Translations under genes and position numbers: made by a program | Assembly: GCA_021292105.1 (NCBI GenBank) | Contig: CM037862.1 | Coordinates: 34,561,770-34,625,769, forward strand | Origin: Anadara kagoshimensis | Lineage: Eukaryota; Mollusca; Bivalvia; Arcoida; Arcidae | Direction: 5' to 3' | Length of the DNA stretch: 64,000 bases | Shown here: piece after piece, positions 1 to 64,000 of the stretch | Numbering within the stretch: position 1 is the stretch's first letter | How the letters are laid out: every line of letters begins with the position of its first letter | The notes under the pieces: generated by a model | Told to the model about the DNA's origin: nothing | The model's input: only the letters and a program-made list of their open reading frames with translations | The model's database searches: none

Positions 1-87
1 TAATACATTACAACATTATTTATTGTATACATATGTATAACATTTGATTTTTGTAAAATGTGATATACAACATAGTCAAATTCAAAT

Positions 88-266
88 ATACTGGTCTGTC
101 TCCAAGTCACAATCCCAAAAGTAAAGCAAAGACTGATAACTGACACACACAAGTAAACACGTTAACTTCCAACAAAGGAAATGAGACCGGATGATGTGAA
201 AGCGTAAGCACCTCCAGTTTAGCTAGCTGCACTCGCCACGTGTTAAATTAAAATTGAAACTAAAAG
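88..266 (-). repeat. Penelope-like 3'-end copy
   Basis: Matches the reverse complement of the 3' terminus of the Penelope-like element at 17474-19284: CACAATCCC, GACTGATAACTGACA, a CACGT-containing segment, GAAATGAGACCGG, then GTAAGCACCTCC, TTTAGCTAGCT and GCCACGTG. Diverged 5'-truncated copy. Confidence 0.75.
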
Positions 267-775
267 TAACTTTGACGTCAAGTATAGTAGTTCATGTTGA
301 TTCAATTTGGTTTTTTATAAATTGCCAGGTAAACCTGTTAAAAATTTCATTATCTTTATCATTTTGTCTTTGCTTCCGTTCATAAATATGACATAAACCT
401 TTATCAAACGAAAAGTGTGCGTATAAATCGAATCCCATGGCAGGATATTTACTATCTGATATATAATTTCTAACATTACACTATCGCATTACACTATGAT
501 AAATTGGTTTAATCAGTATTATGTCTTGGGTGTATAAAAGATACCAAAGTAACCGATTAGATCAGTACCATCAAACAAACCAGAGTTGAGACAAGCTAAT
601 TAGTTTACATTATTATTAGTTATGGTTTCATTCGTTTTAATATTTTCCATTTTATTCAGCAATCTTTGCAAATGGCTTTTAATTCCGTATTTCGCTAATT
701 AAAAATATTCCATTTCCGAAATACTGATTCAATGTAATTTCGTTACATTTACAATCACAGATTGTTAAAATACAA

Positions 776-940
776 GGTATGCCTGTCTATAAAGCCCTTT
801 CAAGTTAACCAGTAACATTAGCCTTTACGGGCAGATGCCCTTTATATACAGGTTCAAATAATATAAATATAGAACAATCGAGATACCATTCCTCCGGCCT
901 TTGTAAGCAGGTGGCCTTTAGGGCAGATTGGACTGTAATT
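776..940. repeat. Palindromic MITE-like repeat, family B, copy 1
   Basis: Contains CCTGTCTATAAAG, TATATACAGGTTCAAA, GCAGGTGGCCTTTA and GGACTGTA. The ends are roughly inverted copies of each other (TACAGTC-type termini). The same arrangement recurs at 34737-34910, 36738-36915 and 39305-39480. No coding capacity. Confidence 0.65.
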
Positions 941-957
941 TGATGTTATCTTGTCCG

Positions 958-1098
958 ATCAAAAACAAACATACCAGTCCATGTCCCTCGCAAGTGAAAC
1001 AAGTGAACATTCAGCGGGGAAGTGTTCTCCGGAATGGTTTGCGGCTAATGTATAGCTAGCTTCACCCACAATGTGAAAAATCTAAATTGAGAATAATA
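958..1098 (-). repeat. Penelope-like 3'-end copy
   Basis: Begins at ATCAAAAACAAACATACC, the reverse complement of the element's extreme 3' end, and runs through TCCATGTC, GTGAACATTC, GTGTTCTCCGGAATGG and TATAGCTAGC to ATTGAGAATA. Diverged and truncated at its 5' side. Confidence 0.75.
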
Positions 1099-1309
1099 GA
1101 AACATGAAACTATAGGAAGTCAAATATACCCATGATAATTTTGGATACAGAGATATTATACTTTTATTGAGTGCAATATATGTATATATGAAGTCTGTCA
1201 CCTTTGTCAATAGTTACTAATTGTCCACAACTTATTTTCAGACTATGCAATCAATATATACACTTTCTGAATAGAAGCAGGCCAATTTAATATACCTTCA
1301 CGGTATACA

Positions 1310-1620
1310 AATTCGTCGTCATTTAGCAGCATATTGTTGATAATCTGAAACACAATTAAACCTACACGCTACACAAATTTATATTTAATACAATATGGTT
1401 GATAACAGAACTTACGATAATTCGTTAAAATAAGCTAGGCTGAATACAAAGAATCATCGATTTTGTTATGATTTATTACAGAAGAAATTTGCTCGTTATG
1501 GTTGTTATTGAGTAATAATAGCGATTAGACCTTATTGTTTGATTTGTGTTTCTGCATGTTGTGCACTCACTTATTGCATTAAATTAGATATAGATCTGTA
1601 ATATATCACATAACCCTCCT
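1310..1620. repeat. Outlying diverged unit of the 3.7-7.0 kb composite array
   Basis: Shares TATTGAGTAATAAT, TTTCTGCATGTTG and the block before it (TTAAACCTACACG..ACACAAATT, GTTGATAACA) with the units of the array at 3660-7040, but is much more diverged. No gene is visible in it. Confidence 0.45.
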
Positions 1621-2045
1621 GTTTATTGATGGAATAAAACAGTGTAATATTTTTCGTATTACACAGGTACCCATGTCATATCACTTGATTGTGACGTAAT
1701 CAGTTATCACGCTTCTGTTTTACGTAGTGGTCGTGCCTAATGACGTCATATGAAAACTGTGTCAGTCTGTTGTTTATTTTTAGACTTTTAAAGACTTTCC
1801 GATTCTTTGAAAAATAATTTTGATGCATTCGGAAAAATATTATGATTTAAACTTACATACTTATTATGTCTTTTTTCTAGGTGATTAATTTACTTTTACT
1901 ATAACTAAATAGAACTATATTCTTACTTGCGCAGTTGATTTGGAGGTGATTTGTCTGACCCAGATAGACATCGTCTGTTTCTATATGGCATCAAATAATA
2001 TGAACATGTCATTATGCCTCGGTATTTTGAGTTATGTGATATATT
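1621..2045. other. Non-coding interval, nothing recognised
   Basis: AT-rich sequence with no convincing exon, RNA gene or repeat match inside the window. Confidence 0.4.
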
Positions 2046-2168
2046 GAATCTTAGACTCGTGAGGGTTTAATATGAAATTTATTAAACTCGTTCAATAATT
2101 AAATATGCCATATTTAATTATTAAACTAGTTAATAAATTTCATATTAAACCCCCACTCGTCTAAGATC
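2046..2168. repeat. Near-perfect hairpin foldback, about 60-bp arms
   Basis: The left arm GAATCTTAGACTCGTGAGGG..., read to AATTAAATATG, is the reverse complement of the right arm (CATATTTAATTATT...to CTAAGATC), centred near 2108 with essentially no loop. Arm mismatches are few, so the fold is strong. It looks like a small foldback transposon or a recent inverted duplication. Confidence 0.8.
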
Positions 2169-3430
2169 CTCTATATATCAAACATAAAACAACAAATCAT
2201 TTTTCTTTCTATAGGCCAACTGTGCAGACAAAGTAAACTGTATAAAACAATATGTAATTTGCCAAAGCAAATTTAACAAAGGCCAAAAAGACCAACATAC
2301 AAATGTAGCTATTCAATAAGTCAATATATATATATATATATTTAAATTGGATATAACATAAATGTATAGACCTAGGCAAAATATTTAGAGGCAACACTAA
2401 ATAAAGCTGATAAATGCAAACCAGAGGTCTCCAAAATTATTTGTGTGTGAAATTTACTTTCTTTTTACAACTTAAGTAAAAAGATTCTGACAAAGATATG
2501 TTTGAAATCTTCAGCACACCGGAGTATATTCAACAGCAAGTGACTATACATCATTAGTCTTGGAATCTTAATATTTTAACGTAAATAATTTGATATACAG
2601 AAGCTTTTCTGAAAACTTAAGCTATAGACAAGAAAGAAACATGTTAAGAAATACCAGTAGTACACTTTTTGTATAGATGTAAATAGAATGCACAACATGG
2701 CGAGGTGTAAGAATTGTGGATGCGATGCGGATTTTATACTTTTAAAAAAACTTTGCAAAAAAAATGAATCAGTTGCAGCATCGTATCACCTACAGTACTT
2801 ATGCCCATTTAAATTTCAGAAAGATTTAATAATAGCAACTTCCTAATCAGCACTACTGATAAAGGATGATTTGATTCCGAAACGGTCGTCTAGTGATATA
2901 CATATAAAACAGGTTAAGTAATACTGCCTTTAAATCTAAATATTGGCGATATTAATTTATATTAATGCACTGGCATAGTTGTGTTATTAAATTCTGATTA
3001 TACATAATGCAAATGTCTAGCTCTCATGTGACATATTCATTAATCTAGGCACTTTACATTTATTTCCCATTTGGGGTGTCAACTTAGATACATTATGCAA
3101 TAGTTACCGATACCATTTCATCCTGTAAATTCTTTTAGTATGATGAAATGTTCGTGATTTATTCACACTATAGTAATATATAAGTTAAACAAATAGTAAT
3201 ATATAGGACCATCAGGGTTTTCATTCTATGTAATGTCTGATAATCATTTTAAGACATTAATATGGATGTTAAATACATTTGTGTCAATATTTTGAAATAA
3301 TTGAAGTGACTAAATGTATGTGTTTGAATGATAAAAAAACTGGATTTCTTAAATGTATTTTTTCAGTTTCGGATCAAGCTGTATTAGATGTTGTGAAAAT
3401 ATGTCCTTCTATATTTCTTATTTCAACATC
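2169..3430. other. Non-coding interval with minor repeats
   Basis: Contains a short (TA)n tract near 2325-2341 and a family-C repeat fragment near 2840-2925 (ATCAG..CTACTGAT, then GTCGTCTAGTG). No exon with usable splice sites is evident. The short open frames on both strands start at non-ATG codons or lack any coding signature. Confidence 0.4.
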
Positions 3431-3439
3431 TAAAAACAT

Positions 3440-3525
3440 TCAGGCCTTAATCCGAGCACCACTGATGATGATTATCATTCTGAAACTACCGTCTAGTGCT
3501 GCAAAATTAAAACATGTTTAGTAAT
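3440..3525. repeat. Family-C dispersed repeat fragment
   Basis: CATTCTGAAACTACCGTCTA then GTGCTGCAAAATTAAAAC is the inverted form of the block TTTTAATTTTACAGCACTAG..GGCTGTTTC seen at 43705-43875. The same block occurs at 2840-2925, 9586-9740 and 29570-29665. Unclassified interspersed repeat. Confidence 0.55.
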
Positions 3526-3530
3526 AATAT

Positions 3531-3640
3531 CAATCAAAAACAAATCATGTCCGAATTACAATCCAGAGGCAAAGTAAACACCAATTTAGCTAGCTACACC
3601 CGCCACGTGTGTAATTTAAAATTAACAAAATCAAAATTGT
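3531..3640 (-). repeat. Penelope-like 3'-end copy
   Basis: Starts at ATCAAAAACAAATCATGTC, then CAATCCAGAGGCAAAGTA, TTTAGCTAGCTACACC and GCCACGTGTGTAATTTAAA. An internal part (the segment with GTGAACTTCC and GTGAGGCCGG) is missing, so this is an internally deleted copy. Confidence 0.75.
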
Positions 3641-3659
3641 CCTGATGCCCTGTTTTGTT

Positions 3660-6600
3660 AGTAGAATATTTCGTACCTGTAACCTTTGTGTTAAGTTATA
3701 ACATTAGAATCAATTTTAAAGAGCATCAAATAGAAATGTATACCTGCACGGTATATAAATGGTCCATTAACACCTTAGTGTTAATAACATGAAATAGAAT
3801 TAACCATACGACAAACTAGTTTGTCAGACTGTTATATCATTTTGCTGATAACCTGAAAGATAATTTTTTGTTTTATAATGTCAGAAAACATAAAATGTCA
3901 ACTTTGTTGTAATAGATTACACAATAAATTTACTATTGATGGGTATTATTGAGTAATAATCACAAACATAATGGATTTATAACAAATTTGACTGTCTTGA
4001 TATTTAACTGTTATGTCTTTTTTGCATGTTGATAATAAATTTTATACAATTACATAGCTACTGAATTTTGATTTCAATCCTGTTTCAGTATGTAATGATC
4101 CTATTTCCTTATTTTATGGTTTTGGGTGGATGGTTCTCTTGATCATTGTTTTTCTGTCTTGTCTTGGTGACTGTTTTTATGTTCTAGATGTATCTTATCT
4201 ACCTGTAACATTCTGTAGAAGCTGTTTGTTTTTTATATCAGCAAGCTGTTCACAAAGTTTTATGGCCGTCATCATAATATTGTTACATAGTGTTGAATAT
4301 GTTTCAAAATTCAAAATTACTCTTAATATATTTGACGTCCTATATTCTTTTCAATCTCAGTTTTTATATCACATTTGGCGGTTTTAGCTAGCTAGACAGG
4401 AAGTATTAATTCTATCGTTAAACCCGATCTTACGTTTCTGGTAAAAGTTCATGTGTTTTACAACACTAGACAACCATTTGGAATAACATGTTTCATTAGA
4501 AGTGCTCAAACCAGCTAGACAGGAAGTATTAATTCTATCGTTTAACCCGATCTTACGTTTCTAGTAAAAGTTCATGTGTTTTACAACACTAGACAACCAT
4601 TTGGAATAACATGTTTCATTAGAAGTGCTCAAATCAAAATTGTGGCCCATTAACACCTGAATGTCAATAAAATGAAACGAAATTAAACCACACGTCACAC
4701 ACGTCATAGTTTAAAATCATGTTGCTGATAACATGAAAGATAATTATTTGTTTTATAATGTCAGAACACACAAAATGTCAATTTTGTTGTAATAGATAAC
4801 ACAATGAATTTACTCTTTATGGGTATTATTGAGTAATAATCACAAACATAATGAATTTATAACAAATCTGTCGGTCGTGATATTTAACTTTTATGTATTT
4901 TCTGCATGTTGATAATAAATTTTATACAATGATATGGCTACCGAGTTTTGATTTTGATCGTGTTTTAGTATGTAATGATTCTATTTCCTTAATTCATAAT
5001 TTTTTGGGTGGCTGTTGTTGATCATTATTTTTTCTGTCCTGTTGTCTTGGTGACTGCTTCTATGTTCTAGAAGTATCTTATCTACCTGTTATATTCTGTA
5101 GGGTCTGTTTTTACAAATAAATTCTTGATTTATCCTACGTGCTTTTCAATCTCAATTTTAGGATTTTAGGAAGTATTTATTCATTTGTTGAACCCGATCT
5201 CACGTTTCTGATGAAAAATTTTTGAAGTTTTTTAAAATTTTTTTTACAACACTAGACAGTCATTTGGAATAACATGTTTCATTATAAGTGTTCAAACCAA
5301 AATTGTATCCCACTAACACTTTAATGTTAATAACATGCAAAAAGAATTAAACCACAACACAAGTTTGTCGTAATGTAATCCCATGTTGTTGATTACGTAA
5401 AACAATTATCTATTTATTATTTATTATGTTAAAGAGCACAGAATGTTAATTTTTTGCAAAGGATAACACAATAAATTGACTGTTTATTGGAATTATTGAG
5501 TAATTATCACAAACATAATGGATTTTTAACAAATCTTTAACTTTTATGTATTTTTTGCATGTTGATAATAAATTTTATACATTTACATAGCTACTGAATT
5601 TTGATTTCAATCGTGTTTCAGTATGTAATGATTTTGTTTCCTTATCTCATTATATCTTTCGTGAATGATTCTTTTGATCACAGTTTTTGCTGTCTTGTTG
5701 TCTTGGTGACTGCTTCTATGCTCTACATGTATCTGTGACATTCTGTAGAGGCTGTTTTTGCTATTAGTAAGCTATTTACAAATAAATTCTTGGTTTATCA
5801 AAAAGTTTTATGGCCGTCATCACAATATTGATGCATGGTGCTATATATGGTGTCTAGAAATTCAAAACTATCCTCGATATATTCGACGTCCTACGTGGTT
5901 TTCAATCTCAATTTTTATATCACATTTGACGATTTAAGTTATTAATTCTGTTGTTGAACCCGATCTCACGTTTCTTGTAAAAGTTCACGTGTTAAAATAA
6001 TTTGCCATCATTTTCAAAGTTTTTCTTTTAATTTCTTACAACACTAGACAACCGTCAGAGGTATTCCAATCAAATTTGTGACGAGGTAGCCTTTAAGGCA
6101 GGTTGGACTGTATTTCCTTATTTCGTGGTTTTTTGCGTGGATGATTCTCTTGATCATTGTTTTGTTTGTCTCGTTGTCTTAGTGACTGTTTCTATGTTTT
6201 AGATGTATCTTATTTACCTGTAATCTAGCTGTTTACAAAAAATTCTTGATTTATCATAAAGTTCATTGGCCGTCATCATAATATAGTTACAAGGTGTTAA
6301 GTATGGTGTCTCAAAATTCAAAATTATCCTTGATATATTTGACGTCCTATATGGTTTTAAATATTTATTTTTATACCACATGTGCCGATTTTAGCTAGCT
6401 AGACAGGAAGTATTTACTCTATCGTTGAGTCCTATCTAACCGGTTTACGTGTTTAGATTAATTTGCCATCATTTCCTACGTTTTTCTTTTAAATTTTTAC
6501 AACACTAGACAACCATTTGGAATAACATGTTTCATCAGAAGTGCTCCAATAAAAGTTGTGGTCCATTTACATCTTAATGTTGATAACATGAAACGGAATT

Positions 6601-7040
6601 AAACCACACGTCACACACGTCATAGTTTAATACCATGTTTCTGATAAAGTGAAAATACACAAAATGTCAATTGTGTTGTAATAGATTACAAAATAAATTT
6701 ACTTTTATGGGTATTATTGAGTTATAATCACAAACATAATGCATTTTTAACAAATTTGACTGTCTTGATATTTAACTTTTATGTTTTTTTGCATGTTGAT
6801 AATTTATATTATACAATGACATAGCATCAGAATTTGATTTTGATCGTGTTTCAGTATGTGGAGATCGTGTTTCTCATACGTGTTAGATTTTCTTCATCGT
6901 TGTTTTTCTGTTTTGTTGTCTTGGTTACTGCTTATATGTTTCCGATGTATCATTTACCTGTAACATTCTGTAGAAGTTTTTATTATCTGCAAGCTGCTAA
7001 CAAATAATATATTATTGACATAGGAATATCGAAAGCCTAC
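3660..7040 (+). repeat. Degenerate composite tandem array incorporating Penelope-like 3' ends
   Basis: At least four units recur, marked by TTATTGAGTAATAATCAC near 3945, 4826, 5489 (TAATTATCAC) and 6713 (variant). Each is followed by TGCATGTTGATAATAAATTT and CTGTCTTG..TCTTGGTGACTG. Most units then run into TTTTATGGCCGTCATCA, GATATATTTGACGTCC and TAGCTAGACAGGAAG, the 3' coding end and 3' tail of the Penelope-like element at 17474-19284. They close with ACAACACTAGACAACC and GGAATAACATGTTTCAT. Spacing is irregular (roughly 660-1230 bp) because of deletions and duplications. Penelope-like elements are known to form tandem, partially overlapping copies, which is one explanation. Local duplication of an unrelated block carrying one insertion is another. 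Confidence 0.7.
4391..4636 (+). repeat. Direct tandem duplication, two 123-bp units
   Basis: Both units start GCTAGACAGGAAGTATTAAT (4391 and 4514) and differ at only a few bases (for example GTTAAACCC versus GTTTAACCC). They sit inside the larger, far more diverged array, so this duplication is much younger than its surroundings. Confidence 0.85.
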
Positions 7041-7042
7041 TA

Positions 7043-7482
7043 TGAGAGTCGAGTTGTTTGTGACAGTGATAGTGAATTACGCGTTATTTCCATAGAAAAT
7101 TTAAAAAAAACTTGTATCTAGTCGTTAGAAGAAATCCGTGATTAGCGTAGGAACATATCTGCATAGAGTAAAACGTTAGCGCTATTGGGATTTAATATGT
7201 TGAAAAAGAAAAACGGTAAACGGCGGATCCTGTTGCGCATATGACGTAAAATGTCTCCCAGGACATCACTTCTGGTGTAAACATCGCCATTGTCGCAATA
7301 TCAATTTCCCATAGCGCCATTTTTTTTCTACAGAAATACATAATGACAATCGCGGATGCAAATACGGATTTTCGGTTACGACTAAGTTCAAGTGAGTAAA
7401 AAATATCAACCATTATTCAATTTTCATTGGATTTTCTATGGCAATTAAGCATAACTCACTGTCACAAACACACTGACTCTCT
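7043..7482. repeat. Foldback element, about 440 bp, long inverted termini
   Basis: Left end GAGAGTCGAGTTGTTTGTGA then CAGTGA...ATTTCCATAGAAAAT; right end ATTTTCTATGG...TCACTGTCACAAAC then ACACTGACTCTC, its imperfect reverse complement. Pairing continues inward (left ATCCGTGATTAGC against the right-arm complement ATCCGTATTTGC). No transposase is present. Consistent with a non-autonomous DNA transposon. Confidence 0.65.
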
Positions 7483-7539
7483 AAGTAAGCTTATCAAGTT
7501 TACTGATCTTCATCAGAATATTAAGTTTGTTTCCCTGTA

Positions 7540-7755
7540 TCAACAATTATCCTGGATATATTTGACCTTGCATATCAATCTCAATTTTTATTTTGCATGT
7601 TGCGGTGGTATTTAACTAGACAGGAAGTATCTGCACCACCGGCCTCACCTCTCGGGTGTAAGTTCACGTGTTTAGCTTAATTGACTTTGTGTTTATTTTG
7701 TTTTTGAGATTGTTTTTGAGACATGGACATGTTTGTGTTTTGATTAGTATTATCA
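7540..7755 (+). repeat. Penelope-like 3'-end copy
   Basis: Contains TCCTGGATATATTTGAC, TGCGGTGGTATTTAACTAGA, ACCGGCCTCACC, GTAAGTTCACGTGTTTAGC and ends TTTGTGTTTTGATT. The order is the same as in the parent element, including its last codons. Confidence 0.75.
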
Positions 7756-7759
7756 ATAC

Positions 7760-10340
7760 GTTGGTGGTTGAATATTGTTTAATTTAAATATTGACATTCT
7801 GATGGCAAGAACGTGATGACAGTTAACACGCATTTGGACATCTTGAAAAGAATTTTAAGTTCACATGTGACGGTTTTATTAAAGTTGACATTTTCCATTC
7901 ATTTACCCATTTTCTATATATTTTCCAATCTAGCGTGTCGTGTCAACTTGAAAAATATATAATTCCTAACGATACCATTTCAGTTATCACATGCAATGTT
8001 TGAGTGTGTTAAGAGCTTCGTGAGTAAGTAACGTTACTCCACACAAACTAAATAAACTAATAGATAAACATAGCTCTTAACGGGAATTCAATAGATGGAG
8101 TTTAATCTGTTAATTAATTTTCAGAAGACAAATCCAAGATGCACGTGAAAGTTAAGGTGCCATGTGTTAATTAAATTTCTCATCACTTAAAACCATTTGT
8201 TCTCATTAATTATATAAACCCAATCTGGTGAAAGTAGTTGATGAAATTAAAGTGGTATTCAGCTGCTTCCTTCCAATTTATGAAATAAATTACTTAAATG
8301 GTGAAATCTGCCTACTGTCTCTGGAATGAAAATAGATTTTATATCATTCGTCTTAATGATATATTTAACCCTGTAAGGCTATTTCGAATCTGTTAAAATT
8401 GATCATTGTTTGTTATCGCATCATAAAAAATCTGAACGCATCACATGTCAAGTAGAAACTGTGAAAACTGCCAAATTAAGTCAAATACGTGAAGTTCCAT
8501 CAGGAAAGTGAGACCGAGTGTTCGGGAAGTGGAAGCATCTCATGTCTAACAAGCTATACTAGCTAACTGAAAAAAAATCGAAATTGAGAATAGATATTAT
8601 TAATAAACCTTGAAGGCCGTTTCAGAATAAATTACTAATCAGTAGTGCCAAAATTGTTTAAATCCAAAAATTTTTAAGAAATTAAAAAAAAAAAAAAATG
8701 GCAGGCTAAAATCCATTTTACCAAATCCACCTAAGTAAATACTTTAAACAATTAAGCATACCTCTCTTTTTGTAGAAATTTTCAAAATTTAAGAAGCAGA
8801 TAATTTTGATAAATAATGTTTATCTGACAATACTATGTATTGCCTTCTGGATTATAGATACCCTCGGGTATGCTTAGTCTATCAGCAGAGATTATAAAAA
8901 ATTATTTTTCTTTAAAATCGCAAAATGCTCTGGTATTTCCCAATTTTCAATACTTAAGCCTATGATTTGTCATGAAAATAGACAAAGTAATTTGTAACTG
9001 AGAAGCATGCTGTTGCCAACAACCAACACAACCAAAACATGACAACATACAAGTAAATGACAGATAGAGGCAAGGAAAGAAATAGACATACTATACTGGC
9101 TACTGACTGTAAAATTCTCGACGTTTGGACGGGCACAAGGCAACTGTTAACGCAAATGTAAACGTAATTAACAAAGTTCATTTGGCAATGGTACATATAA
9201 AGAAGAAAAATGAAAGAAGACATATAGGAAAAAAACACTTGGAGGCCAATTTTTCAAAGCCATGATATTCTGAAATTGTTCAATATATAAAGAATCGTGT
9301 TAATTACATATACTCATTTATGTCGCCAATGAAATTGCAAGTCTTTGCTGTCTATCACAACTTAAATGTCCCTGTGGCATGGATGCATTTCCATTACAGC
9401 AACTCACAAAGCTATTACTAATGTTGAATTTATTTGACTCAAAAAGGAACTTTTATCTACTAGGCTTACAATCTTTAGATCTTTGTTTAATAAACTGCAG
9501 GTTAGCCAAATGATCAAAGAAGCAGAACCACACACCGGATCAAGTGACATAAAATCACGTTACGAATATCACTTTACATATTATACCAGTTTAATTTTAC
9601 AGCAGTAGACGGTTGTCTCGGAATTCACTTCCTCATCAGTAGAGCTTGGACAAAAATTATGAAACCAAAATTGCTTTCAATATGTTGAAAAGATACCCAA
9701 AGGACCAAAATATATTTTACAAAATTTAGCTTAGAAAATATTTACCTAAATTTTAAATATACATCTCTCACCTCTGAAAATTATTTAAACAATAAAATAA
9801 GTCGAATAAAACAAATTGAATATGGACATGGTTCTGCTTAACAAAGCACTTTCTTTATTATTTGAATAATATCATATATACAGAAGGTTCCAGTTCACGC
9901 TGTTCTCCATGTATAATAATTAGCAATACACAGCTGGTTTTATAAATCCCAATATGTGTTTATATTGATTCTAATTTTCTTAGATCGTTAGTTTGAAAGG
10001 ACTTGCACTGGTTATTTGTATATTGACAAGAAACCTGTCATTCAGTGCATATTTTTTACGGGTTTTAAATCAGATCTGTAGAGCTTCCTAAATTTCTTGT
10101 AGCTGTAACAATAAAGGTATTTACTTAAAGGGATCTCACTTATCAGAGGATTTATAACTTAAAAGATGCAATGTTTCTACTGATATTGTGATACTCACTT
10201 ACGTAATTATCATCAAAGCTTTAAAAGTTAAGTTTACTGCTGATTTAAAAAAAAAATTCAATATTAAAGACTAAATCAACATTGTATTTGATTCAAAAGA
10301 ATGTCATGTAATTTCGTTTTAATCTATTTTAAACCTTTTT
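7760..10340. other. Non-coding interval with repeat fragments
   Basis: Holds a diverged minus-strand Penelope-like 3'-end copy at about 8440-8600 (ACGTGAAGTTCCATCAGG, AGTGAGACCGAGTG) and a family-C repeat at about 9586-9740 (TTTAATTTTACAGCAGTAGA, GGACAAAAATTATGAAACCA). A possible tiny 5' exon (ATG at 7996, donor GTGAGT at 8020) is noted only as a candidate. Nothing else is supportable. Confidence 0.45.
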
Positions 10341-10361
10341 CTTATTTCCTCTTTACAGCGT

Positions 10362-10463
10362 TTGAAAATGAAGAAGCTATTGATCCAGCAGAATCTCTAC
10401 GATGATGTTGAAGATGTTGATTATGATGATAATGATGATATAAGTGCTCAGATAATGTAATAG
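10362..10463 (+). CDS. Candidate terminal exon of an unrecognised gene (low confidence)
   Basis: A clean acceptor (polypyrimidine tract then TTTACAG) precedes an open segment ending in TAA at about 10460. In the longest frame it would encode a basic stretch (KMKKLL) followed by an acidic stretch (DDVEDVDYDDNDD). In another frame it reads FENEEAIDPAESLR then stop. Two polyadenylation-type AATAAA signals follow (10996-11001 and near 11108), fitting a 3' UTR. No upstream exon can be tied to it with confidence; the nearest idea is the short ATG segment at 7996-8019, phase 0. The acidic run comes from a GAT-rich repeat, so chance is a real alternative. Confidence 0.22.
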
Positions 10464-11099
10464 AAAATCGTGTTATATTGAAAACAGATCAGACGGATAT
10501 AGAAACTGGATAATAACGACACACGAAATACGTCATCCAAGAATATGGAATCCCTGAAATTGATTTTGTGAAAATGTTTTTGGAACATCCGGCCTTACTA
10601 TTTCAGTGAAAGTTCGCATGATTAATCAAAATCGTTCGCTTTTCGAATTGTGAATTGTGGCATTCTCTGTTATGTGTGTTTTATTTTTCAGATTCGTTAA
10701 TGATAAACGAATCAGTGTCGAATGACATGCGTTCGAACTTATATATTTGTAATTTTTTTTACTTGAACACGGATAAAATTAATTTAGCTATTTTGTCATT
10801 ATTATCTATTGCCCGTCCACAGTTGGGAGATTTATAGTGATTGTTTATATATGTTGTTTTTGTATTGTTCTATTGTTTCATTTTTATATTGCTATGACCT
10901 TAGCGAAGATCATGTTTGTAAGATACAAATTCAGTAATTCATTATTATATAGCTGTAAAATGAAATTGAAATTTCTTAATTGTTATTGAAATATGAATAA
11001 ACTGGACGATTTACACACATATCAGAAGTTGTGAAAAAAGACAAGTGAAAAGGTCTATGAATCAAAATGTTTGACAAAAGAAAATTTAATTGTTATAAA

Positions 11100-11400
11100 A
11101 TATATAATAAAGTAAAACCTTGTTATAAAGGGAACCATGAGTTAAAGTGGTTTTACTATGTAGTTATTATTTAGGTGAAGATATTGAAGACTCCAGTCGT
11201 GGCTGACTGTATGGATATCTCCTGTTATAAATGGAACCATGAGTTTGAAGACTCCAATGGTTGCTGGCTGTATAGATATCTCCAATCTAATTAGATGTGT
11301 TATAAATGGAACCATGAGTTAATGCGGCTTCACTGTATAGTTATCACTAAGGTATATTGAAGAGTCTAATGCTGGTTGCCTGCATGATTTTCTCCAAATT
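11100..11400 (+). repeat. Degenerate tandem repeats around GTTATAAATGGAACCATGAG
   Basis: GTTATAAA(G/T)GGAACCATGAG occurs near 11123, 11222 and 11290, each followed by GGTT..CTGTATAG..ATCTCC-type sequence. Irregular periods of about 70-100 bp. Non-coding. Confidence 0.65.
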
Positions 11401-11587
11401 AACCAGATTTTATAAACATTTTTTTTACTTATTACTGGTTCTGGTACATAAGCCATTTTCAAAACCTTCAAAACAGTTCTTTATTTCGATGACGTAATTG
11501 TCTTTTCAAAGTAGTGCAACATACGTCTGGATAGCATGAACTGTAACTAAATACAGACTATTATATTGAAACATAATACAGAATATA

Positions 11588-12063
11588 TAGATAATATGAT
11601 TAATATTATTAATAATAGAACATCTTACATGTTCAGGAATATATCTTTTCAATACATTTTTATTCAAAATACATGCTCCAAATCTGGTTTAAATATAAAA
11701 AAATGTCATAACAAAACGAGGTTTTAATTGAAGTTTTAGATTTTACCTGCAATAAAAAAGCTTATACACAACATACAAAATAAATATACAGGTAAAATAA
11801 AATGAAGACATATCAAATATTTTAGATATTTTAGATAATATGATTAATATTATTAATAATAGAACATCTTACATGTTCAGGAATATATCTTTTCAATACA
11901 TTTTTATTCAAAATACATGCTCCAAATCTGGTTTAAATATAAAAAAATGTCATAACAAAACGAGGTTTTAATTGAAGTTTTAGATTTTACCTGCAATACA
12001 AAAGCTTATACACAACATACAAAATAAATATACAGGTAAAATAAAATGAAGACATATCAAATC
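11588..12063 (+). repeat. Recent direct tandem duplication, 244-bp period
   Basis: The block TAGATAATATGATTAATATT...GAAGACATATCAAAT appears at 11588-11820 and again at 11832-12063, with about one substitution visible (AATAAAAAAGC versus AATACAAAAGC). This is much less divergence than neighbouring repeats show, so it is a young duplication or an assembly duplication. Confidence 0.9.
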
Positions 12064-12334
12064 AAAATATTTCAGAGAAATATATGAAACTCGCATTGTA
12101 CAGTGATATTCAAAACAAACTAGATACACGTTTCATCTTCAGCATTTTACCATAACGACAGATTTAATTTCAATATTGTTACATCTGATATTTGTGTCTC
12201 TTCCTGCTGCATATTCAATCTGTATACCTGAATTACATAGACACAATTTTTTTAATTCAATCGTAGATTAAAAAATGTATACAGTTAGTATTACAGTTTT
12301 TTTGACAGAATGATTATTTTTTGTTTTTAATGTT

Positions 12335-12595
12335 TTTTTGATACTTTTTATGACCGCCATTACAATATTGTTAATAAGTACATAATATTTCTGTATCAAA
12401 TGCTATCCCGGATATATTAGGTATCGCTTAGTTTCATGTTCCCAAAATTCTCAATTTTGATTTCACACATGACGGGTGTAGTTCTGGAGCACCTATGGTG
12501 GAAGTTTACGATATGAAAGTGTTTAATTTGCTTTTGGGATTGTAATTTGGACATGAACCGGTATGCTCGTGCTTGATGATTTAAATTAAGTCTGA
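12335..12595 (+). repeat. Penelope-like 3'-end copy, long but diverged
   Basis: Carries TTTTATGACCGCCATTACA (the FYGRHH coding end), CCCGGATATATTAGG, TTTCATGTTCC, CACACATGACGGGTGTAG, GGTGGAAGTTTACG and GGACATGAACCGGTATG, in the parental order. GCTAGCT and the following bases are deleted. Confidence 0.75.
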
Positions 12596-12599
12596 AAAT

Positions 12600-13250
12600 C
12601 ATAACTTTTTCGGGACGTGGTTTAAATTAAGAAGTTTAGCTTCTTTTGCAAAACACCATTTAACTATAAAAACTATATTTAGAAAGTAATGATAGTATTG
12701 TTTGAATATATCGTTATTATATACTGCTTTGAAAATTACAACGTAAGATTTATTTTAATTAATATGATTCTGCAATATTAAAATATAAACATAATATTGA
12801 GACAGACAAAGAGTTAACAAATGTTAAAAACCCTCAGTCTAGCAATATACTCTATACCTAATAATGCACCTTTAATTTAATTTTCTTTTGTTATCAGCAG
12901 GTGGTATTTGATAATACTAATATTAATATCTTTATCATCACTGATCCTATTACAATGAAGATTGGTTAGACCATATGTACTTTAGCAAACTAATTATAAA
13001 TCTTATACTGACGATAACATATGATTATTTGTCTTATATTGATGGTGACCTGAATAAAAGTACCTCACTACCTTGACCAATGGTTATTGGCACTGGTCGA
13101 TCGAATATTTTATGTTTTCAAGAAAATAAACATTCGTGATTTGGTCATATTACTTTAAGCCAGCCTGTGAGATATTAGTGTTAGCAATTGGTATCCATAG
13201 GTCCATCAGGATTTTATTGGGCGAAATTTATTTAGTAAATTGATGGCTAG
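12600..13250. other. Non-coding interval, nothing recognised
   Basis: AT-rich; no exon, RNA gene or match to the other repeats was seen. Confidence 0.4.
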
Positions 13251-13472
13251 GCAAACAACATTGACCTGTCCGCTTGACCGTTAATATAAATATTTAGTAT
13301 GGACCAGTACTATTATGTAAAGGGATCACAGGTGGTTATTGCGTCTCCATCAGAGGAAGCATGCATTATTGATGTCTTAACTGTAAATACTAACACTACA
13401 TATGGATATGATGGATTCTCCCGTATGAATATTCCAAATGAGAGGTCAAGCGGACAGGTCAATATTGTTTAA
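13251..13472. mobile_element. MITE, family A copy 1 (about 220 bp)
   Basis: Termini AAACAACATTGACCTGTCCG + CTTGACC (left) and GGTCAAGCGGACAGG + TCAATATTGTTT (right) are inverted repeats of about 27 bp. The same termini bound a second copy at 54134-54425. Non-coding interior. The flanks could be read as TA, compatible with Tc1/mariner-type insertion, but the exact edges are uncertain. Confidence 0.85.
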
Positions 13473-13479
13473 TAATAAT

Positions 13480-15765
13480 AAAATATTGAAAATGTTTCAT
13501 CGGGTATCGACCTCTGTCAAGTACATGTTTTAGCTACAAATGGTTTTAATTGTTTTATTTCATTAGCAGAAACCAGAGAAGAGTGTTCATAGTATTAATT
13601 TCATGTTTAGTTAATTATCGTCATTTAAATGAGATCTAACAATTCGGAAAAGCGTTAAAATTGTTAAACTTAAGCTTCATAATTCCCTTGGGAAGTGTTC
13701 ATAGCATTATAGGCGGAAGTTACTGACTGAAAGCATTTTACACCATTTTAATTTACGCGATTGAGATGTGACTGGGTAAAAATCAGAAACTTAAACAACC
13801 GCGTAATTTATCAGTTATATGGTTGATTTATTACTATTGTTGTTAAATAATTCAAAACAGAATGTTACACAGTTCTCAAAAATGGCATAAACGTACGAAT
13901 GTAAAGTTTAAAGTGATAAAATTGTCAAGTATTCGATACAATTTTAATAACATAATCAAAATAATTTAAGCTTGTGTTAAAGAGTCCATGTCTAAGTAAA
14001 CATAACTTTAATTAGTTTCTTTTGCAGCTGCCACTAATTCCATCACAACAATTTCAATAAATGACTTGAATGCTGAAATACGCCTACGAAGTATTAAACG
14101 TAACAGAAATTCAGCCCACGTTTTATCGAAATAATTGCTTTGCTTTACAAAGTCTGTAGAAAAATATATTTCCTCTTAGATCGATCGCCATTTGGGTGTG
14201 AAAGTAAACTAAGAATCATGGTACATCTGAAAACAGCTTCTACAAATCAGCATTATACGCTTGAATAATCATTCTGTCAAAATAATCAGAAAATGGCTTT
14301 AGAAAAGTAATTGTATCAAGGCTTATATAAAGTATTTCAATCGTGTTATGTGACGTTTCATATATATCATGTCAGTGAGATATTCGACCACTATATTCTT
14401 ACCAAGTCAACCTTACATTCTACGTGCTGCTATAAGTGTATGTATGTATTAAAATGTCAGTGTAATTTCTCAACCCGATTATGATTCTACTGTTTCAAGA
14501 TCAACAATATACAATTATTTCGTCGGGGGTTTTGGGAGCAAACATATTACCCCCAGTCTTTGAAACTGGTACCGAGACCACTAGGCGGTGGGTAAGTTTC
14601 ACCAGCAATATCTGATACCATCCTGACTAGTCTCAATCCGACTATTGTTTCCAGATCAACCCTAAACCCTAAAAATTATCTCAAGTTACATTTGCAGTTT
14701 AAACTTTGAAATGTTTCTCCAAAGAGTATTGCTTGTCGTTTACTTTTAAAACGTCCCACAAGATGGAGTGTCATACAAAACGTGTTTATCAATTTTGCAG
14801 CATTAGACGGAGTAAAATTTGTCTTTACTATTGCTGGGACCAAAGTAGAAATACGAATAGTGTTTTAAGTCACGTCGACATAAAAAAGGACCAAAATTTA
14901 TTTACTAAAAGTCACTTAGCTCTAATCTTTCATAATATCCACCATATCTGATACTAGAAAGCAGTGTCACTTCCGGTAACTATCAATTGACTTGTTTTAT
15001 TGCTTTCATATTGTCCTATACTTTCAAATTGTAAACTTTTCACATGCCTTTATTGACCTGCCCAAAATCTATTCTCTTTTCGTTATTTTTCATTCTTTTT
15101 GGTGACATTGGCAGCTAGACGTCTAGTTTCCTGCACATATTTATGCCACCAATAGCAGTAAATGGTTCTTGTATGGTGCATATATAAATAACTAAGTACG
15201 AGTTATTCGGACGAAATCTTCTAAGGTTATTTAGCAAGGTTGAAAAAAATTTCCCTGTGCTTAATTGTTTTGGAGTTGATTATTTAATCTGGTAAAACTC
15301 TCTTGTTTGTTCATCACAATAAGTGATTCAAAATTATATTATTTTTTAATTTTAAGATTCACACTTAATTCACCTGATTGGACTACGATTTACTAAGTCG
15401 TATATAGCCAGTGTAAGCATATTTCTACATGATTTATTTACAATGCAGCTTCATAGAAGACTACACTTGTCATTTACCATCATGGAATGCAATTATGATA
15501 TCTTGAATATTTCATAGCGGTCGTCTGAACAGTAATATACATTTTAAATGAACCGTAGATGGAAACCTTAGTTTTTTCTATCATCAACATCCAACATGTT
15601 TTCAGAATCACGGTTATATTCGTTTACGTATTACAGCGCCACGCATTTTCTAGGTTCGAATTCTACTCTTTCACATCCCAGTTTGAAAGTTCGCCAGTTT
15701 GCTTGTAGTAAAACGATGGTTACTACTGCTTCTTCAAACATCCTGTTACTGTTCAATTCAATTAA
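13480..15765. other. Non-coding interval with diverged repeat
   Basis: A block at about 14255-14470 (CGCTTGAATAATCA, GTAATTGTATCAAGG) is a third, diverged copy of the segment at 16755-17150 and 19327-19735. A possible terminal exon (acceptor TTTTGCAG before 14028, stop at 14132-14134) is discussed as a finding only. No recognisable gene. Confidence 0.4.
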
Positions 15766-15767
15766 AT

Positions 15768-15962
15768 AAAAACAAGCATACTAAAACCATGTTCAAATCA
15801 CAATCCAGAAGCAAAGTATAAAACTTGAACTGACAACTGACAAGTTAGGTAAGACACGTGAACTTCAACCAAGGAAGTGAGGCCGGGTGCTCCGGAGGGG
15901 TAGTAAGCACCTCCTGTTTAGCTAGCTACACCCGCCATGTGAGTGAGACATAACTAAGTCTT
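15768..15962 (-). repeat. Penelope-like 3'-end copy
   Basis: Well-preserved minus-strand copy: AAAACAAGCATACTAAAACC, ATCACAATCCAGAAGCAAAG, AAGTTAGGTAAGACACGTGA, AAGTGAGGCCGGGTGCTCCG, TAGCTAGCTACACCCGCCAT. Confidence 0.85.
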
Positions 15963-16754
15963 AAAATACTATTATTCTATCCAATCCTATCATCGCTATT
16001 TAACCATCACGGTAGCAAAGTTAGTTGGTACAGTTTCTGCTTCAAATATTCACGTTGTATTAGTCAAATAAAGATACTTATCGCTAAAATATTGATGATT
16101 TTTTTATAAAAAGCATTTAAAGCTTTTAAAATTTGAACTAATTAATAATTCAACTTTTTAATCAATCGATATAACATGAAGGAAGTTGTTTGCTTTTTGT
16201 AAATTGGTTTTTTTTCCAGCGCATGCAATGTAATGTCAACTAATAAAGTCTCTGTGCAAGGAGTATTGAGCAAGTGGTCTTTCAAAATATACTATCAAAA
16301 CCGTTAAAATATCAGTTTGAGTAGTTTTATACATATTAACCTAAACCGATGATTTTAATATGCAAAGATTAACTATGTATCAAGATAATCACGTATGGTT
16401 TTTGGAAAATGACATCAGAGTTGATATTTCTAATAATGCAGATCTAAATAGCACAATCATTTCTGGAATAAGATTTGCCTTAATTGAAGTTTAGCAAATT
16501 TTGAAATCTTTTTCGGAACTGCCAATTTACATGTTTGATAAAACTAATATCAATGTTATAAGCTTGAAGTTATCTGAAAATGACAGTTCAGAAAATCTAA
16601 AAAATTAACAAAATAGTTAAAATTTATAATTTGCAAAATTAACTGAGGATAATTCTAGTTAAGGAATGATGATAAAACAGGAACCTGGTTGTCCCTGAAC
16701 AGTGCCTTGAATATGTTAATCCATGTTTAATGGTAAACACACATATGTCTTTAC
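15963..16754. other. Non-coding interval, nothing recognised
   Basis: No exon, RNA gene or clear repeat match, apart from a possible foldback terminus near 16655-16690 (TTAAGGAATGATGATAAAAC). Confidence 0.35.
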
Positions 16755-17150
16755 CAAAACACAACATAACACTGCAAACAGGAAATAATAAAATCCACCT
16801 ACGTAACAAATTAACGAAACGAGAATACATCTCACATTTCATATGATTAATTTACAAATAATTATTATTTCTCATTTGAATCGATACCATTCAGTTGTAT
16901 GTGAAACAACGTATGAAAGAGCTGAAAGAACATCAGAAAGCTAAATCTACGACATGAATCTTTTCGCTTGAATAATCACCCCTGCAAAACAATCCCAAAA
17001 GACTTAAAAATGGTAATTGTACGGTAAAATAGTTTTTAGTCATTCAAACGTGTTCTTTGACGTCTCATACACTGTAATTCCAGTATGCTACTTAATCCAT
17101 AATCGCTGTTTGATATTTGCTGTTGACCCTTTAGAATATATCTGAAAAAA
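16755..17150 (+). repeat. Left copy of a diverged ~400-bp direct repeat flanking the Penelope-like element
   Basis: Shares with 19327-19735, in the same order: AATCCACCTACGTAACA, TTAACGAAA, ACATTTCATATGATTAATTT, GAAAGAACATCAGAAA (left) versus AAAAGAACATCAGAAA (right), ATCTTTTCGCTTGAATAATC and GGTAATTGTA. Divergence is considerable, so the duplication is old. A third, weaker copy lies near 14255-14470. Confidence 0.8.
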
Positions 17151-17457
17151 ATGCTTGTCGCCGATTGCTATAATTTTAAAAGTGTTCATTTGAATTTGGC
17201 CTTATAGCAAATGTCATTTTGCCATTGTTTATCACGTTTATAACTCTTGTATGAGGAATACAATTTTCGTTCAAATTCAGTGTCATTGTAAACACCGACG
17301 ATTATAGGGTTTGTTTAATTCCCCCAAAAAATATTTATCAAGTCAATTTGAACGAGAATCCAATTAAGCACTATTGTATTATGCTCTCTTTGTCCAGCTA
17401 CACGGTTTCAAGAATACGTTTAATAAGTTGATATTTGAGTATTGAGAATATGAATAT

Positions 17458-17473
17458 GTTTAACACAACACAA
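17458..17473 (+). repeat. Left candidate target-site duplication of the Penelope-like insertion
   Basis: GTTTAACACAACACAA here is repeated exactly at 19285-19300, directly after the element's conserved 3' end (GTTTGTTTTTGATT). The right-hand copy runs on into a (CACAA)n microsatellite, so some of the match could be low-complexity chance. Confidence 0.6.
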
Positions 17474-19284
17474 ATACTGGACATGTGATAACTGGTGATC
17501 TCAATATAATCGAGAACACTAAATTAAGATCTTTACATTCAAAAGGTCCTAAATATAGAGAAGCTCAGCTTTTTACTTGGGGACAGAATTTCAGTCTTGT
17601 CATGGATTCTGTTGAAGAGTACGCCAGACGTTGGGCTAAATTAAAAGATGTTTAGCTTGATACCTTATCCGACTGGATAAAGGTTGTGAGATCTTTCGTT
17701 AAAACTAGGATTGCCAAACTTAAAGGGTTTATGAGTACTAAACCGTCTTCAGTACTCAGGGATCCAGAAATCAAGACAATTCTAACAGACATACACAACA
17801 AATATGTTGTTGTCCCAGCTGATAAGGCTTCTTTATTCTCGTTTGTAAGAGCTTCTAACTTGAATGTCTTATTAAGGAGCTTGGTTTAGATAGTATATCA
17901 AATAACCCTGCATATACTAGAACTTATTTTACCAAAGATGAAGTTCTTTGCAATCATAGGGGAGTTCTCGAGTCTTTCGTTATCAATCTAAAAGAGGAAG
18001 ATCTTCCTTACTTGTATTGGATTCCTAAACTCCATAAAAATCCATACAAGGAATGATGTATAGCAGGCTCATCAAAATGTACTACTAAATCATTATCGGT
18101 AACTCTAACATAAACTTTGACAATCGTCAAAGATGGTCTTCAGTCTTATTCATCTGGAATCAACCAAATGTGGATTCTCAAAAATTCTAAAGAATTACTT
18201 GAACATCTTGCTTCTAATACTTTATCTCATGTAAAAAGTATAAAAACGTTTGATTTTTCTACCCTATACACCACTATCCCGCATTCTAAATTGAAAGAAC
18301 GTCTTAGATAAATTATTCACTTGTCTTTCTTTTACCAAAAAGGTAAGCCAAGATGCAAATATATGATTCTGGATATTTTGTCAAGCATCATACGGATTCC
18401 AAACAAAAATATACTTAAGATACCATCAACAAAATGTTAGAGTTTTTGATAGATAAATTATTTGTTGTGTTTGGTAATATAGTTTTTCAGCAAACAATCG
18501 GTATACCAATGGGTACAAACTGTGCACCATTGCTTGCTGATCTGTTTCTTTATTCTTATGAAGCAGAATTTATGCAGAACCTTGTTAAATCTGGAGAGAA
18601 AACTGTCGCGAAATCATTCAACTCAACAAACAGATATATAGATGACGTTCTGTCTCTTAACAATCCTAAATTTGGAGACTATGTAAATGTCATCTATCCT
18701 AGTGAGCTTGAAATAAAAGACACGACTGATTCCACAAGTTCTGCTTCATATTTAGACTTATACCTGATTTATGACACACACGAAAGGCTACATTTGAAAC
18801 TTAATGACAAACGTGATGACTTCAATTTTTCTATTGTCAACTTTCCTTTTTTATGCAGCAATATAGCAGCTTCTCCTGCTTATTGTGTATTTGTTTCCCA
18901 ATTAATACGCCATGGTAGAGCTTGTTCCCACTACGGGGGCTTTGTACAACGAAGTAGGCTGCTTGCAAATAAATTGTTGACTCAGGGATATTGCAAGCCT
19001 AGGCTAATCAATGCCCTCAAAAAGTTTTATGGCCGTCATCACAGTATTGTTGATAAGTTTGATGAAACTGTGTCCAGGATTGCCCTGGATATATTTGACG
19101 CCTCATAGTTCCATGTTCCTTTCACACAATATCGATTACACACGTGGCGGGTGTAGCTAGCTAAACAAGAGGCGCTTACCTTTCCGAATCACTTTTCTGG
19201 AGGAAGTTCACGTGTCTAGCCTAACTTGTCAGTTCCAAAGTTTTTACTTTGCTTCGACATGGATTAGTATGTTTGTTTTTGATT
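17474..19284 (+). mobile_element. 5'-truncated, inactive Penelope-like retroelement
   Basis: Decays from a reverse-transcriptase ORF. The surviving reading begins GHVITGDLNII and KGPKYRE, then VPADKAS. After a frameshift it continues with LYWIPKLHKNPYK and FDFSTLYTTIPHSKL (motif A), then GIPMGTNCAPLLADLFLY (motif B, about 18501-18554) and RYIDDVLSLNN (motif C, catalytic YIDD). It ends with SASYLDLYL and KKFYGRHH. The intact tail frame is 18434-19108. Lesions: in-frame TAG at 17653-17655, a frameshift near 17860-17890, and further stops between about 18050 and 18430. No GIY-YIG endonuclease is visible downstream; if the family has one upstream, it is lost with the 5' truncation. The roughly 175-bp 3' tail includes CACACGTGGCGGGTGTAGCT and GGAAGTTCACGTGTCTAGC. 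A 16-bp candidate target duplication flanks it. Assignment to Penelope-like elements rests on RT motifs, not on an alignment. Confidence 0.85.
18434..19108 (+). pseudogene. Reverse transcriptase C-terminal half of the Penelope-like element
   Basis: Longest surviving open frame of the element, about 224 codons, starting mid-domain. It contains the RT fingers/palm motif GIPMGTNCAPLL, the catalytic YIDD box and the thumb-proximal VNFPFLCSN and SQLIRHGRACS stretches, closing at FYGRHH...DIFDAS. The apparent ATG start is internal to the domain, so it is not a real gene start. Upstream parts of the same protein lie in other frames at 17475-18310, separated by stops. Not functional as it stands. Confidence 0.85.
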
Positions 19285-19330
19285 GTTTAACACAACACAA
19301 CACAACACAACACAACACAACACAACAGAA
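19285..19330 (+). repeat. (CACAA)n microsatellite / right target duplication
   Basis: GTTTAA followed by about seven CACAA units. The first 16 bases repeat 17458-17473. Expansion probably began in the duplicated target or in a 3' tail repeat. Confidence 0.85.
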
Positions 19331-19735
19331 CACTGCATACAAAGCAATAATAGAATCCACCTACGTAACAGCTTAACGAAAACGAGAATCCATTACACAT
19401 TTCATATGATTAATTTACAATTCGTAGGCATTTCTAATTTGAATCAATACCATGTGGTTGAATGCGAAACATCGTATAAAAGAACTAAAAGAACATCAGA
19501 AAAATTAATCTATGACATACATCTTTTCGCTTGAATAATCACCCCTTCAAAACAGTCACAAAATACTTAAGAATGGTAATTGTATGGTATTATTAAATCT
19601 GGTTTATGCAAATCTTTTAAACGTAACATTTGTCGTTTCATATAATGTAATGCCAGTACGCTACTTAACTCGATCTTTTGTATACAAAATCAAATCTCTC
19701 TCTCTTTGCTGATGACCTTTTAGGATATTTGTTAA
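19327..19735 (+). repeat. Right copy of the diverged ~400-bp direct repeat
   Basis: Counterpart of 16755-17150 (see there). The short open frame crossing it is not coding. Confidence 0.8.
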
Positions 19736-20465
19736 GTTATATATAGCTTTTAGTACGCAAAATCCGATTTTATTACAAACACGAACTCGTGTTCATTCTA
19801 GAAGTGAGCCATAGAGCCATTGATCCCTTTTTTTGGCAATTGACCATTGTTAATGCCTTAGTGGGCCATATTTAACATTACATGAATATAAAAAATGTTG
19901 ACGTTATAATGCTTTAGCGGATTATTTTTAAAAAAAATTGCCTGAAAGTCCTAGAATAAGCACTGCAAAACGGTTATAGGTTTTGTTTAATCTTCTAAAC
20001 GTTTCAAAAGTAATATTCGAAACCTGGACTTGGAACAAATGTTGCTGTCGTTACGCAATGGATTACGTCTGTCGTACTTGTATCGAGAAATATCAATTTT
20101 ATTGTAATCGCACCACGATTTTTTATCTTCAAAATTTATATTCAGGGTAGCTTCAAAATTGCTTTTTGCTCATTTCGTAAGTTGTAATTGGTCGAGCTGA
20201 ATTAAACCCATGTAATTTGAAGCTCTGAAATCTGTAAGCCCTTGTTATAGACCACCAGCAAACGTGCCGCAGTTATGTTTATTGGATCTGTTTCCTCAAT
20301 ATAATAATTTAAATTGTCACTTTTTAAAAAATGTTAAATGATACATTCAAGTTGAGAATAAATCAAAATCCCTGTCTTCAGTCCGATTTCACCTAGGTGC
20401 ATGTACTAGGTATAAATGCGACCCTGAAATACAATCGATGCGTTTAAAATCAAGTTATAAAATCA
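19736..20465. other. Non-coding interval, nothing recognised
   Basis: No exon, RNA gene or repeat match was seen. Confidence 0.4.
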
Positions 20466-20467
20466 CA

Positions 20468-20645
20468 ACCCGTTAGATTTGACACGTTATCGATATAGCT
20501 ACCCAGACAGGAGTTACCAACCTCCGGAGCACAACATTCACTTCCTTGGTGGGAATTCTCGTGTTCGACTTAATTTTCAAATATTTTAGCTTGCTGTTGC
20601 GTTCACGATTTGAAAATGGACTAGTATATCTGTGTTTGAGTTTTA
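20468..20645 (+). repeat. Penelope-like 3'-end copy, diverged
   Basis: GACACGTTATCGATATAGCT, CAGACAGGAGTTACC, CCTCCGGAGCAC, CACTTCCTTGGTGGGAATTC, GATTTGAAAATGGACTAGTA and TGTGTTTGAG are in the parental order. Confidence 0.7.
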
Positions 20646-20879
20646 TTTCAATTCTTTCTTCAGAAATACAGATACGACACCGTTATAAGCAAAAGAAACT
20701 ATATTAGTTCGAAATAATATAGCAGCGAATACTGAATATAGCAGCGAAATAATAAAGCAGCGAATACTGAATATCTCATTACGACTTTGTAATTTACTAC
20801 CATGATCTTTATACATTCTACATTCATGTTAATTCTGTACGTACTATAGGAGTATCAATCAAATCACACTGCTTTCGGT

Positions 20880-21890
20880 TTCCAGGAAATCTAATCAAAA
20901 GCTACATCCGAATTCGTAATAATAAAATCAAAGAATACTTCCGGATTTGTAGTGCTAAATTGAATCAAGGAATACTTCCGGGTTTTGTAGTGTTAAATTA
21001 AATCAAAGAATACTTCCGGGTTTTGTAGTCGGACACTTCCAGATTTATATCAAATCAAAGACTACTTTCGGACTTGAAGCAGTCTCAAAATACGTCCGAA
21101 TTAAATCAAAAGGATAATTCCGTTATTTGTGGGATTTGCAACTGTCAGAGGTATCACGTGATAAAAGTGAAAGTCTGTAGAATTCAATGGAGAAAACAGA
21201 ACCCAATCTTTAGAACAGGAGTAAAAAATATGACGCCTTTATTGAAACAGCATGCAATCTTAGAATCCAAAATCATGAATAAATATTTTATCTTTATTTT
21301 TAAAAGAAATTTTAAAAAGCACGATTATTAAATAGTTATTTGTTTATTTAAGTTCATTGATCTATATATTTATATGGTCAAATTCAGATATTCATTTACA
21401 ATTAACAATAGATATATTCTTCACCTATTAATTATGCATTATCTGTTTTGAAAGCAATTTCTCTTCCAAAGTTCTGCTCAACATTTCAAAGAGTTGTCAA
21501 AACAGAAGAAAACAAATAAAATGTTCGGAACATTCACAAGTAAGTTACTTGATATTCTCCATCTTGGAGATCCAATTACACTGGTGATTTTATACCAATC
21601 AAATAAAACGACACTTGCAGATTCGTACCAATCAAATCAAAGGACACTTGCAGATTCGAACCAATCAAATAAAAGGACACTTTCAGATTTGTGGTGATCA
21701 GATTGAAGGATACATTCAGATTTGCAGCAAAAATCATAGGATACGTCTAGAAGTTTTATCAATCAAATCAAAAGAATACTCCAGGTTTGACACTTCCGGA
21801 TTTGTATCAATTAAATCAAAAGATACTTTTGGATATACTTCAATGAAATAAAAAGCTATTTCCGGATCTGCCAATTACAGTACATCTTTC
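20880..21890 (+). repeat. Degenerate minisatellite region, two sub-arrays
   Basis: 20880-21110 repeats AATCAAAGAATACTTCCGGG with GTTTTGTAGTG(T)TAAATT at about 50-bp spacing. 21590-21880 repeats GCAGATTCGTACCAATCAAA TCAAAGGACACTT-type units at about 36 bp, decaying outward. The open frames at 21494-21851 translate this repeat (QSNKRTL units) and are not genes. Confidence 0.75.
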
Positions 21891-24570
21891 TAAAAAGAAA
21901 ACATGAAAATATTTTAGTGATTGCATCTATGTTTAAGTTTTTCTTTTCTACATATTTAATTTATTTTCGTGACAAGGAATGAGAATTGCACAAACAATAT
22001 TTTTGTACTTTCTTTCATTTATTAAATTTAGTTTTTAATTACTTTCACGAAAGAATAACAGTTACATTTATTTAGAAACATGAAATGTCAACGTTTTATA
22101 ATAAACGACATAGTGTTAGTAAAAGATAAAACATACTTCTTTTCTTCTTTAATGCACGAATGCATCTTACTCTGTAAATGTTTTGCAATTAACCGACTTG
22201 TATGTTGCAGCTTAACAAATACATTATAATGTTCTCTGTTTGAGTGTCAACCTAGCGATATGATATAATGGATAATAGTATAGATGTTGCGTGATTTATC
22301 ATGATGCTCTGCACCAGCACGTGACATTATTTTGATTTAAATAAACACAGACGTTTCTCATTAATTTCCATTATCTGAATAATTATGGCAGCTTTTCTTA
22401 AATACGCAATAAAATCAATTACATATTTTTGGTTTTTAAAAATGTGCTATTTTGCTTCATTAAATAAGTTGAAGGGTTCTTGACTTAACCAAAGTATTAT
22501 AGACCCATGTTGAATAGGATTTGGATTAGTTTCAATAACAGCCAAGGAGCAAATTAAAGCATACTAGATAAATGGAAATTTAAAGTGGAGCTCTTGAGAC
22601 AATCAAGGTACTTTCACTAATAGCTAGGCACTTTGTTGTGGGATGGTGTATTACCCAAATAAAACAAACCGTCGACCTTCAGTAAGCCAAGTGACAAACT
22701 AAACTTTCTCACACAAAGCTATTTCCGACTGACAGTGTCATGCACTGTATACGCACAGGGTATCTTATTATTGTATATTCAATTCCCAGCTTTAGATGCC
22801 AGACACTGGATTCGCCAGCTAGCTCAGCGCGTGATTAATACCCATAATTATTGGACAAACTGTTAATGAAAACGATTACGTCGAAAGTTTGTGTAAATTT
22901 CTCATTAATGTACAGTACTTGTATTTTAATGTTTAAATCAACGTATGCAAAGTTGTTTGAGTCACGCAAGGAACGGTACGCTGGTAAAAAAACATTTATT
23001 GAAATATGTTGGTTAATAGTTGAATGTTATTTTACCTTGCATTATCAATCTTTCAGCTTCTCGCGGCTAGAAAAAAATCCTTGCTTTATATCATGATTAT
23101 TCTAAACTCATTTTCATATTTCGTAGGAACCTATGAGGATTTTATAGTGCGGACCACTAAGTCAATTATATTGGTATCGTACCAAAGTGTATTGGACAAA
23201 AGATAAAACTTTCTCAAATCACGCCAGGAATTGTCCAAGTTTTTCGGGTAAAATGGCTGTTATATCATTTGTGTGATGGCATGTGATTGATGCTCTATTA
23301 ATGTATTTAGTAAAGCTATCTCCTGTTTTCCACATATTTTAAACAAAACTGTGTCACTTGTTCTTCATTACCAAAATTTCGTATTCGGTTTGCAAGGACG
23401 TCAATGTTACTATGTATCATCATCAGGTATAATTTGAAAGTCCGGACCTAATGGCGGAAACCTAAATAAGGTATTATTTAAACAATTACAAAATGATTTG
23501 ATAATTATGGTTTAATTAGATCTAAAAAAATAAATTCACAGTGAATAGGCTTTGTGCAACTTGGCCATGAAATACTCAACTTAAATAAATTCTTAAAAGC
23601 AGTTAAAGGTCTTATTTTACCCAAGAATGCAGCTGATAGCGGATTTCAATAAATTGATCAATTAACTTTAAACCTAAATGAAAACTATTAGCGTCTAAAT
23701 CATACTAATGCATTAATGGTTAATGGCGTCAAAAACATTCCATCAAATTATATTTTTTCTGAACAAATTTTAATGTTTTTTTTGGTTTTTTTACCAAAAA
23801 ATAACTTTATACTTGTTACGACACAAAAAAGAACTTTTGAAGTAATTTTGCGATTGGGATAAATATATGGAAGTCAAATTATGTGTAATGAATGTCAGAA
23901 ATGGCATAATACACGAGAATCAGTACAAATTACCGTCATTATAGAGCAAAAATATAACATCAGCAATAACATTATATGAATTATGTAATCAAGACTGATA
24001 TTGATCCAGACTTTTGATAATGATTTAATTTTCTTTGGCAGTAGTCATATTCGGGACTAAAATATAGTCCTGTAGTCAGGCGAATTTGATTTGCAATATG
24101 ATCCAAAATTTTCTAGACGACGTATGTGTTATACATAAACTTGAAGGTTTGTGATCTACAAAATTATAAAACTCCTTTAAAAAATCACAGATCATTTAAG
24201 TCACGAATTAGACTGGCTGAATAAAGAAGTAGTTAAATCCAGAAATACAATTGATGTTATTATCCACATTATCGGCATTATTCTACACCATATGTAGACA
24301 GACGTGAAGTAACAGCGATAATTATAGACAGAAGCAATCAGATTATAGGGAACTTCCGAAGCTTGTCAACTTGTTGACAGAAAATGTCTGCGTCTTTGTT
24401 TTGGCGTTATTTACTTTGAATATATAATCCATTAGGCACAATGTGTTACACATCATTGTAAAATATTGAACATCCATTCTTGTGAAGAAATAGAAGCGCA
24501 CCAGCACAAATACACTTAAGTTTATATATATTATATTATATATATATGTTATCCCAAATAAGTATATTGA
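21891..24570. other. Non-coding interval, nothing recognised
   Basis: About 2.7 kb with no convincing splice-bounded open segment, RNA gene, inverted repeat or match to the other repeat families. The open frames at 22851-23206 have non-ATG starts and no domain signature. Confidence 0.4.
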
Positions 24571-24571
24571 T

Positions 24572-24758
24572 CAAAACCAAATAAACCAACACATTTCATA
24601 ATCACAATCCCCAAGCAAAGTAAAAAACTTTGAAACTGGCAACTTAATGGCAACACGTGGTTTTTTACCAGGTAAGAGAGGCTAGTTACTCCAGAAGATA
24701 AACACATCCTGTGTACTTAGCAACATCAGCAATATGTAAAATCGAAATTGAGAATGAA
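24572..24758 (-). repeat. Penelope-like 3'-end copy
   Basis: TCAAAACCAAATAAACCAAC, TCACAATCCCCAAGCAAAGT, AACTTTGAAACTGGCAACTT, CACGTGG, ACTCCAGAAGATAAACACA and TCGAAATTGAGAATGA. Diverged copy. Confidence 0.75.
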
Positions 24759-25082
24759 AAGTTAATGGAAATTTGGAGCCTATATAGAAAGATATGATTT
24801 AGGCAAAGGCAAATATGTCCAGGTTTGCTAACAACCTAAAAGTGTGCCAGTACTACTAATCTGATTTAACACGCGAGGAGTTTTACCGTAATAGAGTCCA
24901 TAAGATAATTTACTTTTCTATTCAGCACGTTGATTCATAGTAACAATTTATTAGACTTGTAACATCCGCTCTCCAATTCAATTACGGGTTAATTGGACTG
25001 TTTCTAGGAAAATTCAGCTAACCTTAAAACCTATACTGTAACATTAAACTTGGCATATGTATTTTACTTATATTAACAGGCA

Positions 25083-25141
25083 TGTCATGTGCTACTTTTG
25101 AATTTTTATGAAATAATACATTCAAAAGTAGCACATGACAA
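25083..25141. repeat. Short hairpin foldback
   Basis: TGTCATGTGCTACTTTTGAA pairs exactly with TTCAAAAGTAGCACATGACA across a roughly 15-base AT-rich loop. Same size and GTCAT..ATGAC termini as the hairpins at 46381-46440 and 48741-48834, so possibly one family. Confidence 0.75.
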
Positions 25142-25257
25142 GTATGCATGCTGTTTTTACGCAGAGCCTTTTTAAAAGTCGGTAGTTTTCAAATCAGTGG
25201 TCCCAATTTGTGCTTGTCATCGTTGGCTTGCCTTGTTTGTCTGTTTCTTTCATTAAT

Positions 25258-25385
25258 CTTTGTTGTGTCGTATTTTTGGATGACTTGACTTTTGTCAAGT
25301 ACATGTATGTGCTTTTTCAGTTATGTCCTCTTTGTGGTTCAGGATTGTGATTTAGACATGGATCAATATGTTTATTTTTTATGAT
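25258..25385 (+). repeat. Partial Penelope-like 3'-end copy
   Basis: Only the last part is clear: GGATTGTGATTTAGACATGG, ATCAATATGTTTATTTTTTA, TGATT. The rest is too diverged to align by eye. Confidence 0.5.
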
Positions 25386-25433
25386 TACATTGAACAAAAT
25401 ATATCTGTGTTTACTACCAACAACATCTTGTAG

Positions 25434-25625
25434 AATATGGAGAAACACCTCCTTCATGAGGAAACAACATTTTATGCGGCCCAATACCCTATTCAAATAC
25501 TGGTTCCATACAAACGACATGAAACATCAAACGGTTTGACTAAAGGAAAAAACTTGAAACCGCTCTTAGCTGTTTTGATTTGTCTTTTACAGGTATTCGT
25601 TATAACGTTAGCGGTTACCAAGTAA
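25434..25625 (+). CDS. Candidate exon or small ORF for a small membrane protein
   Basis: A GC-richer island. A CTTGTAG acceptor-type site precedes AAT ATG GAG at 25434. The frame encodes MEKHLLHEETTFYAAQY, then a polar stretch (YKRHETSNGLTKGKN), then a hydrophobic stretch LKPLLAVLICLLQ. At 25592/25593 there is a good donor (TTACAG|GTATTC) in the middle of the hydrophobic stretch. Read without splicing it ends VFVITLAVTK at 25625, giving a 62-aa protein with a C-terminal membrane anchor. If spliced, it would be a 5' exon encoding a cytoplasmic N-terminus plus half a membrane helix. No partner exon was found and no family is recognised. An ORF on the opposite strand is a shadow. Confidence 0.35.
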   Translation, partial: NMEKHLLHEETTFYAAQYPIQILVPYKRHETSNGLTKGKNLKPLLAVLICLLQVFVITLAVTK

Positions 25626-26079
25626 ATTTTAACGTTAGTATTATATAACATTTCTTTCCAATTCATGGCTACTTTCCATGGAATGTGGCATGTTTTAAGG
25701 TCATTCATTCAAGTAACAGTAGTAACTTGTGGTGACGCACAAAAAAGTGACAATTTATCGGCATATAGTGATACATGTATGCATCCTGTCTCAAGGTAGA
25801 AATCAAGAATCCTTGTATAAATTGTGTTAATCAGATCCATATCAAGAAAAAAATATGTTATAATTATTTTTTTCAAAATTTATATCTTAATCACCATTCT
25901 TGGTCATTATGTTTTCTCGAATCAAATCTCTTGGTTCAAAAGTAGTAGAGTAATATTGTTTTCGCCTCAGTTATTAGATAACCTTATCCAGCACTTTTCT
26001 GTGAAAATTAAACTTTAACATTTGCAATTTATTGGCTCATAAAGGAACTTAATTTAATGGTGTTTAGCTATATAAAGGT

Positions 26080-26318
26080 TATTAAAGAATCCAATTTTCT
26101 CGAAAAGTTAAGATAACAACATATTGTCATTCAAGTGTTGGTAATCCGCATTGCTCTTGTCCCTTAATTAAACTGATTTTTAAGTTAAAATGTTAAACCT
26201 TAGAAAATCAAATTGATCTCAGTAGTATCATTGATTAAATTTGTTTGCGAAGCACATAACAAATTCATCACTTTAACAGAATTTAGAACTTAATTATCAC
26301 AATAATTTATTTAGTAAA
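26080..26318 (+). repeat. Left copy of a diverged ~250-bp direct repeat
   Basis: Shares AAGATAACAACATATTGTCA TT, GTGTTGGTAA, AGTATCATTGATT, TTTGTTTGCGAAGCACAT and AATTATCACA with 27285-27530 in the same order. Confidence 0.7.
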
Positions 26319-27284
26319 CCTAGTCTAGATCTCTATGGATATGTCTTCATTTTATTTATTTATTTTTATTTTTTTTATTCTTTTTCTCATTTTCTGTAGT
26401 TGTTTTTACATATTTGACTGGAAGATAACAAAGAGTTTCATGTGACCTTTTACGAAATAATCCCACTTCTTCAAATTGCAACAATTGACTCGATCTAAAT
26501 TTTCCACAAGACATCTTTATTGTAAGGTTTTGTTATTTCTATGCGAAGCAATGCCTAAATATCTAAGGTTTTTCGTGCAAACGTGACCTCGGGATATATT
26601 TTCTCTTGAGCTTGAGAATTTATGTTGTAAAGATGAGTATTTTAACTTAAACGTAAAAAGAAACAAATTAAGATTTTACAAATTTCGTTTTGGGTCTTCT
26701 GATAACACTGAATATCATAAACTATTATAAATGCGTGTAAAGGTGATGTGATTGATAATGTCCAATAATTAGATGAATAATGAAAAGCACAGCAGATGGT
26801 TATATTATGATTAATATACAAATGATGTATATGTTTAACAAAAGAATAGTTTTTCTAGAGTCATTTAGAAACAAATCAAGCTCATTAAATTGTCTCGTTA
26901 TAAATCATAGAATTTAGGACAAGACTGTTTTAATTGAAAGTAAGCCGGTGTCAATTTTACGCTGATCTAACAAGAAAATTAGGAAAAATTGCTTTAAGGT
27001 GCAATATAACAATTTTTATAGTAAAATCTTTAACGATAAAAATTTACGTTTACAAATTAATTTTTTTTCAATCTATATCTTGTTCAAAGGTTTTGATTAT
27101 TATTTCCACTTGAAGAAGTAATATCCATGATCCTGTGGAAATTGGATAACAGTGACTTAATGTTTTTACGCCAAAATACTTAAATATCCCTTATTTCGAA
27201 CTAATATGTGAAAACGCAACTTAAAAAATTGCAATCAATAGTCTCATTAGAAAATTAATTTGATAAGGTTAACTAAGGTAAATG
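26319..27284. other. Non-coding interval, nothing recognised
   Basis: Very AT-rich sequence between two diverged direct repeats. The block GGTTATATTATGATTAATAT near 26795 resembles pieces near 28725 and 30745 but is too short to classify. Confidence 0.35.
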
Positions 27285-27530
27285 ATTTGCAGAATCGAAT
27301 TTCCTTGAAAAGATACGATAACAACATATTGTCATTTAAGTTTTGGTAACCTTCATTGTCCATTGCCCTAAATTAAACTTAATTTGTTGTTAATATTTTA
27401 AATTCTAGAAAATGACATCTATCCCAATAGTATCATTGATTGAATATGTTTGCAAAGCACATCAACACTTAAACAGATCAGAACGCAATTATCACACAAT
27501 TTTAGTTTAAACAATATTTTATTTAATTCA
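27285..27530 (+). repeat. Right copy of a diverged ~250-bp direct repeat
   Basis: Counterpart of 26080-26318, about 1.2 kb downstream. Confidence 0.7.
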
Positions 27531-27632
27531 AAAATACATAAGTTAATAGATAACATATTCAAATGAGAAAATAGAATTCGGGAACAAGCCATGTGCCCGT
27601 CTCCATATCTGAAAGTTACAATTTTTTACCGA

Positions 27633-27636
<4 letters not shown>

Positions 27637-27694
<58 letters not shown>
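27637..27694 (+). repeat. Compound (TA)n(TG)n microsatellite
   Basis: About 17 TA units run directly into about 12 TG units. Confidence 0.95.
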
Positions 27695-27826
27695 GGGAGA
27701 AAAAAATATTATGAATTATGAATAAATAAGATAGTGTACCATTAAACGATCAATAAAATTATAAATCAGTGTACCATAAAACAATTAATAAATAAATCAG
27801 TGTGCCATAAATATGCGAGTTATTTA

Positions 27827-28324
27827 TCAAAAACGCTTGATGAGTTCAATGAATCTTTGGACAGTTGAAAAAAAATCATTATTTTGTGCGTCGTAAAGTA
27901 AATCTGCGTCACCATATAGTACAAAATCATTGGTAATATTATAACTAGATAACTATTATAACTATTATAATTAAATAGATTTTAATAGGTTTATAATGTA
28001 TTTTGGACAGTTTAGCAAAAAATGAAAAGTAGACTCTACTTTATCACATGAACACAGAGAGCTGTAAATTAATTTTTTATCAAATAGATTTAAAGCTGCA
28101 TTTCATTCTAAGTCTAGCGTATTGAATTTGACCTTTGCGTGATCCTGAAGAATAAAAAGAAGCACTTTAGAATTCATGTCAATAGATTGTTTAAAACCAT
28201 AAAGCGAACCATTTCTTACATCTTGGTGAATTTCGTTCCAATCTCTGATGGTTTGAGGGAGAAATGAATGTGTTTTACAATATATGACTATACTCATCGT
28301 TACGGCGCTAGACAAATCACACAA
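27827..28324 (-). pseudogene. Dead C-terminal remnant of a LINE reverse-transcriptase ORF
   Basis: Read on the minus strand, the first part contains HSFLPQTIRDWNEIHQDV and GSLYGFK, the conserved 'FFPRTIRDWN-LP' segment near the C-terminus of many non-LTR reverse-transcriptase ORFs. After a TGA (inside the feature, near 28103) the frame continues with CSCDKVESTFHFLLNCPKYI, matching the 'C-C---E---HFLL-CP-Y' zinc-type motif. It then gives LYGDADLLYD, and finally FFSTVQRFIELIKRF before the terminal stop at 27827-27829. Order and spacing fit the family's end. At least two internal stops and probable frameshifts make it inactive. It belongs to a different LINE lineage from 60985-64000, whose cysteine motif is CCIFCNGVIEDE. 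Confidence 0.75.
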
Positions 28325-28426
28325 TTTGATTTTGTGTAGGGAGAGGAATCTACATCCTTATTTTCTTTTTTTCTGATTTTACTTTTATTTTTGGACTGAA
28401 ATGAAGAAAGACTTGTATATTTTCTT

Positions 28427-28427
<1 letters not shown>

Positions 28428-28457
<30 letters not shown>
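28428..28457 (+). repeat. (TAA)n microsatellite
   Basis: About ten uninterrupted TAA units. An open frame on the other strand that crosses it is not coding. Confidence 0.95.
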
Positions 28458-28462
<5 letters not shown>

Positions 28463-28539
28463 ATTCTATCAGACAGAGAAAATGTTCGGTTTGATAGATA
28501 GATTGAAGATAAAATATGTTTATATAGAAATTGCATTAC

Positions 28540-29990
28540 TGCAAGGAAACTTACTTTTGGACTCCTAAGCTTAAGCTAAAGTTTTCTTATACAGCATAAA
28601 CTAAACAAAGTCAAAACTATGACAAATTACTCGTACATTTTAATATATGTTCTTTGTGTAAATATAATGTGATTTATAATGTCTAACTATTGATGAATGT
28701 TCTCAACAGCACAAACGAGGGTTATATCTTGGATGATATACACTAATGGGAAGTATATGTCATATGGATATGTCAGACATATTTCTGAAAAGCGAATAAT
28801 GATTTCCCCGTAGTCAGTTTGTAACTTATCAACCTTAATAAATCTCCCCGTTGTATATTTTTTATAAATGTATAAGAGATGATAGAATTGTTTTATCAGG
28901 AAGGAAATCTAACAAAACGTTAGCATTGATACAACCGTTTATAAGAACGTAAAACATTAAGAGATTCTGAGCATTTTTCTTAGGGTGACGTTTATTTCAA
29001 TGATTCGTTATGTTAAACTGCTTTTAAGGATTAGATATTTAGATTTATATCTTTTCCTCATTTTCTTTTGACAGTTTTAATGAATTAGTGTATAACTTCA
29101 TAAATCAATTGTTGTTTTCTCATAAAACTTCTATGACTCAAATGTCGTATTCCTGATAGATACCTCAAAAAGTAATATCTAGTTGCGATGCTTTTGTTCG
29201 TTGTTATTTTAATTGATTCGAAAACTCCAAATCCTGAATATCTTAAAGTCTTAATAAAATTCCAATAAACTTGGAGTAATTCCAAAGAGAAATATAAATG
29301 ATGATCATTCTGATTTTTTTTGTTATTGTGTATTGTTTTTTTTTCAATTCATGGCAGTTTGTATTCTGCACTAGTTTGTAACAAACGTACTGATAACAAG
29401 TGCGGTTATAAAGCTTACAAAACGAAAAAATCTGATAGTATTACGCTACTTACAAAGTAAAATGCAACTTTCTTTAAAATTAGATATCATCTTGTGATCT
29501 TAAGTATTTCACTAGCTAAAGTCGGTTAAATATGTTTGTTTTTTAAGTATCTTTTCAACATCTTTAGAAAAAAAATGGTTTCACAATTTTGGTCCAAGCA
29601 CTTATAATGAACTGTATACTCAAACGGCCATCTATTGCTGTAAAATTAAAACGGGTACATTATGTAATTATATAACTATCATATAACTTATTAGTGGTAT
29701 CAAAGTCTTTAAATAGAATCAAACAAGTCTGTGATACTGTCAGAGTATCCTAACGCTCAACGCGAACCTTAAACCGCTATCTGGCAAATATATTCTTTTT
29801 TTAACAATATCCTGTTATATTTATTACTTAACCTGTGTTCGGACCAACATTATAGACATCCAAATATTTCGTAATTTATCAAATATATTTTCCAAAATCC
29901 ACTTAAACCAATACTTTGAAGAAAAAAAGCTTAGTTTTTTTGAGGGATTTTAAAATTAAAGAAGTAGATAATATTGGTAACAACTATTAT
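28540..29990. other. Non-coding interval with one repeat fragment
   Basis: A family-C repeat fragment lies at about 29570-29665 (TTTCACAATTTTGGTCCAAG, TGCTGTAAAATTAAAAC). No exon or RNA gene was recognised. Confidence 0.4.
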
Positions 29991-29992
29991 AT

Positions 29993-30146
29993 CAAAAACA
30001 AACATACTAATCTTTGTCCGAATCACAATCCAGAAGCAAAGTAGGAACTTTGAAACTGAAAATTTAGGTTAAACAGGTGAACGTCCACCATGGAAGTGAG
30101 GTCAGGTGCATCGGAAGGGTAAGCACCTTCTGTTTAGCTAGCTACA
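29993..30146 (-). repeat. Penelope-like 3'-end copy
   Basis: ATCAAAAACAAACATACTAA, TCCGAATCACAATCCAGAAG, AACAGGTGAACGTCCACCAT, GGTGCATCGGAAGGGTAAGC, TTTAGCTAGCTACA. Well preserved up to the truncation. Confidence 0.85.
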
Positions 30147-30394
30147 ATATTTTCCAGTGTATATAAAACGTTGTTTAAATTTTGCTTACACATGAGATCT
30201 GGAATAGACCGAAATGAAAACAAGATGAATAAAGGAGTTTCTAATAATGTTTATTCAATAGTTTAATGCCTCTGATGTGATTAGAGACGTAACACCCAAA
30301 AAAATTGGTCATTAGATACCTTAATAAACCTATATGCATTTACAGTAAGCGTCTAGACACTCCCAGCGATAAGTATCGATAAGAATTAATCAAC

Positions 30395-30545
30395 AACGAA
30401 GTCCAAACCACAATCCCATAGCAAAGTAAAATTTTGAAACTTAACACTGGCATTTAAGTTAAGGAAATTAATTTTCAGCAGGGAAATGAGACCGTTTGCT
30501 ACGGAAGGGTAAGGATCTCTGTTTTAACTTATTATTAAGCTACAC
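30395..30545 (-). repeat. Penelope-like 3'-end copy, diverged
   Basis: TCCAAACCACAATCCCATAG, CAAAGTAAAATTTTGAAACT, TTTCAGCAGGGAAATGAGAC, GGAAGGGTAAGGATCTC. Lies 250 bp from the previous copy in the same orientation. Confidence 0.75.
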
Positions 30546-31139
30546 TGAACACATTTTGTATAATACATTACAATACAGAAATTAGTAAGCTGTGATTGTG
30601 AACCTATTTTTTCTAAGAAACCTGATACTGTTTCTTTAAACAACAGATACCATTTCTATGTAAAGGGTACGTTATTGATGACGTTTTTAAATATTGGATG
30701 GATGTTCACAGGAGCAAAAAGTTAAGGTCATATCTTGATTAATATACTAATGGAAAGAATAAATCAAATCGATATGTCAAACATATCCCGTAAAAGGGAA
30801 TAATGTTTTCTAAGAGCTTATTATTTTTCCAATTACTTCCTCGTTACAACAAAGAAACATTGTTTTTCTGAAAGTGTACGATCATCGTTACATTTTACAC
30901 AACTCTGTGATTAGTTTACACGTAACAAGATTCCTTGGGAATTGTATATCAAACATTTAAAACTTCATTAACTTAATTGCATAATATTGCATTAGCTTTT
31001 AAGTAACAAGACTAACTACATTTTTTCAAAGATTAAAAAACATCAAATACTAGTAGATAGTAAAGCTATATGTATTTGTTTATTTCTTTATATACATGAC
31101 TCGTTTATCAATACTGAATTCAATTTCCATTGGTTTTTC
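30546..31139. other. Non-coding interval, nothing recognised
   Basis: No gene or clear repeat. A block near 30735-30800 resembles 28725-28800 (TATCTTG..ATATACTAATGG). Confidence 0.35.
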
Positions 31140-31870
31140 AAACTGTTCAACTGGCACTGTTGCCAAGTAACTTATTTCATAGCATAAAAATCCCGTATGT
31201 CATATTACATTTTAATAGCTTTATAAACAAAAGTTACGTGCCTTTAATGTTTTTATTTTTTTTCTATTTTATTGTACCTAGGTTTTTTCGTGCTTCTGGT
31301 TCACAATTCGACGAGTACTCGCTGCGTGGTTTTATTGACAAAACCATTGTTCAACTAAAATTTGCAACATGTATATTTCATTTGATAAATTTGAAAAGGC
31401 ATTATTGCCGAACATGTGTTTCATAGCTGCATATTCATCAATCCATGTTAGGGTTTAATACTTTATAAACGGTTCTATGTCTTTAACGTTTTTTCTTTCA
31501 TGTAATTGTGCCATGTTTTTGTGATCCAGACTTCACACAAGACCATTTTTCAAAGAGTACTCGCTACGTGGTTTTATTGGCAAAACCATTTCTTTGACGA
31601 AAATATGCTATATGTATATATCATCTGATTACTTTGTCCAGGCACTGTTATCAAGTACGTCTTTCACAGTTACAAATACATATATCAAATATTAGACTTT
31701 AATTGCTTAATAAACAAAATCTAAGTATTTTTTATATTTATTTCTGCCATATTATTGCGTCATGTTTTTTTGTGATTGCGGTTACAGACAAGACTATTAT
31801 TTGATAAGTACTCGCCATACATGTATACTGTATTTGATAAATCTGCCTAGGTTATATCATTACATATATC
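31140..31870 (+). repeat. Diverged tandem repeat, three units of about 245 bp
   Basis: The marker GAGTACTCGCT(G/A)CGTGG + TTTTATTG(A/G)CAAAACCATT occurs at 31312 and 31556, with a decayed form (AAGTACTCGCC) at 31806. TTTATAAACAAAA, GTTTTTAT, GCACTGTTGCCAAGTA and ATATTTCAT recur around each. The 98-codon open frame here is part of the repeat, not a gene. Confidence 0.75.
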
Positions 31871-32976
31871 ACCAGTAAAAACATTGCGCCGCCAATTTTT
31901 GTGGTATCGACACATTTATCAAAACTGCAAAACTTAATTTAGTAAATGGACTTACATTTATCGTTAACAAAACTAATAGACACAGTATAAGCCAGACATC
32001 CTAGTAAAATGTCGACTTTTAGTCTTCCAAGCAAAATTGCAAAAGCTCTTTTAGTTTATATAAAAGCAAAGAATGTAATATTCTTAAATTATTACATTGA
32101 TTCAGTAATGAGAATTTTCATGCTTGTCGAAAACTTATCGAATACGTTTTTATAGGAAGTATGGTAAAATGCTATAAGAAAGACCTTTCTAATAGTGGAT
32201 GGAACATAAACAACCCCAATCTTTATAGCCTTTTCCTTCCATAATGAACGATGTGCATGAATGTTGATTACCCTCTGTCAATCGGTCAGGCTTGTTAATT
32301 GTTGTCACTTGGCAAGCTTTCTTTTAGTGTAGTAAAGTGTAGTTAATCATATGCTGTATATTAATCAACTAAACTGTTTCTAAAAATTAATATCGAATTA
32401 GAAAAAAATCCGCTCGCTTAAATTTTGTTATTGGGTAAGATTAAGAAGTTATTAGTTCAATGTTTGTTAAATAAGTTTTTTAATTTGCATGTTTATTGAC
32501 TACTGGTTGTAAAATCAATTAGAAGGTTGAGAACCCCCTAATTGTAAATAGTCACAAGACTAGATATTTTTGTACTTAAGTACCAATCGGGAACGTAATA
32601 GTCAGTGACCCCAGATGTGTTCGTCATTTTCTTGTTTCTATCTTTTCAATATATCATTTCACGTTCTTGTTTGCGTTGGAGACACATCGGTAGATTTTCG
32701 CGGTACTTAATTTTTGCGTTTGATTTCATAAGCAGCGTTTTAATCATTAGCTTACATTTATCAAGAACATGTTTTCAACTACAAATTGCTTTTGTTTCTT
32801 CATCATTATTTATGTTAAATCGATACTACATGTCATGTCTATCTTAGTTTTTTTGTTATTTATCGTTATGTTTGTCGGCTGGATAAAATCTCAAAGAAAA
32901 TGTTTACTGTCCGTTGACTCTGCTGGAGAGAAAGGAATAACGCTAATATTTAAAAGATTTGAATGACACATTTAAA
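31871..32976. other. Non-coding interval, nothing recognised
   Basis: Two overlapping open frames at 32605-32966 encode only cysteine/phenylalanine-rich hydrophobic sequence from T-rich DNA, with no splice support. No RNA gene or repeat was recognised. Confidence 0.4.
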
Positions 32977-33543
32977 AATCAATTAATCATTTACTTACAT
33001 GAGCCGAGTCGTTGCTAACAATCCTAATTTCGATCTAGTTCATACATTATAACTCCTTTAATACACCAAAACGTATTTTGGATGGGTGTTTACAATGGTA
33101 ATAATTTTGACAAAATGGCGGTGTCTTTCGTGTGACGTAATGATGACGGAAGAATGTATTCTTTACGTAGGTGCGCAAGGGGTACAATGAAGGGTAGCTC
33201 AAAGGTCGTGTTGAGTTTAAAAGTTTGAATTTATGTCAATTTTTTCAAAAGTTTAAAAATGCAGAAAGGTTGTTGACTTTATTATTTTATTAAATCAATT
33301 TTGGTCATCCCAGTTAAGCAAAAATCAATCCGTTCTTGAGCGGCACTAACCTACGTAAATAGTCGACTCTTTCGTCATGACTACGTAACATAAAGAACCC
33401 CGCCATTTCGTAAAACAAATAACCATTGTAAACACCACCCAGGTTATATTTTGTCGCATAAAATGATATATGAAGCAAGGATGGACCCGAAACATGAATT
33501 TTTAGTAACGACTCAGCTCATGTAAGTAAAAGAATCATTGATT
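32977..33543. mobile_element. Long foldback (non-autonomous DNA transposon-like) element, 567 bp
   Basis: The termini AATCAATTAATCATTTACTT + ACATGAGCCGAGTCGTTGCT (left) and the reverse complement of the right end, AATCAATGATTCTTTTACTT + ACATGAGCTGAGTCGTTACT, match with few differences. Pairing continues deep into the element: GGGTGTTTACAATGGTAAT and AAATGGCGGTGTCTTT on the left have inverted partners ATAACCATTGTAAACACCAC and AAAGAACCCCGCCATTTCG on the right. No ORF of transposase type. Confidence 0.85.
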
Positions 33544-34736
33544 TGTACCCGTCATATCGAAATTCATAAAATATTTTGCGATCTTGCGTTCTCCGAAATA
33601 GGCTAAATAAATAGTAGAGATTGTTATTGCTTTGTAAAAATATGTTATAATTAATGTATATCTTGAAATATTTGTTGAAATATTGAAGTTTAAATAAATA
33701 CCAACTTGTAAAGTTAATCATTTCATTACAAGCAAACATAAACGGTTAAGTTATATTTTCATAGTCATAATTGTTCTTGTACAATAGGTGTTATGTCAAA
33801 ATATTAAGATCCAAAATAAAGTTTGGTGCCTTACAATGAAATTGTAGATTTGGTTTTGCCAATTTTTATTCCTAAGAAGCATTACATGACTTAGATATAA
33901 TAATAAATATTTTTATTTTAAAATTAAAGTATTGCCTCAATATTTACTGCAAAATAATGTAGTTCTTTAAATGATTCACTGATACAAATATCACTACTTT
34001 GCGATATTAGGTGTTTAAACATAAACCTATTTTCATGGTTGGTTTGATATTCAATGATTTAGCAACAGCAGCTGCAAAAATGAAACTTGGCAATTCAAAC
34101 ACAAACATACCGAACTACTAGTATGTCCAAATCACAACCCAAAACGCAATATAATAGCATCTCAATCTTATTTGAAAGAGACCGTTCAATTTAAAGTACA
34201 AGTGCATAATACTACAAGTTCTACCTTACATGTGATAAATTAGCGTCTCTCTAATTGTTTTTGTTTATACCCTTGATATTCGCATATATGGATGCAGCTT
34301 GGTTTATTTATGGTGATATCAGACACCATGTCATTTCTGTGTAAGAAATCTGTGATTTAAACTAACTGATATAATCAACTGCTATTACAATATCAAAGGC
34401 GATAAAGGTGACTTCATCGTGTTTAATGTATTTGATACATATATACATGTTAAGGCTTAAAACCCTAATGGGTTTCAATGGTTTACTTCATACTAAATTA
34501 AGCTTGTAAAATAAAACAGCATTTTGATTACATAATGTCATGATCATGCTTGATTTTGATACTTATACTTATTGATTTAACTATGCAAGCTCCAGTGTGC
34601 TATTAAAATTTGAAACCTTGATAACTGTGTTAATTTGTAAAATAATCAGAAAACAGTATGATTTTGAAGATGACTCCAAGCTAACAACATCCTGTATTTA
34701 GTTTTGCCTGAAATATTTAAATTGTTATTCCAAATA
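33544..34736. other. Non-coding interval with a short repeat fragment
   Basis: A 60-bp Penelope-like 3'-end fragment lies at 34093-34150 (AAACACAAACATACCGAACT, GTCCAAATCACAACCCAAAA). Nothing else was recognised. Confidence 0.4.
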
Positions 34737-34910
34737 CAATCAAACCTGTCTATAAAGGCCACCCTATGGAATCAGTAAAAGTGGTCTTTATGGGCAGGTG
34801 GCCTTTATATACAGGTTCAAATTATATGAAAAAAAATTTAGATACAATTTTACTGGCCTTTACAAGCAGGTGGTCCTTATATAAAGGTTATTTGGACAGG
34901 GTTTTGTATG
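34737..34910. repeat. Palindromic MITE-like repeat, family B, copy 2
   Basis: CAAACCTGTCTATAAAGGCC, GGTCTTTATGGGCAGGTGGC, TTTATATACAGGTTCAAATT, CTGGCCTTTACAAGCAGGTG, TCCTTATATAAAGG. Best-preserved copy of the family. Confidence 0.75.
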
Positions 34911-35254
34911 TTTGTTTTTGAATACGAAAGTTTGCTTAATTTTACTTCGGGGAAATCTTAGTAAAGGAATAATTTTGAAACCGAGGTCGGCAACAATGCA
35001 GTGAATATTGGCTTCGATTTATTTTCAATATTTGATAGCATTTTAATCGGAACAAATCCATCAGACCTGTCTCTCCATACTACATGTATATGAAATCTTG
35101 AATCTTAAGATATTATTTAAAACATGAAAAAACAAAGCTTAAACCAACAGAGAAAGCCTGCAAGCAATGACCACAGGTGGATCACAGTGCTTAGGTTCAA
35201 ATCGAACCTGACAGATCCTAGTGCGAATAATGTTCATCAGTTGTATAAGCAATT

Positions 35255-35620
35255 TGTTAGCAATAAGCGACGAAAAAATTTATCTAAACAAACGTTTAGG
35301 CAATGCATGTTTACGGATTTTGTCCCTCAATTCAAGCATTTTGACTGGAAGTTTCAAAGTAGTTTATGTTACATCATATCACCAATTTTTTTTAGCCATT
35401 AATGACGAGAAAAATGTTAAATCTCATAGGATTAGTCTAAACAAAAGTTCATGTAGTGCATGTTTAAAAACGCTCACGTACACGGATTTGTTCCATCAAA
35501 TCAAGCATTTGACTCGTAGGTTGAATGTTGTTTAACGTCACAGCTATAAGTGACGAGAAAAATATTAATCTCAAAGATTAATCTAAACAAAAGTTCATGT
35601 GGTACACGGTTAAGTACATT
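35255..35620 (+). repeat. Tandem repeat, three units of about 145 bp
   Basis: GACGAGAAAAAT(G/A)TTAA..TCTAAACAAAAGTTCATGT + GGT/AGTGCA recurs near 35261, 35401 and 35551. The two overlapping ORFs at 35124-35535 are reads through this repeat. Confidence 0.75.
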
Positions 35621-35807
35621 CTCAAGTCATCACTGGTTTGGATATGGATTGTTTTGTTTATAATGTATGTCATGTGATTTCAGAGTTAGATTTTTTGTGA
35701 TTTATAATGTCTAGGAATTCTCAGAAGTCACAGAGGTAGTTTTATCTTACTTAACACTCTAAAGGGTGGGATAAATCACAGTGATAGACGATATTACAAC
35801 TATACTA

Positions 35808-36011
35808 CAGACCTGTCGAAAGTTTAACACTTGTCTAAAGAAAAAGAGTAGAGGATCGGCTTCTGAGTGGCCAAGATATGGATGGCAAGTGATAAAAAAG
35901 CAGCCGCGATATAGATACCAGAGCTATCGAGATATGACTAAAAAGGGGACGAAATATCATGTCAATTCGTCACTAGTCAGTTAGTTTAGTGTTAAACTTT
36001 CGTCAGGTCTG
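35808..36011. mobile_element. 204-bp MITE with TA target duplication
   Basis: Terminal inverted repeats CAGACCTGTCGAAAGTTTAA + CACT (left) and AGTGTTAAACTTTCGTCAGG + TCTG (right) are about 24 bp with one mismatch. TA dinucleotides flank both sides (35806-35807 and 36012-36013), as in Tc1/mariner-derived MITEs. A related single terminus, AGTGTTAAACGTTTGACATG, lies near 45007. No coding capacity; the 67-codon frame inside is a by-product. Confidence 0.85.
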
Positions 36012-36136
36012 TACTGTATATTAATGTAAAACCGTAAAAGACTAATGGTCTTGTCTAGTGTGTTTACATCTAAATCAAACAAGCTGGTTATAAAATGTTA
36101 ATATTTTCTATGTGTAGTACTTTGGGAATAAGGAAT

Positions 36137-36500
36137 CAATGTCCGATTTTTTTAGACATCTAGTTGCAGGAGATTATATAAAATCTTGTTAACATGATAT
36201 AACGCTTACACGTATCCATTGTTTCAAATTTTGGCTTCGGTGGCTGAATGGTCTTAGGCGCGCTTTTACGGATCACTAAACCTCTTACCTCGTACTACCT
36301 ATAGAATAAAAAAATCAATTTTTGGTTTTGTAGACATCTAGTGACATGAAATTATTCAAGATCTTGTTTACATGATATAACGCTTACATATCCGATCCAC
36401 TGTTTAACTGGATTTAAATATATGGTGTTGGTGACACGGTGGTATTGAGTCTTAAGAGCGCACTTGCGGATCACAGCGCCTCTAATCACATACCTTAGTA
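36137..36500 (+). repeat. Tandem duplication (~185 bp) carrying tRNA-like SINE heads
   Basis: Each unit has GACATCTAGT(T/G), ATCTTGTT(A/T)ACATGATATAA, CGCTTACA, then a tRNA-like segment. The first is GGCTTCGGTGGCTGAATGGT + CTTAGGCGCGC, the second GGTGACACGGTGGTATTGAG + TCTTAAGAGCGC, each followed by GCGGATCAC. The tRNA resemblance (box-A like) suggests an old SINE that was then duplicated. Not functional tRNA genes: no T-arm or acceptor stem is formed. Confidence 0.6.
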
Positions 36501-36737
36501 GGCAGATGTTAGTTTGAAAAAAGTGTCAATTCGCTTGTTTAAGCTAGTTTGTTTTCCAGGGGTTTCCTCAACCAAAACCGAAATGCTTCGGGATTTTATT
36601 GCAAAATGAATAGGGCGTAAAACGCCACTAGTACATTCTACTTGATTCAAATTAGGATTGTTTAACTAAATCTAAATCTTTATACAAGTTCGAACACCTT
36701 TAGCCAAGGTCGAAACTATTTAATTTTGAATACATTT

Positions 36738-36915
36738 AAACATATCTATAAAGGCAACCTAAGGGAACCAGAAAATGTGGTTTTTATTGACAGGTGGTTC
36801 TTACATAGAGGTTCCATTAACATAAATAAAGATCATATTGGATAAAAATTTCCTGGTCTTTAAAAACAGGTGGTCCTTATATAGAGGTGGGCTTTAAGGG
36901 AGGTTCGACTGTAGT
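36738..36915. repeat. Palindromic MITE-like repeat, family B, copy 3
   Basis: TATCTATAAAGGCAACCTAA, AGGTGGTTCTTACATAGAGG, CTGGTCTTTAAAAACAGGTG, and the right terminus GGAGGTTCGACTGTAGT, whose complement resembles the left termini of other copies. Confidence 0.75.
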
Positions 36916-37263
36916 AAAATAACTTTTTAAACACGTCTTGTGTTATAATTACCACTGCTTCTTTCTATGCAACTTAATTCGCTATTACACATTACTGATT
37001 CGAACGTTTTAACGATCAACTCTTGACATTAGACCAAGTGTAGTGTCTTTTCCATCTCGATTATCAGCACACTAATTTGAAATACAAAAAATTTATTTGT
37101 GCTGTTTTCCTTATCAGTGTCCTTTGGTTTATTGCCCAACCCCTTGTTTAATGACATGATTTGCATCGTATATGAGTTTGTGATGATACCCGTATATATT
37201 TATTTGTTGTTCGTCTTTCTCATGTTTTAGGTGCCTTCGTGTTTGTAAATTTTATGTATATAC

Positions 37264-37265
<2 letters not shown>

Positions 37266-37298
<33 letters not shown>
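37266..37298 (+). repeat. (TC)n microsatellite
   Basis: Sixteen uninterrupted TC units. Confidence 0.97.
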
Positions 37299-37301
<3 letters not shown>

Positions 37302-37649
37302 AAGTTCTATTGAATAGTGATTTTAAGTACATTACAACTACAGGGGCGTGACCAATGAGGATCATGTGACATTTTGCCCAGGGCTATCGTGATCTTTGGT
37401 CAATGGCGATTTTTATTTTTTTATTTACGATTTTTATTTTGTATTTTATAAGGTAATAAATAATTCAAAGTGTATAACTAGATTAAAATAAAGCAAAAAA
37501 TAAAGGTTTTTATACCGAATTTGATTAAATTAAATATTGAAAATGTGTCATGCCTTTAAATGAAATAATTGAAGGTTTCTTTCAAAACACCTACAGTGAA
37601 GACTTTTCACATTACTATTTAAAACATACCATTTCTTAATCAGTAAGTA

Positions 37650-38065
37650 ATTCCTTCCCAGTTAGTCTGTTTGAAGCCGTTAGTTACAACGGTTTCGATG
37701 ACTACACTGTCGGAGCAATCTCCGATGTGGAATGGGAAGGTGGCTTGATCAGTCAAGTAACGATCTACCTACAGCCCTTACGGGGGCAACCTCTCAATTC
37801 TTCACCCCTTTCTTTATTAGTGACCGATTGGTCTACGACAGCTTCTCTCATAGCCTAGGTTCGAAAAGCAATCGGTCCTTAGTGTGAGACAGTTTGTCAA
37901 TTCACTTTCCAAAGGTGGTTTGTTTCTCCGGGGAATCTAGAAATCACCGCCTCTGTTAAGTGAACGACTTGCACCGTCAATGGGGAGAAAAATCGGATTG
38001 CTCCATCCCGTTAAACTATTGGGGGGTTTATTAACGGACAAGGATTGTCCTGTGCTAGGTAGGCT
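37650..38065 (+). repeat. GC-richer interspersed repeat, probably tRNA-derived SINE
   Basis: Markedly GC-richer than its surroundings. GATTGGTCTACGACAG (box-A like) and CTAGGTTCGAAAAG (box-B like) lie about 30 bases apart, and the 9-base stem GACCGATTG...CAATCGGTC encloses them at 37821-37878. This is too short and lacks proper T and anticodon arms, so it is not a tRNA gene. TTTGTTTCTCCGGGGAATCT follows, resembling bivalve SINE bodies. Classification by appearance only. Confidence 0.45.
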
Positions 38066-38620
38066 ATGGTAACCAAAGAACACTAGATAGATTGACGTAG
38101 TGAATAGGGTTTTATGTTTCTCATACGGTGTGTGTGTGTTCATTATATTTGCCAAGTTTCTTTTGTTTTTTATTTTTGTAGAAAACACAGAGAGAAGCGC
38201 CGCACAATGTGCTGTTTTGAATGTTCAGTATTATGTATTATGTCCATAGAGAAGTTAAAAACACATCGTCGAAATGCACAAACATTATTATTGAAACGAA
38301 AAAGTAGTTCTAAAAATTGAGCTTAGCAAACATTTCACAAAAATTTATAGTTTAAATTTGGATACAGTATCTGATGTCATAGCCTGGGTGCTAAAACAAA
38401 TTAGTAATTAGAAATAAAGAATTATCTTTTTCAAAAATACCAATAATAATTTGAAATAAAGAATTAAGTACTTCGTAAATACAAAATACAAATTACAATA
38501 ATCATTTTTATTTTTATTTTCAATACGAAACATGTCGACCTTCGTATGGGATATTTCTTTTCAAAAAAGTCTACAAAGGGGATTCAATTACAGGAATGAT
38601 TTGTATCTTCCCTGAACATC

Positions 38621-38745
38621 AAAAACAAACAAACCAATCCATATCCGAACCACAATCCCAAAGCAAAGTATAAACTTTGAAGCTGGCAAATTAGGTTAAA
38701 CAGGTGAACTTCCATCAGGAAAGTGAGACCGGATGCTTCAATGTT
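38621..38745 (-). repeat. Penelope-like 3'-end copy
   Basis: ATCAAAAACAAACAAACCAA, CCACAATCCCAAAGCAAAGT, AAACAGGTGAACTTCCATCA, GGAAAGTGAGACCGGATGCT. Truncated before the GCTAGCT block. Confidence 0.85.
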
Positions 38746-38851
38746 AATTTCAACAAACCTAGTAAAATAGTTTACATGTTACAGCACCGTAATACAGTAT
38801 AAAATTGCCTGTCATGCCAAAAATAGGTAAAAAAATTATGATTCATTAAAT

Positions 38852-39152
38852 TGGTATTTTACATCCTAGTCAAGAATATTTCACTTATATCGAGACGTCA
38901 CCGGTGGCAGAAATTTTGATTTTTGCAGTGCTCTCACGGCTTTGTGCTGGAAGGGTTTTTTAACCTGCCTTGACAAGAGGCATCGGCTTTTAAGTTCTCT
39001 TCCGAAGGACCCTGTGGTATTCATTTTTTATGCTATGCGAAAAAAACAGTCACTAGCTTCTTTTCAAGTATTGGTCAGACCCAATCGGGGTTCGAACCTA
39101 TGACCCCCCACATACACAACGGACACTCTACCAACTGAGTTTCCGTAGTGGA
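38852..39152 (-). repeat. tRNA-derived SINE, minus strand, nearly complete
   Basis: Reads in reverse the same parts as the plus-strand SINE at 44655-44998. The tail end is CATCCTAGTCAAGAATATTT + CACTTATATCGAGACGTC. The middle has TTCTCTTCCGAAGGACCCTG and GAAAAAAACAGTCACTAGCT. The head is GGGGTTCGAACCTATGACCC (box B) and CTCTACCAACTGAGTTTCCG (box A). Confidence 0.85.
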
Positions 39153-39304
39153 AAAAGAGAGATAAATCACACAGGTGATCAGTACTATCCAAGGTAGAAA
39201 TTTTAATATATATCGATATCACCATTTTTAAATAAACGAAACATTACCACAATACATGTATGTTTTATTCAGGGTTGGTATAATATAAAACTATTGACAA
39301 ATTA

Positions 39305-39480
39305 TATTGCAGTCAAACCTATCTATAAAGGCAACACAAGGGAGTCAGTTTAAGAGGTTTTTATTTGCAGGTGGTCCTTTTTATAGGTTCAAATGACATG
39401 AATATAGAGCAATTTGGATTTTAAATTTACCGACTTTTAAAAGCCGGAGGTCCTTTATATAGCGGCGAACTTTAATTGTA
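39305..39480. repeat. Palindromic MITE-like repeat, family B, copy 4
   Basis: GCAGTCAAACCTATCTATAA, GCAGGTGGTCCTTTTTATAG, GTTCAAATGACATGAATATA, AAAGCCGGAGGTCCTTTATA. Confidence 0.75.
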
Positions 39481-40455
39481 TGTTATGTTTCATAGAAACA
39501 TAAATTCTAAAGATCTATAGTCTTTATATTTCTCCGTTCAGTAAGTTATGTTTTTTATGTGTGGCATTGAATGTAGATTATTATTGCTATTTGGTTCTTT
39601 TTTATTTCATTACATCTATGTACTATTATTCGTAGCAAACAACTTAACTCAGGCTATCATGTTAAATATTAAATTTTCTCCACCTGACTACAGGAAACAT
39701 GTCTTTTACATATTTTTCTTAATGAATATTATTTTTTAAATCAAGGAAGCATGAGTAACCGTTGTCTCATTTGTTATCTACAACAGGTTTTACAATCTAA
39801 ATTGAAAAAAGTATAATGTTGTCAGGTTAAGATATTAAACTTAAAAATAAACTTTTTTAAAATAAATTATATTTCTTTTAAAAATGAACTTAGTTCCTTT
39901 TGTGCGTGATATTCTCTGGTTTATAATTTTATAATTTAAGAAACATTCCGCGATTTTCTTACTGAAAATTATAATTTATATTTCCTTATATAATGTAAGA
40001 TTAGATAAACAATATAAATAAAATTTTAATAAAAATAAAATAAATTTAAGAAAAAAATTAAAAAAAAATGTAATAAAATTGAAAAAAAATTGAAAAAAAT
40101 GAATAAATGTTTTCAAAGCATCAACATAAGACTTTGTGCCTTTGTAGTTAAAATCGAAACTTTAAATTTAGCCTAGCAATACAATAATATATCAACGTGA
40201 AGGTTTGTATACCAAAAGAAGTTCATAAAGGTGGGCTGATTGTTTAATTTGGACTTTAAATTACAGCTTTAAAAGTAAATGTCTGCATTCTCAATATTCC
40301 GTTATCTACATGACTGCAACCCAAATACACCCTGATTTATAGTACAATATTTTAAGATAAAAGTTTTATAAAACCAGATGAAAATCGATTTTGGACACAC
40401 CAAACTAAAACAACGTTATCTTTTTTGGATATTGTATGTTTTCTAACTGAAAAAA
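39481..40455. other. Upstream region of the ninjurin gene
   Basis: AT-rich, with a homopolymer-rich stretch (AAAATAAATTTAAGAAAAAA) near 40030-40110. No TATA box, initiator or repeat is distinct enough to call. The promoter and any 5' UTR exon of the downstream gene cannot be placed. Confidence 0.4.
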
Positions 40456-41784
40456 ATGTCCGTTGTAAATGCAGACATGGGAGACAATAGTCACAAAGTT
40501 GGTACCCAGAACGTAAGTAGATCTATGTTCAAGATATTTTGTTGTTCGAAAGAGGTGTTTTGGTTTAGCAACTCTACATGTCAAGTAAAGGCAAGTGAAA
40601 GGGCTTAATTATGCAATTTATTTTAGATACACTTTAAAGTTATATTTTAACAAAACAAAATGGCCGACAAACCTGACTTAAGTGAAAAATTTCAAAAAAA
40701 TACATAGACACTAAATGCTAATTAAGTGTTGGACTAATGATTGATCAGTATGTCTAAAAGTATGCGTTACTAGCCTTTAATATCGTTGTTAATAGATGAC
40801 ACTTTTCATATATCACTAAGTTAAGTGTTTACTTCATTAATTTACTTTGTTAAGGTTTCATATACTTACAATTTTCCTACCATATCACTCAATCAAATAA
40901 ATTCATTGGAAATCAAGACACACTTTCCCTTCTGGGCTACCTGGCCTCGTCTCTGCTAGAAAATTTACTTTTTCGCTTGTTAGTCAGTCTGAATGGTTCT
41001 TTCACGCGTCATGGGTACAGTGACACCGTGAGGGCATCGTTTTATAAAGTCTTTTCCGAAGGAGTTGCGACTTTCATTCGCTAAATGACGAGTATTAGGC
41101 GAAAGAACAGTCACTGCCTGTTTTCAAATATTGGTCAGAACCGGCTAGGGTTCGATCATAACCTGCCACATACATATTTTAGAGAATGTCTGCATTTTGA
41201 TGTTTTTCATTGATTGTTTCTTTGGTATTTCTCAAATGTTGGAAGTTTTTTTTAAAAATGTTTATTTTGAGTCTTGCTGTATGTTTCAATTGAGCCACTC
41301 ATTACGACTTGGCCGATATGAATTCCGAGTTCTACCGAAGTTTGTCGAATGCTTATTGCAATTGTTTTGGTTGACATGTGCCTGTTGGGATATTTTCATT
41401 ATAATTATTTTTAAACTTTTATCTTTATATTCAAAGGCAAGTCAAGAAGGAACAGTAAAGACACTGTACTCCAAAAAGAAAACGGTAGCCGAAGGTCTGT
41501 TAGATGTCGGGCTGATAATGGCTAACGCCACACAGTTGAAATCCCTTCTATCAGTCGGGGATGCACATAAGTTCTTCTACGTTCTGCTGGTGATTATATC
41601 CCTGTCGATTGTACTCCAAGTTGCCATAGGAATATTGCTGTTGTATCTAGGAGCAACGGAAGGAAAGCGTGAGACGGAAGAGAAGTCAGAGAAGATGAAC
41701 AATGCTACCCTGCTTCTTATATTTATAGTGACTCTTCTCAATGTATTTATAACAGCTTTTGGTATTGAACTTAGTTCTGGATGA
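40456..41784 (+). CDS. Ninjurin family protein, two exons, 134 aa
   Basis: Exon 1 (40456-40512) encodes MSVVNADMGDNSHKVGTQN and ends at donor GTAAGT. Exon 2 (41437-41784) follows acceptor TTCAAAG; the junction is phase 0. The protein shows the ninjurin signature: YSKKKTVAEGLLDVGLIMAN then ATQLKSLL (residues 30-57, the amphipathic-helix region before the membrane). A first membrane span follows (about 66-91, with SIVLQVAIGILLLYLG). A charged loop (GKRETEEKSEK) leads to a second span ending NVFITAFGIEL (121-131). Family members are about 140-150 aa, so this is full length with a short N-terminus. In vertebrates NINJ1 self-assembles in the plasma membrane and drives its rupture in lytic cell death; family members also act in adhesion. 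Which role applies here is not shown. Reading upstream of 41437 as coding would be wrong: it is intron. The intron holds a SINE. A further 5' exon is possible. Confidence 0.88.
40925..41185 (-). repeat. tRNA-derived SINE within the ninjurin intron
   Basis: Minus-strand copy related to 44655-44998: CACGCGTCATGGGTACAGTG, AGTCTTTTCCGAAGGAGTTG, GGCGAAAGAACAGTCACTGC, TTGGTCAGAACCGGCTAGGG and TTCGATCATAACC (box-B position). It is antisense to the gene. Confidence 0.75.
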
Positions 41785-41869
41785 AGAAAGTAGTGTCTTA
41801 GATAGGACGGATAATGCCATAATTCTTTATATATTTATTTTGATTTATATATATCTATGTTATACGTCA

Positions 41870-42085
41870 TAAAATGGGCAACTAATCATGACACTTGGGT
41901 GCTATTATAACTACATTATAATAATTATATCCATTGTGGCTTACATAGTTCTGGGTTGTATGTGTTACAATGGGCAACTGTAGCGGATTGTGATACTGAG
42001 GGGTCGTTAACACTGTTGTATTTGCTACAATGGGCAACTGTAATGAATTTTGACACTGGGGTGTCGTTAACACTGCAAAATAATA
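41870..42085 (+). repeat. Tandem repeat with 60-bp period downstream of ninjurin
   Basis: ACAATGGGCAACTGTA begins at 41967 and 42027, followed by TG(A)TACTGAGGGGTCGTTAAC and TGACACTGGGGTGTCGTTAA; a partial unit starts near 41871. The 86-codon minus-strand open frame at 41882-42142 is a repeat artefact. It may lie in the ninjurin 3' UTR. Confidence 0.75.
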
Positions 42086-42639
42086 CAGCAAAACCCCGTT
42101 ATAATGCCACTCTATAACTTTATCACCTCGCTTATCTCCCAAGATATTCCGAAGTCAAAAATATGCCTGTTATGTTGTCTTTTAAAGTTTTGATTTATTG
42201 CCAAACCACCTCACAACACAAAACTCTGACGGAACAAATGACAGTATTAAATCAATGTTTTATTAAATATTGATGTACTTATCGTGACTACAGTATCGAA
42301 CCAAGTAAATAAGCAGTATCACTAGATATACCACCAATATCTTTTCGATAGCTTTTTGGAGTTTTTAGTGCGATGAATGATGTAATTGACCTACAAACAT
42401 GTGCTCTTTATAAACCTATATTTACATTTGTGATGTTTTCATAATATGAAACTCGGTTTAAGACCGAATGTATTACATTTGCTAAAGTGACGCCGCCACT
42501 CATTTCTTGCTTGTACCTATACGCATGACGTCATAGATTAGCTGTTCCAACGATTGGAAATACATGTTATACACGACAGTGTTTTAAATTCATTTCAGGA
42601 TTTAAAAACATAAATTAGATTATCAAAAAATGAGAAATG

Positions 42640-42815
42640 TATACATAACTATTGAACTGTGTAGAAATGGCGTTTATATCGCTATAACTTCTACTGTCGT
42701 GTAAAACAAACTAATCATAACGCGCTTGCTCGCATTATTCAGTTTGCTTTCCATGCACAGCGATGGAAGTTATAGCACTATTAACGCCATTTGTAGACAG
42801 TTCAATGGTTAATTA
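42640..42815. repeat. Foldback element of about 175 bp
   Basis: ATTGAACTGTGTAGAAATGG + CGTTTATATCGCTATAACTT pairs with AAGTTATAGCACTATTAACG + CCATTTGTAGACAGTTCAAT. The arms stay paired to a palindromic centre (TAATCATAACGCGC...GCATTATTCAG). Confidence 0.8.
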
Positions 42816-43016
42816 ACTTGCCTATCCAAAATATTAAACAGGTGTTGTGACATTAAGGGATTCCTCTGAACTTATTTATCATATTTGTTAATATTGAGTT
42901 TAATTCCAACTAAATGGGCACAGTCATCCAGTTTCACGCTCCTTTCTTAACAAGTGACATGATTTCTTAACTTAAGCAATTTTTTGGTAATATTTTTGAA
43001 ACTATAATACATGTAT

Positions 43017-43163
43017 AATCAAAAACAAACATATTTATTCGAATCACAATCCAGAAGCAAAGTATAAACTTTGGAACTGACAAATCAGGTTAAACACGTA
43101 AACTTCCACCATGGAAGTGAGGCCGGGTGCTCCGGAAGGGTAAGCACCTCCTGTTAGGCTAAT
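43017..43163 (-). repeat. Penelope-like 3'-end copy, well preserved
   Basis: AATCAAAAACAAACATATTT, CACAATCCAGAAGCAAAGTA, AACACGTAAACTTCCACCAT, GGAAGTGAGGCCGGGTGCTC, CGGAAGGGTAAGCACCTCCT. Among the least diverged copies. Confidence 0.88.
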
Positions 43164-43704
43164 AAATTTTCTTGACAAAAATACAAATGTGTTATTTTGA
43201 AACTTGGCCCAGGGAAGATGGGTAGTCTTGAATACCTCTGAATATATAGTGACTTGTGAATCCCTTTGTTACAGGCTTTTTTTCTACATTGTACAGATTT
43301 CTTAATGGTTCTGATGTATCAAAGGTGTTCACATCTTTGTCATTTCAAACGTGTATGTATTGCTTGTGTTCTATTTATATAAAGTAATATGTAAACTAAA
43401 CCTGTGTTATTTTCAATGACTGATGTAATAAAATTTGTCTTATCTTGTTGAATTATTGAAAATCAATAAAATGATTATTTTCTTTCAACTACAAGTAAAT
43501 GCTTTAAAACATTTAAACCAATGGGATTATTAAGTACACACGTAATCAATACCCCTTAACATTTGAGGATTATTTTTTACGTCATAATACGTAAAATTAT
43601 ATACACGCATGTCATTTCATATGATGACATATCCAATAGAATATTAGTCCCGCACAATCTGGTATTACTTGGCAAGATGGAGAACACTATAACCAATTAC
43701 ATAT

Positions 43705-43875
43705 TATACCAGTATTAATTTTACAGCACTAGGCGGCTGTTTCTGATTACAATTGCTTATCTTTAGTCCTTGGACCAAAATTGTGAAACCAATATTTTTC
43801 AAAGGATTGAAAAACTATCCAAAGTGCCAAAATATATTTAACCAATTTTAGCTACCGGTAAAAGCTAAGGAAATG
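43705..43875. repeat. Family-C dispersed repeat, fullest copy
   Basis: ATTATACCAGTATTAATTTT, ACAGCACTAGGCGGCTGTTT, CTTGGACCAAAATTGTGAAA, CCAAAGTGCCAAAATATATT. Related pieces are at 2840, 3440, 9586 and 29570. Confidence 0.65.
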
Positions 43876-43879
43876 CTTT

Positions 43880-44010
43880 GAATGAATGTGTTCCTTTCAC
43901 GCAATTTTGATTACACACGTGGCGGGTGTAGCTAGATAAACAGGAGGTGGCTTACCCGTCCGGAGCACCCGGCCTCACTTCCCTGGTGGAAGTTCACGTG
44001 TCTAAACTGC
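43880..44010 (+). repeat. Penelope-like 3'-end copy, plus strand, well preserved
   Basis: GTTCCTTTCACGCAATTTTG, ATTACACACGTGGCGGGTGT, AGCTAGATAAACAGGAGGTG, CCGGAGCACCCGGCCTCACT, GTGGAAGTTCACGTGTCTAA. It ends abruptly after the CACGTG segment, so it lacks the terminal 60 bp. Confidence 0.88.
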
Positions 44011-44654
44011 TACATCGCCGTATGGTCAGGGCTATATGTAGAGAGGACGCTGTGCTCTGTAAGCTCGTGGTTTAGAACAACTGACCTACGAGGCTTCCCA
44101 CATATGAAGCGATTGGTCTACCATTTGTATATTAATCCGGAGTTCACTTGCAGCGCCCCGCATTATACGTTACCCATAACATACTCCATGGAAATGGAAT
44201 GAACATCCTTTTCTCTGTAAAAACCTACAACATTATTTTTTGTATAACCTACGTTTATTTTCCATGAGAAAACAATTCCACTCAAACGTAGAACAGCTGC
44301 CCCTGGGATCACGAAAAATACTCTGATGAGCCAAATTTTCAGAGACATGTATATTGAAAGTTAACACACAAACATTATCTTATATACTTTTGAATTGTTT
44401 GGTAAATGAACTTCTAATGAAACTGTTGGTTTTTTTTATACTTTAGCATGATATACACTTTAGTCAATTTTAGGCCTTTGTCTTTATCGCCATCTATTTT
44501 TCTTACTTTACACACGGGGGTAGCTTTCTCCAGCACATACAGTACACCCCTGTCGACACTGAACTAATGATTTAATGGAGATTTGACGGCTCATCTCGGT
44601 CCCTCTTCACTAGGCTGTATCTCGTCAGCTGCTATCTATCTCTCAGGGTCTGAA

Positions 44655-44998
44655 CAACTGCGGTAGCTCAGTTTTTAGAGTGCTCGCTCCGTAAGTGGGA
44701 GGTCGTGGGCTCGAACCCCGGCCGAGTCTGACCCAAGACTTGAAAGTGGTTAGTGACTGTTCTTTCGCCAAGCACTCTGAATTGCGAAATAAAAGTCACG
44801 GTTCTTTCGGATGAGAACTTAAAATAAACGAGGTCCCGTGTCACGGTGGGCTTGGCACGCTAAAGAGCCCTGCTGTATAATGCCATCAGCGCAACGCACA
44901 GGCAAAATTTCTGCACCTTCGCCTATAGCTGACGACGTCTCGATATAAGTGAAATATTCTTGACTGGGACGTTAAACACCATTACTACTACTACTACT
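44655..44998 (+). repeat. Full-length tRNA-derived SINE
   Basis: The head is GCGGTAGCTCAGTTTTTAGA (box A) and GTGGGCTCGAACCCC (box B), a tRNA-like RNA polymerase III promoter. The body has GTTAGTGACTGTTCTTTCGC and GGTTCTTTCGGATGAGAACT. The conserved 3' block is ATATAAGTGAAATATTCTTG + ACTGGGACGTTAAACACC, ending in (ATTAC/TAC)n. About 345 bp. This is the reference copy for fragments at 38852, 40925, 47443 and 55450. Confidence 0.9.
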
Positions 44999-45229
44999 TT
45001 CTTTAGCTCAGTGTTAAACGTTTGACATGTCTGTACCATACTGTCGTGTGTAATTTTTGAATATAATATTATTTCATAGCGACATGACAATTCAATACCC
45101 GGAAATCCTGGAATATTGTTACAATCATTGCATTTTAAAAGCTCAACTCCGATATGCAGAAATACAAATTTCTTGAAACATACAGACAGCTGTCAATTAA
45201 GTTTTGTTAAAAATCTTTTAGAAAAAAGA

Positions 45230-45230
<1 letters not shown>

Positions 45231-45262
<32 letters not shown>
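45231..45262 (+). repeat. Poly(A) tract, 32 bases
   Basis: Uninterrupted run of A with no recognisable retroelement 3' end upstream, although such a tract would fit one. Confidence 0.95.
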
Positions 45263-45264
<2 letters not shown>

Positions 45265-46216
45265 GATGACAATACTCCGTAATTTTGATTAAAAAGACAC
45301 ATATAATACTTGCCAGAACGTCTTGTTTCAGTGCTCAATTAAAGGGAGATAACTGTAGCTACAAAATTAATTTCGACTTTCAGAGTTACAGTTCGTTATG
45401 TGCTAGATACGACACAAATTTAGAAATACAGGCAAATTAAAAACCAAATTATAAAAGTGATGGTCTAGTTCTCGATCTTGGATATTACATTTATCCAGTG
45501 GATGTGTTTACCAGCCTCCTGATGTTGGTATATCTACATGTAAGTCTACTTGAATGACGCTGGGGTACGTTAAAGGGTAACGTATAGTTATACCGTATAG
45601 TCATGCATGTATAATAAAGGTCAATGGTTGAACAATGGTCTAGCTAATGCGCGTTTTGCGCAATACTGTACAACATTTTGGGACCAGGTTGTTATTTGTC
45701 AGTGTTGGGATCGAGTTGTCATTTGCATGAGTTTAGGGCGGGCTGGGTTTTCAGACTGTATACATGTACATGTGTTAAGGCCGGGTTGGGGGCTTAGAAT
45801 TTTCCTATATCTATATCTTGGGGTCTGGTTTGGGGTGGGTTTGTTGTTATCAGAACTTGTAACTATTCCGGATTTGGGTTTTGGGTGTTGTTTCTTTAAT
45901 TAATGTTTCTTTTTGTCCTAAGATAGGCCTATTTTTGGAATCGAAAATGATTAAAGCCACTGCTTTAATAATAATGTTTTTAGTCGCAGCTATTTTTGGA
46001 AAATGAAAGTGATAAGTTTATAACCCACAAGGGATTTTTATTTTCTCTTTTATTTTCTATTTTTGGAATACATTTATAGTGATTGACAAGGTAAATTTGA
46101 AATGTTAGGTTATTTTTAATATTATTTGTTTTGGTTCTGACCATACAAGGTATTTATAGAATAGTCTAAGTTAATTTTTTTCTTGATTATTTTCAGTTTT
46201 AATGTAAAGTAGTTTA
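45263..46216. other. Upstream region of the PPxY-tail membrane protein gene
   Basis: No exon or repeat was recognised. The 98-codon frame at 45607-45903 is G/T-rich, lacks splice support and is probably not coding. An in-frame stop (TAA at 46205-46207) precedes the downstream ATG at 46217, fixing that start. Confidence 0.4.
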
Positions 46217-49200
46217 ATGGCAGACCAATTCGGAGAGACAAGTATTTTACTTTGCTGGATTTTCTCAACACTGATAATCCAAGTAGTATCTGGAACAATA
46301 AAAGGTACCTGTCAAATATCGCCAAGTTCCAACACGTAATTATGAGTTGAAGATCAGTCCTTTAAGATGACTACATGTATGTCATATACCATTTTTTTAA
46401 AAATTTAATCATAAAATACATTTTAAAAATGGTATATGACAACTATATAAATTATCCCAGTTTCCACATCATTTCTCCATCAATAAGAATCATTCTTAAA
46501 GGCATTTTTGTTATTAGAACTAACCAATCTAGTGTATATAACGCTCTGTAGAATTTATTTCATTTCAGTATACCAAAAGTAATAGTACTAATAACATTAT
46601 TTTCTTATTCAAGTTATCTTGCTCAGTCTGTTTCATTCGCTTTTAGTTGCAAGGCTCACATGTAGCAGACACAGGTGGTCTACTCTTTTTCGAACTCTAC
46701 AGAGGTGTCATTAGCGTGCACTGAGACTCTGGACCTCGGTTTTGAGTCTAATCCGAAAGATTACTCTAAATATGAGCTATTTACACCTCTAGTATGAACA
46801 GGAGATGAAACCCATCTTAGAAAATTTCTAAGTCCCGAATGAGGTTCGAACCTACAACCCTTTACTTCGAAAGCGAGTGACCACTCGACCATATCCGCCC
46901 ATACTAGTAGTATATCATACGGTGCGCTGATTTAATGAAAGTCGATGCTTCTTTTCGGTCGTTTTATTAATATTATGCATAGAGACGAATTAATATAATA
47001 GAATGTTTATCCATTGTTTTCATATGCATCTTTATATGTGTGTAATTTATTGAATAATTATTGTTTTCACTTATGCTTTTGATTTTTTATAAAGTTACTA
47101 GTATGCATTCAAAAGTAGTACTTGAGTACTTCCGTTTATCTAAATTAAATTTTTTTTTTTAATTTTCATTTTTCACAGAGATCGAGTTGACAAGTGATTG
47201 TGGTAAAAATTACGACTATGAAATCTTTGATGTATCCGATACCGTATCTTATCACGTGATATTCTCCGGAAATGATCCTCCTAAACGTTGCAGACGAGGG
47301 TTCTATCGAGGATATGAAGGCAAGACATGTTTTGAGGTCATAGAATATGACATACAAGATTGTGGTATAACCCTACATTTCTCCGATGATGTTCTTAAGG
47401 TAAAATATATTCATTTATTGTTTGATTGATTTGGTTTTACGCCCGAGTCAATAATATTTTACTTATATCAAGACGTCACCAGTTGGAGGTGAAGTGGCGG
47501 GAATTTTACTTTTACAGTGACGTTAGGGCAATGCACAGGGCCTAGGAAGGGTTCTTTAGCGTGTCACGACAACATATGTAAAAAAAATGAAAGTGATTTT
47601 ACAGTACACTTCTCTAATAGTAATTCTTGTGCTAAAATTTGCAATAAAATTTGAAAATTGATATTTTAATTTTCAGACTTATGACTGTGAATTAAAACCA
47701 TCCCGTCGTATATGTACACATTATGGAGATATCGGACGTATAACCCTAGGAACAAAATACCCAAGGAAAGACTCTTATAAACATTCCAGTTTCAAGATCC
47801 TTGTAACTCCAGGAGAAGTTAAAGACGGTAAAATACTTATACATCTTAAATAATACAATTTTAGCTGCTTGTCACCCCAGGATAAAAAAGGGAGGGTTAC
47901 TTAAAATTTAGCTGGGTAGCTTGTAGATAAAAAGTATGCACTAGTAGTTAGAAATGACTAACTGTACAAAATATTCATCCAAGTAAATAAACGAAGCAAA
48001 ACAGACGCATATATCGCGTTCAAATGTATTTTAAAGTTCTCGACTTCGTACGCACAGTGGGTATAATACAAGTAATATGGTGTATATAGTCTTGTAATGA
48101 AGTGATAGAGTCTAAGTAAGGCTCCTATTGTCTGTGTCAGTGTAACTACAAATTGTGCAAAATATTTATACAAAAATTTAATTAACATGATTAAAGTTTG
48201 GTTACGTTAACTTAGTGGTACCTTATTGCAACAGAAGACCACTTTCCGTATCCGATACCACAACACAAAAATACCCTTGTACACAGGACAAATTTACGGC
48301 TTGTTCCACCATTTTTATTCAAAATCAAATTTTTGCCATGACTTTAGCTTGTTCAGATATTCTACGAGACGCCGCAAGGCGCCATTAAAGTATTTATACT
48401 TATATTTATTTTTGTTGTTGCTGGTATTTATTTGCATTCTTGAAGCCATGGTTCGTCTAATTTTTGACAGTGGAATTCACCGACAAATTAATAGCTTGCT
48501 GGTTAATATAACACATAATAAGTTGTAATTATGGATTCAGTTGTTCGAAGCTTGATTAGTTTAATCAACCATTAACACAGGTTTAAAAAGTCAATAAAAA
48601 TGAACACATCAGTTTTATAGTGATATGGTAAAGTTTGATGGAATTCTATTCGCTCTCAACATTTTCAACATCAATTTCACAACAGATCCTTAATTACACA
48701 AAATTCTAATTGTGACTAATCGATTGAATAAATTAATCAAGTGTCATATACCATTTTTTAAAAATTTAATCATAAAATACAATACAATTTTTGAACGTAT
48801 CTTATGATTAAATAAAAAAAATAGTATTTGACACAAGCTTTGAGCAACTGGCCCCTGATAAAGTAAATATTGCTAAGTTCCCTCTTAATATTTTCGTTTC
48901 AGATCAATCTCCGGCGATCGGTATCATTCTCCCAATTTTAATTATCGGTCTTATAATAGTGGTTGTGTTCACAGTTATTGCCTGCAAACGAAGACAACAA
49001 CGGAATCTGGGACTAACACGAAACCTAAACACCTCCACTACACAACAACCACCCCAGCAGACACACGTGGTAGTGTATCACCACGTGGTCCCACCACAAG
49101 GTACTGTATATATACATGTGATGCCACGGTTTCGCAATCATTTCGTAACTTTGATTTTCTTTAAAATAAATTTGACAAATTTGATACCATAATAATTTTG

Positions 49201-50299
49201 TTAATGTTTAAGGTATTCCGGGTTTAAAGGCGACATTTTGAAGATAAATAAAGCTTATGGCATTTGTTTTTAGTTTTGTTAAAAATGTTTGTTCTTAGTT
49301 CTAAAAAAGATTGTCAAAATTTGCTAAATTCAATTGAAGAAAATAGCCGTTATGAAATGAAATTGGAATATTGGTCAATATATTTCGCTTTGTGTTGGAT
49401 TGAACACCATCAAAAGCCAATGCCATCTTGTGTACCGAACTTTGTTTCCTTCTCATTTTTTTGTATCCTTTCTACTCGAAGAAGCCCCCCTTTTCGGTCT
49501 GCCCCCTTTCATATTTCTCTTATGCCAAAGCGACCTCAGTTTCAATTGATCAATCACAAGAACAGATCTGCAAAGAAGAAGATAGACTGATTGTCTGTCG
49601 ATCTCTATAATTGTTATATGACTGTAGAGAGTACTTTTGTAATGTCGTGTGAAGTAGAGGACCCATATGGGTACTTTTCGATGTCTGCTTGTTAGGTGCT
49701 TACAATTCAATCAGGATTCTTTCATTTGTGTCGAAGAGGTCAGTTCAGGATGAAAGAGGAAACCGGAGTGCTCGGAGAAAACCATCAACCTTTTGCCAGC
49801 GAACTGACAAACTTACCTATACTTGGATCTGTAGGATTCGAACTTTAATGTTAGCGGTTAAAGTCACTGTGATCCAGAAGCTAGCAAATTAAGGTAGTAA
49901 GTTAAACGGTGAATATTCAAATGGAATTGAGGTCAGTTGCTCCGGAAGAGCAATCCGACCTCCTGCCTTTTGCTAGCTACACCAGCCATGTGTGAAATCA
50001 AAATTTAGAATGAACTTTTTGATGTCAAATATATCGAGGATAATGTACATTTATTTATTGCAGGTGGCGGCGATTTTTCACCAAACCCTCAACAACCGCT
50101 GATGCCAGGTACAGGACAGCGAACCGAAATCCATCAATACTCACCCCACCCTCAACAGATGCCTTTACAAGGTTATGGACAACAGATGACCGGTGGTCAG
50201 TTTTATCCTCCTAATCCTCCGCATCAACACGGTGATGCACCTTCTTACGGTCCTCCACCGTCATACGAGGAGGCTAAAAACCTGATACCAAAAGACTGA
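46217..50299 (+). CDS. Single-pass membrane protein with six-cysteine ectodomain and PPxY tail, 297 aa (five exons)
   Basis: Exons: 46217-46304, 47179-47399, 47677-47827, 48903-49100 and 50064-50299. All introns are GT-AG, phases 1-0-1-1. Residues 1-26 form a signal peptide or anchor (ILLCWIFSTLIIQVVSG). The ectodomain (about 30-157) has cysteines at 37, 67, 80, 91, 107 and 116, with VSYHVIFSGNDPPKRC and FKILVTPGEVKD. One membrane helix (158-180, AIGIILPILIIGLIIVVVF) ends in CKRRQQR. The tail is rich in Pro, Gln, Tyr and His, and ends PPPSYEEAKNLIPKD; PPSY (284-287) is a WW-domain-binding motif. The start follows an in-frame stop, and the stop is TGA. AATAAA occurs at 51413. I do not recognise the ectodomain; a CUB-like fold cannot be excluded. 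It is paralogous to the minus-strand gene ending at 56620. The role (receptor, adhesion or trafficking adaptor) is inference from architecture. Confidence 0.85.
46381..46440. repeat. Hairpin foldback in intron 1 of the PPxY-tail gene
   Basis: GTCATATACCATTTTTTTAA pairs with TTAAAAATGGTATATGAC. Shares its left arm with the hairpin in intron 3 at 48741-48834 but is shorter by an internal deletion. Confidence 0.8.
46660..46905 (-). repeat. Second type of tRNA-derived SINE, minus strand, in intron 1
   Basis: Reverse reading gives GGCGGATATGGTCGAGTGGT + CACTCGC (box A, serine-tRNA-like) and GGGTTGTAGGTTCGAACCTC (box B). The body differs from the 44655 SINE. Its far end lies near the GCAAGGCTCACATGTAGCAG segment. 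Confidence 0.75.
47443..47580 (-). repeat. SINE 3' fragment in intron 2 of the PPxY-tail gene
   Basis: GTTTTACGCCCGAGTCAATA, TTTTACTTATATCAAGACGT and GGGTTCTTTAGCGTGTCACG are the reverse of the 3' half of the 44655-44998 SINE. Confidence 0.75.
48741..48834. repeat. Hairpin foldback in intron 3 of the PPxY-tail gene
   Basis: GTGTCATATACCATTTTTTA + AAAATTTAATCATA pairs with TATGATTAAATAAAAAAAAT + AGTATTTGACAC over about 33 bases, with a loop of about 28 bases. Longest copy of the GTCATATACC hairpin family in the window. Confidence 0.8.
49126..49370. repeat. Diverged foldback element (family D) in intron 4
   Basis: CACGGTTTCGCAATCATTTC + GTAAC at the left resembles the termini of 55831-56062 and 60523-60738. 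The right end near AAATAGCCGTTATGAAATG + AAATTGG is a plausible but decayed inverted partner. Open frames around 49264-49892 in this intron are not coding. Confidence 0.45.
49735..49860 (-). repeat. tRNA-derived SINE fragment, minus strand, in intron 4
   Basis: GAAAGAGGAAACCGGAGTGC + TCGGAGAAAACC, GCGAACTGACAAACTTACC and GTAGGATTCGAACTTTAA (box-B position) match the look of a bivalve SINE with a GGTTTTCTCCG-type body. The plus-strand SINE at 59460-59690 has a similar body. Confidence 0.65.
49866..50015 (-). repeat. Penelope-like 3'-end copy in intron 4
   Basis: AGTAAGTTAAACGGTGAATA, AATTGAGGTCAGTTGCTCCG, GAAGAGCAATCCGACCTCCT, GCTAGCTACACCAGCCATGT, GAAATCAAAATTTAGAATGA. Ends about 50 bp before exon 5. 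Confidence 0.8.
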
Positions 50300-51699
50300 A
50301 AATACCTGTGTAAACCCGTGTGCCGTAACTGGATGGATTACTTCCACAAAAATATATTATGTATGCAGCCTAACTGGTCCATTAATTTAGTCTTTTTATG
50401 GTTGTGATTGAGGTGCATAAATGTTTGAGGCAGTGTTGTTGACCAAGGTTGTGTGTTCTAACTCAAGTGCTACACGGAAAACTCATCAAGTGATTTTTAT
50501 CTGTTGTTTTTCCACAATTTGACTTTTTGGCTAAAAACTTAAACCTTTGGTAGGCGTGACACAAAAAGACTTCAATGCGGTTTATTGATATCAACGAATA
50601 ACAAATGTACAAATTTCTGTAACCGAATTTAAGTCAGCACACAGCTTAATTGGTTTTACTTTAGTTGGCCTTCGCATAGCTTAATTGATTTAACTTGTCA
50701 AGTATTCAGCGCAAAGTTGACTATAAACGTACAAGAGAAATAAGAAACGGGTTTCCCTTAATGTTTTCATTCCCAGTTTGAAATGTGCTTCAAGTCGAGG
50801 GCTTATTTTGTACCATCTGTAATATCAACCATTCACTAGACTTTTTTTAGTAGACACATACTCAGTGTATACACTTAAGCAAGGGTAGTTTCTAGCCACT
50901 ATCCGTTTAACTGTTAAAAAATGACAGATCGGACGCCATAGATGTTGGCGTCTTTGTCTTGGGATGCAAGGTACGTTTACTCGTACGTATTAAACGATTT
51001 TTATATGTAATTTAGTATAGATCCAATGGCATTTCGCAAATCAAAACTATTGTTTCAATGTACATTTAACTTAGATAGATTTTGTAATAATTTTACTTTA
51101 TCTCGCGATGCAAGGGGCGTCTAATTGTTAGTGATTGCAATCATATACACTACATTTGGAACATGCATTAAAGAGAACAAAGTGACCTACTAGATTATAA
51201 GAATCCATTGAGTATAAATGTCCAGATAAAACTTGTAATGGATTATTTTTTTCTTCCATTTTATGCAAACTTGTATTTACTGTCCGAATCACCGTGTTTG
51301 TGACAGTGATTAATGCTTTATAATAGTTAATTCTCATGGATTGAATAATGTTGGTATAGTTAACTTGTACCTACTGTATTTCCACAAATTCAGCGCACAT
51401 GAAAAATGCAAGAATAAAGTCGTATTTTCCAACAAACTCACAAAAAATTGTCAAAACTTTATACAAAATATACTGACCTATAATAGGAAAAAAATATTTT
51501 TCATTCATAAAAAGGTGAACTTAATTCTGTACATAGAGCAATTTTTGAACTTTTTAACAAAACAACAAATAAGACTATGTCAAAATTATCCCTTCTGTAC
51601 CTTCTTACTTGGAGCATCTTTAAACCTTATGTCATAATTGGAATATTCATGATGATCACACCTGAAAAAAAACCGAACAACAATGACCTCCTGACCCTA
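50300..51699. other. 3' UTR candidate of the PPxY-tail gene and spacer
   Basis: No coding exon was recognised. The first AATAAA after the stop codon is at 51413-51418, which would give a 3' UTR of about 1.1 kb if used. The 98-codon frame at 51341-51637 is AT-rich and lacks support. Confidence 0.4.
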
Positions 51700-51707
51700 A
51701 ATACCCC

Positions 51708-52202
51708 GGTTCATTCCCACTTAGCCAACATTTTGAAAATTTGTACCTATAGGTGAGATTTTAAATGTTGGCTGAGTGGGAATTGATGTTCGTTGTAGGA
51801 TTAGCAAAGACAATAGGTATTAATTACAGGTGAGGGTAAAGTCTGTTTCAGAAAATCAATAACAAAATTATAAAATCTGAATAAAAAAATTCCTTTAAAT
51901 TAGATTGGAATTTTTTTTACAGAATTACGAACTATATCAATAAAATTACTTGTTAGAAATTCAAACTTGATTTTGTGTACAAGGAGATGATATAAATTTA
52001 TCATTTTTCCACCATAAAAACTAAAATTTCCTAAAAAAATAATGCGGCAAAAGGAAAACTTAAATAAATTTTTATATTGCATTGTATGATATTTCAAGAG
52101 CCCATTAGAGAATTTTATCATGTCTATGGAGTTTCACGTTCTTTAAAAAGGTTTTTAAAAAGTGGATTATCAAATAATTCCTCTATTGAAGAACCATATT
52201 AG

Positions 52203-52248
<46 letters not shown>

Positions 52249-53024
52249 TGTTTAAGAAGTCATGAAGCTTTAGGTACATGAATTCAAGTTTTTAGAGAAA
52301 AATATTCACAACAAAGCTATTACATGTATAATATTTAAGAAAGAATGATAATAAATTTTATAATATTAATTTTTTTTTTTTTTTTTTTTTTTGAGAAAAA
52401 AACTCAGTTGTATTACATTTTAATTGTTTAACTTATTGAAACAGGCAAACATGCTTATTTCAATTAATGAAATAAAAACAATTTAAAATGTTTAAAACTT
52501 GCAATATTTATACAGAAATGAATTAAAGGTTTAATACATGCATGTATAATGTTTTTTGTTTATTGATATTTTTGTAAGATTATTAATTGTATTAAATTAT
52601 GTTACAACATGACAAATAACAAATAAAAACAGAGAACAGTCAGGTGTTGAGAAGTTGAGACTTGAGTAGCCAGTAAAAAAAAGATTTTTAAATATTTTTA
52701 AAACATTACAAATCTTAAAATATAATTGCCTAAATTGACCAAACCTCTACAGACACATATATTAAATTAAAATATTCAGCACCACAAAACATTTATTTAT
52801 TTTCAAATATTTATTTTTTATATACTTGATTTATTTATTTATTTAATTATTTTATTTTTTGTGACTTTTATGATATTCTATGTAAAATATTCAGCACCAC
52901 AAAACAATTTTGCTGAAAAAGACTATAGCAAAATCTTTCCAGGTGAAATCTTAAATGTTTATTTAACCATGTTGGCTAAGTGGGAATAGGAAATTTTAAA
53001 ATGTTGGCTAAGTGGGAAGACACC
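51708..53024. mobile_element. Non-autonomous hAT-like DNA transposon, 1317 bp
   Basis: Exact 8-bp direct repeats AATACCCC flank it (51700-51707 and 53025-53032). Terminal inverted repeats are GGTTCATTCCCACTTAGCCA + ACATTTTGAAAATTT (left) and, from the right end, GGTGTCTTCCCACTTAGCCA + ACATTTTAAAATTT. Extra subterminal copies of TGTTGGCTNAGTGGGAAT lie near 51764 and 52970. An 8-bp duplication with short inverted repeats is the hallmark of hAT insertions. The interior is very AT-rich, with (CT)n, poly(T) and a repeated AATATTCAGCACCACAAAAC (near 52772 and 52886). No transposase ORF. Confidence 0.88.
52207..52245 (+). repeat. (CT)n microsatellite inside the hAT-like element
   Basis: About nineteen CT units. 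A 22-base poly(T) follows at 52371-52392. Confidence 0.97.
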
Positions 53025-53032
53025 AATACCCC

Positions 53033-54133
53033 GATGTAATTTTGAATGAGGCATAAACTTGATCAAATTTCCAAAATTTTTGCAAAATTTCTCGATGTAC
53101 AGGAGAACTGAGCAAGAATGTTTTTGATTAAAAATATAATTTGGTTAGGTCACTACATTTTAAATGTATTTTATTGATAGTTTAATGGAAACATTTTTAA
53201 TTAAAAGAAATGAATAATAAAAATCAAGTGCACTCAATTTATGGAAATACAGTAGAAGTAACTGAAAATATGTATGTGCACAAACACGTCACAATCACTG
53301 TGGTTCGGGCAGTAGTTGCATAGACATCGGGACCATGTTTGTAAAGAGTTAACTTTGTATTTCAATGTTGTATGTAAAAATAAACAATATATATACTACA
53401 GGAAAGACTAAACCATATTCATTATTCACTATTTCTATCCTTTTAATTAAAAATAAAAGTTGGAATCGTAAGACATAGAAATTATTTAGTTTTGATTTAA
53501 TTAAGGATAAACAGGTAGAGTCGTTGGATATAGAAATTATTTAGTTTTGAAGTGAAAGTGAAAATTTTTACGAAGTGTGTCCACTTTTTGAAATAAAAGT
53601 TTAATAGAGACTACATTATACTTTCGGTCATGTCCTAATAAAATGATGTTATTAGACAAAATGGTAAAGTTTTTGTAAAATGTGGATAAAATCTCTGAAA
53701 AACGGAGTTTCGGTTATGTATAAGGATTACAGTGAGTTTGATTTTACTGTTTAGTTTTAGCCAAATTGAATATTAGAAACAAAGTACATGTAATTCATTC
53801 TAAAATGTCAATATTGATGGTTAAAACACATTAAAAATTTATAAATTTCTCAGACAACCGACTGTCATGTTTCTTTAAGATTACGTCATGTTCATCACAT
53901 GATGACGGTTGGCGATTGGCTCTTGATGCAATTCACGTGGTCATATAAGATCTGATATGAGATACGCGTGACATGAAACCTATCTCACATTAGCAGAAAT
54001 GAAAAAAAATGAATATACAATTAGACCTATTTCCATTTTCAGTTCACTTTAACATTAGTTAGTATGACTCATCATAACTATGCTGTGTTGTGTTTGTTTG
54101 TTTTTTTTCTCTCTCTTTTATATTTGTTATAGT
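53033..54133. other. Non-coding interval, nothing firmly recognised
   Basis: AGAAATTATTTAGTTTTGA occurs twice, 60 bp apart, near 53478 and 53538. A promoter-like cluster (GATTGGC, CACGTGG, CATATAAG) at 53905-53950 is noted but has no linked transcript. Confidence 0.35.
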
Positions 54134-54279
54134 CAAACAAAATTGACCTGTCCGCTTGACTTTTCATTGGGAATATTTATATAGATGGGTCCAACCAGTA
54201 CACAGGTAGTGTTAGGTTTCGCGGTTAATAAACAATGAACGTTTCCCATCAAGTTAACGAAATGAACACCCGTGTTCCC

Positions 54280-54352
<73 letters not shown>

Positions 54353-54425
54353 ATATATATAAATGTACTGTTCCATGATAAATATTTTAAGTTAAAGGTC
54401 AAGCGGACAGGTCAATGTTGTTTGT
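54134..54425. mobile_element. MITE, family A copy 2, with expanded (TA)n core
   Basis: Termini CAAACAAAATTGACCTGTCC + GCTTGAC and GGTCAAGCGGACAGGTCAAT + GTTGTTTG match the copy at 13251-13472. GTCCAACCAGTAC near the left end also resembles that copy. A long (TA)n tract at about 54280-54360 makes it larger. The 89-codon reverse frame rich in Tyr/Ile is a TA-tract artefact. Confidence 0.88.
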
Positions 54426-54986
54426 CTATATCATAAAATGTTTATTACATCGCTATTGAGTTTTAATATTATGATTTAATATTGTATTCGATCGTTGATA
54501 ATGTACTGGGGTGGGTGGCAGTAATGGGGTTGGGATGAAGGCGTTCCCTGGTTTTCTAGAAGATTCATTGTTTTGCACTGTTACAGTAATAAAGTACCAT
54601 TTGATATTATTTATGCATGTCAGTATAAGATTAAATAAACTTTTTAAAAATAATAAATTTTCCTTTTAGATGTGTACTTTTTAATTTGTAGCTTGCAAAA
54701 ATTAAATCCATAAATTAAAATAACACAAAACAACAAATGAAAGAAACAAAACATCCAATGAGTCCATCAACTATAAAACTTCCAGGATTAAACAAATAAT
54801 AAATTATTTGGCAATTTCAGGGTGTCCCAAAATATGTAACACTTTCAACTTTTCACCCTCCCCCCCCCCAAAAACAAAAAATAAAAAGTAAGCATCTAAG
54901 TGAAAGTGAAATTTTCACGAAACCATGTTTATGTTTAAAATTTTTGATATTAATAAATTTATAGAATTCCCTTTTATTCTTTTAAT
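54426..54986. other. Non-coding interval, nothing recognised
   Basis: Contains a short poly(C) run near 54860. No exon or repeat match. Confidence 0.4.
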
Positions 54987-55125
54987 TAAGAAATGACATT
55001 CTGATTATGGTATTTCAAGGGGTAATGAAAGATAGTGTGGCGAAGCCCTTCATTTTGAATTTGGCACGCGCCACACTATCTTTCATTACCCCTTGAAAAA
55101 CCATGAGCAGAAATGTCATTTCTTA
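54987..55125. repeat. Foldback element with about 60-bp arms
   Basis: TAAGAAATGACATTCTGATT, then TATTTCAAGGGGTAATGAAA and GATAGTGTGGCG, pair with CGCCACACTATCTTTCATTA, CCCCTTGAAAAACCATGAGC and AGAAATGTCATTTCTTA. The inner 30 bases pair almost perfectly around a short loop. Confidence 0.85.
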
Positions 55126-55830
55126 TATTTACAATAAATATTTTGTACCTTGGCGCTATTTTTTCCATATCTTCGCGTGTGAGTTTTTAGCCATGCGACA
55201 TCGGCGTATCTCACATGACCACGCGACCCCCTGTGTAGAACATGACGTAATATTGCGGGAAAATTGATATACATCAAGGGTAATGACCCCCATTGTCTTT
55301 CAATGGGAATTGAAATACAATTGCTTCTGTATGTTTCATCGAAGACAGGTGCAGGCATATTGTAAATATAAACATACCTTAAACATAAAAAATGAAAGTG
55401 TGACCTCATGTCCAGAGGTTTTGTTATTGTACTATTATGGAAACAAGGGTTGAGTAATGGTGTTTAACGTCCCAGTCAAGAATATTTCACTAATATTGAG
55501 ACGTTATTATAGAGAAAATGCTATCCTACTTATTTTATAACAAGTGCAGAAGTTAAAAAAAGTATTGAAAGTCCATTAACAGCATTGGCAGTATGTCATC
55601 ATACAGAAAAAATGCAGGTTGGACTTTCACAGTTAAAATATCAAAGGCCCCTATGTAAATCCATTAGGTCCCAGACCGCATACCTGGGGAAATTTGAACC
55701 CCTGCAGTGGTTAGCCTAGCCCATATCTGCAATATAATTAACATAATTAGACCTACCCCAGAACAACAAGCTGGAGATCGGCATAATATACCTGTACTGT
55801 GTAAATGACACAAAAATAAGCCATACTGAC
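55126..55830. other. Non-coding interval with SINE tail
   Basis: A minus-strand SINE 3' fragment lies at about 55452-55505 (GGTGTTTAACGTCCCAGTCA, AGAATATTTCACTAATATTG). A decayed tRNA-like head may follow near 55690-55735 (AATTTGAACCCCTGCAGTGG). No gene; the 97-codon frame at 55116-55409 is unsupported. Confidence 0.45.
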
Positions 55831-56062
55831 CCCGGTTTTACAATCATTCCTTAACTAAGATTTAAGCCATTTTTTGCAAGCTCTGCTTGGAACTGCGAAT
55901 AAATATTTTTGTAACAAAATGCAGTTGTCATAAGCTTGATATAATTTTCAAGATGACGCCTTAAATTTCAAATCTTGACAATTAACAAAATTATAAAGGT
56001 TTTTGATTTGCCAGATTTAAGTTTAGGAAAATCTTAAGTTAAGAAATGATTCTAAAAACGGG
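55831..56062. repeat. Foldback element, family D copy 1 (about 230 bp)
   Basis: CCCGGTTTTACAATCATTCC + TTAACTAAG at the left and TTAAGTTAAGAAATGATTCT + AAAAACGGG at the right are imperfect inverted repeats. A related copy is at 60523-60738. Confidence 0.75.
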
Positions 56063-56507
56063 CCTGGTCATTGCCATTAGCACGCTGCAAAGGTACATGT
56101 ATCAAGGCCTGTAACTTCTTAAAAACTGGTTGCCTCTCGATATCAATCTGTTGTAAGTATAACCACATTTCAATCACTTATGATAACTCAATCGTATTTA
56201 GCTTTAGCATATTTATAGCTTTGAAAACCATCGAGATTGGCATGGGAAATGAAATACAGATTGAAGCTGTAATGTGCCAAACAATCCTTCATTGGTCATC
56301 GCCAACATTGGAGCATACTATACTTTGCAGGGAAACAATCTTTTAAACTAGTTTCTTTTTTCTGTTTGCTGTATGCGACATTACAGATATTGTTTCTGTC
56401 GAACTATGCACATGATCCAATGAGTCCTTCTGCTTTTGGCTTTCGGTGCTATTGTTGTTTATCCTGTTGTTGCTGCTGTTGCTTTTTCTGTTAATGTCAC
56501 TGTTTCT
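56063..56507. other. 3' flank of the minus-strand paralog
   Basis: No repeat or exon was recognised. It probably contains the 3' UTR of the minus-strand gene, but no AATAAA is evident close to its stop codon. Confidence 0.35.
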
Positions 56508-56711
56508 GTTGGTGTTGTTACTGCTGCTGTTGTAGCCATTGTTGTTTTTGTTGTTTCTGTTGGTGTTGTTACTGTTGCTGTTGTAGCCATTGTTGTTTTT
56601 GTTGTTTCTGTTGGTGTTGTTACTGCTGCTGTTGTAGCCACTGTTGCTTTTGTTGTTGCTGTTGGTGTTGTTGCTGCTGCTGTTGTATTTTTTGTTGCTG
56701 TGCTACTTGAC
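56508..56711 (-). repeat. 51-bp minisatellite spanning the end of the Gln-tail gene
   Basis: Units start with GTTGGTGTTGTT (plus strand) at 56508, 56559, 56610 and 56661, exactly 51 bp (17 codons) apart. In the three lower units the base after GTTGTT makes a TTA (TAA stop on the minus strand). In the unit at 56661 the same codon is TTG (CAA, glutamine). The array therefore straddles the stop codon and continues into the 3' UTR. Confidence 0.9.
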
Positions 56712-58893
56712 TCATTGGATCTTTATATTGTGACACATACATGTTTGCGTCGTGTCCCGGTTGTGATATGTAACTAATTGTGTTCGGTTCTTGTTGTATG
56801 TAACTATTTGTAGTAGATTGGGAGATCGAACCCTGATATGACGTCGTCACAACTTGATTTGCATTTCTATTTCTGTTTCGCATCCTAACCAAAAATACCA
56901 GTGCCAATGTCACCAGACCAGCCAATCCAAAGATTAACGGCACAACCAACAGTGTATAGTCGAATGAACCTGAAACAAGAGCATGACGTAAGACGCAAAC
57001 AAAACTTATAAAAGTGACAGTTATTTTATTTGGGGCGTTTTATCATATATTTAAATATACTAAAATATTTAGTTTTTTAATATGCGATACTAATTTAAGC
57101 TACGAATCAATATCGCACCCAAATATCTCGCCTCTTCTCGAATTTATTTTAACATATTCATTATCTGTTAAGCTGTTTGAAAATTTTATTAGACATATAC
57201 ATGTGTGATGAAAAATTTCGTAATTACCATATATCCAAAGATTTTAATATTGTGATAAAAATAAAAAGTATGGTAAAACAAATATAACACGCAATAATAG
57301 CACTCGACTAAAGTCCTCTATCTCATAATAGAGTCTCGGACCGATATCGCATGTGATCTGGATTTTACCATTCTATCATAGGTGCTCAGGAAATGGATTT
57401 TAAACATTTAAAAAAATATAGCGTATCACATATATAAAAAGATAGTAAAAGTTGGTCACTTCAGATTTTTAAAATTTCAATCGGCTAGGGAATTCCCCTA
57501 CAAAAAATTATATAAATCAGATCGATCCGTTAAAAACCGCTCTCTATATGAAACATGCATAAATCATAGAGAAAAAAGAGTGCCATTCCATATTGAGGCA
57601 GCTTTGGAGAACGCTCTCGAAGTTCAATGTGATCTAAACATCTCAAATCGCCAGCTTACGTATTACATTACTTCCGGTTTCTTCTACCGTTCCATAAGAG
57701 CACGCATTGATATGAGTGAAATAATCTCGAGTAAGGTATAGTTCCTACTCTGCCAATGGTTGTAAGGTTTTGTAATTTACAAATCTATCCTCATACTAGT
57801 AATCTTGTCTGGGGCCGACATCCAGTAATTTTGTTAAAAATTTAAATTTAAAATTACCTTCTGCTTTTCCCCTCGTAAATTGGGGGGAAATTAAAGTTCT
57901 GAAATGCAGCAATCTGCATAATGGCATGCTTACAATAGCTTAGGATCCTAATCGCAAAGATGTTATATTCTGACAATATCTTAACATTTTGTTGGTAAGG
58001 ACAACTAGATTTAATTTGCTTATATATCACTTGATTTTAGACATTTTAGAGGTCAAATTGGAAAAAATTTAGTCATTTTCCCAAGGGGAAAGTACCTTTA
58101 TTTGGTAGTTACTTAGGCATACAAAATGACTGCATCCGACTTTTTCATTTATATTTTACTCCGTGTTTCAAACGGAGTCCGTGAGGTGACATGCGTGAAA
58201 AAAAAACCAAAAAACAAAAAACAAAAAAAACAAAAAAAACATTTTCATAATATCGAAAAAGTATTTTGTACATTGTATATTAGCAATAGTTACTTTGTAT
58301 TTTTGAAATTCTGGACTGGGGCCAAATATACGAAGTAACTTTTGCGAATATACGAAAAAATATTGCGAATATTCGAATAGCTATAGGAAATATACGAAAT
58401 AGTATTTTAAAATTTCCAAATACTATTTCGAAGATACGATTTTTAACATGTGTCACCTAATTTTATAACTGGTCCTGCAATTTTAAGACTTGTTATAAAC
58501 ATACCATCGTAAACTTCACCCAATGAAATCTCCAGTACAAAGCTAGAATAGTTGTATGATTTTGTACGCGGTTCTTTCGTGATCAATTGTATCCGCACCC
58601 GTTCCCCAACCTCTGAACACCTTTTCTTCAATGGTACGTTGTCACAGCTGTAATTCTGTGAAAGTGAAATAAAATATCAGGTTAAGTTGTAGCAATATGT
58701 AAATAAAAATGGTGTAGGTTACAGGTCAAGGTTATGAAATATCCACTGCGTATTTAAAGGTCAAGGTTATGTTACAATAAACTGCAAGACATACTTCACA
58801 TGGATAAAACATATCATTAATTTTACGTTAGGGTATGAATAACACCCGTTACCATTTATAACGAACCTGTATTGCATTAAAAAATAAATTTCT

Positions 58894-58938
<45 letters not shown>

Positions 58939-60453
58939 GTAACACTTCATTGCATGTGTATACCATATTAACATCCGTTTCCATTGGCTTTCATTTATTC
59001 ATGCCAACTTGCAAACTCCAGTAAGCAAAATCTCTTTCTCAATCTACGGTCTACCAGGGTCGATCACGATCCCGGCATAGCGATGAGAAGCCTTTCGATT
59101 TGAATGTTAGTGACTTAACCATTCGGGCAATCGCGGCCTGGTCACAAAAATGAACAACTGCATGTTAAATGTGGAGGGCTTATATGCCAACTTACCTTCG
59201 ATAAGTAGTTCAGTATAACATTACAATCATTAATGTTGAATTCTGTGACCATTACACAAACTAAGTTGTCCTCGTTATAAAAGCTGACGTCACAGCTATC
59301 AGGAGGATCGTCATCCCCGTATTTAACGTGATATGTGTTATCATCGCTAACACTAAACTCACGGCCATTAATGGAATAGCAATCATTAACAAAGTATATC
59401 GCTGAAAAAAAGAAATAATGGAAATATTGGAGTTCATAAAGTAGACTCTCTCTCTCTCTTCTCGGCCGGATGGTCTAAAGCGCACCAAAGCGGATCAAAG
59501 CATATCTCACCGGTTATATTCGAACCCCCTCGGGGCAGATCCTAGTGTTAAAACGTTTGTAAGTTCACTTGCCGAAGGTCGTTGTTTATCTCCTGGCATT
59601 CCGGTTTTCTCAATCATCCTAGAACTGACCGAAGTGTTAATGGAAGAATCGATCTTGACTTTTAAGATCCCAGTATGTCGGTCTTAAAAGAATTAAATAA
59701 TAATAACTATGAATAAAATAAGACGAATCTGTCCTTAACCAAGAGCCTTATTTTGTTGATGGGATATGATTAATTAGACTGACACGTGATTATCAATTCT
59801 ACATAACCTGGACATATTTCCGTCATTACCGATTATGTATATACCAAGTTATCATATAAATGAGTTATACAAAAACCGAGGGAATCTGATCTTTTTTCAC
59901 TAGTTTTAAATGTTTCTATTTTCACTTACATAACAAAGAATTTTTTGCCTTGCAATGAAAAATATGGAGTCTTGAGGTTGACAATGTACATTTGTATCCC
60001 TGATGTGGCCAAATTGGTAGAATATTTGTTTCGTAATTGTGAGGTTGAGGGTTTGATTCCTGTCCTGATTTATTATTCTAAGAGTGCAAAAAATAACTTT
60101 AATTCTTCCGTTAAAACCCTCAGCATTAAGAAACTGAAAACAAAAATTTATAAACCTTCAAATACTTTGTCATGATGAAGTGCGAAAAACTGAACATTTC
60201 CACATGCGCATTGTACATACACGCCACTGCAATTTCACTTTAAATTTAAACTTGTGTCGTATCGATGATATGTATAGTCTTATATTATTGCATGTACATG
60301 TAATCATATCTCAAAGTAAATAAATAATTAAATAAATAGATACATGTAAATAAATAGATAAATAAATAAAATGATGTAAATACCTGTACGGAAAAATAAG
60401 CCACACTCGACCACTAGTACCAAAGTTAACACAACATAAACAATGTTGAACAT
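56620..60453 (-). CDS. Single-pass membrane protein with six-cysteine ectodomain and Gln-rich tail, 258 aa (four exons)
   Basis: Exons on the minus strand: 60453-60384, 59401-59196, 58655-58505 and 56969-56620. All introns are GT-AG, phases 1-0-1. Residues 1-18 are a signal peptide (MFNIVYVVLTLVLVVECG). The ectodomain (about 24-146) has cysteines at 31, 60, 72, 83, 96 and 105, with NTYHVKYGDDDPPDSC and YSSFVLEISLGEV. One membrane helix (149-170, LLVVPLIFGLAGLVTLALVF) is followed by RMRNRNRN. The tail has Tyr-Gln/Ser motifs and ends in a glutamine tract (about 233-258). An in-frame TAA lies 9 nt upstream of the start. Cysteine spacing, the DPP-x-x-C segment, intron phases and a third exon of 151 nt match the plus-strand gene at 46217-50299, so the two are paralogs. 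The tail is unrelated and lacks the extra 3' exon and PPxY. Function unknown; a surface receptor or adhesion role is inference. Confidence 0.85.
57412..57738 (+). other. Orphan open reading frame without an ATG start, in intron 3 of the Gln-tail gene
   Basis: A 108-codon stretch is open on the plus strand, bounded by TAA at 57409 and TAG at 57736. The second half looks protein-like and is GC-richer than the flanks: REKRVPFHIEAALENALEVQ, CDLNISNRQLTYYITSGFFY, RSIRARIDMSEIISS. A possible acceptor (ATCGGCTAG before 57489) and a possible donor (GTAAGG or AAG|GTATAG near 57726-57733) would make it an internal exon. I do not recognise the family. It could be an exon of a nested gene, a fragment of a mobile-element protein or a retro-inserted pseudogene piece. 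Confidence 0.35.
57739..58442. other. Intron 3 remainder, nothing recognised
   Basis: AT-rich; an A-rich stretch near 58200-58240 and ATACGAAATA-type short repeats near 58320-58440. No other feature. Confidence 0.4.
58896..58936 (+). repeat. (GA)n microsatellite in intron 2 of the Gln-tail gene
   Basis: About twenty GA units. Confidence 0.97.
59053..59145 (-). repeat. tRNA-derived SINE head, minus strand
   Basis: Reverse reading: GGCCGCGATTGCCCGAATGG + TTAAGTCACTAACATTC (box A with anticodon arm) and GGGATCGTGATCGACCC (box-B region). Located in intron 2 of the Gln-tail gene. Not a functional tRNA: the arms are incomplete. Confidence 0.65.
59460..59690 (+). repeat. tRNA-derived SINE, plus strand, in intron 1 of the Gln-tail gene
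   Basis: CTCGGCCGGATGGTCTAAAG + CGC (box A), GGTTATATTCGAACCCCC (box B), then GTTCACTTGCCGAAGGTCGT, ATTCCGGTTTTCTCAATC, CTTAAAAGAATTAAATAATA-type tail. It lies immediately upstream of the gene's exon 2. Confidence 0.75.
59997..60075 (+). repeat. tRNA-like SINE head, plus strand, in intron 1 of the Gln-tail gene
   Basis: GATGTGGCCAAATTGGTAGA + ATATTTGTTTCGTAATTGTG (box A through anticodon arm) and GAGGGTTTGATTCCTGTC (box B). Mismatched acceptor stem, so a tRNA-derived repeat rather than a gene. Confidence 0.6.
60318..60372 (+). repeat. Imperfect (AAAT)n / TAGATA tract
   Basis: AAATAAATAATTAAATAAAT then AGATACATGTAAATAAATAG and further AAAT units. It lies 12 bp inside intron 1, next to the donor of exon 1 of the Gln-tail gene. 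Confidence 0.9.
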
Positions 60454-60522
60454 TGTCCTTTATAACCAAGAATGATGCAACTGAAAAAGACAATTATATT
60501 TTTGAACAACGATCAGTGCAAG

Positions 60523-60738
60523 ACCGGTTTCACAATCATTCTTTAACTAACCTTTTCCTTAACTTAAATTTGACAAATTTCAAGTCTTGTTAATTTTTAA
60601 GATATGCAGGAATTTAAGGTGTCATTTTACAGATCGGTTCTAGATTAAAACATTTGCATTTAGTTTTGACAAAACATTTCATCAGTAGTTCTAACTTGCT
60701 AATTTTTCTTAGCTAAAAAATGATAGTGAAACTTGGGG
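60523..60738. repeat. Foldback element, family D copy 2
   Basis: ACCGGTTTCACAATCATTCT + TTAACTAA (left) and TTAGCTAAAAAATGATAGTG + AAACTTGGGGG (right) are imperfect inverted repeats. It lies just upstream of the Gln-tail gene's start, in its putative promoter region. Confidence 0.7.
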
Positions 60739-60984
60739 GCAGTCTATAAAAAAATCGTATAAATCTACCAGAAGCAAAAACCAAAATTAAGGCGTTGTTG
60801 TCGCTCAAAATTATGTCAGTCAAGATTTCAGAATTATTTCACTTTCTCTCACTAGGGATTCCGCCGAGTAGGATTCGAAGTTAAGTGTTGAGAGTTTAAG
60901 AAAACCTTATTTCTATAATTGTTTTTGTTGCATAACAGATCTGGAAAACAGTTACTTTGCTAATTTTATTAGACATCAAATTAA

Positions 60985-61515
60985 TATAAGCTATGCTTTT
61001 TACTTCAAACACTTAACCAAAATTTGTTAGAAAAATATGGTGAAAAGGGTAAAATTGTTGTATTTGGTGATTTAAATAGTCGCACTGCTAGTTTGGATGA
61101 TTTTATTTCAGCTGATGCGGTACATAACTCAGTCGACAAACACGTGTCATGTTTATTTACTTATGCTAATGACATTCCTTTACCTGGTCGCACCAATCCG
61201 GACAAAATTACTAATACATATGGATCGAAGCTTTTAAAATTATGCAAATCAACTGGTATTCGAATATTGAATGGAAGACATCCCAAAAAGATGGACAATG
61301 ACTTTACGTACAACGGCTCGCGTGGATACAGTGTGATTGATTACGTTTTAACAACGCCGGACATGTTTGAATGTATACGCGACTTCATTGTGTCAAATTT
61401 CAATCAATACAGTGACCACGCCCAGTGCACGCATGTATCGCTACCCGATTGGATAATCAACCAGCTAGTGACATTGACATTGACCGCAATCATTATAAAC
61501 CACGTGTCTCCATGA
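60985..61515 (+). pseudogene. LINE endonuclease domain, C-terminal half
   Basis: The frame shows KIVVFGDLNSRT (catalytic D and N of the endonuclease/exonuclease/phosphatase fold), FTYNGSRGYSVIDYVLTT (the S-x-I-D motif) and NQYSDHAQ (terminal SDH catalytic histidine). The N-terminal catalytic residues are missing because of the 5' truncation. The reading in this frame is real only to about 61440. Beyond it a one-base shift moves the protein into the frame of the next part, so residues read from 61460 to 61515 are spurious. Confidence 0.85.
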
Positions 61516-62738
61516 GATGGAAAGAAGAAAATAATCAGGAATACACGAATTCCTTATTACACCATATTGATGAACTTAATGATTTTATCAATAAAGCAGA
61601 TTTTTCTGATCAATATAACACAGACATAAGTGTCAATAACTTTAATGAAATTTTAAAAAGTGCATTTAGACCATATTGTGATATATACAAGCCGAATTCA
61701 AGGGAACCGGGGTATAAATCTGATACACGTAAACACATCACTGATGACAAACCATGGTTTAACAAACACTGCAAAAGTGCACATCACAAATACTTACATT
61801 CACTCTCGGAATTCAACAAAAATAAAAATAAATCAACTCACGAACAATTACTTAGGGACAAAAGGGAATATAAATTATTGGAAAATAAACTTAAGCGTAC
61901 TTACTTGAAACAAGAAGGAAACATGCTATCCAGTCTACGTATACATAATCCGAAAAAGTTTTTCTCTATATTTTCACGACCAAAAATGCGGGCTAATCAA
62001 ATTTCATTGGATGAATTCGAAAAACATTTCAGCGACCTTTTCAATAACAACACATCTACAGACCGTAAACATAGTGACCCAGGATTAGATTTTTTACCAG
62101 ACTTCGAGGAACTGGATAACCCTATAACACCAGCAGAAATAGAAAAATGTATTAAATCATTAAAGAGGGGGAAAAGCTGTGGGGAAGATGAAATTTTAAA
62201 TGAATTTTTTATTGAATCTAAGTCCATTTTATTACCTTATTTAACTTTTATTTTTAACAATATATTTGATTCTGGTATATTCCCATCAGCATGGTCTTCA
62301 GTCGTAATCGTACCTATATTTAAAAAAGGTCAACAGAATGATCCTAATAATTATCGGGGTATTAGTCTAATTAGTCATTTTTGTAAGCTTTTTACTAGTA
62401 TTCTTAATAATCGTCTGCTAGCATGGGCAGATAATTATGATATACTGACGGATGCACAGTTTGGTTTCCGTCCAGGTTTGGGTACACGTGATGCAATTTT
62501 TGCACTTCACTCCATCATTACTAATTCATTGTTAAACAAAAATAGGTTGTACTGTTGCTTTATAGATTTTTGTCGTGCATTTGATTCTATTAATAGACCA
62601 TATTTATTTTACAAAATTTCGAAACTTGGTATCAAAGGCAAACTATTATCGCTTATAAAATCAATGTATAACAATGTTAAATCTTGTGTTACTGTAGACG
62701 GTTTTTATTCACAACATTTTAGAAACAATATTGGTTAA
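61425..62738 (+). pseudogene. LINE linker and N-terminal half of reverse transcriptase
   Basis: The true reading starts within about 61440 (RLDNQPASD...) after the frameshift; the apparent start codon is not biological. A linker of about 200 residues leads into KSLKRGKSCGEDEILNEFF and VVIVPIFKKGQQNDPNNYRG + ISLIS (RT0-RT1 region). Then come DAQFGFRPGLGTRDA (RT2a) and CCFIDFCRAFDSINRPYLF (catalytic motif A, F-x-D). The frame is cut by TAA at 62736-62738, immediately before MQGEVISPILFSLY. Family members carry a sense codon there, so this is a nonsense mutation. Confidence 0.88.
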
Positions 62739-63866
62739 ATGCAAGGGGAGGTAATCTCTCCTATATTATTTTCATTGTATGTTAACGACTTTGAAGTTAA
62801 TTTTTTAAAAAACACTGAATGTTGTTATGAACTACAGGATTTGTCCTTATTTTTGTTAATGTATGCAGACGATTTAGTTTTATTTTCCGAATCACAAGAG
62901 GGTCTACAAAACATGTTAAATGCTTTATATAAATATTCTGAAGAATGGGATTTGAAGGTTAATTTAAGTAAAACTAAAATTGTTATATTTCGTAATGGTG
63001 GTTATGTTAAAGAGTATGAAAAATGGTTTTATTGTAATAATGAAATAGAAATTGTTAATCAGTTTAATTATTTGGGTTTTCTTTTGAATTACAATGGTAA
63101 ATTTCATGTAACACAACAACAGTTTGCATCACAAGGTAGAAAAGCAATGTATTCTCTTAAGAGTAAAACTAAAGATTTATTTTTAAATACTGAAACCATG
63201 TTATCATTATTTGACACTTATGTGTCTAGTGTACTACTATATTCTTGTGAAGTTTATGCAATGCACGAAGGGAAATTTTTAGAACAGGTTCATTTAGATT
63301 TTTGTAAAAATGTTTTAGGTGTGAAAAGTTCGACAACTAATGCTATGATTTATATTGAATTAGGCAGATTACCACTACAAGTTACTAGGAAAATTCGTAT
63401 GTTTAAATATTGGTTTAATCTTCTAAATTCTAAAAATTGTATATTATTAAATTGTTATAATGTTTTACTAAGGTTGGGTCATAAGCACATTTCAAATAAA
63501 TTTATATGGACAAATTTTATAAAGAAGGAGCTTGAGTCTCTTGGTCTTGGCCACATTTGGTATAATCAAAATATAATTAACGTCGATGTTGCTCTGTGTG
63601 AGATTAGACAAAGGCTTGAAGATACTTGTAAACAACATTTATACTCCATGTTAGAAACCTCTACAAAGTCTTTAATATATAGATTTTTAACTGACAATTT
63701 TACTTTACAATATTATTTATGTAAGCCTATTCCAAGTCATTACAAAAAAATCTTGTCTAAATTCAGGTTATCTTCTCATTGTTTATCCATTGAAACAGGT
63801 CGTTATAATAACAAAAAACGAAATGAAAGATGTTGTATATTTTGTAACGGTGTTATTGAAGATGAA
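62739..63866 (+). pseudogene. LINE reverse transcriptase C-terminal half and C-terminal domain
   Basis: Same frame as the preceding segment, directly after its stop. QGEVISPILFSLYVNDFE is RT motif B. LLMYADDLVLFSES is motif C with catalytic YADD. KVNLSKTKIVIFRNGG and NYLGFLLNYNGKF complete the palm and thumb. A C-terminal region follows, with RCCIFCNGVIEDE near 63830-63866 (Cys part of a C-C-H-C zinc-type motif). The expected histidine and second cysteine are found one frame over (HFILECKTY), which places a one-base deletion at about 63866. The uncorrected frame stays open to the window edge. Confidence 0.88.
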
Positions 63867-64000
63867 ATCACTTTATTTTGGAGTGTAAAACATATACCAA
63901 TATTAGAAAACAATTTATTAAACCATACTACTGGGTCAAACCAAGCATGTACAAACTTATACAGTTGCTCAGCATCAACAATGTCAAACAATTATGCAAT

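Follow-up and report, generated by a model that had tools for sequence, protein, structure and literature searches.

What kind of protein is encoded by two oppositely oriented genes that share a cysteine scaffold but differ in their cytoplasmic tails, and do these genes stand alone in the genome of Anadara kagoshimensis? We analyzed both genes, here called A and B, in the window (the whole stretch of 64,000 nucleotides) and followed their relatives through the 1.115-Gb genome. The two are probably members of a large multigene family of type I surface receptors or adaptors that has no match among the domain and structure libraries queried and works in the manner proposed below.

Gene models and the A/B pair

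Gene A (+ strand, five exons, phases 1-0-1-1) has an open frame of 297 amino acids. Its first exon (46217..46304), which has an in-frame TAA upstream and is retained in the second genome copy, encodes a signal peptide (MADQFGETSILLCWIFSTLIIQVVSGTIK) and ends in phase 1, according to hydropathy and splice-site inspection. Exon 2 (47179..47399, phase 1 to 0) carries ectodomain cysteines 1–4 and has related exon matches elsewhere in the genome, and exon 3 (47677..47827, phase 0 to 1) carries cysteines 5–6. By hydropathy, exon 4 (48903..49100) encodes the membrane helix, followed by the basic stop-transfer stretch CKRRQQR and the start of the tail, and exon 5 (50064..50299) the P/Q-rich remainder with PPPSYEEA, which contains one PPxY motif. 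Gene B (– strand, four exons, 258 amino acids, phases 1-0-1) is built from a signal peptide exon (60384..60453), an exon for cysteines 1–4 (59196..59401), an exon for cysteines 5–6 (58505..58655) that also codes for two NxS sites (residues 93 and 127), and a last exon (56620..56969) that holds the membrane helix, a tail with three YxxQ motifs, a polyQ end and the stop codon. The end of this tail is formed by a 51-bp minisatellite that extends past it (56501..56687, – strand), the stop codon lying inside a repeat unit.

All nine exons of an earlier note on this DNA were recovered as it had placed them, including the phases 1-0-1, the GT-AG sites (7/7 introns), the third exon of 151 nt in both genes and the cysteine gaps (29/12/10/15/8 in A, 28/11/10/12/8 in B). 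Its description of the products as paralogous type I membrane proteins with a receptor-like layout also stands, as the two ectodomains share 38% identity (z = 30 relative to 1000 shuffles; BLASTP E 4e-24 over 134 residues) and three introns fall at the same alignment columns (32, 105, and 156) in equal phase. The tails are without similarity (z = 1.0 against shuffles), as had been noted, and the helices could not be aligned significantly by sequence alone (score matched by 234/3000 segment-keeping shuffles), although the BLASTP alignment extends into the helix ('P-LI-GL') and the position and phase of the introns mark the helix exon as homologous in the two genes. Given the level of ectodomain identity, and introns that resemble each other only in short dispersed repeats, the sequences point to an old duplication. 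A and B are sister genes, with clade supports of 98/96 in an 8-row tree and 92/90 in a 22-row tree, and no further copies were found within the window above weak, chance-level matches.

A large family in the same genome

The two genes belong to a large family, in which they stand as an outlying pair of sisters, a membership that the earlier note did not contain. When the exon 2 of one member was used as a genome query, 46 matches were obtained (29 at E ≤ 1e-3, the query itself counted), and 36 of the 38 exon-2 pieces fetched displayed the domain on reading; the cysteine pattern was present in 34 of the 38 in a relaxed form and in 29 in a strict one (C3-x10-C4). Once A, B, and the second copy of each were added, the domain-bearing pieces formed 22 clusters at 85% identity, with long end branches in the tree (median 1.14 changes per column) and with members grouped on C6, C14, and C15. 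Family members multiply both locally and in megabase blocks.

An equivalent of exon 3 was recognized in 6/11 stretches downstream of other members and was not found in the remaining 5/11. A, B, and six other members follow the pattern C-(24..29)-C-(11..19)-C-10-C-(12..19)-C-(7..9)-C with phases 1-0-1 and a single helix, and exactly six cysteines were counted in 8/8 ectodomains, a number that is partly the result of choice, as exon 3 of the other members was selected from frames with paired cysteines. A phase-1 acceptor precedes the helix in all six of the other transmembrane exons read. A profile built from the six other ectodomains, without A and B, recovered both (best domain 1.1e-14 for A; 4.3e-15 for B). 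The ectodomain scaffold is retained, while both the ectodomain sequence and the tails diverge among members. The pattern matched 342 times in virus and 101 times in prokaryote genome collections, but not one of these matches was confirmed, and nothing was detected by Rfam (gathering threshold) or tRNA searches. No literature on such a family turned up in paper listings, which is weak evidence of absence.

A second copy of the locus

The locus itself occurs twice, an observation likewise new with respect to the earlier note. The A/B pair is repeated 1.77 Mb away on the same chromosome with 9/9 exons and all splice sites intact, and this second block is either a segmental duplicate or a retained haplotype. 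We lean towards the latter, i.e., the second pair would be the other haplotype in the assembly, many of the 'pairs' that the family forms on C6 would be allelic, and the gene number would lie nearer the 22 clusters. This is consistent with the collinearity of the two blocks over the 90 kb compared, interrupted by gaps and a few off-diagonal repeats, at an offset of 1.774–1.780 Mb and with insertions that only one copy has. It is also in line with a piece at 33.80 Mb that is copied at 32.03 Mb, from which it follows that the paired blocks adjoin, and with a random C6 piece (40.0 Mb) that has a 96% identical, nearly full-length inverted copy 2.3 Mb off. The intron divergence between the copies (4–6%), however, seems high for alleles, and a C3 piece had no second full copy among the 40 of 8811 candidates scored. 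A C10 piece had a 97% full-length copy (40 of 1220 candidates scored), but this lay only 29 kb off amid local repeats, so near-copies also arise locally.

Signal peptide and ectodomain are nearly identical between the copies (5/297 residues changed). Exons are only slightly more conserved than introns (A, p = 0.055; B, p = 0.18), a difference that we rejected as too weak to prove selection.

Tails: motifs and rate of change

Rapid divergence of the tails, as previously proposed, is evident between A and B and, between the copies, in the tail of B, but not in that of A. The B tail changed at 8/89 residues against 3/143 in its signal peptide and ectodomain (p = 0.024; tail dN/dS 1.17). Five of the nine changes in the A tail stem from a single event within its final six residues, and once this is excluded the A tail is constrained (4/137 vs. 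2/154, p = 0.43; dN 0.013, dS 0.096). The pooled contrast between the tails and the signal peptides plus ectodomains (17/232 vs. 5/297, p = 0.0016) is inflated by the same event, without which it amounts to 12/226 vs. 5/297 (p = 0.025) and is carried by B.

PPxY is present in 2/8 tails read (A and the member L071, the latter also with PTAP), a count that may miss part of the tails outside A and B, since exons beyond those read could add residues. The single PPxY in the A tail is within chance expectation (p = 0.16), and YxxQ over the whole B tail gave the same value (p = 0.16). The B tail has tyrosine motifs and no PPxY; two minus-strand PPxY strings at 50–61 kb were considered as a missing exon of B and discarded, as the frames around them are short and give no hint of coding.

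Proposed mode of action

The proteins are most likely single-pass receptors in which one ectodomain scaffold is wired to different cytoplasmic partners. Each member has a signal peptide, a six-cysteine ectodomain of ~120–130 residues encoded by two exons (phases 1-0-1), one membrane-spanning helix, and a tail that is short and unstructured, and would be located at the cell surface. The six cysteines presumably form three disulfides, the ectodomain may bind either a ligand outside the cell or a partner within its own membrane, and the outcome of this binding would be determined by the tail. The tails of A and of a C14 member (PTAP plus PPxY) could recruit WW-domain ubiquitin ligases of the NEDD4 type or ESCRT and would send the complex to endocytosis; in B, tyrosine motifs take the place of PPxY. 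A precedent is given by PPxY membrane proteins such as CYYR1, which recruit WWP1 (PMC11399591).

It is possible, though we regard it as the less probable case, that these are immune or self/non-self recognition receptors, with diversified outer domains, divergent signalling tails, and local expansion. Such a role agrees with the long end branches of the 22 clusters and the grouping on C6, C14, and C15, but fits poorly with an ectodomain that hardly changes between the copies. Tentatively, the locus may belong to a previously uncurated, large, fast-evolving set of recognition receptors that cross the membrane once. This set would number dozens of genes, gathered mainly on a single chromosome, would combine a six-cysteine ectodomain of new fold with tails that differ, and would act in immunity or self/non-self recognition in a bivalve lineage.

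Relation to known domains

No meaningful match to the ectodomain was found in Pfam or PDB, in agreement with the earlier note, which recognized no named domain. Sub-threshold names were set aside (DUF3377, 0.027; DUF4809, 0.013; scaffoldin, E 1.1; zinc-finger chains, E 0.32, for B).

It is improbable that the family consists of Shisa-like (STMC6) transmembrane adaptors, which combine a cysteine-rich lumenal domain, one helix, and a PPxY tail and regulate the trafficking of other receptors. The layout is alike, as STMC6 proteins (Shisa, CYYR1, WBP1, VOPP1, and TMEM92) have a signal peptide, a six-cysteine lumenal domain, one helix, and in some cases PPxY, as do A and L071. Their cysteines, however, are mostly ordered C*C*CC*CC (PMC5578492), and membership fails on this order, an adjacent CC pair being present in 0/8 ectodomains. 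Moreover, Pfam shows no Shisa family up to E 10, the ectodomain of the A/B family is ~120–130 aa long and spread over two exons, and 6/8 tails read, some of them perhaps incomplete, are devoid of PPxY.

A diverged CUB domain, the fold suggested earlier for comparison, is just as doubtful. CUB receptors such as neuropilin and cubilin have a disulfide-bonded domain outside the cell that is about as long as the present one (CUB bait of 110 residues), and a beta-like alternation is discernible, by eye only, after C3 and in exon 3. Yet the hhalign scores against eight CUB sequences did not rise above shuffles (11.97 with a 2-row profile, matched by 41/100; 10.16 with an 8-row profile, matched by 64/100), although one CUB aligned to four others with a probability of 99.15 as positive control; the six cysteines have other spacings, and CUB (PF00431) is absent from the Pfam and PDB listings. 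With the two-row profile, the RNase A superfamily came first in PDB, although weakly (E 0.06) and in a partial alignment across exon 2 with a DC motif. It was dismissed, as RNase A (PF00074) was unlisted with larger profiles and in Pfam, its hhalign score fell under the shuffle mean, and the catalytic His and Lys were unmatched in that alignment, which covers part of the domain only.

Implications

Many mollusc membrane proteins lack any named domain, and an ectodomain profile would allow annotators to spot this entire receptor family at once. The paired copies spaced by megabases are also a warning for the assembly, in which genes of this chromosome may have been counted twice. With one scaffold joined to differing tails, the re-wiring of receptors after duplication would become directly testable in this family.

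Gene models and protein architecture

Gene A (window 46217–50299, plus strand, five exons) and gene B (window 60453–56620, minus strand, four exons) were rebuilt from their coordinates, which bore out all exons, splice sites and phases previously proposed and gave proteins of 297 and 258 aa, both in frames open up to the stop. Their ectodomains, claimed in the earlier note to be paralogous, are indeed related (38% identity, BLASTP E 4e−24, z = 30 against 1000 shuffles), and the three introns common to both genes occupy identical alignment columns in identical phase, which can hardly have arisen by chance. The tails do not align, as had been stated (score z = 1.0 against shuffles), and the same statement about the membrane helices held for their sequence (234 of 3000 shuffles reached or exceeded the observed score) but not for exon placement, as the helix exon starts in the same phase and alignment column in A and B.

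Both proteins begin with a hydrophobic N-terminus and contain a single strong helix (hydropathy windows 154–185 in A and 144–173 in B), after which come basic residues and then a low-complexity tail. That of A is P/Q-rich and terminates in PPPSYEEAKNLIPKD, with one PPxY; that of B has no PPxY and carries three YxxQ motifs (YIQQ, YISQ, YVSQ; p = 0.16 for the whole tail, p = 0.011 for the segment preceding polyQ). Two NxS sites were found within the ectodomain of B and none in that of A. The end of the B tail lies within a 51-bp minisatellite, with the stop codon inside the repeat unit. The two other frames of this minisatellite (window 56343–56722, minus strand) are also open (119 and 87 aa), and these are N-rich and T-rich, in contrast to the polyQ end in the B frame. 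A few kb from A, a frame encoding a Ninjurin was detected (PF04923, E 4.8e−30, window 41149–41784, plus strand), while a reverse transcriptase frame at window 18419–19108 (plus strand; weak RVT_1 match, E 0.013) is, judged by eye, presumably Penelope-like.

The family in the genome

The genome searched comprised 1.115 Gb in 36 contigs, with the window (32% GC) at C6:34561770–34625769. The highest-numbered contig with a match was C19, and these figures would be compatible with a 19-chromosome bivalve, for instance a venerid clam. Exon 2 of B retrieved further matches, part of them merely weak, and one of the latter (C14:71478200, E 5) was then taken as query, yielding 46 places at E ≤ 10 and 29 at E ≤ 1e−3 (own place counted, 47 candidates scored) and recovering B at E 2.6. 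With a second family member as query, 30 places were obtained, of which seven were new and lay outside the set of 38 fetched from the 46. By reading, the domain was present in 36 of these 38 and absent in L061 (C5) and L062 (C18); as patterns, four cysteines at fitting distances occurred in 34/38, and exactly ten residues between cysteines 3 and 4 in 29/38. The splice-scan motif was found in 35 of the 36 domain-bearing places, with a fitting acceptor and donor in 28 and one or the other missing in seven; the place without it, L038, has an in-frame stop. Forty exon-2 copies, including A, B and their second copies A' and B', formed 22 clusters at 85% identity. At the protein level, two exons on C15 (L039 and L043, 31.75–31.79 Mb) matched four on C6 (L040, L042, L044 and L065, 33.25–33.36 Mb) exactly or almost exactly, a likeness that could reflect either transposition in the recent past or a piece of the assembly put in the wrong place.

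In 11 downstream stretches of members (3.5–3.9 kb each), exon 3 was found in six (L071–L076) and the membrane exon in six (L071, L074–L077, L081); in the tail of L077 the hexapeptide SIDNNQ is repeated several times in succession. Exon 3 ends in phase 1 at GTAAGT after 148–160 nt in five of the six cases, the end of the sixth (L075) being unsure. All eight ectodomains read have exactly six cysteines, but exon 3 of members other than A and B was picked among frames with paired cysteines, so the presence of these is partly a result of that choice. The spacing in the eight sequences is C-(24..29)-C-(11..19)-C-10-C-(12..19)-C-(7..9)-C, and a profile of the six other ectodomains matched A and B at about 1e−14 in a two-sequence search. 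The family consensus reads VxxGxDCxxxYxxxxVNxxxxYxLVWxxxxxPxxCxFxFxxxGxDxxDxYKVCVxVxxxxIxDCNVxLxYYxGxxxxPxxTYSCxxxPxKICxExGQxxxIELxTKxxxxxxYxxSxFxLxVTAxKxYD; its W and the loop preceding C3 are absent from A and B, which are therefore outlying members. They were paired as sisters in the 8-row tree (98/96) and in the 22-row exon-2 tree (92/90), where most other forks lack resolution.

A second copy of the locus

The entire A/B locus recurs at C6:32.832–32.846 Mb. The copies are collinear over the 90 kb fetched at an offset of 1.774–1.780 Mb; the alignment contains gaps and shows a few repeats off the diagonal, and block identity ranges from 76 to 98% (most > 85%). Family members are also paired on C6 at 32.39/34.16, 33.39/35.07, 33.42/35.09 and 33.44/35.11 Mb, and a piece at 33.80 Mb has a copy at 32.03 Mb, which extends the pattern and therefore makes the two C6 blocks adjoin each other. 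As controls, a C3 piece gave no second full copy among 40 scored of 8811 candidates, a C6 piece at 40.0 Mb had a 96% inverted copy 2.3 Mb off and further nearby copies at 83–88%, and a C10 piece had a 97% copy at 29 kb distance (40 scored of 1220 candidates). Real segmental duplication and retained haplotypes on C6 are each compatible with these data, and we lean towards a retained haplotype for the second A/B locus. A non-LTR retrotransposon with endonuclease and reverse transcriptase frames (window 60985–62738, plus strand) lies just upstream of B and is missing in the 32.8-Mb copy, where window 60998–64466 corresponds to about 0.2 kb.

Divergence between the copies

The second copy retains all nine exons intact, together with their splice sites, and encodes an A' of 297 aa and a B' of 255 aa; the B and B' ectodomains differ by one indel, in frame. 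A and A' differ at 2/154 residues of signal plus ectodomain and 9/143 of helix plus tail, B and B' at 3/143 and 8/89. Five of the nine changes in A sit in the last six residues, which differ in the last exon of A' (C6:32836597–32836832; RLKILV against NLIPKD), apparently through a single event, so the far end of the tail is labile. Without these, the pooled contrast was 12/226 (helix plus tail) vs. 5/297 (signal plus ectodomain; p = 0.025), and it is carried by B, A by itself giving p = 0.43. For B vs. B', dN/dS was 0.107 in signal plus ectodomain and 1.17 in helix plus tail to residue 232; for A vs. A' it was 0.54 in signal plus ectodomain, from five codon differences only, while helix plus tail minus the last six residues gave dN 0.013 and dS 0.096. 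From these contrasts and values, the tail of A looks constrained and that of B relaxed. Excluding the last seven codons, A and A' differ at 4, 3 and 12 sites at codon positions 1, 2 and 3. Whole-exon conservation between the copies is only slightly above that of introns, which gives modest evidence of selection.

Relation to known families

The earlier note had recognised no named domain, and no meaningful Pfam score was obtained across the 21 members scanned (best E 0.013). No PDB sequence matched the two larger family profiles (nothing up to E 10 with one, a best E of 1.1 with the other). By sequence profile, the ectodomain was tested as a CUB and as an RNase A domain and agreed with neither; the CUB-like fold put forward earlier for comparison is not supported by these sequence tests. 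PMC5578492 sets Comm, PRRG4, Shisa and CYYR side by side and gives the STMC6/Shisa cysteine order as mostly C*C*CC*CC; the family of A and B does not have this order, which rules out STMC6/Shisa membership of A and the C14 member. According to PMC11399591, NEDD4-family ligases are recruited by PPxY membrane proteins, and CYYR1 binds WWP1 via PPxY and steers it to lysosomal degradation. By analogy with such PPxY membrane proteins, A (PPxY) and the C14 member (PTAPPSY) may likewise recruit ligases.
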